The position numbers were made by a program, and so were the translations under genes. Positions 1 through 64,000 of a DNA stretch of 64,000 bases are shown here, in pieces. Below the pieces are notes generated by a model. That model had not been told where the DNA came from, ran no database searches, and saw only the letters and a list, made by a program, of their open reading frames with translations. Where the stretch lies: NCBI RefSeq assembly GCF_026210795.1, contig NC_089442.1:1116001-1180000 (forward strand), given 5' to 3'. The stretch's first letter is position 1. Every line of letters starts with the position of its first letter. Origin of the DNA: Rhizophagus irregularis (taxonomy: Eukaryota; Glomeromycota; Glomeromycetes; Glomerales; Glomeraceae).

Positions 1-908
1 TACTAAATTGAAGCCTAAAGAATTTCAATGTCGGCTAGATAAGGCCAAACGTAAATCAACCCTACACATTTATCATGGCACTAGTGCCAAACACCTTCAA
101 CGTCGTCTAGATACTACGACCCACCTTACCACCGTACAAACTACCTATCACCGGTACATGAACTATGCGACCGGCACTTGTTCAGACCGCCTTTACGAGC
201 GTGAACGACAACGTTACCAGTCTTATCTGGATTCTCTCCCTAAAAAATATATGCTCCCACACCTCGAGGACATCGCCTATAATGACACCTCTGACGATAC
301 TAAACGCCTCGAAGTTCGTCTTAAGAAACGGGACACTCTTAATAACCTCTGCGATCGTTATCTTCACAGAGACCAAATTAAACGTATACGACTGGATACA
401 GATTACCCTATTGACTCCCCTGTTTCTAGTTCAAACAAATCTTAGATTTTGTTAATTTTCATTAGTTTTGTATACACATTTGTAATGAGTTCAAATTTTG
501 ACAGCTTTCTTTCCTTTATCTTACACTAATCAACCTCTACCCTTATTAGTGTAGATTGAAGTTTAACTAAATTAGAACAATTAAGAATAGTGTGAATCAT
601 TCCACCTCTGACAGTATTTACAGGTGGTCACCCTAGTGGGTGAAAAGAAAAATACGGGCTGTTTCTCTTTTTTTGTTTCAGTTGTTTTTTTAGTTCTTCT
701 TTTTCATTCGATAGTACTTTCTAGACTCCCGGTTATGCCTAATTGTTCTAATGAATAAGAGGCAAGATGACCCCTTCGGGCTCCTCCCGAGAGGTTGGGT
801 TTATCATTAGCTTAGAATTTATTGTTTTTTTAAATCATGTTTATTCTTATTTAGTGTTTGACCCCAGTCGAGTCTATATTTTAAAAATAAAAATAAAAAT
901 AAAAAATT
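1..908 (+). mobile_element. 3' end of a non-LTR (LINE-like) retrotransposon
   Basis: The partial ORF is followed by about 460 nt of 3' region containing a 9-bp stem-loop (arms 522-530 and 545-553) and a GC-rich hairpin-like segment near 770-795. It ends in repeated AAAAAT units at about 882-907, after which the DNA becomes ordinary AT-rich sequence. The simple-repeat tail is typical of target-primed reverse transcription. The 5' part lies outside the window, so no target duplication can be checked. Confidence 0.5.
2..445 (+). CDS. C-terminal fragment of a probable retrotransposon ORF (5' partial)
   Basis: The frame is open from the left edge of the window and ends at a TAG at 443-445, giving about 147 residues of a longer protein. 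The stretch is rich in Arg, Lys, Asp and Thr (for example YERERQRYQSYL) and clearly more GC-rich than its surroundings. I do not recognise a domain. It is followed by a 3' region that ends in a (TAAAAA)n tail, like the tail of the LINE at 5975-6639, so I infer the C-terminal end of a LINE-type ORF. No start codon is in view; the TTG at position 8 is only the first alternative start in an open frame. Confidence 0.5.
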   Translation, partial: TKLKPKEFQCRLDKAKRKSTLHIYHGTSAKHLQRRLDTTTHLTTVQTTYHRYMNYATGTCSDRLYERERQRYQSYLDSLPKKYMLPHLEDIAYNDTSDDTKRLEVRLKKRDTLNNLCDRYLHRDQIKRIRLDTDYPIDSPVSSSNKS

Positions 909-1914
909 TTTTAGATTATGGATTATAATTACTTTTGCTATAAAAAAGGTTATTACAATGCGAAAGGCTTAGATTTGACATATCTCTTCGAGAAGTCAGC
1001 TTTTTCATTATTTTTTGATGGTTGAAAGGACTCCTTTGTTGCATCTTTATCAATGAAAAAAATATGTAGCTCAGTTTTTCTTTACATGTATAAAGAAGGT
1101 TATAAAGATAGAACTTGTATTATTGACTTAAAAGGATTTTAAAAAAGAAAAATAAGATTTACGTATGATTTATCAAGTTATGTGATTGCGTCTTAAATCT
1201 GAATAAACTTTTGATTATGGGGACGCACTTCTTATTAATATTAGCTGATCGACACAAAAGAATTTGTCATCGTAAAATATTAGCGGGGCAGAATGACTGC
1301 AGATTATGTATTGTAATGCTTTGTGATATGGTCCTTACCACATTGAGTCGGTAACAAAATATTCTTTTATTTAATAATAAAATATGATAAAAATATAAGA
1401 TAATAATAATAAATACATTAAATTTATGTGAAAATTTAAAAAGATTCTAAAAACATCTATATTGAATTAATCCTCTATTTATAATAAATCATAAATCGGC
1501 AATATTTATTAAATGAGGCTCATGATTTATTTGGGGCTTAGGAAAGACCAAAATACGAAAGTATTTTAATAAGATATAAAGACCTAAAAATGGAAATCTA
1601 AATTAGAAAAATTGATGTGAATAATATTTGAATATTCATTTTCATATGTCCAGTTTATACTCATGTTGACAGGAGTTCTATATACTTAAACTAAATATGA
1701 AACTGCGCGTCTGCGCCATATACTTAATAAATTCACTAGATAATTCCAGCATTAATCACTTGTGTTTTCTGTAAACTGATTGGTTAAAACAATGATTCCT
1801 TGTTATATATAAATGGAATAGGTTATCACCTCATCACCATATATTAATTATAAACTAGAGTAACTTGGTAATTGTTAGTGAGTTATAATCATTATACTGT
1901 CAGATTGACTCGAA
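909..1914. other. Intergenic stretch, no gene seen
   Basis: AT-rich DNA without a long ORF or recognisable domain. A slightly GC-richer patch at 1265-1350 is unexplained. No tRNA could be recognised. Confidence 0.5.
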
Positions 1915-4240
1915 AATTTTGGGTCGGGTCATCAAACGTTTTTATAATTAAATATAAAAAAAATTGATTTTTTTTTATTAAAAACGTCAGACTTGACGTT
2001 TTTATGATTAAAAAATCATTTTTACGTTAGATTTGATTAAAAATCAAAAAAAATTGATTTTTTTGGTTAAAAACGTAAGACTTGGCGTTTTTGTAATTAA
2101 TAATCAAAAAAAAATGATTTTATTAATTAAAAACGTCAGACTTGACGTTTTTGTAATTAAAAAATCAAAAACTGAATTTTTTTAGTTAAAAAACGTCAGA
2201 CTTGACGTTTCTGTGGTTAAAAATTAGAGTTCTGAACAGGTTGTCCAAATTCAGGTAACCTGACAGGTTGACCTGAATTTATCAGGTCAGGTTTAGCAAT
2301 TTCGATTTGGCATCAGTTCAGGTTGTAACATCAGTAAAATCTGAATGACCTGTTGACCTGAAACTAACAATACTATTATTTTATAATAATATATTAAAAA
2401 AAACATCGGGAAAATGATTTTTCTATAAGATTATATTAGAAAAAACATTTCGCAACTTTTTTTTTGATATTTTATTGAAAAATGTTGCGAAAACATTTTT
2501 TCTATAAGATTATATTAGAAAAAAATGTTTTGCAACTTTTTTTTTGATATTTTATTGAAAAACGTTGCAAAAACATTTTTTCTATAAGATTATATTAGAA
2601 AAAAACGTTTTTAAAATTATTTTTAAATTAAAACTAATACTAAATTAGCTAAATTAGAATTAAGCAGTATTAAGAAAAATTCGCGAGAATTTCCCTTGAT
2701 ACTGCTTAATTTTTTAAATTAAAACCTAATACTAAATTAGCTAAATTAGAATTAAGCAGTATTAAGAAAAATTCGTGAGAATTTCTCTTGATACTGCTTA
2801 ATTTTTTAAATTAAAACCTAATACTAAATTAGCTAAATTAGAATTAAGCAGTATTAAGAAAAATTTGCGAGTATTTTCCTTGATACTGCTTAATTTTTTA
2901 AATTAAACCTAATACTAAATTAGCTAAATTAGAATTAAGCAGTATTAAGAAAAATTCATGAGAATTTCCCTTAATACTGCCTAATTTTTTAGGTTAAAAC
3001 CTAATACTAAATTAGCTAAATTATAATTTAAGCAGTATTAAGAAAAATTTGCGAGAATTCTCCTTGATACTGCTTAATTTTTTAAATTAAAACCTAATAC
3101 TAAATTAGCTAATTAGAATTAAGCTATTAGGTTGTAACATAGATTTTTTCGAATGTCATGATTTTATTGAAATGAACAAGTTCAAAATAAATCATATTTC
3201 ATATACTTTACATTTTATAGTCCTAACTCCCCTTTAAACAGAACTCTTGTTTTATTGAAAAATATTGCGAAGACGTTTTTTCTATAGAAAAAAACATTTT
3301 GCAATGTTTTTTTTTTGATATTTTATTGAAAAACGTTGCAAAATATTTTTTCCTAATATAATGATATAGAAAAAAACGTTTTCACAACGTTTTCCAATAA
3401 AATATCAAGAAAAATGTTGCGAAATGTTTTTTCCTAATATAATGTTATAGAAAAAATGTTTCGCAACATTTTTCTTGATATTTTATTGGAAAACGTTGTG
3501 AAAACGTTATTTCTATATCATTATATTAGGAAAAAATGTTTGCAACATTTTTCTTGATATTTTATTGCGAAATCGATTTTTCTATAAGATTATATTAGGA
3601 AAAAATGTTTTGCAACGTTTTTCTTGATATTTTATTGAAAAACGTTGCGAAAACGTTTTTTCTATAACATTATATTAGGAAAAAATGTTTCGCAACATTT
3701 TTTTTGATATTTTATTGAAAAACGTTGCGAAAACGTTTTTTCTATAACATTATATTAGGAAAAAATGTTTCGCAACATTTTTTTTTTATATTTTATTGAA
3801 AAATGTTGTGAAAACATTTTTTATATAACATTATATTAGAAAAAAACATTGCGCAACGTTTTTTTTCAATAATTTAATAAAAATCATTTGGGTTAACCTG
3901 AAATTTTTTAGGTTTCAGGTCAGGTCAGGTCAAACAGATAATCTGATATAACCTGACCTGACCTGACCTGACTAGAGCACCGCACGGGTCGGGTCAGGTC
4001 GGGTAATTTGTCTGACCTGAACCAAAAATTTTTATCAGGTCGGGTCGGGTCGGGTAATTTGTCTGACCTGAACCAAAAATTTTTATCAGGTCGGGTCGGG
4101 TCGGGTAACCTGCTCTGACCTGACCTGACCCGTTTGACCTGAAAGTATTCAGGTCATTTCAGGTAACCCGTTTTGACCTGAAAATATTCGGGTCATTTCA
4201 GGTGACCGGGTAATCTGATTTATAAAAAAAGAAAAAACGT
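1915..4240. repeat. Composite block of CAGGTCAGGT/GGGTCGGGTC repeats and AACGTTGCGAAAACG hairpin repeats
   Basis: Several modules are interleaved. Short hairpins of AAACGTCAGACTTGACGTTT type lie at about 1975-2215. CAGGT/ACCTG and GGGTC/GACCC repeats in both orientations lie at 2225-2370 and 3890-4215. Arrays of AACGTTGCGAAAACGTTTTT with TTTCTATAACATTATATTAGG spacers lie at 2390-2615 and 3245-3870. Every module is self-complementary, so the DNA could fold extensively. The sequence starting TAGAGCACCGCACGGG at 3974 resembles a hAT-type terminus, but I found no matching opposite end. Confidence 0.75.
2641..3125. repeat. Six-copy tandem repeat, period about 92 bp, each copy an imperfect palindrome
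   Basis: Copies of TAAATTAGCTAAATTAGAAT begin at 2641, 2733, 2825, 2916, 3008 and 3101. Within each full copy ATTAAGCAGTATTAAG is answered by CTTGATACTGCTTAAT about 20 nt later, so each unit can form a hairpin. The loop varies (TTCGCGAGAATT, TTCGTGAGAATT, TTTGCGAGTATT). There are no conserved-repeat/unique-spacer features, so this is a satellite-type array. Confidence 0.85.
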
Positions 4241-4309
4241 TGAGAAACATTCTTTTTAAATTAATTGTATATTAAAAAACGTTTTTGCAACGTTTTTTTT
4301 TATTTAATA

Positions 4310-5450
4310 AAATGCTAAAAAATGCCGTTTCGGCATTTTTCCATCAAATAATATGAAAAAATGCCGTTTTGGCGATTTTTTCATAAAAGAAGTGGAAAAA
4401 AATGCCGTTTTGGCATTTTTCCATAAGATAATATGAAAAAAGCCGATTTGGCGATTTTTTTCATAAAAGAAGTGAAAAAAAATGCCGTTTTGGCATTTTT
4501 TCATTAAATAATATGAAAAAAATGCCGTTTTGGCGATTTTTTTCATAAAAGAAGTGAAAAAAAATGTCGTTTTGGCGATTTTTTTCATAAAAGAAGTGAA
4601 AAAAAATGTCGTTTTGGCGATTTTTTTCATAAAAGAAGTGGAAAAAAATGCCGTTTTGGCATTTTTACATAAAATAATATGAAAAACGCCGTTTTGGCGA
4701 TTTTTTTCATAAAAGAAGTGAAAAAAAATGCCAAAACGGCATTTTTCCATAAGATAATATGAAAAAATTGCCGTTTTGGCGATTTTTTTCATAAAAAAAG
4801 TGAAAAAAAAATGCCGTTTTGGCATTTTTACATAAAATAATATGAAAAAACGCCGTTTTGGCGATTTTTTTCATAAAAGAAGTGAAAAAAAATGCCAAAA
4901 CGGCATTTTTTCATTAAATAATATGAAAAAAATGCCGTTTTGGCGATTTTTTTCATAAAAGAAGTGAAAAAAAATGTCGTTTTGGCGATTTTTTTCATAA
5001 AAGAAGTGAAAAAAAATGTCGTTTTGGCGATTTTTTTCATAAAAGAAGTGAAAAAAAATGCCAAAACGGCATTTTTCCATAAGATTATATGAAAAAATTG
5101 CCGTTTTGGCGATTTTTTTCATAAAAGAAGTGAAAAAAAAATCCCGTTTTGGCATTTTTACATAAAATAATATGAAAAAACGCCGTTTTGGCGATTATTT
5201 TCATAAAAGAAGTGAAAAAAAATGCTAAAACGGCATTTTTCCATAAGATAATATGAAAAAATTGCCGCTTTGGCGATTTTTTTCATAAAAGAAATGAAAA
5301 AAAATGCCGTTTCGGCATTTTTCCATAAGATAATATGAAAAAAGCCGCTTTGGCGATTTTTTTCATAAAAGAAGTGAAAAAAAATGCCAAAACGGCATTT
5401 TTCCATTAAATAATATGAAAAAATGCCGTTTTGGCGTTTTTTTTTAATAA
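4310..5450. repeat. 42-bp minisatellite of GCC-GTTTT-GGC palindromes
   Basis: About 26 units alternate AATGCCGTTTTGGC(GA/ATT) with TTTTTCATAAAAGAAGTG. The period is exactly 42 bp where it can be measured (for example ATGTCG at 4564 and 4606). Because 42 is a multiple of 3, the minus strand reads as long repetitive ORFs of the MKKIAKTAFFFTSF type. These look like by-products of the repeat and are not called as genes. Some units carry the core inverted (GCCAAAACGGC). Confidence 0.85.
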
Positions 5451-5640
5451 TATTATATGAAAAAATGCTGAACCGTTTTTTCTACAATTTTTTTTATTTT
5501 TTTGCAATATTTTATTAAATTTTAATGATCAACAAAAAAATGAAATTATGCAAATATTGAATGATGCAACAATTTAACAGGGAATTTTAGTGGCACAGGA
5601 AGAGTTTTTGCGAAAAGTTGGCATTAGAAGTTTTTTTCAT

Positions 5641-5724
5641 TGTCATTGTCATTGACATTGACATTGACATTGACATTGACATTGACATTGTCACTGACAT
5701 TGACATTGTCATTGACATTGACAT
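5641..5724. repeat. (ATTGAC)n microsatellite
   Basis: About 14 hexanucleotide units, mostly ATTGAC with ATTGTC variants. Confidence 0.9.
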
Positions 5725-5955
5725 AAAGTTATATAAGATTAATCTGAGAGTTTTTTACCAAAAAGGAAATTTTTTTATAAAAAGGGAAATGATTTTCAAT
5801 TTCAAGGCAATTCAGCAGGTGTTTTAATAACAAATTGAGAAATGATTTCCATAGAAAATCTCGTGACAAAATTTATAATAAATTTAAAAATAAATGATCA
5901 ACAAAATCGTTACTAGTTTTATAAAAAACGCCCAATAATATCTTTTTATTGTTTT

Positions 5956-6658
5956 AATATATTCTATACTCCCTGATCCTAACGTGTTTACTTTTATTGA
6001 CATTATTAAAGGAATTATACCTATGTCACTTTCGGATTTGTTGAATTCTTGGACCACAAAGAAAAATGTTGCTGATGTTTTGATTCAAATGAGACAGTTT
6101 ATTTTCAATGAAATATTTGAAGAGGTTTGGATTCCACGGTGTTCGCACTTGAAGGAATTTGAACGTTCGTTAGGGTTGACTAAAAAGAAAAAATTAAAGT
6201 TTAAAAGCGTTCGTTCATTACCTAATAATAATAGTAGTAATAATAATTTTATTCATTATGATTCTTTAGATAGTATTAGAAATTACATTTATTTTGGCAA
6301 AAATATAATAGAATTTTATACTAATCTTACTTCGTAGCGCCATCGTAGATTTTAGTAGTTGATTTATATAATTTTATAGGGTCAATTTTACTTTCTTCTG
6401 CAGGGCGGGCTTCAACTTACCAAGTTTCGGCTAGTGTATGGGAGGTAGTGGGTTAATTAAAGAAATGGTTTTTAGGTGTAGTTGGTTATATCTTTAATAG
6501 TTTCGTATTTAATTGCCCCACCGTCGAAGTAGATTCTTCTGATAGTTTAGTTCATTTTTTTATTTTACTTTTTCATTTTTGATATGTTTATAAAATTTGT
6601 TTTCACTAACTATTACTGTTTAATAAAAATAAAAATAAAAATATATTCTATACTCCCT
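5956..6658 (+). mobile_element. 5'-truncated LINE insertion with 19-bp target site duplication
   Basis: The sequence AATATATTCTATACTCCCT occurs at 5956-5974 and again, perfectly, at 6640-6658. Between them (5975-6639) lie the end of a LINE ORF, a 3' UTR of about 300 nt and a tail of TAATAAAAATAAAAATAAAA. A long target duplication, severe 5' truncation and a simple-repeat tail are the standard marks of target-primed reverse transcription. The right duplication ends about 40 nt upstream of the start codon of the decayed F-box gene, so the element sits in its promoter or 5' UTR. Confidence 0.9.
5975..6337 (+). pseudogene. C-terminal stub of LINE ORF2 (reverse transcriptase protein)
   Basis: The frame is open from the insertion junction (D-P-N-V-F-T) to the TAG at 6335-6337 and encodes about 120 residues. 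It contains an IWIPRC-type segment (VWIPRCSHLKEFERSLGL) followed by KKKK and an Asn-rich tail. I recognise this as the C-terminal end of reverse-transcriptase ORFs of LINEs in these fungi, from memory of the family and not from a search. The polymerase and endonuclease domains are absent, so the copy is dead on arrival. Confidence 0.6.
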
Positions 6659-6699
6659 TTTCAAAATTACTCCCTTTTTTTTTTTCTTCATTTTGCAAT

Positions 6700-8397
6700 A
6701 TGGCATGCTCAAAAGTATTATTAGGAAATTTACCCGAATTAACAGAAGATATTATTCAATATTTTCGAGATGACATTTCAACATTACATTCATGTATTTT
6801 AGTTAATAAATTTTGGTGTCAAATTACGATTCCATTATTATGGAAAGATCCATTTTCAATGAAAAATCCTAAAAATCTTCATTTTATTGAAATTTATTTA
6901 CAAAAAATAAATGAGAAAGACAAAGAACAATTAAATAGATGTGGAATTAATAATAATGTATTTCCTTCAAAAACATTATTTAATTATTCCTATTTTATTA
7001 AATGTATAAATACAAGAAACATATATTCCATTATTAAAAAATGGATTAATGTTAACAAACGTTTACTTGTTCAAAAGGACGTATTTTTTATTTATTAATT
7101 AAAGTATTTATTGAAAATGAAGTTAAATTAAAAACTTTTGAAATTGAAATTTCTTATAATTACCTTATGAATAAAAGAAATTTTAATAAGATTTTTAGAT
7201 TAATCTTACAAAATCCAAAATTCATTAGTAATATAAAAAATTTGAAACTTCATTTTGATAAAGAAATTGTAAAATATAAATTTGATTATAATTTTTTAAA
7301 ATGTTTTTATCATCATTGTAATTTAATTTCATCACTTCATATTAGATTTTCAGAATATGAAAGTTTTAGAAATAACCATATTACAATTGAAAACCAATTA
7401 TCACAAATTATTAATTCACAAAAAAATCTTGAAAAAATTATTTTTAAACTTGATAATTCTACAAGTACAAATAATAATATATCATTATATAACATCATAG
7501 GTGATTCTAATAGTCTCAAAACCTTTAAAGATAATTATATTTTATGGAATCGATTTTAGGAATATATTATATATAAAAAAGGCATTTGAACAATTAAATG
7601 TTTTAGAATCTATTCATATACTTGAGTGTCTTATTTTTAATTCTAATTTTATTCAACAAATCATTGATCTTAACAAATTTAAATTAACATCTTTATTTAT
7701 AAGGGATGAAACTACGAGGGACAAAAATTTACAAATTGAATTAATGCAATTATTATTTCAAAAATTTGGGGAATATTTAGAAAATATTGGATTTGGCTCA
7801 TATGTAGATGATGTACTAAAATATAGAGCATTAGAATTTATTAATAATTATTGTAAGAAAATTAAATTTTTTGATACATGCAGTATATCTAGTGTTAAGA
7901 AAGTTCATATTGCATTAGATTCAGTCGGACAAAACCTTAATTATTTTTCCATATATATTTTTTATAATCATGATGAAAATTATAAACTTACAATGGAAAT
8001 GATTTTAAGATTAGCACATGTACTTCCTTGTAAGTTAGAATATTTGAATTTAAGTTTTACTGGTACTCCGATTAGAAAAAATATTTGGGAAGTATTTTTT
8101 AAAAGTTTAGGACATATTTTTATTAAGAAATTATTATTCAGAATTAATAATTTATTTGATCATATTTTACCATATATAAAAGAATATATTATGAAAGAAA
8201 AAAGGGTTGAATATTTAGCTATTGAAGCACATATAGAAATCCAAGTAGGAAGTGGCACATATAATATATATCGGCATAATAAAGAGTTGTTTACTATGAC
8301 AGATGAATTGAAGGAATTTGAATCATATAATATTAAAGTTAGGGAATATAGTGATTTATGTATTAGAGCCTATGAATTTATAGATGAGATGTATTAG
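6700..8397 (+). pseudogene. F-box family gene with two frameshifts
   Basis: ATG at 6700 starts an F-box-like segment (LPELTEDIIQYFRDD, then SCILVNKFWC and PLLWKDPF, residues ~10-55), closely like the intact paralogue at 9115. The frame is lost near 7070-7095, where the equivalent of about 14 residues (RYDHVKRLVHMSL region) is missing. It continues in another frame (7083-7559), and returns to the first frame near 7520-7530. The C-terminal part (FEQLNVLESIHIL onward, ending at 8397) aligns well with the paralogue. F-box proteins of this type are predicted SCF ubiquitin-ligase adaptors with a leucine-rich-like C-terminus. Two independent frame breaks and the LINE just upstream indicate a pseudogene; a sequencing error is less likely to explain both. 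Confidence 0.8.
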
Positions 8398-9114
8398 CAG
8401 GGATATATATAATGTATATTCATAAATGAATTTATATTTACTGTATATCTATTAATGGAATTTATTATAAGTAATATTATTCATTTTTTATAGTAAACTT
8501 AAAACAGAATAAAATAAATATTATTGGATTTTTAAAAAAACACTATTTTTATGTGATTATTTTTTTGCGCTTATAAAATAATCTAAATTTTCAACACTGT
8601 GACGACTAGAAATCTGAAAAAGAATGAATATCATAATTAAATAAACAACACAAAAAAAGAAATAGAAAATTGTAAAAGTGTATGATATAATTATTTTTTA
8701 AAAGAATAAATTACCAACAGATATCCTGATAGAGCAATCTTTATCCGAATAAAATTATCAAGTTTGCCATATTATCTGGATAAAAAAGCCTAGGAAATTC
8801 CACTTTCAATTCCTACCTGGAATTATAGTTTTATCAAAATTTTACTTATATAGTGATTTAAAACAAAATTAAATGGATATAAAATTATTCAGTCTTAATC
8901 GATTGTAGTTACACGCATTGTCACTAAGTTTTATAATGACTTATGCAATAATTTGCTATAATTAATGCTCATTAGTTAAAGCTGCGCATAATTATCTAAA
9001 CACATTACACACTATTAATCAGAATGAATTGTATGAATTGTGCGACATCAGAATCATATATAATATACCCAGCTCGACATAATAATAAAATTGATACTTT
9101 CCTTCAATTACAAC
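8398..9114. other. Intergenic region and promoter of the intact F-box gene
   Basis: AT-rich spacer with no ORF. A TATA-like ATATATAATATA lies at about 9055-9066, some 50 nt before the start codon. Confidence 0.4.
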
Positions 9115-10650
9115 ATGTCGTGTTCAAAAATATTTTTAGGAGATTTACCTGAATTAACTTATGAAATTATAAAATATTTTCAGAATGATTATTCAACTTT
9201 ATATTCATGCATTTTAGTTAACAGATTATGGTGTCGTTTAGCAATTCCATTATTATGGGAAAATCCATTTTCAATTCGTACCGGAAACTATGATTTTATT
9301 GAAATTTACTTATATAATAATTTAAATAATGATTTAAAATTATATGAATATAAAACTATTAATAATTCATTATTACCTACGAATACACTGTTCAATTATC
9401 CTAGTTTTTTAAAATATTTGAATACATATAAGTTATACACTTCTGTTGATAAGTGGTTTTGTTCTGCTATTAGGAATTCAAAATTCGGAATTGGAACAGA
9501 TCGATATGATCATGTTAAGAGATTAGTTCATATGTCACTATTTAAAATTTTTATTGAAAGTGAAGTAAATTTACATACTCTTGAAATTGAGGCCTTAAGT
9601 ATTTATGACAAAGCAAGTTTTAATGAAATTCTTGAGTTAATATTGCAAAATCAAAATTTTATTCACAATATTGGAAACATGAAACTTTATACCAGATTTG
9701 TTGAAGACAATATATATAATAACCATGTATTACAAATGATTCATTTACATCAAAATCTTAAGAAAATTTTTATATATAGAAATTATTTATCTTTATATCA
9801 ATCATTATTATTATCAAAAGATTATAATTGTTCAAATACCTTAAATACAATTATTTTCTATTACATCAATTTTAGAAAAATAATCAATCTTGATGAAATA
9901 TTTGAACAATTAAATGTTTTAGAATCTGTTCATATTGTCTATTGTTATTCCTTGAATAATAGTTTTATTCAACAAATTAATAATTTAACCAAACCATTTA
10001 AATTAAAATCTTTAATTTTATGTGGGATACTACAAATTGAATCATTGCAACAATTATTACTAAAATCTGGTGATTATTTAGAAAATTTCGGCGGGAGTGG
10101 AATTTGTTATAATTATTGTGATTTATTACAATTAACAAAATATTGTAACAATATCAATTTACTTTATCTTAATGGACATGAAAGTGAGATTACTATTCTT
10201 CAAAAAATCAATTTAATTGAAAGTATTAAACAAAGTCTCAATTATCTTATAATCAATATATGTGAAGATTCAGCAATTTATAGTTCAATCATATTAGAAA
10301 ATCTAGGACAAATTCTTCCTTCTAAATTGGATTATGTAAATTTGAGTTTCATCATTAAAGATAGTTATTTTAGAGTATTCTTAGAAAATTCTCAGTATAT
10401 TTTTATTAATAAATTTTTAATAAAATTAAAAAGGGGTAGTGATGATATTTTACATTACATAAAGGAATATATTATGAAGGAAAAAAGAGTCAAGTATTTG
10501 GCTATTCAGGATAATAATAAGAGGGAATTGTTGTATTTGAAAGATGAAGTGAAGGAATTCGAGTTACATAATATTATAGTCCGAAGACATAGTGATTTAG
10601 TAATTGACTTTGATGACTTAATATGGAATATTGAAAAGAAAGATATTTGA
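9115..10650 (+). CDS. F-box domain protein (intact, single exon)
   Basis: One uninterrupted ORF of 511 residues. I chose the ATG at 9115 (MSCSKIFLGDLPEL) over the upstream in-frame TTG at 9091 because the paralogue starts at the same place. The F-box lies at residues ~10-55: LPELTYEIIKYF, then YSCILVNRLWCRLAIPLLWENPF. The rest is Leu/Ile/Asn-rich with irregular leucine-rich-like spacing, as expected for the substrate-binding part. The likely role is a cytoplasmic or nuclear SCF ubiquitin-ligase adaptor; the substrate cannot be inferred. It is a tandem paralogue of the pseudogene at 6700-8397. The family is strongly expanded in arbuscular mycorrhizal fungi. Confidence 0.85.
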   Translation: MSCSKIFLGDLPELTYEIIKYFQNDYSTLYSCILVNRLWCRLAIPLLWENPFSIRTGNYDFIEIYLYNNLNNDLKLYEYKTINNSLLPTNTLFNYPSFLKYLNTYKLYTSVDKWFCSAIRNSKFGIGTDRYDHVKRLVHMSLFKIFIESEVNLHTLEIEALSIYDKASFNEILELILQNQNFIHNIGNMKLYTRFVEDNIYNNHVLQMIHLHQNLKKIFIYRNYLSLYQSLLLSKDYNCSNTLNTIIFYYINFRKIINLDEIFEQLNVLESVHIVYCYSLNNSFIQQINNLTKPFKLKSLILCGILQIESLQQLLLKSGDYLENFGGSGICYNYCDLLQLTKYCNNINLLYLNGHESEITILQKINLIESIKQSLNYLIINICEDSAIYSSIILENLGQILPSKLDYVNLSFIIKDSYFRVFLENSQYIFINKFLIKLKRGSDDILHYIKEYIMKEKRVKYLAIQDNNKRELLYLKDEVKEFELHNIIVRRHSDLVIDFDDLIWNIEKKDI

Positions 10651-12470
10651 TTAATTATATTAAATATAGATGAATAATCATAAATAATATTTGTAAAATT
10701 TTTACAACTGATTGATTAAAGTTACTTTAAAACTTTGCTTTTCTAAAACAAATTATTTATTTATTTATTATAGTTATTTTTTTTGTTCATGATTAAAACT
10801 TAGAGATGAGTTACCGCAGCTTGATTTTTAAATAATTTTAATCTTACATAAATGACATAATTAAATAAAAATTAAAAATGTTTAATGTTTAATTCTATAA
10901 ATTAAAATGTTTAAATAATTAAATTAGAATAAATAATAAATTTATTTTATAACTAGCTGTAGTTTGTTGCGTTGCAACAGTATTAAATGAGTTTAAGTCA
11001 ATATAACAATAAATTTTTTGTTTTATATACATAAACTAATATTAACATGTTTTTTTTATTTTTAGGTAAAAAATATATACTTTATTCTAACTAAAAAAGA
11101 TCATACAAAGCATATTTATTCAATAAAAAAATATTCTAAAAAAAATAAGGAAGATCTAAGCCTGCCTAAAGACGAAATAAATAATAACGATAATATAAAT
11201 AAAAAATATAGTTTAGATTATTATAAAGAGAAAGATCCGGTCAAAAAAAAAGGATCAAAAAAAAAATATTAAAAAAAAAATGATCCGGTTTAAAAAAAAG
11301 AGACAGAAAAAAAAGATACAGTTTAAGAAAAGAGAGAAAAAAGATTTTAAAATCAACGCGATCTGCTGCGGTTGATCATCCTGAATGGCCGAAAATGAAA
11401 CATGATTGGTAAAGTGTTACATACTTGGGAATGTATTAATTGCTACTGACGTGATAAAATCTAACCATTCACCCATTAACTATATAGGACAAACTTTTTG
11501 TTATAGCCAAATTAAGCAAATTTCTCATTATTGCTTTATTAGATTTATCAAAATTTCTTCAGAAATGTAAGATGACACAACAATTATTAAACTTATGAAC
11601 TAGTATTTCTATTGCTTGTGCAATTAAATTCTTTTACGAATAACGTCTACTAACGCTACTAACCAATTATAATAAATAAAACCTGCTGTTAAAAAGAACT
11701 AAATTCCAGTTTAATTATGATAAAATTTTTATTTTTTTAATTAAAATTCATCTAAGGATTTTGTACAAGAATAAATTTGCTTTTTTCATCATGCTGGTAT
11801 TTTTTTATTAAGCTATAAATAAACTACCATTGCATAATTATTATTGATATTTTTGACGTTGTTTAATCAATAGTTTATTGTATTTATAAGATGATCATTG
11901 GCGGCTGTAGAATAAATAACTAATATGTAAATTCCCCGATAAATAGCTTTATAATAAATCAGACTGCATACTTATTAAATAATCAGACACTTGGCAAAAT
12001 TTCGATGCTGAGACATTTTCAGTGACTTAATACATTTTTTTTCTTGATTGTCCAAAAATATAAAATTATTCTCTCCGTGAAATATTATTTATATTGTTAT
12101 GATATAGTCTATCAATTCATTATATCCTTTTTCATTGCAATTGTGTGATAAACATCATATGTATTTTCTTTGGCACATTTAACAAATATTAAGAAAAGAA
12201 GTATTTTGATATTTTTCTACCTTTATTAAATTTTGGTGCATTTTTTTTACCTTTATAATAAAAGTGCATTTTTTATTATACTTTCATTTACATTTTAGTG
12301 ATAAAATAAAAGATTATTTTTTATTTAATTTATGTTAATATTAAGTTAATAAAAATACATTTATTTTATTTTATTAAAATAAAAAATAATGGTTAACTTT
12401 GACGGGTATTGGATAATCTGTTAAAATTGTCCTGCTGATCCAAATTTTTTTTTTTAGCAAAAATTATTTT
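10651..12470. other. Intergenic stretch, no gene seen
   Basis: AT-rich DNA. A Lys-rich low-complexity run at 11085-11340 is A-rich repeat rather than convincing coding sequence. The motif GCGATCTGCTGCGG at about 11357-11370 recurs near 22678. Confidence 0.5.
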
Positions 12471-12476
12471 TTTATG

Positions 12477-14105
12477 TATGGCAAGCCGAGCTGGACTAAA
12501 CTATCAGGCATTGGACGGGTGAAAAATCAAGCATGGATTGACAAAATGTTACACCATGCCTGACATTTTACCTGTTCATGCTTGATTTTCATCTGTCCCG
12601 TGCTTGATATTTATCTGTATGTGCTTGATATTTTTATCTGTTCATGCTTGATGTTTATCTATCACGTGCTTGATATTTTTATCTGTTCATGCTTGATGTT
12701 TATCTGTACGTGCTTGATGTTTTACCTGTACGTGCTTGATGTTTTATCTGTATGTGTTTGATGTTTATCTGTACGTGCTTGATAATTATCTGTACGTGCT
12801 TGATGGTTTTATCTGTACGTGCTTGATGGTTTTATCCGACCATGCTTGTCATTTTTATCCGTCCGTGCTTTATTTTTTTATCCGTCTGTGCTTGATATTT
12901 TTGTCCGTATGTGCTTGATGTTTTTGTCCAACTGTGTTTGATTTAATCCAACTATACTCGATAATTTTATCTTTATCAAAAATTAGTTTCTTTGTCAGCA
13001 CAGGGTTGATATTTTGTCGGTCACATGTTTTTAAGTTTAGCGTAGTTTTAAAAAAAATTTTTTTTTTTTATTGGCTTTTTTTTATAAACAAATTTTGTAG
13101 GGAATTTTTATTTTTAATATAGGCAAAGGCTTTGTTCGGTAGAATTTCTTTGGGAATTTTTTAATAAGATTTTTTTTGATAAAAAATTTCGTTAGAAATT
13201 TTTTTTCACATTTCTGAGTTTTTTTTTTGATGATTATTTCGTTAAAAACTTTTATTTGATAGAAATTTTATTGGAGAATTTTTTTTTAATAAGATTTTTT
13301 TTTTTTGACATATACTTAATTTGTTGGAACAATTTTTTTTAACAAGGAGAGATTTTTTTTTTTGATAGAGAATTAATTGAGAATTTTTTTTTTTTGTAGA
13401 AAATTATTTGAAGAATTTTTTTAATAGGGAAGATTTTTTTTTTAATAGATAATTTCGTTACTAGAAAATTTTTTTAACTAGTGAGATTTTTTTTTGATAG
13501 AGAATTTTGTTAAGAATTTTTTTTTAATAGGAGGGAGTTTTCCTTGATAAAGAATTCTTTTGGGAATTTTTTTTAATAGGTGAAAGTATTTTTGACGGAG
13601 AATTTTATTAGAGAATTTTTTTTTTTTGTTGATAGAAATTTCATCATAAAATTTTCTTTTTAATAGGTAAGATATTTTTTTTTTTGATAGTTAATAATTT
13701 TTTTAACAGGAGATTTTTTTTTTTGATAGAAAATTTTGGTAAAGAATTTTTTTTTTGGAATTTTTTTTTAATAGGAGGGAAGTTTTTTTTTTGATAGAAA
13801 TTCTTTTGAGAACTTTTTTTAATAGGTAAGAATCTTTGAATTTTTTTTTAATAGGGAAAATGTATTTTTTGATGGAAGATTTTCGTTAGAAAATTTTCTT
13901 AATCAGGGATATTTTTTTTGATTGAGAATTTCATTAGAGAATTGTTGGTTGAAAAGTCTTTTTATATTTTTGATGGAGAATTTTGTTAGAAGTCTCAATA
14001 GAAAATTTTATTGAAAATAGTTTTTTTTTAATAAGGGTATCGAGAATTTTGGCTTGAAATTTTTTTTTTAATAAAGAATTTCATTAGAGATCTTTTTTTA
14101 TAAAA
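12477..14105. repeat. Left arm of the foldback element
   Basis: Two internal repeat fields. At about 12560-12960 are ~20-bp units of the type TGTACGTGCTTGATGTTTTA. At about 13140-14105 are T-rich units built around GATAGAGAATTT, TTAGAGAATTTTTTTT and TAATAGG. The right arm repeats both in inverted order. A 62-codon chance ORF at 12934-13122 reappears in the other arm with a single residue change, showing how similar the arms are. Confidence 0.85.
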
Positions 14106-14357
14106 TTAAAAAAAATACTAAATTACATTAATAAGATTAAGATAAAATTAAAAAAAACTATGATAGAATCCTAAGTAGCATAGTAAATTAAGCAAATTTT
14201 ATATACTAGTAAAGCTCTGCATGAGCTGACATAAATTAAAAAGTTAATAATGTTAACTTTAAGAAAAGTATATAGCAGAAATTTGTTTGAAGTGTTTTTT
14301 CTTTTTATCATTAATTGGAAACATTTTTGAAAATCTACTATTTTAAATACTTTTAAT

Positions 14358-14781
14358 TAGGGATGGCAACGGTCACGGTCATTAACCGGTTATGACCGGT
14401 CATGACCGTGACCGATATCGGTCGGTCAAAGACCTCTGACCGACCATTTGACCGACCGGTCTGACCGACCGGTTAACCGACCGTTTGACCGACTGTTTGA
14501 CCGATCCTGAAAACGTTTGCGAAACGTAATTTAATAAAAAAAATGTTTCGCAAACGTTTTTTTAATTATTTTAATAGAAAACGTTGCGAAAACATTTTTT
14601 ATTAAGTATTTCAATTAAATTACGTTTCGCAAACATTTTCAGGATTGGTTAACCAGTTGGTCAAACGGTCAGTTAACCGGTCGGTCAGACCGGTCGGTCA
14701 AACGGTCGGTCGGTCGGTCAAAGGTTCTTGACCGGTTATGACCGACCGATGACTGACCATGACCGACCGTTGCCATCCCTA
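14358..14781. mobile_element. hAT-type MITE copy 1 (424 bp, 8-bp target duplication)
   Basis: It begins TAGGGATGGCAACGG and ends CCGTTGCCATCCCTA. The 8-bp duplication CTTTTAAT lies at 14350-14357 and 14782-14789. An 8-bp duplication and TA-GGG-type ends are typical of hAT elements. The interior carries GGTCGGTCA/TGACCGACC repeats and nested hairpins of AAACGTTTGCGAAACG type, with no coding capacity. It is nested in the spacer of the foldback element, so it arrived later. Confidence 0.93.
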
Positions 14782-15089
14782 CTTTTAATATATATAAATT
14801 AAAATTGTGATTGCCTGGGTTTTTTTCTAATTTTTGATCGGTTATTATTAAAAAGATATTTTTTAAAAAAAATTTTTTGCAAACATATTTATTCAAAATA
14901 ATCTTATTTAATGAAATTTTATTTACAAATATTAAAATTTAAGTCACATTACGATTTTAAAGAAAAAAATCACCATATTTATTTTTATTGAAGTGTACAA
15001 ATAAAAGAAACAATAACAATAAATAAAAAAGATAAGTAAATTACAATGATCAAGGAAAAAGATGCTAATAAAAAAATAAAAATAAGAAT

Positions 15090-15720
15090 GGAGTAATGGA
15101 AAGTAATAGAAGATGAAAGGGAGTAAAAAAGAGTAATGAGAAGTGATAGGAAACAAAAAGGAGAAATAGGACATGATGAGAGACGAAAATGAGTGATGAG
15201 AGACAAAAAGAAGTGATTGGAGACAAAGAGGAGTAATGGGTGACAAAGAGGAGTGATGGGAGATAAAAAAAAGAAGTGATGGGAAGATTAAGAGGAGTGA
15301 TGGGAGACAAAAGGAAGTGATGAAAGACGAAGAGGAGTGATGGGAGACGAAAAGGAGTGATGGGAGACGAAAAGAAGTGATGGGAGACAAAGAGGAGTGA
15401 TGGGTGACGAAGAGGAGTGACGGGAGATAAAAAGGAGTGATGGGAGACGAAAAGAAGTGATGGGAGACGAAAAGAAGTGATGGGAGACGAAAAGAAGTGA
15501 TGGGAAGATTAAGAGGAGTGATGGGAAACGAAAAGGAGTGATAGGAGATGAAAAGAAGTGATGGGAAGATTAAGAGGAGTGATAGGAGACGAAAGGGAGC
15601 GATGGGAGATGAAAAAGAGTGATGGGAGACGAAAAGGAGTGATAGGAGACGAAGAGGCGTGATGGGAGACGAAAAGGAGCGATAGAAGATTAAAAGAAGT
15701 GATGAGAAGATGAAGAGGAG
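15090..15720. repeat. 20-bp minisatellite (GATGGGAGACGAAAAGGAGT)n
   Basis: About 28 degenerate units in the spacer of the foldback element. Variants change GGAGT/GAAGT and insert GGAAGATTAAGA. The minus-strand reading of 276 codons (Ser/Leu/His-rich) simply translates the repeat and is not called as a gene. Confidence 0.85.
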
Positions 15721-15783
15721 TAAAAATTTATTAAAATTGTAAAATTTAATAAAAAATTTCCGATAAATTTTCAATCAATTTTT

Positions 15784-17389
15784 TATAAAAAAAAAGATTC
15801 CAAATGAAATTCTTTATTAAAAAAAAATTTCAAGCCAAAATTCTCGATACCCTTATTAAAAAAAAACTATTTTCAATAAAATTTTCTATTGAGACTTCTA
15901 ACAAAATTCTCCATCAAAAATATAAAAAGACTTTTCAACCAACAATTCTCTAATGAAATTCTCAATCAAAAAAAAATATCCCTGATTAAGAAAATTTTCT
16001 AACGAAAATCTTCCATCAAAAAATACATTTTCCCTATTAAAAAAAAATTCAAAGATTCTTACCTATTAAAAAAAGTTCTCAAAAGAATTTCTATCAAAAA
16101 AAAAAACTTCCCTCCTATTAAAAAAAAATTCTAAAAAAAAAATTCTTTACCGAAATTTTCTATCAAAAAAAAAAATCTCCTGTTAAAAAAATTATTAACG
16201 AAATGATCTATCAAAAAAAAAAAATCTTACCTATTAAAAAGAAAATTCTATGATGAAAATTTCTATCAAAAAAAAAAAATTCTCTAATAAAATTCTCCGT
16301 CAAAAATACTTTCACCTATTAAAAAAAATTCCCAAAAGAATTCTTTATCAAAGAAAACTCCCTCCTATTAAAAAAAAATTTTAATGAAATTCTCTATCAA
16401 AAAAAAATCTCACTAGTTAAAAAAATTTTCTAGTAACGAAATTATCTATCAAAAAAAAATCTTCCCTATTAAAAAAATTCTTCAAATAATTTTCTACAAA
16501 AAAAAAAAATTCTCAATTAATTCTCTATCAAAAAAAAAAATCTCTCCTGTTAAAAAAAATTGTTCCAACAAATTAAGTATATGTCAAAAAAAAAATCTTA
16601 TTAAAAAAAAATTCTCCAATAAAATTTCTATCAAATAAAAGTTTTTAACGAAATAATCATCAAAAAAAAAACTCAGAAATGTGAAAAAAATTTTCTAACG
16701 AAATTTTTTATCAAAAAAAATCTTATTAAAAAATTCCCAAAGAAATTCTACCAAACAAAGCCTTTGCCTATATTAAAAATAAAAATTCCCTACAAAATTT
16801 GTTTATAAAAAAAAGCCAATAAAAAAAAAACAATTTTTTTAAAACTACGCTAAACTTAAAAACATGTGACCGACAAAATATCAACCCTGTGCTGACAAAG
16901 AAACTAATTTTTGACAAAGATAAAATTATCGAGTATAGTTGGATTAAATCAAACACAGTTGGACAAAAACATCAAGCACAGACGGACAAAAATATCAAGC
17001 ACAGACGGATAAAAACATAAAGCATGGATGGATAAAAATGTCAAGCATGGTCGGATAAAACCATCAAGCACGTACAGATAATTATCAAGCACGTACAGAT
17101 AATTATCAAACACATACAGATAAAACATCAAGCACGTACAGATAAAACATCAAGCACGTACAGATAAACATCAAGCATGAACAGATAAAAATATCAAGCA
17201 CGTGATAGATAAACATCAAGCATGAACAGATAAAAATATCAAGCACATACAGATAAATATCAAGCACGGGACAGATGAAAATCAAGCATAAACAGGTAAA
17301 ATGTCAGACACGGAGTGACATTTTGTCTAGCCATGCTTGATATTTTATCGCACAATGTCTGATAATTTTGTCCAACTCGGCTTGCCATA
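15784..17389. repeat. Right arm of the foldback element
   Basis: Reverse complement of the left arm with only small differences. The AATTCTCTATCAAA field (15784-16740) precedes the CAAGCACGTACAGATAAACAT field (about 16930-17310). Confidence 0.85.
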
Positions 17390-17395
17390 TTTATG

Positions 17396-18371
17396 GACAT
17401 GATATCATGATGTTCTTTTTTTTTGACACTACATCCTGAATTTTTCTATCAATTATTTAATAACAAAAAATTTTTTTTTTTTAATATAAAAGTTACCAAT
17501 TTATTTATAGTTAAAATTATTAAAATTATCGATTTTTTCAACATAATTTCAGCCAATCAGCCAATCCGAACCATGTTGTTATAATTTATAACCAACCGTT
17601 GTTTGTATAAAACTTCGATTTTTAATCAATATTGGATATTGAAGTTGATATTGATACCAATATTGATATTAAATATTAATTTCATGTTTTATAAAATGCT
17701 CTCAATAGATACTGTATGATGCTATCCAAATTAATCAATTTAGTAAATTAGTTATTTAACCGATCAATTAATCATTTTAAAAATTTAATTTTTGTTTTGA
17801 CAAGATTTTAACCCAATTAAACTATTTTATAAAAACTTGAGAAATTTAAATTATTATAAGAAAAAAAAATATTGGTAATAATAAAGAAAATGAAACCCTT
17901 CGCAAATAACAAATCACTTATAGGTATGTTGAAAATGGAGTATTAGCTGCTGTAAGTTTTAAGATAATTTTAATAATAGCCACTATTATATAGTAATTTA
18001 ATTATTAATTTAAATATTTTCATAATAAATTAATTTTTTTTAAAAAAATAGCACAAAATGGTACGGTAAGGGAGAAAGTTTATAACTAAATAAAAATGTA
18101 TAATTCCTTATTTAGGCAGGATTATTATATAATTTTCATTTTTTCTATTAATAGAATTGAGCTTCTGATTAAATTTGATCTGCATATTTATTGAGTAACA
18201 GTGTTGAGTAACACTTAAAAAGTAATGGCGTACATGATTTCCAATTCGATTTGTGACACGGAAATTTTGTAACAATCATCACATATTTATGTAACTGTTT
18301 TGATGTCGCCTCTATAAAATAATTAACGTTCATTACGCCGATTTTTTTTTTTTAAAAAAAAATCCTTAATC
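17396..18371. other. Intergenic region and promoter of kinase gene 1
   Basis: AT-rich, no ORF. A TATA-like TATAAAATA at 18313-18321 lies about 55 nt before the ATG at 18372. Confidence 0.45.
18313..18321 (+). promoter_or_regulatory. Probable TATA element of kinase gene 1
   Basis: TATAAAATA about 55 nt upstream of the first codon, in a suitable place for a short 5' UTR. Confidence 0.4.
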
Positions 18372-21291
18372 ATGTCATCTCAAAATGATATTATATGCGA
18401 AAGTTGTGGTAAAATATATTCATATATAGGTGAAAAATGGTGTAAGCCATGTTTAATAAATAATTTAAAAAAAAATTTTACAAACTGGACTAGTGGAAAT
18501 GAAAAAATTGATAAAATTATTCAAGAAATACAATCAAAGATTAATAAAGAGGAAGATATAATTGTTGAATGGATACCTTATAACCAATTCAATAGTATTA
18601 AAAAATTAATCAAAGATGATTTTGCTACAGCAATATGGAAGGATGGCTCATTAATATATATTAAACAAGATAGGAAACGTGAAAGAGTACCTAATAAAGA
18701 AGTTACTTTAAAATACTTGAATAATTCGCAAGATGTTATTAATGATTTGCTGAATGAGGTATGAAACTTCTAATTTTTTCAGTATTTAATCTTTAAAAAA
18801 TGTTTTTTTATAACAACATTTTTATATTTAACAGATTAAAGCATATTCTATTAGAGTTGACGAATGTAAGATTCCTAAAATACATGGAATATCCCAAAAT
18901 CCAGATACAAAAGATTACGTTATAGTGTTTCAAAATGATTGTAATTGCAAAGAATGTGGTGATATATATACAGATATAGAGGTTAAATGGTGTAAACCAT
19001 GTCAAATAAATAATATGAAACAAAACTTGGCAAATTGGACCAGCGGCAATGAAAAAATTGATGAATTTATTCAAGAAATCCAATTGAATATTGAAAAAGA
19101 TGATATAATTATTGAATGGATACCTTATAACCAATTTAGTGATATTAAAGAAATAAAAAAAGATGATTCGGCTAGTGTATATTCGGCAATATGGAAGAAT
19201 GGTTTATTAAAATATAATTATGAAGAAAGGAAATATAAAAGAAATCCTAATAAAAATGTCACTTTAATGCGTTTTAATAATTCACAAAATATTATTAATG
19301 ACTTTCTAAATGAGGTATGAAACTTCCAATTTTTTGTAATAAATTTTTAAAAATATATTATAACAACTTTTTATATTTAACAGATTAAAGCATATTCATT
19401 TAAATTAAATGAATATACAATGTGTGGAATATCCCAAAATCCTGATACGAATGATTATGTTATAGTGTTTCAAAATGATTGTAATTGCAAAGAACGTGGT
19501 GATGTAGATACAGATAAAAAATTTGAATGGTGTAGACCATGTCAAATAAGTAATTTAAAACAGAATTTTTCAAGCTGGACTAGTGGAAATAATGAAATTG
19601 ATAATTTTATTCAAGAAATGCAATTAAAAATTGAAAGTCATAATGATATAATAGTTGAATGGATACCTTATAACCAATTTAGTATTATTGAAGAAATAAG
19701 CAATGGTGATTTTGCAAGAGTATATTTGGCAAAATGGAAGAATGGTTTACTAGAGTATAAAGAAGGAAAATATAAAAGAAATCCTAGTAAAGAAGTTACT
19801 TTAAAATGCTTAAATAATTCACAAAATGTTATTGATAACTTGCTAAATAAGGTATGAAACTTCTAAATTTTTGTACTTAATCTTTATAAATACTTTTAAT
19901 ATACCAACTTTTTTATGTAACAGGTTAAATCATATTCTATTAAAATAAATGAAGGTAACATTGCTAAAATATATGGAATATCCCAAAATCCAGATACAAA
20001 AGATTATGTTATAGTATTACCAACTGATTGTAATTGCAAAAAATGTGGTGAAATATATACTAATATACTTGTTAAATGGTGTAAACCATGCCAAATAAAT
20101 AATTTAAAACAAGATTTTGTAAACTGGACTAGTGGAAATGAAGCAATCGATAATTTTATTCAAAAAATGCAATTAAAAATTGAAAGATATAATGATATGG
20201 TTGTTAAATGGATACCATATAACCAATTTAATATTATTCAAGAAATAGGTAAAGGTGGATTTGCTACAGTTTACTTAGCAACTTGGAATTATAGGAAAGT
20301 TGCTTTAAAATGCTTGCATAATTCCCAAAATATTACTAATGAATTTTTAAATGAGGTATGAAATAATTTATTTTTTTTAAGCTTTATTAAATACTTTTAA
20401 AATGATGAATAATGATATTTTTATTTTTAATAGATTAGTGCATATTCTATTCATTCTGTTGATTGTATTCTCAAAATATGTGGAATATCTCAAAATCCGG
20501 ATACAAAAGACTATATTATTGTACTTGAATATGCAAATGGGGGAAGTCTTAATAATCACAATAATGATATTATTAGGGATTACAATTGGAGGGAAAAATT
20601 GTATGTGCTAAGTGATATTATTAAAGGTCTTAAAAAAATTCATGAAAATAAAGCAGTTCATCGTGATTTTCATACAGGAAATGTATTGGTATTATTTATT
20701 GATTGTGCTCGATATAATGGATCTGGAAATACTGCAAGTAATATATATATTTCAGATATGGGATTTTGTGGAGAAGTTAGTAATATAGATAAAACAAAAA
20801 TTTATGGAGTTATGCCATTTGTAGCTCCTGAAGTATTAAGAGGAAAGCCATATACTCAAGCAGCAGATGTATATAGTTTTGGTATGATTATGTATTATAT
20901 TGCAACTGGAAAACAACCTTTTGCCAAGTGTGCACATGATAATGTTTTAGCATTAAATATATGTAATGGAATTAGGCCTGAAATAAATGAGCAAGAAGCA
21001 CCAAAATTTTATATTAATCTAATGAAAATGTGTTGGGATCCAAATCCAGATAATAGACCTAGTGCATCTGAAGTGGATGAAGTTTTTGCATATTCTAGTT
21101 TAGGTATATTTGAGGAATTTAATAAGCAAATTAAAGAAGCAGATGAATATAGAAAAACAAATTTTTTATCTATTGAAAATAGTCAATCAATTCATCCACA
21201 AGCTTATTATACTTCTCGATTGCTCAATCCATTTACAAAAGATCTTTCAAATGATTATACTGATTGTTTGGACTGTAATATTAATGATTGA
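18372..21291 (+). CDS. Multi-module TKL-type kinase: four N-lobe modules, one C-lobe (5 exons, 874 aa)
   Basis: Exons: 18372-18758, 18835-19314, 19384-19851, 19924-20355, 20434-21291. Every intron (69-78 nt) is GT-AG and phase 0, so all exons join in frame. Exons 1-4 each encode a Cys knuckle (C-x2-C...KWCKPC), a WTSGN motif, EWIPYNQF, a Gly-loop region, the beta3 'VTLK' strand and alphaC ending LNE. Exons 2-4 begin with beta4-beta5-hinge of the preceding lobe (GISQNPDTKDYVIV). Only exon 4 has a full Gly-loop (GKGGFATVYLA) with VALK. Exon 1 lost the loop glycines, exon 2 also has Met for the Lys (VTLM), and exon 3 is partly degenerate. Exon 5 gives the C-lobe: HRDFHTGN, DMG in place of DFG, APE, DVYSFGMIM, and a YTSR-type tail. 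Exons 4+5 make a plausible active Ser/Thr or Tyr-like TKL kinase. Whether all exons are joined or used alternatively is not known. Confidence 0.75.
18835..20433 (+). repeat. Tandem exon-intron repeat, 3 units of about 510-550 bp, in kinase gene 1
   Basis: Unit starts are 18835, 19384 and 19924 (spacings 549 and 540, then 510 to exon 5). Each unit is a whole exon plus the following intron. Introns share the GTATGAAA(C/T) donor and similar T-rich bodies, so duplication copied exon and intron together. Confidence 0.8.
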
Positions 21292-21469
21292 ACTAAAGTT
21301 AGTATAATTAGTGTTATTTATTTTTATTGTTTCAGTCAAATAGTTTAAAAAAAAGTAATTACTATATTTTATTGAATGTTGATATACATGATAACATTTG
21401 ATAATATCTACTAATATATTTATTGTTTTATTATTTTATTTTTATATCATTATTTGTAAGAATTCTTTG

Positions 21470-21676
21470 TCATGCTTGTAATGATGGTAAATCTTCCACA
21501 CATCCATATTTATGAAACTCCAACAAAGTTTTAGAAACAGTAGATTTGCCAATATTAAGTTGTCCACCTGACATTCTACATGAGGATTTTAAAATTTTAT
21601 TTATTATATTAGTATAACATGAAATATGAAAGGTGTCTGTTCTTTTTTTTTGTGCGACATCCATTTTAGAACACAA
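21470..21676 (-). pseudogene. Tc1/mariner-type transposase N-terminal relic
   Basis: A 68-codon frame ends in GQLNIGKSTVSKTLLEFHK followed by YGCVEDLP. The 'S-K-S-T-V-x-x-T-L-x-x-F...G-x-V-x-D-x-P' pattern is that of the second helix-turn-helix of Tc1/mariner transposases (DNA-binding region). No DDE catalytic domain follows, so this is a fragment. It lies just downstream of kinase gene 1, opposite strand. Confidence 0.5.
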
Positions 21677-22974
21677 ACTTGTCGATCAAACTCCTTATTT
21701 TATATAGGATGCAACAAATTTAAGCTTACTATTATATTAACAAGTTTTATAATTAGGATTTAAGAAATTATTATTTTTTTTTTCTTTATTGATTGATGTT
21801 ATTGTATTTTGTTCAACACTAATTATGGAGTATATGTAATTTTTTTACATAAGTAAAATTAGTTTGTAATTGAACGAATAAATATAAGATTTGAAAATAT
21901 AAACTTATGGTGATTAGACCTGGGTCGAAAACAATATAATCTAAGTAAAAAATCATGTTACTTTCAATATGTATTGTACCTGGTTTGCATGATGCTTATT
22001 TACAAAATCTAATTGGACGGTGTGAATATTAACTTTGAATAGTAAATTCATTATAAATTGAGTTATAAATATTTTTTGTTCATTGCCTTTTGTGTTCATT
22101 TATTATTAACATTTAACATTTAAATCGCAAATAAATGTATTATAAATGTTTCTAATAGCTCATTAAATTTTAGTTTCTGAATAAAGAAATAAACCAACTT
22201 GATTCTATTTATAATGTATTATCCCAAGCATATAATATATAAAAAATGAATAAATATATTATATGTCCAGTAATTAATTCCCAATATCAATATTATGAAA
22301 TTATAAATTTGACAAATCTTTTTTTAAATGATAAAAAATTGATTGCAAGCTCACGAACTTCATTTTGATGTCCTGATTTATTCTTATCACTTCATACATA
22401 ATTCACTAAAAAATATTGTCAAATTCAAGTCCACCATTATTACTTTGTTTTATTATTTCAAACCTTTCATAGTACCAAAAAGAAATTTTAGAAAATTTAT
22501 AATTAAAAATATAATTTTTCGGGTTGAACCAAAAAAAATTAAAAAGTTGTTTTTTTTTTTTGGCCTAAAAAAAAAAGAATTGGAAAAATAAAAAAAATAT
22601 TAAAAATCAAAAATTTCAGTCTATAAGAAACGGTAAGTTTAAAAAAAAAAAATAATAACCGGGATAGCTTCATCAATGCGATCTGCTGCGGCTCACGTCA
22701 TTGGTTCAGGTACGCGCACATGACCATAATAACCTCTGGCGCAGAAACATCAAGGAGATAAATAGTACTACTATTAAAAGAGTCCATATATAGTAAAATT
22801 ATTGATTTAAATGGATTAAATGGATTGACTCAACTTTTAAAAAGATGGCATAAGAAATTTGCAATTATGTAAATTTGGTGACTCAAATCTGTGGCTTTGT
22901 AATACTAATAAAAAGGATCTTTATAATATCAAATTTCTTTTTTTTTTTCAAACAACATTACAATATTTTGAAAT
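21677..22974. other. Intergenic region upstream of the truncated F-box gene
   Basis: AT-rich with no convincing ORF. A GC-richer patch at about 22665-22755 contains GCGATCTGCTGCGG (22678) and may be regulatory or a repeat remnant. Confidence 0.4.
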
Positions 22975-23634
22975 ATGTCACATCTTGTTGAAGATTGTCT
23001 TAGGATTATTTTTACTAAATTGCAATATGATTCAAATTCTTTATATTCATGTATTTTGGTGAATAGTCTTTGGTGTATGATAGGAGTACAAATATTATGG
23101 AAAAATCCTTATGAGACTCTTAATAATCGTAATCAATATAATAAATTTTTTAACACAATAATTTACTTATTACCAGCATCTTCAAAGAAATTATTAAATG
23201 AAAATAATGTTGTTACACTTTCGATTCCTTTTTCAACAAACAAACCATTATTCAATTACATTAGTTTTTCTTCCAAAATTTCATCAGAACTTATATATAA
23301 TATGGGGCTTGCATTAATTAATGAAGTACTTAATTCTTATGAATATCAGGAAAAGTATAAAATATTGGAACAAGAAATTTACAAATTATTGATTAGTAAT
23401 TGCAAAAATATAACAGACTTTAATTGGTTTACAACATTGCCTTTATATCAATATCCTGGGGCATCAACTTTCTTTTCTCAGCTGCGTACCCTTGATATTG
23501 AATGTAATCAAAGTTTGGATTCAGAAAAACTGTTAGGAATGGCACAAATTTGTCAAAATATCGAAATTTTGAAAATATGGTATTATGGAAGGGACATTCC
23601 AGGATTAATTTTTTACGCTCAAATTTCTGTATAA
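22975..23634 (+). CDS. F-box protein, short or C-terminally truncated (219 aa)
   Basis: ATG at 22975 opens MSHLVEDCLRIIFTKLQYDS, an F-box start, followed by YSCILVNSLWCMIGVQILWKNPYE (residues ~22-46). It then has the IYLLPASSKKLL and LFNYISF segments typical of this F-box family in mycorrhizal fungi. Leucine-rich-like sequence begins (LRTLDIECN, ICQNIEILKIW), but the protein stops after GLIFYAQISV, where related proteins usually continue for several hundred residues. I infer a truncated gene, possibly a pseudogene. The N-terminus appears intact and could still be expressed as a bare F-box adaptor. Confidence 0.65.
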   Translation: MSHLVEDCLRIIFTKLQYDSNSLYSCILVNSLWCMIGVQILWKNPYETLNNRNQYNKFFNTIIYLLPASSKKLLNENNVVTLSIPFSTNKPLFNYISFSSKISSELIYNMGLALINEVLNSYEYQEKYKILEQEIYKLLISNCKNITDFNWFTTLPLYQYPGASTFFSQLRTLDIECNQSLDSEKLLGMAQICQNIEILKIWYYGRDIPGLIFYAQISV

Positions 23635-25722
23635 TAGCTCTATGCAGGGTTATTAATAAGGTCATTCAATTAAAATAACTAACCTATTTTTCATTTCTAG
23701 TAGATTCATTATATTTTCTTCGACTGATACACTAGTTTACATAATTATATTGACATCTGAAGAATCCACTTGCTTTACATTCACGTTTATCTAATATTAT
23801 ATTTAAGGATTAATATTTTTTTCGCATATGCGATATATCGCTCATCCCTTTTTTGATAACAAGTTAACGGTAAATGTAAAATAAGAGGGAGCTCTTATTT
23901 TTTTGAATTATATTTAATATAAAGGATTTACTTTTGATTTTAAAATAAAAATTTTTGAATGTTTTACATAACATAAATTGTAATTTTATTATGTATAGGC
24001 GCGTTCTCACCTATTATATAATGTTCAATATAAGCCCATAGGTGTATGACGTGGATAGTTAGTTTTGGATAATATTCCCTATACTTTTTACACTAAATTG
24101 TTATATTATAAAAAAAATCGATATATTTAATATATATACTATCAGCTAAATTTATTGATTGGTCAAATATTTGAACGTTAAAACTTTCTTAGAAAATTCA
24201 TGTGATAAACTAATTAATTTTCTTTTATTGGCGGATTTTCATAATAATTATTAGTACCTTTAGCCTTTAGGTAATAATAATTTTTTATATATTTCATTCG
24301 CTAGTTTACTTTCGGATATAGTGAGTGAGTTTATTTTTAAAAGTATACTAATACTATTGTACTAATAAATTAATAAAAGATTTTTTATAACAAGATTGTG
24401 TTTAGATTTATAAAAAAAATTTATGAGATTTTTTTTTTTAATAACAATAGTTTGGTATAAAAAAATTTCTAGGATTTTTTTTTAATAACAATAATCGGTA
24501 TGGTACAATAGGGTTACCATATAATATTAAAGTCTAATTAAAAAAAAATTGTCATATTTATATAATTTGGATTGTGTAACATTGAAAGTGTGATATTCTT
24601 GCGTCCGATCTATTTCGTATTTATTATATCATAATTTGGTTGACTTTCCTGACTACGATAATCGATCTTTAAACCAATACATTTCCGGTTAATTGAAATT
24701 TTAACTGGATTTCTGATGGATTAATACTAACCAAAAAAAGTATAATTTTTCTTATTAATTGCATTTTATTTGCGGTCATTTCTGCCACGACTCTAATAAT
24801 AATTTTTTTTTTGTTATTTTTCGGTTTTTACTGTAAAGACTGAAACTACCTTTTTAGTCTTTTTTTTTATTAATTTTTTTATCCCTCATTTTATTATTAT
24901 TCTTTCTTTCGGTTAACTTGGTTTGGGTCAAGACTATAATCAGATTAGAACTATGTCCTACGGCTTTTTCGATGTTTTAGTGAGATTTTTTTTAGTCAAT
25001 GATAATGTTTCTGACTAATAAATTCGCGTGAAAATTTTTTTTAGTGAGAATTTTTTTGTTTATGAGATTGTTTTTTTTCAATATTATTTCCCCAACTAAT
25101 AAATTTGCGTGAAAATTTTTTTTTGATATTAACGAATTTTTTTTAGTAAGATTGTTTTTAATTATACAGATATATAGTAACCATATTAATAATTTTTGTA
25201 ATTAAATCATAATAAATTTTTTGATGATAAATTTATTAAAAAACTTCGTAAAATCAGCAATCTTCAGTACCACACTCTTAGAAAAGAGAAGGTGACTTTA
25301 AACATGCTTGGATATATGTTTAAATTTGAAATTTCCAAAAATAGAGGAGGGGAGTAAAAGTTAATTTGGAACGGACTAACGAAAATATATTATTCAATTT
25401 ACTTAGAAAAAGTACAAATACAAATATCTATTAGATCTATGTCTTATAGCAAGATTTGTTTATTTTTTTCATAGTATCGTACTTTAAATATTATTTTTAC
25501 ATTTTCATGATTATCAGGTTATTACAATAAAATTATTTCGTTAACAAAGTGAAACGCAATTTCTTAAAATTAAAATTATGTTGTCGAAAATTTCGAGTCC
25601 ATCCATATCATGTGACTTCCAATTACTAATGACAAAAAGAATATGCATGAAGTCATTGATCGTCAATATATTTATCATTTATTTATTTATTTGTACCTCT
25701 TTTTTCATTTTTCTTTCTTAAA
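23635..25722. other. Intergenic stretch, no gene seen
   Basis: AT-rich, with T-rich runs at 24400-24560 and 24790-25160 (TTTTTTTAGTGAGATT-like motifs). No ORF or recognisable RNA gene. Confidence 0.5.
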
Positions 25723-27311
25723 ATGACTTCATTTTTTTATCCCAATCTTTCGAAAGATTTTTCCTTAATTTTAAATGATGCTGATGATTATAATGTTATT
25801 ATTAAAGTTGGAGAAAATGAAAATACAAAAGAATTTCGTGCTCATTCAGTAATTTTACGTGCTCGTTCTCCTTATTTCAAAAGTGCTCTTTCATCTAATT
25901 GGATCACAAAGAAAAATGATATGATCATGTTTAAAAAAACGAACATTACACCAAATATTTTTAACTTAATTTTAAGGTATGAATAATTTTTCATTTTTTT
26001 TTTAATTATTCTTATCAAATTAAATTAAATAATTTATTCATTAAAAAAAAATGTAATAATAATATAATTAGATATATTTACGTTGGCGAACTTGATTTAA
26101 CTGGACAATCTAGTAAAGATATTCTTGAATTATTAATCGCATCGGACGAATTACTTATTGGAGAGTTATTTAATTATGTTCAAGATTATTTAATTGAAAA
26201 ACGAATTGAGTGGATTCTTAAAAATTTATTTCTTGTTTTACATATTGCGTTTAAAATCACTGATTGCAAGAAATTACAAGATTATTGTATTGATATTATT
26301 TGTGAAGATACACATTTATTTATTACTTCAAACGAATTTCTTTCTCTAGATAAAGATATTATTTATAAAATACTTGAAAGAGATGACTTACGAATTAAAG
26401 AAGTCATCGTTTGGGATCGCTTAATTAAATGGGGTATTGAACAGACTCCTGGTTTGGGAAATGAGAATTGCTATGTAAACTTGCATCACTTAATTAAATG
26501 GGGTATTGAGCAAACTCCTGTTTCGGAAAATGAGAAGTGCGATATAAGCAAATGGTGCAATGAAGATTATGAAGCATTAAAGGAAATATTAAATCAATTT
26601 ATTCTTCTCGTTCGATTTGTAGAAATAACTTCTGATGATTTTAATAATAAAGTCAAACCATATAAGAATATTATTCCTAATCACATTTATGAAGAAATCG
26701 AAGAATTTTATAATAAAGGTACCTTTCCAAAAATAAATACTTTACCACCTAGAATAGGAAAACTTGATTCAAAAATTATCAACCCAAAACTCGCAAAAAT
26801 AATTATCAAATGGATTGTTAAAGAAGATTTCTGGATTTTACGTTATAAATTTAATCTTATGTATCGTGGTAGTATTGATGGTATTAGTTATGAAACATTT
26901 AAAAATAAATGTAAAGGTCAAATGGAAAGTTTGGTTTTAATTAAAGTTAAACATACAAATAAAATATTTGGTGGATATAGTTCTATTGGGTTTAATTCCA
27001 TTGGAAATAATGTTCCAAGTCTTAATGGTTTTGATAATACAAAGTATTATTATTCATCGGATAATTTTATTTTTTCATTTGAAAATGATGATGATACTCA
27101 AAATATGAAAATAAGTCGTGTGAGAAATTATAATAAGGCTATATACGATTATTATGGTACTGGATTTGATTTTGGTTTTGATTCATTGTTTATGTATCAT
27201 AATCAATGTTTGTATGCTAAAAATGATAGTAAAATTTACGAAGATAATTTAAATACAAATTCAGTTTATGAGATTGAAGAAATCGAAACATTCATTGTAA
27301 CTAAACAATAA
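25723..27311 (+). CDS. BTB-BACK-TLDc domain protein A (2 exons, 497 aa)
   Basis: Exon 1 is 25723-25976 (254 nt) and exon 2 is 26072-27311; the GT-AG intron is phase 2 and restores AGA-TAT (R-Y-I-Y-V-G-E). BTB/POZ residues ~1-95: DDYNVIIKVGE, EFRAHSVILRARSPYFKSAL. The BACK-like middle contains ELLIASDELL and LIKWGIEQTP, the latter duplicated at 69-bp spacing (26421 and 26490). TLDc, residues ~315-495: LDSKII, YRGSIDGIS, FGGYSSIGF, DNFIFSFEN, TGFDFGFDSLFM and a closing IEEIETFIV. BTB proteins commonly recruit Cullin-3 ligases; TLDc domains are linked to oxidative-stress protection and V-ATPase binding in other eukaryotes. The combination is common in Rhizophagus. The specific substrate is unknown. 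Confidence 0.88.
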
Positions 27312-28310
27312 TTTCAATATTTACTATGTAATTTACTTAATTAAAAGATTGGTTTAATTACGTGTGTATATATAGTAAGCAAATTATTCATTGTTAACTT
27401 GTATTTTCTTACCTTTATTTTACTCTTAATAATTTTATTTTTCTTTTCATTTTTAACATTACAATTGAATATAATGCTTATTCAAATCTGAAAACAAAAA
27501 AAGTACAAAAGAATATCATACATATTCAGTTATTTTACATCATCTCTTATGATCTTAAGACTTGTTAATAAATTAATGTCAATTTCAGCCTGCACTATAG
27601 TAATGATTTTGCCAACTTTACTGAGCATGATTGTCAATTAATTTCGCTATTCTCGTAAAACTTGATTTCATGTTAGTTTAATTTGATAAATTTCTTTGAA
27701 TTTATGAATAATTTAAATTTAATCAAATAGTAAATTGACCAATTAACTTGAAACAAATTTGCCAGAATAATATTTAGCATTGGCATAGTTTTGTATTTCG
27801 ATTAAATTCACTGTTCATGCAAAGAATATTTTTATAGCGTAAATTACTGTTCAATTATATTATAATAAAGATTCATACTATATTTATATTATAACTCATC
27901 ATATTAGCGTATAAATTTGTCCCATATAGGCGACATAAACAATGAACTAAATTACTTTTACAACCTAACCTTTAATAATAAAAAAATGACACATAAGTAC
28001 AATATAACTACTATGGAAAAGCCAAGAAATTATTTGTAACTTCTATGAAAGAATTTATACATTAAATAATATTTTTTAAAAGCTCGGAATTACTTAGATT
28101 TTGGTATACATAATTTTAAAATATTAAATAATAATAATACCTTTAAAATATTTTAATATTTGCTCACTTGACTGAAATATAACCTTACGGTAAAAGTTAG
28201 AGATTGTTAAATTGTTCCGCGTCAGTTGAATTTATCTGTATAATCACAAGAAATTGCATAATTGTTAAATAATTTTTTAAAAAAAAAAATTTTAATTCAA
28301 AATCGTGACA
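27312..28310. other. Intergenic stretch; weak BTB-like echo at its start
   Basis: Around 27480-27550 the string CAAAAGAATATCATACATATTCAGTTATTTTACATC resembles the 'KEFRAHSVILR' part of the BTB exon, suggesting a short decayed copy. The rest is AT-rich without ORFs. Confidence 0.35.
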
Positions 28311-28812
28311 TCCAAATACGATTTTATTGAATGTAAATACTGTGGTAATTTATATATAATTAGTCGATTCAAATGGTACAAACCATGCCAAATAGATAAT
28401 TTAAGACATATGTTTAAAACTGGGCCAGCGGAAACGAAAAAACTGATAAATCAATTCAGGAAATAACAATTTTACGCAGGTGCGTTGCAACGCACCCACA
28501 AATTATTAAATAGTAAATTTGCTGATCATAACGTGATCATAAATGATCGACAAATTACTATTTAAAAATTTCCAAAAAAGGGGTGCGTTCAAACGCCGGT
28601 GCGTTCAAATTTTAAACCCTTAATAATTAATAGATTTGATAATATAATAGACCAGTTTAAATATATTAAAGAAATGGACAGAAATGATTCCACTGCACTA
28701 TATTCAGCAATATGGCCATTAGAATATGAATACAAAATGAAATAGGAAAGAGTGCCTAATAAATGCGTATATATAATTCACAAAATATTATCAATGAATT
28801 TTAAGTGAGGTA
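28311..28812 (+). pseudogene. Dead kinase N-lobe module with internal insertion
   Basis: Reading frames recover pieces like kinase gene 1 exon 1: ECKYCGNLYI, KWYKPCQIDNL, then after a 1-nt slip NWASGNEKTDKSIQEI. After an unrelated insert of about 150 nt come QFKYIKEMDRNDS and YSAIW, then ERVPNK and a final GAGGTAAG donor-like sequence. Stops and frameshifts rule out function. The insert (about 28470-28620) includes the perfect 18-bp palindrome GGTGCGTTGCAACGCACC at 28479-28496 and imperfect inverted repeats, so it looks like a small MITE. It shows that module-1-type exons were also spread to the neighbourhood of kinase gene 2. Confidence 0.65.
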
Positions 28813-29407
28813 AGAAAATTTTAATTTTTTGTAATTTAAATTTAGTACTGTCAAAAGTACGCAATAATAACTATAACTAAAAAGACTTCTTTTGAACTCT
28901 TTCTGTCTATTTTTTCGTCCTGAAATTTTCGGACTAATGATCGACAGGAAAGAATTGTGAATTTTTTTTTTTTATTAATTTTATAAATATTGCGTCATAA
29001 ATTTCATAAATTATCTTATTTTTCCAGATGTGGACATTTATAAGCGTAGTAATACTATCACACAGTTAAACCGAATGGTTTTGCAAACAAATATTATAAT
29101 AAAAATATTTAAACAACAAAGATTACTATGTACATGAAACAAATTATCAGTTACGATTAAAATTATATTATATTATCAGTTACGATTATAATAAGTATAA
29201 AAATAAGAAAAATAGGCAATTTCTCAATGTGATTTAAGTTGTCATTGATTGATCATTGACCAACATCCGTCATCCGGGTAATCCGGCGTAAAAATTTTGT
29301 TACACAATGCATTAATAAATGATGTACATCCGAAAAATTCCGTATACTTAATAGGGTTAAAAAAATTATTCTTAGATATTCAAATTCATTTGTAATTTAT
29401 AAAAGTT
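28813..29407. other. Intergenic region upstream of kinase gene 2
   Basis: AT-rich. A segment at about 29045-29110 resembles 36910-36985 (ATCACAC...GTTAAAC...AATGGTTTTG). No ORF. Confidence 0.4.
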
Positions 29408-32400
29408 ATGTACCCTTTTAACAAAGTTATCAAAAAGCTAATTAAGTCATCACATGTTAAGGAATATAAAATATGTGATAAATGTAATTATATATGTGAT
29501 GCAAAACTTTTTCAACAAAATTTTGGAAATTGGACTAGTGGTAATAATGAAATTGATAAATTTATTCAAGATACTCAGCTTTCAGCTCATAATGATGTGA
29601 AGAAAGCATTAGAATGGATACCTCATAATAGATTATACAATATTAAATATATTGCAAAAAATGAGTTTGGCAAAAAATATAGAGCAAATTGGATTGATGG
29701 AAATATAAATAATCGGAATGTTGTAAATCAAATTTGGGAAAGAATAAATTATAATATGTTTGTAATTCTGGTAAGCTTAAATAATTTAAAAAATCTTACA
29801 CAAGAATTTAAAAATAAGGTATGATAAACTTATTTAGTAAAATTTTAAAATTTTGAATATTTTGGTTTTTACTAATATTACTATCTTTTACAGATTAAAA
29901 TAGAATGTGAATTTTATGGAATAACTCAAGATCCAGAAACAAAAAATTATATAATGGTTTTAAATAATAAATGTAAAAAGTGTAATAGTGGTATATGTAA
30001 CATAATATACTTTCAACATAAATTCATAGATTGGACTAGTGGTAATAATGATATTGATAAATTTATTCAAGAGACTCAGAAATCAGTTCATAAAGAGAGT
30101 GAAATATCACATGCATTAGAATGGATACCTTATGATAGATTGTATGATATTAAATATATTGCAAAAGATGGTTTTGGCAAAGTGTATAGGGCAAATTGGA
30201 TTGATGGCTATATAACTTATTGGAATATTGAAAATCAGAATTGGAAAAGAAAAGATTATAATATGTTTGTGATTTTGAAGAGTTTAAATACTCTAAAGAA
30301 TCTTACATTAGAAATTGTAAATGAGGTATAAACTTCAGTTATTACTTAACAAAATTATTAACATTTTATTTAATAATATATTATTACATTTGTAGATTAA
30401 ACTTGAACATGAAATTTATGGAATAACTCAGGATCTAGAAACAGAAAATTACATGATGGTTCTGAATAATAAATGTAAAATGTGTAATGGCATATGTTAC
30501 GCAATACATTTTCAACATAAATTCATAGATTGGACTAGTGGTAATAATGATATTGATAAATTTATTCAAGATACTCAGCTTTCAACTCATGGCAATATAA
30601 AGAAAGCATTAGAATGGATACCTTATGGTAAATTGTATGGTATTACATATTTTGCAAAAGATGGTTTTGGGAAAGTATCATATGAGGTATATTGGATTGA
30701 TGGTTATATAATTAATTGGAATAATGAAAATCAAAATTGGAAAAGAAAAGATTATACATCTGTGTTTTTGAAGAGTTTAAATAAAAAAAATCTTATATTA
30801 GAAGTTGTAAATAAGGTATAACCTTCAGTTAGTATACTTAACAAAATTATAAACATTTTATTTACTAATAAACTATTACATTTATAGATTAATATGGTTT
30901 ATGGAATAACTCAGAATCCAGAAACAAAAAATTATATGATGGTTTTGAGCCATGAATGCAAAAAGTGCAACAGTATGTGTAACATAATACACTTTCAACA
31001 TAAATTTATAGATTGGACTAGTGGTAATAATGATATTGATAAATTTATTCAAGATACTCAGCTATCAGTTCATAAAGATAGTGAAATGTCACATGCATTA
31101 GAATGGATACCTTATGATAGATTGGAGAATTTTAAATATGTTGCAGAAGGTAGTTTTGGTAAAGTGTATAGGGCAAATTGGATTGATGGCTATATGGCTA
31201 ATTGGAATAGTAAAAATCAAGATTGGAAAAGAAAAGGTTATAATATGTTTGTAATTTTGAAGAGTTTAAATATTCCAAAAAATCTCATATTAGAAATTGT
31301 AAATGAAGTATAAACTAAGTTATTACTTAACAAAATTATAATGGTTTATTTACTAATACATTATTATATTTATAGACTAAAATTGAACATGAAATTTATG
31401 GAATAACTCAGGATCCAGAAACAAAAAATTACATGATAATTCTGAATAATAAATGTAAAATGTGTAATAGTATATGTTATGCAATATACTTTCAACATAA
31501 ATTTATAGATTGGACAAGTGGTAATAATGATATTGATAAATTTATTCAAGATACTCAGCTATCAGTTCATAAAGATAGTGAAATGTCACATGCATTAGAA
31601 TGGATACCTTATAGTAGATTGGATGATATTAAATATGTTGCAGAAGGTGGTTTTGGCAAAGTGTATAGGGCAAATTGGATTGATGGTTATATGGCTAATT
31701 GGAATAGTGAAAATCAAGATTGGAAAAGAAAAGGTTATAATATGTTTGTGATTTTGAAGAGTTTGAATATTCTAAAAAATCTTATATTAGAAATTGTAAA
31801 TGAGGTGAGGTATAAACTTCAGTTATTACTTAACAAAATTATAAAAATTTTATTTACTAATACATTATTACATTTGTAGATTAAAATTGAACATGAAATT
31901 TATGGAATAACGCAAGATCCAGAAACAAAAAATTACATGATGGTTCTGAATAATAAATGTAAAATATGTAAAAGTATATGCTATGCAATATACTTTCAAT
32001 ATAAATTCATAGATTGGACAAGTGGTAATAATGATATTGATAAATTTATTCAAAATACTCAGCTATCAGTTCATAAAGATAGTGAAATGTCACATGCATT
32101 AGAATGGATACCTTATGGTAGATTTGAAGATATTAAATATATTGCAGAGGGTGGTTTTAGCAAAGTGTATAGGGCAAATTGGATTGATGGTTGTATAACT
32201 AATTGGAATAGTGAAAATCAAAATTGGAAAAGATATGGAAATAGAGATGTAATTCTCAAAGGTTTAAATAATTTAAAGATTATTACAAAATTTACAAATA
32301 ATGAGGTGCAGTATAATAAATTTAATACCAATAACATTTTAAAGTTTTTAATTTTTACTAATATATTCGTATTTGTAGGTCAATATATCTTTTGGAATAA

Positions 32401-34280
32401 CTCAAGATCCAGAAACAAAAAATTATATGATGGTTTTGAATAATAAATTTAAAATATGTAAAACATGCAATGGTATATGTCATGCAATATACTTTCAATA
32501 TAAATTCATGGATTGGACAAGTGGTAATAATGATATTGATAAATTTATTCAAGATATTCAGAAATCAGCTCATTATAATGTAGAGAAAGCATTAGAATGG
32601 ATACCTTATGATAGATTGTATGATATTAAATATATTGCAAAAGATGGTTTTGGCAAAGTGTATAGGGCAAATTGGATTGATGGTTATATGGTTTATTGGA
32701 ATAGTGAAAATCAAAATTGGTTAAGAAAATGTTATAATATGTATGTGATTTTGAAGAATTTAAATACTTCAAAAAATCTTATATTAGGATTCGTAAATAA
32801 GGTAATAAGCTTCAGTTATTACTTAACAAAATTATAACATTTTATTTACTAATATATTATTGCATTTGTAGATTAAAATTGAACATGAATTTTATGGAAT
32901 AACGCAAGATCCAGAAACAAAAAATTACATGATGGTTCTGAATAATAAATGTAAAATGTGTAAAGGTATATGTTATGCAATACACTTTCAACATAAATTC
33001 ATGGATTGGACTAGTGGTAATAATGATATTGATAAATTTATTCAAGATACTCAGAAATCAGTTCATAAAGATAGTGAAATATCACATGCATTAGAATGGA
33101 TACCTTATGATAGATTGTATGATATTGAATATATTGCAAAAGGTGGTTTTGGCAAAGTGTTTAGGGCAACTTGGATTGATAGTTTTATAACTAATTGGAA
33201 TAGTGAAAATCAAAATTGGAAAAGATATAATGAAAATATGTTTGTAGCTCTGAAAAGTTTAGATAATTCAAAAAATGTTACATCAGAATTTATGAATGAG
33301 GTATAATTTGATTAATTAATTATTTTTTTTTTTTTTGATCATAATACTTAGATTGTTTGCTTTACTAATATATTTTGTATTTTTGCATTTACATCATAGA
33401 TTATGCTGCATAATAAAGTAAAAATAGATAATAATGTAATTGTTAGATTTTATGGAATAACTCAGGATCCAAAAACAAAAAATTATATGATGGTTCTAGA
33501 TTATGCAGAAGATGGAAGTTTACGAAATTATTTAGATAAGGAATATAAGCTTAATTGGGATATAATGTTTGAATATTTACAAAATATTATTGTTGGACTT
33601 AAATGTATTCATGAAAAGGAATTTATTCATCGAGATTTGCATATTGGGAATATATTAAAGTTTAAATATAAAACTGCTATAACTGATTTGGGATTATGTA
33701 AACCTGCAAATTTAGAAAATGCAAAAACCAACATATATGGTGTTTTACCTTATATAGCACCTGAAATTTTAAGGGGACAAAATTATACCAAAGCTGGTGA
33801 TATTTATAGTTTTGGCATAATAATGTATGAAGTGATTTCCGGATTACCCCATATCATGATTTAAAACATGATAATAATTTAGCAATAAAAATTTGTAAAG
33901 GACTTAGACCAAGATTTAACATTAAAGTACCACAATTAATTGTGCATTTAATTAAAAGATGTTTAGATGCCAATCCATTAAATCGACCAATAGCAAAAGA
34001 AATAATTGATATTTTATTTAGATGGCAATATGAATCTAGCAATGAACAAACAATAGAATTACGAGCACAAATTAAAGAAGCCGATGAAATAAACAATAAT
34101 TCGCCGAGTAGCAGTATACTTACTTCAACTAATTTAGGAATATCATATAATACACATTCAGAAGCTATTTATACAAGTAGATTACTCGATTTTAATAATC
34201 TTCCTGTACCAAAAAATTCTGACGATTATTATGAACAAAATAATAATATAATTAGCGAGGAATTTTCAGGTATCATTTAA
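29408..34280 (+). CDS. Multi-module TKL-type kinase: eight N-lobe modules, one C-lobe (9 exons, frameshift in last)
   Basis: Exons: 29408-29818, 29894-30325, 30396-30815, 30888-31307, 31376-31804, 31880-32305, 32379-32801, 32872-33300, 33400-34280. All introns are GT-AG and phase 0. Modules 1-8 carry a Cys knuckle, DWTSGNNDIDKFIQ, ALEWIPY, a Gly-loop and a beta3 strand. Loops range from KNEFGKKY (module 1, no beta3 Lys) through AKDGFGKVY and AEGGFGKVY to AKGGFGKVFRATW with VALK in module 8. Each following exon starts with beta4-beta5-hinge (GITQDPETKNYMMVL). Exon 9 encodes HRDLHIGN, DLG for DFG, APE and DIYSFGIIM. It breaks at 33847-33850: four C where five keep the frame, producing a stop at 33862-33864. 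The frame from about 33851 to 34280 holds the C-lobe end and tail. With the frame intact the protein would be about 1420 residues. The break is either a recent lesion or a homopolymer error. Confidence 0.7.
29894..33399 (+). repeat. Tandem exon-intron repeat, 7 units of about 490-530 bp, in kinase gene 2
   Basis: Unit starts 29894, 30396, 30888, 31376, 31880, 32379 and 32872 (spacings 488-504), then 33400. Neighbouring units are very similar in exon and intron. For example most introns share CTTCAGTTATTACTTAAC and ACATTATTACATTTGTAG-like bodies, which points to recent unequal crossing-over or gene conversion. Confidence 0.85.
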
Positions 34281-35499
34281 TAATTTTATTATTTAAAACA
34301 CAAATCAGTCTTTAAAGATATTAATAAAACTTTTTATTAAATAGAGTCTTTACAAATTGATATTTCTCAATTGAATATTAATTAAGATGCAAGTTTTAAT
34401 TCTTATGGCTGGTCGATGATTAATATTATTCGATATATTGTTCTATTTTTTTTTTTAGGTTCAAAATATCGAATTTAATAAGCACAGTAAAAGCTTTTAG
34501 CGCATTTCCTGAACCACTGTTAGTTACTAGTTACAAATATTACAAATACTATTGTATGTATCATTAGTATATATAGATTTTAGATTTTACTAATTTTTTT
34601 AAAAAAACTGTTTTTTTTTTATATTAATCATTACAATATAAAACTCTGTTTAACAACATGATCGTTAAATTATTTGAAATATAGTATTTTTTTTTTACTT
34701 TTCTTCATTAATTAGAAGGGCAATTTTTTTTTATAGCTAAATTAGTGGGAATCACGATAAACAGAGTTTAAATTTTAACGATCTAAATTATATATGTATT
34801 TATTTTATTTTATTGGTTAAATAAATTATTAAAATTTAAGCAAATACAGGATTTTAAAAAATGGAAATTTCTTAATTAATAAATTTGGTACAATTTGAAG
34901 TCTTTTAAATTATAATTAGTTTATAGCAGATTTTATACACATTTAAATAATGGCAAGATAAAATTTTCAGATTCTATATGAAATTATTTTATTAATCTTT
35001 ATTTAATATCAAGAAATATATAAAAATACAAAACGCATATTTTCCCGTCCTAACAAAACCACTGACTAAAAGTATGAATTCTTTTTTAATGAAAGATCAA
35101 AAGTAAATAATATTGCTGTGAATTTTTCTTGTGCTATACAATTCAACAACTGAATATTCCAATTGTAAATAAAAAACATGATAATTAAACTTAATTTTGA
35201 GCGATCCAGACAATTTTTGATAAACATTTAGAATTTATAAAATATTATTTGCTCTAGAAATTTTGTATAAAAACAAATCGTTATAATCCTTCCCAAAAAA
35301 CTGATCTAAATTGAATATTCAGTTTCAGTTTCTCAGTTTATGATAATACATTATAAAATGTTTTTTACTCATCTGATAATTCAAAATCAAAATTTATTTT
35401 GTTCAATCTTATCATAATTTTAGGAATCTATTGATAATATTACTAAAGTATTTAAAACTGTATAATAAAATTTTAATGTATGACCAGGAAAATTCTTTT
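34281..35499. other. Intergenic stretch, no gene seen
   Basis: AT-rich, no ORF or recognisable element. Confidence 0.5.
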
Positions 35500-35507
35500 A
35501 CTCGACG

Positions 35508-35701
35508 TAGTGTTATATAAATGGATGATCCGGATGACCGATCCGTAAATAACGGATGATCCGGATAACCATAATGATCCGTTACTATAAAATAATACTA
35601 ATCAAACGGATGGATCCGGCAGAAATAGCAGATGACTATCTCCGGGGTGGTTTCGAATCGGACAAATCCGCGGATTGGCGAATTGACGGATCGCAACACT
35701 A
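35508..35701. mobile_element. Small hAT-like MITE candidate (194 bp)
   Basis: It starts TAGTGTTATA and ends CGCAACACTA, and is filled with GGATCCG/GGATGATCCGGAT repeats in both orientations. Flanks are ACTCGACG (35500-35507) and ACTCGACT (35702-35709), a 7-of-8 match in the size expected for hAT. GC content is well above the surroundings. Confidence 0.6.
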
Positions 35702-35709
35702 ACTCGACT

Positions 35710-37522
35710 CGACGAGAGCAATAAGACTCGTTCCAATGATAGATCCAAGAACCACTGCAAGTCCACCTTTTGAGATGAACGTTATCTGGATTAGCTTATA
35801 TCATAGGAGTACTATTCGAATTTACAGAATCAGTTGGTATTCTCCTATTTAAATTTCAATTTATATAAATTTTTGATTTATTATCATTTTTTTTTTTTGA
35901 AGGATTTAAAATTAAAAAAATTCAAATTATTATAATCATCTATACCGTTTATACAAAGATTAGATGCTTTATTCTGTTAAGAAAAATAATAGAATCGACT
36001 TATAAATTGCTTATTAATAAAATAAGCATTAATTTAATTGTAAAAAAATTTTACCATTTTCGAAATGAAGTAATGTATGATATTGTATTCACTGTCAAAT
36101 CAGCGGAATTTGATTGGGTATTACATTTAGCACAATCGATGCTAAACTTTGATTATAATCACTAGCACTTTTAATATTAAAAAGAAATATAATAAATCGA
36201 AATTGATCAATTGATCGATAAAAATGAAGAACTTATAAAAATTATTTAAAAAAAATTAAATACAATACTGGGGTTTCTACGTTCATTTTCAATAACTACG
36301 GTATTATTTAATAAAGAAGATCCAGATCACGCTTATTTCGATTAAAAAAAATATATGTATTTACTGTATTTACCAAGTGTTCAATAAAATTATTCAAACG
36401 GTCAAAACTCATAAAAACCAGTATAGATTGTGTTAACAGAAAAATTTCGTGATAATCTAGTTTATTATTATTAAGATTTATTGTATAAATAGGAATTTTA
36501 CAGTTTTTAAAATTGAATTTAAATATTTTTATTATTTTATAAGAAATAATGAAACATGATAAAGTACAGCTCTATAAATTACTGTAACTTAGGCATAACC
36601 AGAAAATATTTGAACTCAATAATTGGGTAGATCAGACTTACGGAGAACATGATAATACATAGTGAAAAAGCTAAATAATAAGAAGGTTTTGTAGAATAAT
36701 AAAGAACTTTATCAATACATCTCTGAATTTGGAATATGAGCGATATGTTTATCTTAATAGTTAATGTAAGAAAATGAAATATTAACTTTTTTTTTTTGAT
36801 TGAGTATACTTTTACTGTGCATGAAAATAGTGGATAAATTATATTTTCCCGTACAAATCCCCTTAACATATACATCGCAATTTCTGAACCGTTTCCGGCG
36901 TCTTATTTTTTTCATTATAAAATGTAGTAATATCACACGAGTTAAACAAATGGTTTTGTAAAACCAATTCAATATATTTAAACAATAAATGCAATATACC
37001 ACGACATTGTGATATTTTTTTTAAGAGAAGTGTCATAAATATTGGCGTTTAATAATCGTAATTTATTACTTTATATATTAAGTAACTTTACGGCTTAGAA
37101 TTAAAACAAAGTTATCTAATTAGTAATAAAATCGGCGACAATTGTTACAAATTTATAACATGTAGTATATTATCTCTATTGAATAAACGAAACCAAAAAA
37201 AAATCAAAATACACCAAATGATTTTCTAACTTAAATTAAAATTAGAAACTTTTACTTGACTATCACTTACATTTATTATCATAATACTTAAGAATATTAT
37301 CAAGAATAAAAATGAAAACTAAAAAAAATGAAATAAATGGTATTCTTATTTTGTTTAAATGTATATATTAATTAGGTTTAACCAATAAATTGATTTGATC
37401 AAAACTGTTTTTCTTCTTTATTGGCCTACATTATGATTCTATTAAATTCATATATATTAATACTTTTCTAAATGAACTCACTAAAAATACAACAATTAAC
37501 GTGATGATATTAATTTTATTTA
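35710..37522. other. Intergenic stretch, no gene seen
   Basis: Short overlapping minus-strand frames at 36579-37002 show no family pattern and overlap each other, so I do not call them. The rest is AT-rich. Confidence 0.45.
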
Positions 37523-39087
37523 TTAAATAAATCCTTTAGTTATAATAAATGTTTCGATTTCTTCAATACCGTAAATTTCTTCTGTGTTTAAATTATTTCC
37601 ATAATTATGAGAATTGTTATTGGCATATAATTTATATCCATTAAGTGGTGCCATAAACAATGAATCAAACCCAAAATCAAATCCAGTTTCATCATAATCG
37701 TATATAGCTTTATCGTAATTTATCACACGACTTAATTTCATATTCTCGGTATCTTTACTGCTTTCAAATGAAAAAATAAAGTTATCTGACGAATAATAAT
37801 ACTTTGAATTATCAAAACCGTCAAAATTTGGAACATTTTCTCCGATTGAGTGAAACCCAATAGAACTATATCCACCAAAGATTTTATTTGTTTGTTTTGT
37901 TTTAATTAAAACTAAACTTTCTACTTGACCTTTACATTTATTTTTAAATGATTCAGTACTAATACCATCAATACTACCACGATAAATAAGGTCGAACTTG
38001 TAACAAGAAGTAAAGAAATTTTTTTTATCAATCCAATTAATAATTATCTTTGCAAGTTTAGGTTCGATAATCTTTGAATCAAGTTTTCCTATTCTAGGTG
38101 ATAAATTTAATGTTGTCGGTAAAGTATCTTTGGTATCTTTATAATAAAAACTTTCAATTTCTTCATAAATTTGATTAGGAATAATATCTTTATATGTTCT
38201 GATTTTATAATTAAAATCATCAGGATCAATTTCCATAAATCGAATGAGAGGAATAAATTCATTTAACGTTTCCTTTAATGCTTCATAATCTTCATTATTC
38301 CATTTATTACTATCACAATTCTCACTTCCTAAACCAGGAGTTTGTTCGATACCCCATTTAATTAAATGATCCCAAGCAACAATTTCTTTAATCAATAAGT
38401 CATCTCGCTTAAGCAAGTCATAAAGAATATCTTTGTCTAGTTTGATAAAGCTATCTGAAGAAATTAATAACTCTGGATCAAAACAAATGGTTTCAAGACA
38501 ATGATTCCGTAGGATCTTGCAACTTTCAAGGTTCTGTACAATATTAAGGATAAGAACGAAATTTTTTTTAATCCAATTTTGTCTTTGTTCGATCAAGTAT
38601 TCTAGTAAAAATGAAACTAATTCTTCAAGAAGCAACTCATCAGATGCGATTAAAAGTCTAAAAATATCTTCACTTAGTTGTTCTTCCAAATTAAGTTCAC
38701 CTGTATAAATATATCTTAATAGTATAGAATAATTTACAATATATATTTATATTTTTTTTTGAATAAATAAATAATTTATTAATAAATTAAAATTAAATTA
38801 AATTAGATTATTTAGGAATAAAAATATTTTTACCTTAAAATCATTTCAAAAACATTTGGTTTGATATTTGGTTTATTAAATATAATCATGTCATTCTTTT
38901 TTGTAATCCAAGAGGATGAAAGAGCACCTTTGAAATAAGATGAACGAGCACGTAAAATTACTGAGTGTACACGAAATTCTTTTATATTTTTGTTTTTACC
39001 AACTTGAATAATAACATTATAGTCATCAGCATCATTTAAAATTAAGGAAAAATCTTTTGAAAGATTGGAATAGAAAAATGAAGTCAT
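37523..39087 (-). CDS. BTB-BACK-TLDc domain protein B (2 exons, 481 aa)
   Basis: Exon 1 runs 39087 down to 38834 (254 nt) and exon 2 38714 down to 37523; the phase-2 intron joins AG + A to give R-Y-I-Y-T-G-E. BTB: DDYNVIIQVGK, EFRVHSVILRARSSYFKGAL. BACK region: LLIASDELL, one copy of LIKWGIEQTPGLGSENC. TLDc: LDSKII, YRGSIDGIS, FGGYSSIGF, DNFIFSF, TGFDFGFDSLFM, EEIETFI. Same architecture and intron position as proteins A, C and D. The probable role is a Cullin-3 adaptor or stress-related TLDc protein, by family. The start is the first ATG of the conserved MTSFFYSNLSKDF block. Confidence 0.88.
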
Positions 39088-39398
39088 TTTTAAGAATGAA
39101 AAAAAAAAATGAAAAAGCAGGGTACAAGATTTAAAAGTTTCACTAAAAAATAAATATTGATGATTATTTGATGATCAATGGCAACAATGACATTTCGTAC
39201 CACTTGAATAAATTAATGTAATTTCGTTCGCCAAAATGTATAATTTTTAATATTAAGGAACGTCTGGAACTAAATTTTAATTGCTACGGAGTAATAAATA
39301 ATAAGAAATTAGATAAGCAAGATAATTAATACAAAAAATGATCGCATAACTGGGATGGGCTTGGATCGGCAAAAAAATTTTCCGGCAGGTCATAGCCT

Positions 39399-39440
39399 CA
39401 TATGGTCTACGCCGATGATGTAGCAGTTGTAGCACTGTAA
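39399..39440 (+). pseudogene. Reverse-transcriptase YADD-box fossil
   Basis: One frame reads H-M-V-Y-A-D-D-V-A-V-V-A-L before a stop. YADD flanked by hydrophobics is the catalytic box of LINE-type reverse transcriptases. Only this short piece is readable; flanks in the same frame are interrupted. Confidence 0.4.
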
Positions 39441-40314
39441 AGGTTATGGCGCAGTAGAGTTAACCATGAAATTCAATGAAGGGTGTTAAAAAGATTTACC
39501 ATTTAGATGAAGGTATTCATTTTCGAATTTAAAAGGTTCAAAGGATGTTTAGTGTTAGTACAGTGTAGTTAGTTTTTTTAGTTTTGTTAGTTCTTTAGTC
39601 ACTTCTTTCTGTGCGACTTTTTAGATAGTATTGTTTTTTTTAAGGATTTTAATAACGGTTTTTCTTTTATAACTGCAGCAGTAATTGAATACTGCACTAG
39701 TAGATAGCTAATTCATAATAATTTTATCTATATGTTCTTTCTATGTACTTTTATATATTAATATTGACTAATAAAACTGGTTAAAAAAAAAATAAAATAA
39801 TTAATATATAAGTGACTATGACGACTATGACAGATAAATACCGACGAAAGATTGTGTTACAAATGTGAAAGTTTTTATTAGTTCGTAAGAATAGTACTGT
39901 ACGTTTCGGTAATAACGATAAAGTTTAAGTTCTATTTATGGTACTTTGATTGTTCTGCTGAGTTTCTGATCAGATCATATCAAATTTTTAGAATCTGATT
40001 CGGATCCAAAAAAATAGAATTTTTTAATATTTTTTTTATTCTTTTCTTTTAAAAAAAAGAATTTTTATTTAAAAAAAAAAAAATTTGCTTCTGCCGAATA
40101 ATTTGATCAAAAATTAAAAGAAATTACTGTAAAAACCGATACATACTGATGAGGAAAAAATCGGGTAGACTTTTAAGTATATTTATTATAAATCTTTTAC
40201 TAATGCCAATCCATTTCTAAATTTGCTGCGGCAAAATCTTGTAATGTAATTTTTTGTCACGCATGTTCATCCTGTTCATCCTGTTCATCCAACAACCATG
40301 TTACACGTTAAGTT

Positions 40315-40340
40315 CACGTGGCAAGTCGCGTCTATTTAAG
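40315..40340 (+). promoter_or_regulatory. E-box (CACGTG) and TATA-like element before the Timeless-like gene
   Basis: CACGTG at 40315-40320 and TATTTAAG at 40333-40340 lie 53-78 nt before the start codon. CACGTG is bound by bHLH factors in fungi; the link to this gene is inferred from position only. Confidence 0.35.
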
Positions 40341-40392
40341 ACGATGATTTTTTTTTTTTCACTTTAAACCTTTAAACATTAACATAATAGAC

Positions 40393-42828
40393 ATGAAACG
40401 AACAACCTCCGTTAATTTTATTAATAGCGCTAACAAGGGTACTCTTAGTAAAAGAGAAAGACAAAAACGTTTTCAACGCGTCAAAAATGAGAACGAATAC
40501 GAATATTGGAATTCAATTATAAACAAACATGTCAGCCTTCTAGGAGGAACAACTAAAGTCTTTACGCGTGATGGCGGCTCTTATAATCTTTTTACTCCGG
40601 GGATAAATGTTATCCTATCACTTCAAGAAATTAATAAAATAGTTTATAAAGAAAAAGAATGTTTCATTACCCTTTACAAGTTAGAGTTTATGGAATCTCG
40701 ACTGTTCCCTCTAATTCTATTAAACGGTCGTCTTGAAAATAATTCACAAAAGGAAACTTCACGAATATGCGGTAAAACTAAAATATTTATATTATGATTT
40801 CATTTGATTAATTCAATTTTATTAACTTTATTAATTTAAATCCTCTTTCTTTAAAATAAAGTCGAGTTGTTAACCCGAATGACCAAAATTTATCCAATGA
40901 GTAAAAATCTCAATGATTTACCGTTTCTAAAGATGAACTCTGCTTATAAGGATTTATTTATATTGAATATTTCAATAATACGTAATATTCATAATATGTT
41001 ACAATGGCATTTAAAATTGATCGATAGAAATAATGATGATAAGAAGTTTATTCATCTTTTGCTTCTAATTTCTCGTAATCTCCTGGCGATCAAAGATGCT
41101 CCTGGCTCTGGAAATCTTACCATTAACGAGAAATTAAAAGCTCATTTTGATTTGATCGTTCAATTTTGCAACGAGAATCTTTTCGAGATCATTATGATTA
41201 TGGCGAGCGATAAAAATGAGGCTATTTGGCATACACTTATCTTAGAGATTTTTTATCATATTCTTGAGTATAATAGTTCTGACGATTTATTCATAGACCC
41301 AAAAATGGTATAAGCAATTATATTTGATTATTTAATTTATTTTGATTTTATTTAATACTAATTAATGTGATTTATAGGAAGCATCATCAAAAGGGGTTAA
41401 ATTAATGGAACAAATGAAAAATAGACAAGATAAAATACGTAAAAAATTTTCTAAGGTTTGTCCTAAAGTATGGGTAGATACAAAAAAAGGTTATGAGAAA
41501 CCAGTAGATATTCGACAAACCTGGCAAGAAATTCCAAAATTTGATTCAATAGAACTGAGAGAAAAAACTGTGAATGGGCAAAGGATCTTGGTAAGTATTT
41601 GATTATTATAATCATTAAGATCATAGTTTTTTGCGATCTAAATGTCCTGACTATTTATTTTAATCATAGACTGAACATGTTAATAAGAAAAGACGCGTGG
41701 TTCTTGATGATCAAACTCGGAAATGCATAAAATTAGCTTCATTAAAAATAATTACAAGCAATGCGTTCGAAGGTATTTTTTTAATAAATAAAATAAATTA
41801 TTAATTTAAACAATCTAACTTATTAAATTATGTATTTATTGTATAGTACTCATCATCACGATCCAAAAAGAAATTGAGGCTAATCTAGATAATCCTGACA
41901 TTAATAAGATCATTGCTTATTATTTGTATTTAGTCGATTATATTTTAAATTTCAGGATACGGATAACTTCAGAAAATTCATTATTTTTAAAAGATGGAGT
42001 CTTGTCAAATATATCTAAGATATCTGATATTTCTCAAGTACTTCCTGCTATAACTGTCGAATCGTTCGAATGGACGTTTTCCTTATTATTTAAATGCGAA
42101 CCAAAGGAGGTAATATATGAATTAACATGTTTTTTTAAAAAATAATTAGTATGTATTAAAGATTTCTTTTGTTCATATAGAATTCGAATCGGATTTTACA
42201 ATATGCTTTTAAATGCTTAAAAAGTATGTTATTAACAATAAAACATGCACTTAATGGATCAAATCACGAAATGGCGCTGTCTATATTAAAATATGTATAT
42301 GATAATGAAGTTTATACAAACCGTATCCTTGATCTTCTCAAGAATATAGAAATTCTTACTTTCAAAGAACAAAAAGCATTACTTTCTGTTGTTCATGTTT
42401 ATTTAGAAACATTAGATCATTATGAGGGAATGACACAATTGTCCGATGGGCCCCAAAAGAAATTCATCTCTGATGAGATTATAAAAAATTATTGTAAGAT
42501 ACTGGAAGAATATAACAAATTAGATGATGAAGAACTCAATTATATAGTAGAATTCTTTTATCGTATCTGGTATAAATATGATCTTGAAGGGATGTTTTAT
42601 AAGATAACGATCATGTTTCTTTTTAGTCGTATCTTGGATGATATTGGACATCGTCAAGAAGTGACGCTGGGTCAAGATGAATTATTGTCATTTATTTTAA
42701 ATATTAGTAACAAGTTACTTAGTGAGCTTCCAAAGAATTCTTTATTATATGTTGAACTTTTGTACCCCAAAAATTCTGAAGATTGTAAAATATCACAACA
42801 AGGATATAATCGCAATTGTAAGATTTAA
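40393..42828 (+). CDS. Timeless/Tof1/Swi1-like protein (6 exons, 683 aa, short)
   Basis: Exons: 40393-40771, 40862-41307, 41378-41590, 41670-41772, 41847-42109, 42181-42828; introns 70-90 nt, GT-AG, and the phases (1, 0, 0, 1, 0) all match. Order of similarity to the Timeless N-terminal domain: a helical start with LFPLILL, then CVELLTRMTKIYP, LLLISRNLLAIKDAPG, a NENLFEIIMIMAS + LILEIFYHILEY segment, VESFEWTFSLLF, and a closing YVELLYPKNSEDC, which resembles the 'F-V-E-L-L-F-P-K' end of that domain. Timeless/Tof1 works with Tipin/Csm3 in the replication-fork protection complex in the nucleus. Odd points: the RHSRFGG-type motif expected in exon 3 is absent (VCPKVWVDTKKGY instead), and the long C-terminal part of Tof1 is missing, so it could be a diverged paralogue. 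No search was run. Confidence 0.6.
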
Positions 42829-43800
42829 ACAATAGAATAAAAATTTGGAGTGGTGATGGGATATTTTTAAAGTATTTATAGTATTTGAATATGAATATAT
42901 TTATATAGCGTATTTGATATAATGAAATTAAATAATGAATCATTTTATTCTTTATTGTTTTCGGATTAAAATTATATTATTCATCTTTCACATCATTTAT
43001 TTGGAAAAAAAAGTTGAGAATAAATTAACCAGACGTTAAAATGTTGTATTTAATCACCTGAGATGACTTCGTAATTTCTAGATCATTATTTCTAAATCCT
43101 GTAAAACTTATTGCTTGATCGAAGTGTACGAAGGGTTAGTAATTCCCTTATAAACAATGAATCATTAAATAAAGATGTGCGAAATGCGAAACGCATGTAA
43201 GAATTTTATCGTTAGTTGATATTATATTAAAAGATTTGAAATTAACATAATTAACATCCACAACCGCTAACAAAGAAACGGATATTAGCTAAATAATTTA
43301 AGCTCACTTCATGTGATAATTTCCAAATATGATCAAAGAACGATGAAAAAAAATAATTTTAGTTACGAAGGATAAAATGGAGCGTTTGGCGAAGAATAAA
43401 ATGATTTCTTCGCTTGTGATATATTGAACTAATATTTATATTTTTATAATAAACACTATTTGTCAGTATATATTATAGATTTTAATAATGGCGAGTAGGA
43501 TGTATTAAATATTAAATGCAAATAACGTATAAATCATTCATAATTTCACAAATCAATTTCACAAATCAATGGTTATTGAAGTGTAGAGCTCAAATTAAAT
43601 GTTAAATTTAACGAAAAGCGAACCTAATCCAGATTTAGATTGGTATTTGATGAATCATGTGATATGATTTTATTGAATAGTAAATATTAACCGATTTTCT
43701 ACTATACGTACAACTAATGACTTTTTTTCTTTATTAAATAAAAAAAAAAATTTCTATATAACATAAAAAATACTTAATTTACTTAATTTACTTAATTCAC
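42829..43800. other. Intergenic stretch, no gene seen
   Basis: AT-rich DNA between convergent genes (Timeless-like on plus, BTB-TLDc C on minus). No ORF. Confidence 0.5.
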
Positions 43801-45447
43801 TTAATTTACAATAAATGTTTCAATTTCTTCAATATCATAAACTTCTTTTGTATTTAAATTATTTTCATAATTATTATTATCATTATTAGCGTATAATTGA
43901 TCTTTATACATAAATAATGAATTAAAACCAAAATCAAAACCTGTTCCATGAAAATCATATATAGCTTTATCATAATTTATTACTCTACTTAATTTCATAT
44001 TTTGATTATTATTTTCATCATTTTCAAATGAAAAAATAAAATTATTTGATGAATAATAAAATTTTGAAAATTCATTACCATAAAAACTTGACATAATAAT
44101 ATTATTATTATTATCTTCAATTGAATTAAATCCAATATTACTATATCCTCCAAAAATTTTATTTTTTTGTTTAACTTTAATTAAAACTAAACTTTCTACT
44201 CTTCCTTTACATTTATTTTTAAATATTTCATTACTAATACCATCTATACTACCACGATAAATAAGATTGAATTTATAACGTGAAATCCAAAAATCTTCTT
44301 TATTAATCCATTTAATAATTATTTTTGCAAGTTTTGGTTTGATAATCTTTGAATCAAATTTTCCTATTCTAGGTGGTAATGTATTTATTTTTGGAAATAT
44401 ACCTTTATTATAAAATTCTTCAATTTCTTCATAAATTTGATTAGGAATAATATCTTTATATGGTTTGATTTTATCATTAAAATCATCAAAAGTGATTTCT
44501 ACAAATCGGATTAGAGGAATAAATTGTTTTAATGTTTCCTTTAATGCTTCATAATCATCATTATTCCATTTTTCTCTATCACATTTCTCATTTCCTGAAA
44601 CAGGGGTTCGTTCAATACCCCACTTAATAAAGCGATCCCATGATATATCACAATTCTCATTTCCTAAACCGGGAGTTCGTTCAATACCCCATTTAATTAA
44701 ATGATTTAAAGTATTTTCATTTCCTAAACCAGGAGTTTGTTCAATACCCCATTTAATTAAATAATCCCAAACGATAATTTCTTTAATTTGTAATTCATCC
44801 CTTTCAAGAATTTTATAAAGAATATCTTTATCTAAAGAGAGAAATTCATTTGAAGTAATAAATGAATGTGTTTCTTTACAAATAATTTCAAGGCAATAAT
44901 CTTGTAATTTCTTACAATTAACAAGTTTAAATGCAATATGTAAAACAAGATAAATATTTTTTAAAATCCATTCAATTTTTTTTTCAATTAAACATTCTTG
45001 AGCATAATTAAATAATTCATCAATAAGTAATTCATCCGATGCAATTAACAATTCAAGTATATCCTCACCAGATTGTTCAGTTAAATCAAGTTCACCAATA
45101 TAAATATACCTAAAAAAAAATAAAAATAAAAATATAATGTTATTTTTTTTTCGAAAAATTTTCGGAAAAAAAAATTGAAAAATTATTTCTTACTTTAAAA
45201 TTAATTCAAAAACATTTGGTGTAATGTTTGTTTTATTAAATAAAATCATATCATTTTGTTTTGTAATCCAATTAGATGAAAGGGCACCTTTAAAATAAGG
45301 TGAACGAGCACGTAAAATTACTGAATGCGCACGAAATTCTTTTATATTTTCTTCTTCACCAACTTTAATAATAACATTATAATCATCTGCTTCATTTAAA
45401 ATTAAGGAAAAATCTTTTGAAAGATTAGAATAAAAAAATGAGGTCAT
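43801..45447 (-). CDS. BTB-BACK-TLDc domain protein C (2 exons, 520 aa)
   Basis: Exon 1 is 45447 down to 45194 (254 nt), exon 2 is 45109 down to 43801; the phase-2 join gives AAG (K-Y-I-Y-I-G-E). I use the ATG of MTSFFYSNLSKDF at 45447, not the upstream in-frame start, because all paralogues begin there. BTB: DDYNVIIKVGE, EFRAHSVILRARSPYFKGAL. The BACK region holds three copies of the LIKWGIERTPGLGNEN unit (about 44585-44765), against one or two in the others, which makes this the longest paralogue. TLDc: FDSKII, YRGSIDGIS, FGGYSNIGF, SNNFIFSFEN, TGFDFGFNSLFM. Function by family: BTB-type protein-protein adaptor plus TLDc domain. Confidence 0.88.
44585..44765 (-). repeat. Three-copy in-frame repeat in the BACK region of BTB-TLDc C
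   Basis: Copies encode WDYLIKWGIEQTPGLGNEN, LNHLIKWGIERTPGLGNENC and WDRFIKWGIERTPVSGNEKC, spaced by about 60 and 70 bp. Gene A has two copies, B and D one each. Confidence 0.85.
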
Positions 45448-45639
45448 TTTAAGAATTGAAAAATAAAAAAATGAAAGTACAAAGACACACAAAAATTTGA
45501 ATGAAATATTTATACGGGAATAAATATTGATGATCGTTGACCTCATGCGCCACTTCCAACAAAAAATTTCGTAACAGGCGCAGCAAATTTAAGAGATTAG
45601 TAAACTGCACATTACAAATCGGAATTAATTAAGGGAATA

Positions 45640-46425
45640 AATCGATATAACATTTCCTTTAACGCTTCATAATCTCCATTGTTCCATCAAATAGTGAAAG
45701 TGATTAGTAATTGTACATTCTTATCTAATTAAATGATCTTAAGCAACAATTCCTTTAATCAACAACGTTCTAGCAAATCATTATTAATCATCAATAACCC
45801 TGGGTTAAGAAAAATGATTTCAAGCAATAAATCTTTTAAAATTTGCAACTTGCAAGTTTACATACATATTATTATATGACATCTGTCATATAATAATATA
45901 ACCAAAAACGACAAAACAAAGGGAAAGTGAGGAAAATAAGAGAGAATCAGAGGGGTAGTATTAAGAACAAGAACAAAATTTTTTTGAATCAAATTTCTTT
46001 TATAATCAATCAAGTACTAAGTAATCTCGTAAATATTCAAACTAATTCTTCAAGAAGTAGCTCATTAGATACGATTAAAAGTTTAAGAATGTCTTCACAT
46101 GGTTGTTCTGTCAATTTCACTTCATCTGTGTAAATATAAATTATATATTATAATAAAGCAATATAATAAATTAAAATATACTTTACTTTAACGTCATGTC
46201 ATGTCAAAACCATTTGAAGTAATGTTTGGATTATTAAAGGTAATCGGATGTAATCAAATTAGATTGAAGGAGCACCTTTGAAAGAAGGAGAACGAGCACG
46301 TAAAATACACGAAATGTTTTGTATTTTTGTTTCGCCAGCTTTAATAATAACATCATAATCGCCAGCATCATACAAGATTAATAGTCTGTTGAAAGATTAG
46401 AATAAAAAAAATAAAATCATTTTAT
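45640..46425 (-). pseudogene. Decayed BTB-BACK gene
   Basis: The segment at 46190-46425 matches BTB exon 1 in pieces (MILF, ILYDAGDYDVIIKAGE-like, RARSPSFKGAPS), with small deletions and no clean frame. The segment at 45640-46145 matches the start of exon 2 (GCTTCATAATCTCCATTGTTCC, SNELLLEELV-like, TGATTTCAAGCAATAA). The TLDc part is missing. A 34-bp hairpin sits at 45866-45899. It lies between genes C and D in the same orientation, so it belongs to this tandem family. Confidence 0.75.
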
Positions 46426-47207
46426 GAATGAATATTAAAATGAAAGTACAATTAAAAAAAGTTATACATACGCATGGATTAAATAATTTATACAAATTAG
46501 CTTCATTGTAAATTTAACTCATTGACGTTCGATGACCCAATGATCTGATCGTTTGACCACTTTTCGGGTTAGGAATTACTTGGATAAAGTTGAAGTTTTG
46601 AACTTTATATTCAAAAATCATAAATACAAATAAATAATATAGCGGAATCTCTTCAACATATGTTAATCTCTTATCTATGTCATTTGGATCATTTATCATA
46701 AAATATAGGACAAATTGACAAATTAGTAATCACGTCATCACGTAATGTACAAAATTTTTTTTGGAAATTCCTACCGATAATTAATAATTAATACTAGGAA
46801 ATGGAACCGTTGTGAATTCAGGAAGCAAAAAAATTTGCGATTTTATTGGTTGTCGATCACGTGAATAGACGTCCGGCGAAGCGAAGGACAATTGTTTTGT
46901 GATTTCGTTCAAGTTTTATTCATGAATTTTACCGATTTTTTTTTTGTTTCAAAGATATACTGTATAGTTTATGATTAATAAGTTCAAAAAAAATTATAAT
47001 TACGCGTTGCAAAAATCAAACTTATTTAAATATAAAAAGAAATTTATTTAATATGTAATAAAAAAAATATAATAAAAAAAAAATTATTTAATAATACTAC
47101 TTCCTTCAAACATTTAATAATTTAAATGACTGGTCATTTGACAAATGACTTAAATGGCTTGTAATTCATTTCAAATAATTTGCTGAACACTGCATGGTCT
47201 TCAATTA
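46426..47207. other. Intergenic stretch, no gene seen
   Basis: AT-rich. AAATGAC repeats at 47127-47165 recur at 48965-49050 and 49285-49300. A CACGTG lies near 46858. Confidence 0.4.
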
Positions 47208-48683
47208 TTATTTCCAACAATGAATACTATATACTTCAATTTCTTCAATTTTAAATATTTCATTCGTATTTAAATTATCTTCATAGGCATGACTACGATT
47301 GCGAGCACATATATATTGATCTTCATACATAAATAATGAATCAAGACCGAACTTAAATCCAGTACCATCACAACATATAGCCTTATTATGATCTTTTACA
47401 CGACTTATCTTCATATTTTGAGTATCTTCACTATTTTCAAATGAAAAAATAAAGTTATCAGATGAATTATAAAATTGTTGAAGATCACGAAATCCATCTC
47501 CAATCGAATTAAATCCAATAGAACTATATCCACCAAAGATTTTTCCTGATTGTTTAACCTTAATTAAAACTAATCTTTTTAATGGACCTTTACATTTATT
47601 TACAAATGAGTTTCTACTAATACCATCAATACTACCACGATAATCAAGATAAAACTCATAACGTGGATCTTGAAATGCATAAAAATCTTTTTTAGTAATC
47701 CAGCTTATAATAATGTTAGCATGTTTTTGTTTAATAACCTTTGAATCAAAATTTCTCATTCTAGGTGGTAAAGTTGTTATTTTTGGTAAATTACTTTTAT
47801 AATTATAGTAGTTTTCAAAATCCTCATGAATATTATTGGGAATAATATCCTTATAAGGTCGGACTTTCTTAAAAAATTGACCGTAAGGTATATCAATAAA
47901 CCGAATAAGAGGAATAAGTTGACTCAATGTTTTCTTTAATGCTTCACAATCCTCATTATTCCATTTGCCTTTGTCATTACTCAAGCCAGGAGTCTGTTTA
48001 ATACCCCATTTAATTAACTGTTCCCAGGCAGTAACTTCATTAATCTTTATGTCATCTCGTTCAAGCATTTTGTAAATAGTATCCTTATCTAGGGAGAGAA
48101 ATTCATTTGAAGTACTAAACGATCCACAGGTCGATTCAAAACAATAATCTTGTAATTTATTACAATTATTAAGTTTAAATGCAGTACTGAAAACAAGATG
48201 AAAATGCGTTGCAATCCATCCACTTCGCTCTTTAATTAAGTAAACTTGAACATAATCGAATAATTCTTCAATGAGCAATTCGTCTGATGCAATTAGCAAT
48301 TCAAGGATGTCTTCACTAGGTTGTTCGGTCAATTCAAGTTTACCAGTATAAATATATCTATATGTATAATAATATTATTTTAATAAATTAATATAATAAA
48401 GATAATAATAATTATAAAAGTTCATTCACCTTAAAATCATGTCAAAAACATTTGGAGCAATGTTCGGCTTAGAATAAAATATCATGTCGTTTTTCTTTTC
48501 AATCCAACATGAAGAAAGAGCACCTTTAAAATAAGGAGAACGAGCACGCAAAATTACCGAATGTGCATGAAATTCTTTTGCATTTTCGTTTTCACCCACT
48601 TTAATAATTACATTATAGTCATCGGCATCATTTAAGATTGAGAAAAGATCATTCGAAAGTTTGGAATAAAAAAGTGGAGTCAT
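47208..48683 (-). CDS. BTB-BACK-TLDc domain protein D (2 exons, 467 aa)
   Basis: Exon 1 is 48683 down to 48430 (254 nt), exon 2 is 48357 down to 47208, with the same phase-2 intron as the paralogues (R-Y-I-Y-T-G-K). BTB: DDYNVIIKVGE, EFHAHSVILRARSPYFKGAL. BACK region: LLIASDELLIEELF, one LIKWGIKQTPGL unit without the extra copies. TLDc: FDSKVI, YRGSIDGIS, FGGYSSIGF, DNFIFSFEN, TGFKFGLDSLFM. The C-terminus differs (IEEIEVYSIHCWK in place of IEEIETFIV), so the last residues have drifted. This is the most diverged of the four intact members. Confidence 0.87.
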
Positions 48684-50487
48684 TTTAAGAAAAATAAAAA
48701 TATAAGGTAGACATCAATGATTTTTTTTTTTAATTTATATAAATATTAAAAATCTACAAGCATGATTATGTTTCAGATCCAACTAAGTTAGGACATTTGA
48801 AGATAATCGATATGTTAACCTGTTTAAGTATGGAACATGGATAGGTGTATTTAGTGTTGATTCATTATCTAAACTAATATGGCAAATCTTTTTAGCCCGT
48901 TGATCTGCAGCGTTTCGGTAGGTTATACAAACAGATTGGCAGCTGACCTTTACTGACCAAACGGAAAATTTAAGTCATTCTATAATGAATTTCATTAGGC
49001 AAATGACACATTTTGGAATTTAACCAGTCATTTAATTCATTTGAAGAATATTAAATATTCTGAAAATTATTAATTAATTATTTTATTTATCCGAAAATTA
49101 AGAAACTATGCAGTAAAAAAGGTGTGATTTTTTTATTACTATTTGATATCATAAGCCAAAAAATAATTATTTAAATCTATCTTTTTTTTTTGTCATAAAA
49201 TAAAATCATATATCAATAAATATTTTGAAGTCACTTGACCCTGAGCACATATCCATCACGTGTTGACGCAATAATCGTTTTACAAATGACCCAAATGACA
49301 AATACCAAGGGGTTATAAACTTTGGCAAAATAACTCCACTGACGAATTTAGTGAATTTCACGAAATTTAATTGAAGTCACCAAAAATTTCCTAAACGGGC
49401 TTTAAATAAACAATATCATATTTTTTCAGGATAATATTTGCGTATTATTTAAATATGGTTTAATCAAAACAATTAATAAAAGTATATTGTGCTAACTAAT
49501 ACATAATATATATATATAAATTAAATATTCTGTAAAATAACAAATGGCGAATTTCTAATTCTTATTTAAATACAACAATTGACACAAAATACTGTGATAG
49601 TGTCAATTAATCTTGTAAATTCAGCTCATACAAATGTAATACTTACTTCTTACTTTCTCAATTAAATAAACAGAATTTCTCATTACATTTTATTAGTTAA
49701 ATGAAACATTTTCAAGTTATATTCGGAATTTTGTTTGAATTTAGATTAAAAATTATTCCTAAAATTACACTATGAAGTTATTCATTATATTAGTTATTAT
49801 GCAAGCATCCTTCAATGCATATGAGTAAATAAACTCATTAAACTATTTCTTTATTTGTTCATATATAATGCGTTAAAATACCAGATAATAAGTCTGGAAA
49901 AAAAAAATTATTAAAAAAAAATTGTAACCACATTTTTTAATAGACGAAAAATATTTCTTTTATTGTATATTCAATATGAAATTTTATAATCTTTAGCATT
50001 TGAGCAATCAATGTGAAATTACTTTTTTATGAGATATTATATTATAATTTTATATTTGATTTTTGGGATATTTAAATATATTTGTTAATATAACAAAATT
50101 AAATTATTTTAAGCTGATATACTTTAATTTAAAAGCTTTTATTTATATGATAAAATAATACTAATAAGTAATGAAAATAAAATAAAATAATGAATATAAA
50201 TAATTTACTATAAAAGCCTTTATCAAATTTTATACTATACGAACACATTTATATATTTTACAAAAAAAGAATTTTTTACATTTAATAATAAAGAAACATA
50301 TTTTCACTCATTTCATTATTATTATTTTCTTATTCGTCTGTAAAAGAAGTCCTTAAATGACTAGAACTAATTTTAATGGATTTTCCTATTTTAAATTAAA
50401 ATAAAAAATAAATAAATAAAATATAAATATAAATTACTAACATCTAGCCTAATTAATATTTACCATTATTACCATGAGAATTAATAT
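48684..50487. other. Intergenic stretch, no gene seen
   Basis: AT-rich. The AAATGAC motif recurs around 48970-49300, perhaps a degraded repeat. No ORF. Confidence 0.45.
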
Positions 50488-53249
50488 TTATTTCTTCAAT
50501 TTTTCGTTTAGTTCCAAGTGTGTCGGATCTATTACTGGTATAAAATTACGTTTTGAATTATTTGAATTTACATATGTAAAGACGAAATCTTTTAATTCTA
50601 AATACCTAAAATCTAGGTCAAACTCCAGTTCTCTTGAAATATATTCTTTAAAAATTTAATATATTCGTTTAAAAATTAAAATATTAGTATTTTACATTTA
50701 TTTATCTACGATCAGTATCTTATTCTAGTAGTACATACCTTTAGAAGAATTACTAATAGATGAACATTTGGAGATGAAAGAGTTTAATGATCTACTTGTA
50801 TAAATAGCACTCGGATGAGGCTTCCACTAAACTCGGGTCCAAGTTTCTTCAAACTTATTAACTCTTTTCTTTTTGTTTCTGCTTGGTTAAATGGTGCAAT
50901 ATTTTTATTTGTAAGATACCATTTACCGAGAGTTATGCGAACTTTTGTTATAGAGGGTCTTTTCTCAGGATCAGGATCCCAACAACTTTTCATTAAATTA
51001 GCAAAACATTCTGGTGTATCTTCTGTAATTACAGGTCGTTCTCCATCAAGGATTTTATAAACCAGATTGATATCGTGTTCAACATTAGAAAAATATTACA
51101 ACCTGTTGTAAGTTCCCACATAATCATACCCATACAATAAACATCAGATTTTTTAGAAAATGAAGACTTTTTAAATATTTCTGGTGCAATATAAGGTATA
51201 ACTCCATATATTTCATTATTTGAAGTGCCATTTGCTGGTTGTGTTAATCCTAAGTCTCCAATTTGCCATTGATGTCTTTTGTAATTTGACAAATCAAATA
51301 ATATGTTTCCGCTATGAAAATCTCGATGTATATAATTTGCTTTATGAATAGTTTCAAGCCTAAAATAAGTAATTAATTAATAAATTAGATATTATTACAA
51401 ATAAATTCAATAAACATATTAATGTAAATACCCTTCTGAAATTTGCCATAAAATAGCTAATTTTTCTTTATTCCACGTAATTTTTGAAAAATTTTGTTGT
51501 ATCCAATTATGTAAATCTCCTCCTGATGCAAATTGCATAACTAATATATAATCATCAAATTTAGGATCTCTTGTAAAACCATAAGTTTTAATAATATGAT
51601 GGTCCATTTTATAACAATATTGATTGGATTTTAGCTATAAATTTCAATATCAAGGATTAAAATTCAATTATTTTTTTTATAAACACTTAAAGATAATATT
51701 ATACTTACCTCATTTAAAAAATATCTACTAATATCTTGAGAATTTTTAAATCTTTTTAAAATGACAGTTTCATTACTACTTCTCTCTCGATCATAACTAA
51801 CTTTTATTGAGCCATCTAGCCAAGTTGCTAGGTATATAATACCAAATCCTCCTCTTGCTATTTCTTTTACATTTGTAAATTGAGAATATGGTATCCATTC
51901 CATTAATATTTCTGCTATAACAACATGGTAGTAAATAGAAATAAATAAACTATTCGGGATGAAATAATTGCCAATGTTCTTTATCTTATCAGTAAACTCA
52001 GCTAATTTCAATTGATTGTGGATTTCAAGTCTTGAATTATCAAGAAAATCATCTAAATCACTATTCCCAGTGCTAATTTTTGTGACATCAAAAATAATAG
52101 AAGATACACTTTTGCATTTTTTACATTGTGATTGATTTGTAATTCCAAAAATAATATTTGTTGTTAAACAATATCTACATCCGATATAAAATGTAAAACA
52201 ATTCTCACAATACTTTTGACAGTCTGATGTAAATTTTAATAATGTAGAACAAGAATTGCAACTATTAATATTTAGCCACCACGGTAAGTAGGGATGGCAA
52301 CGGTCACGGTCATTAACCGGTTATGACCGGTCATGACCGTGACCGATAACGGTTGGTCAAAGACCTCTGACCGACCATTTGACCGACCGGTCTGACCGAC
52401 CGGTTAACCGACCATTTAACCGACCATTTAACCAATCCTGAAAACGTTTGCGAAACGTAATTTAATAAAAAAAATGTTTCGCAAACGTTTTTTTAATTAT
52501 TTTAATAGAAAATGTTGCGAAAACGTTTTTTATTAAGTATTTCAATTAAATTACGGTTCGCAAACGTTTTCAGGATCGGTTAACCAGTCGGTCAAACGGT
52601 CGGTTAACCGGTCGGTCAAACAGTCGGTCGGTCGGTCAAAGGTTCTTGACCGGTTATGACCGACCGATGACTGACCATGACCGACCGTTGCCATCCCTAA
52701 CGGTAAGTAAAAAATTGTGATAGGTTTTTTAGTCAAAGTTAATTCTACACATTCAGAAGAAATCGAATAGCAATCTGAGCACAATCTGATGTTACAATAA
52801 CTGCAAGTATCTATTTCTTGATATAATGATTTTCCACATAGTCTACAATTTTTCTCACTTTCAATCATGTTTTCGAATGAATCACTACTAAAATACGTAC
52901 CATAATTAGATATTTGTTTAAAACAAAATATTCCCAAGCAATTTTTGCAGCATTTTTGAATATTTTGTGGTTCTTTTGTCATACTTATTTCATGCTCACC
53001 ACATTCTAAGTTCTCCGTTAATACATATATGTCCAAATATAAATTATTATCAGTTATATTAGCAAGATAATACAATAAGCATTTTTTGCAATAGTATTGT
53101 TCACAAACTGTTTTAACATATTCATCTCCACAATGAATACAATTGAGATCATTCATATTAAATGAAACAAATAAAATTGGTACGGGACTAGATTTTAATT
53201 TTGGTGTTGGATCGAATGAAACATAATTTAATTTCTTTGTAAGTTCCAT
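50488..53249 (-). pseudogene. TKL-type kinase with Cys-rich N-terminus, split by a MITE and two frameshifts
   Basis: Exons (minus): 53249 to 51709 interrupted by the MITE, 51634-51432, 51359-50739, 50645-50488. The N-terminus is a long Cys-rich region with repeated C-x2-C pairs (CIHCGDEY, CCKNCLG, CRLCGK, CSYC, CNSC, CENC, CKKCK). The kinase part has a good Gly-loop (ARGGFGIIYLATW), VILK, HRDFHSGN, DLG, APE and GMIMWELTTG. Lesions: a 411-bp hAT-type MITE inside exon 1; a 1-nt loss near 51090 after ELTTGC; and another near 50820, before HPSAIYTSRSLN. Exon 3 then ends with a strong GTATGT donor, and the last exon reads EYISRELEFDLDF to a stop at 50488. Without the MITE both halves of exon 1 share one frame, so the gene was whole before insertion. 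The only remaining uninterrupted product is a 232-residue Cys-rich fragment that runs into the MITE. Confidence 0.85.
52289..52699. mobile_element. hAT-type MITE copy 2 (411 bp, 8-bp target duplication) inside a kinase exon
   Basis: It begins TAGGGATGGCAACGG and ends CCGTTGCCATCCCTA, like copy 1. The duplication ACGGTAAG is at 52281-52288 and 52700-52707. Element plus duplication is 419 bp, not a multiple of 3, and contains stops, so it disrupts the coding frame. The high similarity to copy 1 suggests a recently active family. Confidence 0.95.
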
Positions 53250-54150
53250 TTTATTATTATGTTATGTATAGTATAAAATAATTATCAATAAAAAAATTTA
53301 GAAAATTACAAGCATATTTATAATTTATCATTTAGATTGTTTGTGCTATAGAAAGTACTTTTCTAGATCTTCCATATGCATGGAATTCTGAGAATTTTAC
53401 CATTGTACTACAGAAAGTATTTGGAAGTACTTTATTGAAAGGCAAATTCATGATATTCACTTTATATATACATTTCTAAAAAAGCATTAGCATCTAATTA
53501 TTTAAAAATGTTTCACATCATTATTGAAACGTGGATTTACCTTCAAATTCCATAGATAGGTTAAGAACAAAGTTACGTTCAGATATTTTACTTTTTAAAA
53601 TAAAATTTTAAGAGTTTGGTTTTGAGAACCTCGTATATTTTGCCAATAGTTCTTAATAATATTTTCCAACCAAAAGAAAAATAATAATAAATATGATATG
53701 ATGTTTGTGAGAATCTTTTTGAGTCTTGGGTTTTTATTGTAAAATGATTAATAAAGGAATTTGATCAATTTTAAGTTTCGTGTAACAATAAAGTCCCCAA
53801 TATACAAATTTTTATAGCTAGCTGATATACTTTTGATTTAATTAGTCGGTGACACCCTAATAAGACCTACTATATATTTACAAAATGGGTTTGGAATGTA
53901 GAGAACATAAAATAAGAAGGAGACCCTATAAGAAATATGTATATGGAAAGGATACATTTTGTATACATTTTTTGTACGTTTCTATAGATTCCGTATACAA
54001 ATTCCGTATATTTAATAAGCAATTCATTTTTGAACATTTTAACCCTTACTTTGATGAGTTTGATCTTCTGATCTTCCTTTCTGTCTTTCCTTTCCTTTCT
54101 CTTTCTCTTGTCTTATTTTTGTTATTTTTTCTAAATTTTTCTTCTTTCTT
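53250..54150. other. Intergenic stretch, no convincing gene
   Basis: AT-rich. A frame from 53885 runs into the T-rich repeat and encodes mostly Phe/Leu/Ser; I do not call it. Confidence 0.45.
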
Positions 54151-54440
54151 CGTCACCCCTTTTAAAATAATTTTTTTTTTCGTACCTCACTTTAAAAAAA
54201 TTTTTTTTTCGTCACTCTCCTTTGAAAAAAATTTTTTTTCGTTACTCTCCTATGAAAAAAAATTTTTTCTTTTATTCCCACTCTTCTTTTTTTTAAAAAA
54301 AAATTCTTCTTTCTATTTCTATTTCCTCTTTATAAAAAATTTTTTATTTTACTAACTTTGACGTCCTCCCTTTAAAAAAAAATTTTTTTTAACTTTCCTA
54401 ACTTCGTTACCCCTCTTTTTAAAAAAATATTTTTTTTGGT
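54150..54440. repeat. T-rich degenerate tandem repeat, period about 35-45 bp
   Basis: Units of the type TTTCGTCACTCTCCTTTGAA followed by A and T runs, about seven copies. Confidence 0.65.
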
Positions 54441-54524
54441 TTATTCTTTATTCCCTTTCTTTTTTATTTATATTTAATTTCATAGGCCAGCAGATTTTTT
54501 TGTGAGAAGATTCAGTTTCTTTTT

Positions 54525-54800
54525 TCTTTTTTGTAGATCAGTTTGGAAGTCCTTTTCTTTTTGTAGGATAATTCAGGATTTTTTTCTTTTTTTAGGTCAG
54601 TTCAAATTTTCTTGTTTTTTTGTAAGTTGGGTTCAGATTGTAGATTGTTTCAGTTTTGTTGCTTCAGAGTCTTCTTTTTTTGTAGGTCAGTTTTGGATTT
54701 ATTTGGTTGTTTTGGTTTCTTTTTCATTAGACGCCTCATAATTCTTTTTTATGTAGTTCAGACATTCTGGAGTTCTCTTTCTTTTTTTGTAGGAATGCTG
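54525..54800. repeat. Degenerate tandem repeat TTTTTTGTAGGTCAGTTCAG
   Basis: About eight diverged units, each with a T-run, GTAG and a TCAG or TTCAG segment. Chance ORFs on both strands follow the repeat. Confidence 0.6.
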
Positions 54801-55049
54801 ACCTTTGGTGACTTGGACGATTGCAGATACTATATGGGGGTTTTGTTTCCAATCTTTTTTTTGTTCTTTTAGGTTGTTTGACTTCAAATGAACCTGAACT
54901 TATAGATAATTTTGGTTGCAATAGGTGGTTTTAATAAGGAGTGAATTTTCATAATGTATTTGTACTTTGTTTATTTTTTATTTTTTATTTAATTTAATAA
55001 AGTAAAATTAGATTTATGTAAATACAATTATAGTAAACTGTAATACAAA

Positions 55050-55322
55050 TAGGGATGGCAACGGTCGGTCATGGTCAGTTATCGGTTGGTCATAACCGGT
55101 TAAGGGCCTTTGACCGACCAACCATTTTGGCTGACCATTTTTCTGACCGTTTAACCGACCGTTTAACCGTTTTTTTAATGAACTTAATTAAGAAAAAACG
55201 TTAAAGTGTTTTTTTTTTTGATTAAATCCACTAAAGAAATGTTATAACAACTTTTTTTATTGATTAAGTTCGTAAAAAAAGTATTAAATGATTAAATGGT
55301 CAGTTAACGGTCGGTTAAACGA
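55050..55322. mobile_element. Diverged or truncated third copy of the TAGGGATGGCAACGG MITE
   Basis: The left end TAGGGATGGCAACGGTCGG is intact, followed by ACCGACC/GGTCGG repeats and an A/T-rich centre with AACGTT. The right side reaches GGTCAGTTAACGGTCGG near 55300-55315 but lacks the outer CCATCCCTA end, so no target duplication can be confirmed. Confidence 0.75.
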
Positions 55323-55839
55323 TAGTAAATTCAGTGACCAAATTATATAAATTTCGTGATAAAATCAGTGATCAAATTATGTAAATTCCATATAAATTCC
55401 GTGCAAATTCCATATCCAAACCATATTTTTAGTGATACGGAATTGTGCATTTTTCCATATCCTATTATGATACGTTATTTCTAAGGAAAAAAAACTTTAT
55501 AAAAAACGTATCCAATTTTTTTATAAGGAGAAAAGTAACACAAAGTATTCCAAAAGTTCTGCGGAAATTGCTCAAGAATTTGATGTTTTAATAAAATGTT
55601 ATTATACAATGATAATTATTTGACAAATTATATTGCTATACAAAAACAGCCATATATATGGAAAAAAAATTTGATAATGACAAGCAAGGTAAACCTTTGC
55701 CTATCTTTTTATATGAAAACCGCCCAAAAATTCGGGCAAAATCAAAATTTGATAAAAATAAAATAACAGATCTTAGATCATCAAAAGTTTCTTCCAAATA
55801 TATTATGGAATTCTCTACGTAAATATCTTTAATGATGTC

Positions 55840-56059
55840 AAAAAAATGAAATTATACTGCAGCAAGTGTGGGTTTTCAAGTTTAACCTTGCGTGATCACT
55901 TTCAGATGTGCGTACGTACACTGGACCTGTGGTGGTATGAAAGATGACCTCCTTGGTCAGTTGGATTCTACCTGTGGTCTGGCTCACCCTTTGGGTACCT
56001 TGATGCAAATAGGTTGTTACCTACCAGCTGTGTTTTTTTAAAAAAAAAAATGAAATTAT
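55840..56059 (+). mobile_element. SINE-like or truncated retroposon with 16-bp target duplication
   Basis: AAAAAAATGAAATTAT occurs at 55840-55855 and 56044-56059. Between them is about 188 bp of clearly GC-richer sequence ending in an A-run. The A-tail overlaps the duplication, so the informative part is TGAAATTAT plus flanking A. The body (for example GTGCGTACGTACACTGGACC) has no ORF and no clear RNA polymerase III boxes that I could identify. Confidence 0.65.
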
Positions 56060-56224
56060 GATCCATAAATAAAATTCGCCATTTAACCTGCTCGAAAGTA
56101 TTCCTAAGTTTTAATCATAAAAATAAATGTCACTTTTAATTACAAAGAAAAATACAAACAAGTTCAAAAAAACTTGTAAAAAAAACTTGTAAAAAAATTA
56201 AAAACATCTTTTTTTTTATATGAA

Positions 56225-56500
56225 ACATTAGCAGTTAGTGGTGTATAAAATTCATGCGCACAATGTGTACGTGTGGCGACTGTGACGTGTGCACAATTTT
56301 CTAAATTGGATGTGCACCGTATGCACAAAAAAAAAAAATTTCATAGTGCACTATTAATTTCATAGTGCACCATTAATTTTTTTGTGCACAAAAAAAATTT
56401 TATATAGTGCACAATGTGCACAATTTTGTGCACAAAAATTCTATTTAGTGCACAAAAAAAAAATAATAGTGCACAATTCCGTGCACAAAAAAATTTGATA
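56225..56500. repeat. GTGCAC-rich palindromic cluster
   Basis: More than ten GTGCAC or close variants in about 270 bp, mostly as (T)AGTGCAC or GTGCACAAAAA. A further pair is at 56772-56803. Probably a degraded foldback or MITE-type repeat. Confidence 0.7.
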
Positions 56501-56845
56501 GACAATCTAATTTTTCTTTTTATTTTTTTAAACGTAAAAAGAATGAGAGACATCACAAATGATTATACTCCTCAAGAAAAAAGATCACAAAAGAAAAAAA
56601 ATATTCACATTCAACCTTAAATAGAATCCACTTTGGGCTTCAAAATATTCATGGTTACATTATGAAAAAAAAAATGGAAGAAAAGTTATATTAAGAGTAC
56701 TCTTAATATGCGTTTTTAATTGGTCCTCAAAATCTTGAAATTTTAATTTTTTAGCGGCTTACAATTAGGCTGTGCACAAAAATTTTTGTGATGTGCACAA
56801 AAAAATTTTCACACGTGTACATTTTTTTTTCAGATTTATACACTG

Positions 56846-56878
56846 ATTGTACTGTACCACTCAGTGGTACAGTACAAT
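56846..56878. repeat. 33-bp palindrome, 16-bp perfect arms
   Basis: ATTGTACTGTACCACT is followed by one C and then AGTGGTACAGTACAAT, the exact reverse complement. It could be two abutted transposon ends or a strong hairpin. Confidence 0.9.
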
Positions 56879-56926
56879 AATAAATGCTATTATAAATTAT
56901 TTATATTTTAATATTAAAAAAATAAA

Positions 56927-57072
56927 CTGGTCTTTTAATATAAACCGGTCTCTAAAGTAAACCGGTTTTATATGAAAAACCGGAGACCGGATTTTTCAAT
57001 AAAAATTTTCCAAACCGGTTTTTGATTAAAACAGGCTGAAACCGGAGACCGGAAACCGGTCTTGGAGCTCTA
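56927..57072. mobile_element. Truncated ACCGG-repeat MITE with a hAT-like right end
   Basis: CCGGAGACCGG and AAACCGGTCT repeats in both orientations end in CCGGTCTTGGAGCTCTA at 57072. The reverse complement of that end starts TAGAGCTCC, similar to TAGAGCACC at 3974. No matching left end is present. Confidence 0.5.
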
Positions 57073-57834
57073 ACTAAAATTAAACATTTTTTTTTTTTTT
57101 AAAAGAGAAATTTGAAATTTGGTTTAGAACCTGCAAGAAGTTATCTAATACATTTCAATATGATTTATTACGTTAAATAATAAGGTAAACTTAAGATACA
57201 TCTTTTGTTTATGCGCGGAATCTTCGATAAAGAAAAAAAAAACAAATGGCGTTATATCCGTTATTATAATTGCCTTCTTTTGCATTCCCATTGAACTTGG
57301 ATTAATAATAATACAGACAATAAAGGAAAGTTGTTTATCGTACACATGAATAAATATTTATTCTTAGTGAATTGTACAACATTTAATTATATTAAGGTCG
57401 ACCACAGTTTCAAATACCAAACAAATACTATGCGGCGTTAAGGAGTAACCATATTTAATTGAATATAGTAAAAAGGTCAATTTATATTTTTATCTTAAGA
57501 AGGAAATGTTTCTTCATGGCTAAAAAAATCCGAATATATTCAATAATATATAAGTATTGTTAAATATAGAACGGTATTTCATGTGTGATATGTTACATGT
57601 AAAATTAAGGTTGCAGTTACATATGGGCATTACACAAATATTTTTTTATCAAATGAGGAAATTATTATAAAAAAAACAAAATCGAAAAATATATAAATAA
57701 AATTTCTTTTTTTTTAAAAAAAAAAGAAAAAAAAATCCTTTTCACTTACTTTTTAGTTAATCCTTTGAAGGATTAATAAAAAAATCTTTTTTGAGCACAT
57801 ATAAAATATATAACGTGTAAAAGTGTAATAATCA
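57073..57834. other. Intergenic region and promoter of the channel gene
   Basis: AT-rich. TATAAAATATATAA at 57800-57813 lies about 25-35 nt before the ATG at 57835 and is the probable TATA element. Confidence 0.45.
57800..57813 (+). promoter_or_regulatory. Probable TATA element of the channel gene
   Basis: TATAAAATATATAA, 22-35 nt upstream of the start codon, implying a very short 5' UTR or use of a further upstream start site. Confidence 0.4.
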
Positions 57835-60800
57835 ATGTTTGCGTTCCAGAAAACCAATCAAACACCATCGCAATTATACAGCGACGAAGAAAGAGCGGAG
57901 ATTAAGTCAATTGCTTCTTTTGAATCAAAGTATAGTAACAAAAGGAATATTTATAATGGTCATCAATATATAGCTATAAGTCCAGATGGTACTCAGATAG
58001 TAACATTAAATACCACAACTTATCAATTAAAATTATGTCAATCCGATAATATATCAAAATTAAATACTTTGAATTATGTTAGTCTTAAAAATTTTGATGC
58101 TCCTGCTGTAATTTGGAGTTTAGCCGTATCTAATGAAATTACTTTACCTGATCGGACAACTGATGTGTTAATTGCCGTCTCTTGTTTTGATGATGATGTT
58201 AATAATGCTGATTCAACTATTAAACATACTTGGGTCATTTCTTCTGCTAAACAAGTGAGAATTTCTTCTTCAATTAATGATATGGGTGGTATAATTAAAT
58301 TCTTGAATGATGAAAGTTCGGTTTCTGAAAAGACAGATTTGGTTCTTATAAATTCTTATGGAATTTCAAGATTTTCTATTCATCATGATAAAATCAATTC
58401 TATGATAAAAGAAAATTATGTTCATGGTTGGTTTAGTCTCTTCTCTGATAAATCCGTCGAAAATTTTAATTTACCAAGTAAATTATCAAATAACGAAATT
58501 TCTAGTTTTTCTATTCAACAAAATTTAGTAAAAGATCGTTTTTTAGTAGAAAGTTATAAAAATAAAATACAAACTGTTGAAATGTATAATTTAAGAACAA
58601 GTTTATTGGAAAATACTTTTCAAAAATCTGAAGAAAATGCTGCTTCATTTTTAGGAAGAGGTTATTCTTGTTATGCTATATCAAGGAATGAATCTTTATT
58701 CGCTTATTGTCGTGGTGCAAATAGTATTACCATTTATTTAATGGAGAATGGTTTGGAAGTTACTACAAAAAAATTTAATGAAACGAATATTCAAATACTT
58801 TTTTTTGATTTCGCAAAGAATGATGAAAAATTATTGATCGTTATTGAAAAAAAAAGTTATAATGAAGAAACTACACAATTCGTTAATACCCCTACTATTG
58901 TAGTTTGGGATTTATTTAGTAGTTCTGATAATTGTATTAGAAGGATAAATGATACTTTTTCGTTATTTCCTAAAAAATGTGAACATCATCAAAGGTTGGC
59001 TAGTTCTTCAGGAAATCTTATTACAATTACGGATGATGGGAAAATCACTTCTTTATTACAAGATTCTGAAATAATTAAATTATTAGATCCTGAAAGTTAT
59101 AATACAAGAAATGCTATTCAACTTAACAATAATATTCAACTTGATAAAAAGTCCAGTTCTCCCTCATCAACTGTCGTAACAACTAATACTACCACGAATT
59201 ATCATTCAATTTACGATTCTTATGGAAAATATTTAGGTTCTAAATTCGAAAATAGAATTATTAGTAATCCTGAACCTTGGATATTAAATAAAAATTATGA
59301 ACGTACCTCGGTTTATCTTGATGATAATAAATCTATTCAATTATTTATTGGTGAATCCACTGTTCAAGTGTGGCGTAAAAGAAAAAGTGGAGCGTCAACT
59401 ACAAAAGCATCATCATCATCATCTACGAAAGTTCTTGAATATATTTGGACAAATAATTTTAATAGACCAATGCAAATCCAATCTTTGGAAGTTAGTCATA
59501 AAGAATTCTCTTTAACATTATATATTCCTTCCATAAATTCACTTTCCGAACCTGGAGATACAGTTACACTTGAATGGCCTGAAAAAGTTAATCCCCCAGT
59601 ACATGCTTGTGAAGCATTGGAATTTTTTAATAAGAAAAAAGGCCAACCTTTAGATCCAAAAAGGCAACATCAATTTGATGAATTGATTCAACAAACTGAA
59701 CGTATCATTAGAAAATATTTAACTAAAAGATGTGGTTTATGGAGGATGTTAGATATACGTTATGATATTATGGCAAATCTAATTCGCGGTAATTGTACAT
59801 ATATTATTAGAAATATTTTATTTTCCATATCTGATAGAAAAAATAATTATTTACATATTCCAAGATGTAATTCTTGGGGTGGTCAACTCACGAAAGATAC
59901 TGATCTTGAGATCTCTATCGCATGTACAAAAGGTGGTTATCGTAAAGATACGATTATAGTTAAATATTTATTAGATTATTATTCTAATAATGCTTTATAT
60001 TCTTCAAATTGGATGTTTACCGTTGCTAAAGCAATTCCGATCCTTTATGAATATAATTTAGAATTTTACGTTGAAGAACTATTTCAACAACGTTGTTTTG
60101 GTGCCAGTGAAGTTTACTTGGATCAATCTAAAATTCGTGATAAAGACATGGATAGAAGTAATCAGAAAGATGTTCATGCGTTAAACGTAAATTTGGGTCT
60201 CACCAAGAAAAGAAAAGAGCGTAATTTCTTACAAAAATCAATCGTTAAAGGAAAACAAAGGTAGAAATTAATATTTTAATAATTAACGAGATTAAGTGTA
60301 GCACAGACCATAAACGAAAATAATTAATTTTTTCCTATCATTTTTTTTTTAGTGGAGAGAAAATTATTTCAGATTTAGTGAGCAAAACAACTTCTGCCCC
60401 TAGTTCTTCACTTATTAATCAGGTTTACATGGTACCTCTTCCCGATTTTACCGTATATCCTGAGAAATTTGAAGATAAACGAGTAGAATATTGGAAGATT
60501 CCTTTCAAACTTTTAAAATTATTATTTTGGCCACGTGGTCATGTGCTTAAAAAAAAGCATCAGATGAGTCCATTCTTGAGAATGATAAGAGCAGACAACG
60601 GCGCAGAAATTTATGATAATCCATCAATGGCCGCAGTAATTGACTTTAAATGGAATGCGGCAAGAAATCATTTCTTAAGACATGCACTTATATACGTTGT
60701 ATTTGCATTGCTTTTTGCAATCTTAAACGGTGCAATTAAAGGAATAAATTTTGAAAGTAATTTGGGAGTTAATATAATGCTCGTTTTATTTTATTGGTTG

Positions 60801-62351
60801 GGATTTTATTTATTAAATACTGAAAGAATTCAATTGAAATTTGAGGGATGGAGAAGATATTTTAGCTTTTATAACTTTTTTGATTTGTTTTCAGTCATTT
60901 TTCCATTAGTGATAAATAGTTTAGATATATACTTTGGTACTAAATTCCCAGATCCAGATGAAGAACCAGAAAAATTTCAAGAGCAATTTGTACAAATTAC
61001 AAGAGACTATCGATTATTTATTATTTTTAATTCATTTGCAGTTTTAGTAATGTGGTTGGAACTTTTTTTGGTAAGTTTTTGAATGATATTTATATATACA
61101 TAACGTTTGAATATTTGATACTAACTTTATTTTTAATAAAAATAGTTGTTACGATATTTTGAAAGATCTGGAGCTTACATTTATATTTTGGTTAATATCT
61201 TTAAACAAATTATACCTTTCTTGATTTTTATTCTAGTGGTTGTCCTTGGATTTGGTCATGCTATGTGAGTGAAGGTTTTAAAAAAAAATTCCAAAAAAGT
61301 AACGTTGACGATCGATATTTTTACTAAATTTCATAATAAAATTTTAATTTATTTTTAATAGGTTCGTTTTACTTAATGATACTGCAAACATAGACATTAA
61401 ACCTGATGGTTCCTCTTTTACAATCACACCTACTGATTCTGATTCAGATCAACCATTACCATATAATGTGGAACAATTTATTAATGTGGATAGTAAATCA
61501 GATAATTTTTACACAAATTTTATTAAATCTGTTGAATCGGTTTTCTTTTGGACTGGCGGTCGTTGGGATCAATTAGAACAATGGGAGTTTTGGCCAGTAG
61601 ATGTTTATTCTATTATTGGTAGTATCCTTCTCGTTACAATTTTACAGAATATGTTGATTGCGATCATGACGTAAGTTTTAATATATAAAAAAAAAATAAT
61701 AATGTTTATTTATAATAATCATATTTCAAATAAACTTATATATAATATTTAATTTTTAGTGGTGCATATGAAGATGCAAAAGAAATTGGTAGACATGCAG
61801 TATTAGAATATCGAGCCGAATTGATCGAAGATTATGAAACGGTCGAAAAACCTCTTGGAAATAAAAGAGGAAATCCTCGTTATATATATTATATTGGAAA
61901 ATCAGATTATATTGAAGAATGGTTAAGAAAATCTGAGAAAGCAAGAAAAAATCATGAGAATTTCTTATCAAAAGTTGATGACAAAAATCCTTGGGATGAT
62001 GATGATGATGACGACGAAGAAGAAGATGATGATAATGAAGGAGGAGGATATCATTATCAAGATCTTTCTACTGAGACTGATTCTACTGCATCACCAAGAA
62101 AAGAACAAGAAATTCCATTATCATTATATTGGTTTGTTGATGAAAATGATAATAAGGAGAAATTATCAAAATCAAAATCTTCAAATATTTCATCTAAATC
62201 AACTAATATTATTCAAAATGATGGTGATGGTGATGAAACAAGATTATTGAAAGAAAAAATTACATCCATGGAAAAAGAATTTTCTGGAAAATTGAATTCT
62301 ATGGAAGAAACTATCAAAAATTTAATCAATATAATACAGAATCAAAAATAA
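57835..62351 (+). CDS. TRP-like ion-channel protein with large N-terminal beta-propeller-like domain (5 exons, 1387 aa)
   Basis: Exons: 57835-60260, 60353-61070, 61146-61264, 61362-61670, 61760-62351; GT-AG introns with matching phases (2, 0, 2, 2). Residues 1-~600 contain WD40-like strands (HQYIAISPDGTQIVTLN, and TIVVWDLFSS later), probably a degenerate propeller. Predicted membrane segments: ~917-937, ~948-963, ~979-1000, ~1028-1047, ~1060-1085, then a pore-like stretch (ESVFFWTGGRWDQ, ~1145-1157), and S6 (~1168-1192, QNMLIAIMTGAYEDA). The S6-to-'AIM' end and the following RAELIEDYE helix resemble TRP/polycystin-type ion-transport proteins. The C-terminus has an Asp/Glu run (~1270-1285, possible Ca2+ binding) and a coiled coil at the end (LLKEKITSMEKEF). 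The likely place is plasma or vacuolar membrane; ion selectivity is unknown. The family is expanded in Rhizophagus. Confidence 0.82.
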
Positions 62352-64000
62352 CTTAAATTTTTTTTTAAAAAAATTACCTGATAAATTTATTTAGTTTAAA
62401 AAAAAAAGTTAATATTTTTGAACATTTTTGAGCGTTTTTTATTTTTTATTATTTTTGTAATATATATTATTTATATACATTATGTAATTTTAAAGTACGG
62501 TTATTAAAGACTTTTATTGGCATTATAAAAAATATAAAATTTCACTTATTACCAATTGACACTATAAAAAAATATATAAATCGTTTTTAAAAGTTAAAAA
62601 TGGCTTTTGAATGTCATATACAAAAAAAAATATTAAAAAAAAATTTTAAGTACAATAAATTGCTTCGAGAATTTAAGTGATACAAAAAATCAATAAAACA
62701 ATGATCACCAAAAACTAAGTTTTATTGCATTGATGTAATGTGTTTTGTGGATTAAAATTAATCATTTGTTTATTATTTAGTAAAACCTGTAGGGGTGCGT
62801 GACTGATATGTTACTGTTACCACTGGTTTTGACGATTGGAGGTAGTAATTGAAAGATAAATAAGGTTAGGTTAACAATCTGTAACGTTAAATAGCAAGTG
62901 GTGAATATGTGTATAAATAATGAACAATTGGTAATAAAGCGTATACGATGTATAACGAAAGGTCAATAAACGATAATAAATAATGCGGTAAAATGAGATG
63001 GATTTAATACGCGAAATCGGAAACAATTCGGCAGGGTTATCTATACTTTAATAAAATACAATATTACTGCCTCTTTCGGCGCACTGTAATATTTGTATAT
63101 TTATCTCTTTATAAAGTAAAACCAACACACACTTTCAAACCCTCCACAAATACATCGTTCAAAATTCGGTACCAATTCGCCTATCGAACATATTCGTCAT
63201 CAGACCAATTTTACCCTCCGGCCAAATTCGCTGATCAGACGATTTTGTCCAGTTAAGCCACTTCTGTCTTAGCCACCCACCTATATGTATAATTATTTAT
63301 TCTATGTCTGACGAAGAAGTTTTTTGCGAGAATTGTGTATCGTTGTATTATTAGGTCTTCCACGCCTAAATGACACCAACCTAGATAATAGGTGAAGTAT
63401 TAGAATCTGTTTTTAATAAAAAATGGGCTGAAAAAATTACCCATCAAGTTAAACAAAGAGATGAATTGAAAGAGTAAGAAAATATTTGAGATAATTTTTT
63501 ATTTATTTATTTATAATAATACACTAAACTACAATAAATTACCTGAAATTGTCTTGTCTGTTACTTTATAAATAAATCATTTTCTGCATTCTTAAAATTG
63601 GATATTTCTGATCAATAAAAAATTTTTGACTGACTTTATTAAAATTTATAAACTTTCATGCAACCTAAAAATCTTCAATTTTACTATATATTACTAAGTA
63701 AATTTTATAAAATCCGGTAATTTACTGTATATCACTAACTTATAATTTTCTTATTGATCGATACATTAGAATAATAATCTAACAATGGACATAAGTAATA
63801 ATAGATGAGAAAGTCCCCAGCAAATCGCATATTCTAGTTTTTTTATTATATATTCGAGAGTAACGGTTATTGGTAAAGAAAAAAGAAGATTTTTTTTTTG
63901 CGTATTTTTAAAATTCATGTATGTATGTATGTGTATATATATATAATTTTTTTTATACATGTCAATATTTTTAAGTTGATACGATGATAAATTTCACGAT
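62352..64000. other. Downstream intergenic region with unassigned GC-richer patches
   Basis: AT-rich except 62790-63470. That part has a CT/AC-rich block (63115-63290) and a short frame MSDEEVFCENCVSLYY at 63303. Near 63395-63475 a possible exon (EVLESVFNKKWAEKITHQV, flanked by TAG and GTAAGA) may be a gene or transposon remnant. A solo LTR is conceivable, but I found no paired ends with target duplication. The short frame at 63766-63960 is not convincing. Confidence 0.35.

Follow-up and report, generated by a model that had tools for sequence, protein, structure and literature searches.

Array Genes in the Window

We examined a window of 64,000 nucleotides of Rhizophagus irregularis DNA and identified at 29408-34280, on the forward strand, a locus of nine phase-0 exons with GT/AG borders (Table 1). 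The lengths of E1-E8 are all multiples of three, a GT follows every one of them and an AG precedes E2-E9. Exons E2-E8 share one order of elements: beta4-beta5-hinge, a three-Cys knuckle, the WTSGN..IDKFIQ segment and then beta1, Gly loop, beta2, beta3 and the start of alphaC. Each of these seven exons joins the beta4-beta5-hinge of one N-lobe to the knuckle and the start of the next, and a single C-lobe (E9) closes the gene. Tandem Repeats Finder resolved 29491-33303 into 7.7 copies with a period of 499 and 81% matches, in agreement with the repeated units of about 490-500 bp and the exon anatomy given in a preliminary description of the locus. A second array gene lies at 18372-21291; it has four modules and is intact.

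Table 1. Exons of the two array genes in the window.
Feature	Position	Strand	Content
E1	29408..29818	+	Start codon, Cys knuckle, WTSGN/IDKFIQ motif, first pseudo-N-lobe; Val for beta3 Lys, Lys for alphaC Glu
E2	29894..30325	+	Module 1 beta4-hinge, knuckle, module 2 start (KDGFGKV / VILK / NE)
E3	30396..30815	+	Module 2 hinge, knuckle, module 3 start; Lys at alphaC Glu position
E4	30888..31307	+	Module 3 hinge, knuckle, module 4 start (EGSFGKV / VILK / NE)
E5	31376..31804	+	Module 4 hinge, knuckle, module 5 start (EGGFGKV but VILK)
E6	31880..32305	+	Module 5 hinge, knuckle, module 6 start (EGGFSKV but VILK)
E7	32379..32801	+	Module 6 hinge, knuckle with extra residues, module 7 start; Lys at alphaC Glu position
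E8	32872..33300	+	Module 7 hinge, knuckle, start of last N-lobe (KGGFGKV / VALK / FMNE); sole catalytically complete one
E9	33400..34280	+	Remaining alphaC, alphaC-beta4 loop, beta4-beta5-hinge, C-lobe (HRDLHIGN, DLG, APE); frame broken near 33845
Second gene, exon 1	18372..18758	+	4-Cys knuckle and first pseudo-N-lobe
Second gene, exon 2	18835..19314	+	Hinge, knuckle, pseudo-N-lobe (KKDDSASV / VTLM)
Second gene, exon 3	19384..19851	+	Hinge, knuckle, pseudo-N-lobe (SNGDFARV / VTLK / NK)
Second gene, exon 4	19924..20355	+	Hinge, knuckle, last N-lobe, full catalytic set (GKGGFATV / VALK / NE)
Second gene, exon 5	20434..21291	+	C-lobe (HRDFHTGN, DMG, APE), open to stop

E8 carries the Gly-rich loop, the VAxK Lys and the alphaC Glu of a kinase N-lobe, and the closest solved structures by sequence for the kinase domain include IRAK4, PKC theta and JAK2. 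E9 carries the single C-lobe: its open first part matched the Pkinase family of Pfam (E 8.2e-31), and the HRD, DLG and APE motifs occur in the exon, but E9 is not open throughout. As assembled, its reading frame breaks after GLP, at a run of four C for which relatives show five bases (a one-base frameshift). When E1-E8 were searched singly in Pfam, the check proposed for the individual modules, a kinase family was matched by 0/8 at E up to 1. Because single exons go unmatched, the N-lobe identity of E1-E8 rests on alignment with E8+E9 and with paralogues; the sequence elements of the upstream modules align with E8/E9 by eye. AlphaFold returned a mean pLDDT of 36.9 for E5 heading an alignment of the seven window exons and of 34.8 for E5-intron-E6 read through and aligned with two similar pairs, both from alignments that were too shallow, and neither model is informative on the N-lobe fold, a five-stranded sheet plus alphaC.

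A Genome-Wide Family of Arrays

The locus does not stand alone; its anatomy is that of a family. Across the R. irregularis assembly (146.7 Mb, 32 contigs), junction exons form at least 47 clusters of the window-array subfamily and at least 70 of diverged subfamilies. Reading 27 stretches for comparison, we found serial N-lobe modules followed by a terminal C-lobe in 24 arrays, the window's included, each with a whole module directly before the C-lobe exon. The same anatomy was seen in three arrays of diverged subfamilies (two of C25 and one of C7) and in the window's second gene, which bears out the proposal of serial modules over phase-0 exon borders with one terminal C-lobe. The arrays contain from 4 to 20 modules, with one C-lobe in all; the array of 20 lies at C2:5555300-5567225. 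Among 209 internal exons, 205 have a phase-0 acceptor where expected, 199 an exact donor and one an in-frame stop. The 188 introns measured span 57-90 nt, and a CTAAY branch-like motif occurs in 97 of them, compared to 12 of their shuffled counterparts. Judged from sequence, in-frame joinable exons with splice signals are what would be expected of one multi-module gene, and the arrays have them.

Since array detection started from open frames, broken units are undercounted; in addition to the 209 internal exons there are eight fragments, and in one array two units' length of sequence separates neighbouring exons. The C-lobes are well preserved in their motifs (DxG and APE in 25/25, HRD in 23/25 and HQD in 2/25). 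Of the 24 C-lobe exons other than E9, 21 have a frame that runs to a stop after 259-315 residues, and in three the frame stays open as far as the sequence read extends. No relatives were confirmed in prokaryote genomes or IMG/VR viral contigs, collections that are not fungal. The window locus is probably a single gene belonging to a large family of Rhizophagus.

Repeat identity among E2-E8 is high (83-91%), as it could be if the array were an artefact of assembly. However, the same exons differ from each other by 9-17%, arrays vary in length and sequence, and clusters of junction exons recur throughout the genome. Furthermore, the likely source assembly is described as built from Nanopore long reads with uniform coverage (PMC10234402). 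For these reasons an artefact behind the array is unlikely. Introns of the observed size are also too short for a series of separate small genes, and we consider the two possibilities, artefact or many small genes, extremely improbable.

The Last Module Differs from the Rest

All four catalytic features scored (Gly-Gly, the Ala and the Lys of VAxK, and the alphaC Glu) co-occur in 23/24 last modules but in 0/210 others, and in 24/24 arrays no other module scores as high as the last. Because the arrays are related by descent, these are not 24 independent events. By eye, the same asymmetry is apparent in the window's second gene, in the C7 array (two modules only read) and in the last modules of the two C25 arrays, one of which reads VVLK and has 3/4 features. 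Upstream modules lost Gly-Gly and often the alphaC Glu as well, but 167/189 internal modules retain the beta3 Lys. In the window subfamily the upstream modules are also short of about 10 residues in the region of the alphaC-beta4 junction: 4-9 residues precede the beta4 YGIT motif in 200/209 internal exons (motif found), versus 15-17 in 25/25 C-lobe exons. In two-lobed kinases, this junction segment packs on the C-lobe. By sequence, the last module alone combines a complete catalytic set with an untrimmed alphaC-beta4 region; the remaining modules have degenerated, and those of the window subfamily are shortened as well. The layout of eight N-lobes feeding one C-lobe therefore stands, but the lobes are not equal, and the upstream ones are not the complete N-lobes initially described. 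Nor do they fit the definition of a two-lobed pseudokinase, for they have no C-lobe and their hinge leads into a knuckle. In a FastTree phylogeny with the trait columns removed, the last modules do not form one clade; their label changes 12 times, at least five of them on well-supported branches of a tree that is weak at 92/231 inner branches. This tree does not support a single origin of the last-module class.

The asymmetry bears on how the exons are spliced. The N-lobe exons could be cassettes, each joined in turn to the single C-lobe. With phase 0 at every exon border of the window array, any exon could be skipped without a change of frame, and mutually exclusive splicing is reported for tandem duplicated exons (PMC9013439, PMC9741552). 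Those systems share with the arrays a phase-compatible tandem series, but the array modules are not equivalent: a full catalytic set is confined to last modules. Moreover, the hinge at the start of each internal exon belongs to the module before it, and a cassette used singly would still contain a hinge-knuckle junction. Mutually exclusive splicing was rejected as the main reading on this last-versus-rest asymmetry, the exons not being interchangeable, and we hold the cassette model to be very unlikely. Exon skipping could possibly alter array length.

A different pairing of the elements is also conceivable. If the beta4-beta5 of each exon paired with its own beta1-beta3, every exon would encode a self-contained, circularly permuted N-lobe. 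Such a module would coincide with the exon, and the linker of about 50 residues from beta5 to beta1 could permit pairing within it. E8, however, needs the beta4-beta5 of E9 to make a kinase, which places the ancestral register across the exon border. A permuted module strikes us as quite unlikely.

Constraint on the Upstream Modules

Degeneration of the upstream modules may also mean that they do nothing. Unequal crossing-over could yield transcribed arrays whose upstream modules are functionless, drift and are tolerated by the kinase. Consistent with drift, the Gly-Gly and often the alphaC Glu are gone, some units are fragmented and the window's own C-lobe carries a frameshift. Median dN/dS was 0.61 for internal modules and 0.42 for last modules by the Nei-Gojobori method, which is crude at 25% GC; the former value indicates moderate constraint only. 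In two of 26 arrays the median exceeded 1 (1.16 and 1.20), and several pairs in the window were near or above 1.

Other evidence argues against drift. Once fragments had been removed, 188/189 internal exons were free of stops, while in a neutral simulation about 9% of exons stayed open when each lineage had diverged by 7.5%, and 21% when it had diverged by 5%. Splice sites are retained. All three Cys of the C-x2-C-x3-C knuckle are present in 181/189 internal modules and 24/24 last modules, and the WTSGN/IDKFIQ segment is highly conserved in internal modules, where beta1 is kept as well. A zinc knuckle would have four metal ligands; no fourth knuckle Cys is invariant in E2-E8, and diverged subfamilies read C-x2-C ... 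C-x2-C. The open frame could persist merely to protect the downstream kinase, which would leave the Cys conservation unexplained, and recent homogenisation within arrays could account for part of the conservation. Considering both sides, we find a functionless by-product unlikely.

A Proposed Ladder of Pseudo-N-Lobes

The reading we favor is that each array encodes one polypeptide, probably a ladder of non-catalytic pseudo-N-lobes followed by one working kinase. Points against it are the beta3 Lys kept by most internal modules, the moderate dN/dS, the undercount of broken units and the interrupted frame of the window's own C-lobe. The anatomy suggests an ancestral kinase gene with an intron at the alphaC/beta4 border. 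Tandem duplication would have fused the codons of its hinge to those that immediately precede the knuckle, and the product would be a phase-0 exon running from beta4 and the hinge through the knuckle to the N-lobe and alphaC. Such an exon could multiply through unequal crossing-over with the frame intact. Catalytic completeness has been retained only in the N-lobe adjacent to the C-lobe, as the contrast between last and other modules shows. The upstream modules have lost some ATP-site residues and, in the window subfamily, also the residues at the alphaC-beta4 junction. They may serve as a scaffold of repeats that offers many binding or regulatory sites, is variable in length and lies in cis to the single kinase. 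The likeliest contacts of the scaffold would be N-lobe to N-lobe, with terminal or sister kinases, or with a partner of the knuckle/IDKFIQ surface.

Ordinary Rhizophagus kinases are similar to the end of the array. Two of them (L004 and L007) have the same order of knuckle, WTSG, N-lobe and C-lobe as the last unit, and in a third (L003) the WTSGN motif and a single N-lobe exon are present but no clear knuckle. Unlike the arrays, these kinases have one N-lobe with canonical Gly-Gly, and no hinge-to-knuckle junction was seen in them. The catalytic domain of E8+E9 is similar to the IRAK4/TKL type, yet IRAK4 lacks serial N-lobes. In tandem pseudokinase-kinase proteins, such as the JAK family and plant tandem kinase proteins, each pseudokinase is two-lobed. 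The arrays resemble these proteins in having non-catalytic, kinase-derived domains in cis to one active kinase, but their repeated unit is half a domain, present in 4 to 20 copies for one C-lobe. No description of serial N-lobes was found in the titles and abstract beginnings of the best matches in the open-licence literature. From its sequence, the architecture seems to be a design for a signalling protein that has not been described before.

The N- and C-lobes are generally taken to evolve together as a unit. In the arrays, the N-lobe multiplies alone and one copy seems to remain catalytic. Such an architecture can hide in annotation, because the upstream exons of the window are singly invisible to Pfam. 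Should transcripts join the modules, the arrays, with their 4 to 20 modules, would be a natural series in which to study the regulation of a kinase by repeated non-catalytic half-domains, and would represent a type of locus able to vary in length with the frame kept. More tentatively, half a kinase domain may have become a free-standing tandem-repeat module, like LRR or ankyrin repeats, and arbuscular mycorrhizal fungi may use many length-variable ladders, each with one kinase, as an expandable repertoire for recognition or signalling. The number of kinase genes reported for R. irregularis is 2,533 (PMC10234402). If the repertoire reading is true, much of the unexplained kinase expansion in Rhizophagus would be one receptor-like or scaffold system.

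Organization of the window array

The serial-N-lobe array of the window comprises nine exons (E1-E9), and the coordinates and anatomy assigned to it in the preliminary description held up in the TRF period, the phase-compatible exons and the GT/AG borders. TRF reported a period of 499 bases (7.7 copies, 81% matches). Exons E1-E8 span 411-432 bases, every length a multiple of three, and the introns span 68-75 bases (99 for the one preceding E9), with GT and AG present. E1 carries the start codon, a Cys knuckle and the initial part of an N-lobe. Exons E2-E8 (83-91% pairwise DNA identity) each open with beta4-beta5-hinge, consensus YGITQDPETKNYMMVLNNK, leading directly to a C-x2-C-x3-C knuckle (with one additional residue in E2) and then, via a WTSGN..IDKFIQ segment, to beta1, the glycine loop, beta2, beta3 and the start of alphaC. 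E9 provides the remainder of alphaC, beta4, the hinge and a C-lobe in which HRDLHIGN, DLG and APE are present. By sequence, PKC theta (C-lobe), IRAK4 and JAK2 are among the solved structures nearest to E8 plus E9. As assembled, E9 loses its frame after GLP, at a site with four C in the window and five bases in relatives. Given the QV of 36.27 stated for the published assembly of R. irregularis DAOM197198 (PMC10234402), by our arithmetic about one error per 4 kb, the break is compatible with either a sequencing error or a real lesion.

Features of the window
Feature	Position	Strand	Remarks
Serial-N-lobe array, E1-E9	29408-34280	+	
Second serial-N-lobe kinase gene	18372-21291	+	Other subfamily, 4-Cys knuckle
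Solitary relic of knuckle exon	28296-28463	+	ECKYCGNLY...WYKPCQIDNLRHMF
Kinase-like gene, one N-lobe found (ARGGFGIIY)	52320-50787	-	Spread over several frames or exons
Open frame with BACK and TLDc	25983-27311	+	E 1.7e-8 (BACK), 3.2e-12 (TLDc)
Minisatellites	2036-5444, 12566-12925, 15174-15721, 16965-17301		TRF

The second gene has five phase-0 exons (874 codons plus stop) encoding three degenerate modules, a canonical last module and a C-lobe open up to the stop. The kinase-like gene is an in-window example of the ordinary, one-N-lobe architecture. The knuckle relic lies about 1 kb 5' of the array, and no intact continuation of it was seen. The BACK/TLDc frame includes a 69-base tandem duplication (26416-26547). 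The minisatellites have units of 60, 80, 92 and 82 bases, besides a 20-base unit repeated 27 times. At 12.6 and 17.0 kb, ATCAAGCACGTACAGAT-type repeats that are related to each other run in opposite directions.

A genome-wide family of arrays

We searched 146,748,485 bases in 32 contigs, the window itself being C14:1116001-1180000; the published DAOM197198 assembly is described as 32 chromosomal units of 146,773,001 bp (PMC10234402). With a 64-aa hinge-to-knuckle peptide of E8 as query, the best 150 of 2,964 candidates were scored; all 150 span query residues ≤8 to ≥61, and four contain an in-frame stop. A degenerate DNA pattern for the hinge-knuckle junction matched 201 sites in the genome versus none in the reversed control. 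A 90-aa peptide of a diverged array on contig C25 (best 150 of 2,768 candidates) gave 134 matches starting at query residue ≤4, after 16 starting at ≥10 were discarded. The E8-peptide matches form at least 47 same-strand clusters on at least 14 contigs and the C25-peptide matches at least 70 on at least 18, one-match clusters not being by themselves proof of an array; by eye, the two sets occupy different sites. For a third query, from contig C7, nearly all of the best ~150 of 4,748 candidates cover the full 151 residues.

An HMM of E2-E8 and the E9 C-lobe was applied to the window array and 26 further stretches, annotating 209 internal exons, 25 C-lobe exons, 8 fragments and 25 first-type pieces, some of which are fragments of broken units. 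Internal exons have a phase-0 acceptor at the expected position in 205 of 209 cases and an exact donor in 199; one contains an in-frame stop. CTAAY occurs near the 3' end of 97/188 introns versus 12 in shuffles. Seventeen stretches include both a first-type exon and the C-lobe exon that ends the array, with 5 to 20 modules and no called fragment; two of them are not clean (C2:5008437, a two-unit-length gap; C2:5851000, first exon at the stretch edge). The longest, C2:5555300-5567225, places 20 modules, or ~2,780 residues, ahead of its C-lobe exon. Exactly one C-lobe exon above 100 bits is present in each of the 25 stretches reaching one; none lies within the fetched stretches of C10:736896 (broken unit) or C23:1546000. 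Two arrays, C2:5387740-5394000 (-) and C2:5424500-5430599 (+), have opposite orientation and similar exon spacing and C-lobe features. They are perhaps copies of one array, a pair useful for dating array duplication.

Among scored modules, the full catalytic set occurs only in last ones

We aligned 234 modules: 24 directly preceding a C-lobe exon (last), 21 first and 189 internal; three stretches in which no last module was scored supplied 18 of the 210 non-last modules. Last modules retain the Gly-Gly of the glycine loop (24/24), the Ala (23/24) and Lys (24/24) of VAxK and the alphaC Glu (24/24). Internal modules keep the Lys (167/189) but rarely the Gly-Gly (3/189, two being E5 and E6 of the window) or the Ala (1/189), have Glu (91/189) or Lys (86/189) at the alphaC position, and show a gap inside the glycine loop in 61 cases. 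First modules have Gly-Gly in 0/21, Ala in 0/21, Lys in 19/21 and Glu in 10/21. All four features occur together in 23/24 last modules versus 0/210 others, which speaks against mutually exclusive splicing of cassettes to one C-lobe, a model that expects interchangeable modules. The window array, where E5 and E6 each score three of four, is the mildest case. In 24/24 arrays the highest score belongs to the last module alone; the random-position expectation for this (product of 1/n) is ~1e-22, which is no true probability because the arrays share descent. By eye, the same asymmetry recurs in two C25 arrays (one last module reads VVLK), a C7 array (two modules read) and the window's second gene.

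The stretch ahead of YGIT provides an independent line of evidence: 4-9 residues in 200 of the 209 internal exons (those with the motif found) and 15-17 in 25/25 C-lobe exons. In the window array's subfamily, the non-catalytic N-lobes found so far are therefore shortened around the alphaC-beta4 junction. The second gene, of another subfamily, lacks such trimming (by eye, 13-16 residues in exons 2-4 versus 15 in the C-lobe exon).

Constraint on upstream modules

Within arrays, internal modules have a median dN/dS of 0.61 (26 arrays; medians 0.45 to 1.20); last modules compared between arrays give 0.42 (275 pairs). In neutral-drift simulations 21%, 9% and 5% of exons stayed open at 5, 7.5 and 10% divergence per lineage; 188/189 internal exons, counted after removal of fragments, are open at a median within-array divergence of 15% between copies. 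All three knuckle cysteines persist in 181/189 internal modules. The best-conserved segment of these modules is FQ..F.DWTSGN..IDKFIQDTQ, whose following linker is, together with the beta2-beta3 insert, alphaC and the glycine loop, among the most variable parts. The alternative that upstream modules are functionless by-products left to drift is weakened, although the constraint is moderate and within-array homogenization can mimic part of it.

On sequence grounds, the simplest account is that each array is one gene translated through every module. Its product would be a ladder of pseudo-N-lobes followed by one working kinase at the end. We infer the fold and function of this ladder; two AlphaFold attempts, with the window sequence alone as input, returned uninformative models. 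The nearest functional analogue is the tandem pseudokinase-kinase proteins. The repeated unit of those proteins has both lobes, whereas the arrays repeat an N-lobe unit. R. irregularis is credited with 2,533 kinase genes (PMC10234402), and the kinase passages of that paper do not mention serial N-lobes; nor was the architecture found among the titles and abstract beginnings listed from the open-licence literature. In the boldest reading, serial N-lobe kinases may be a categorically new repeat class.
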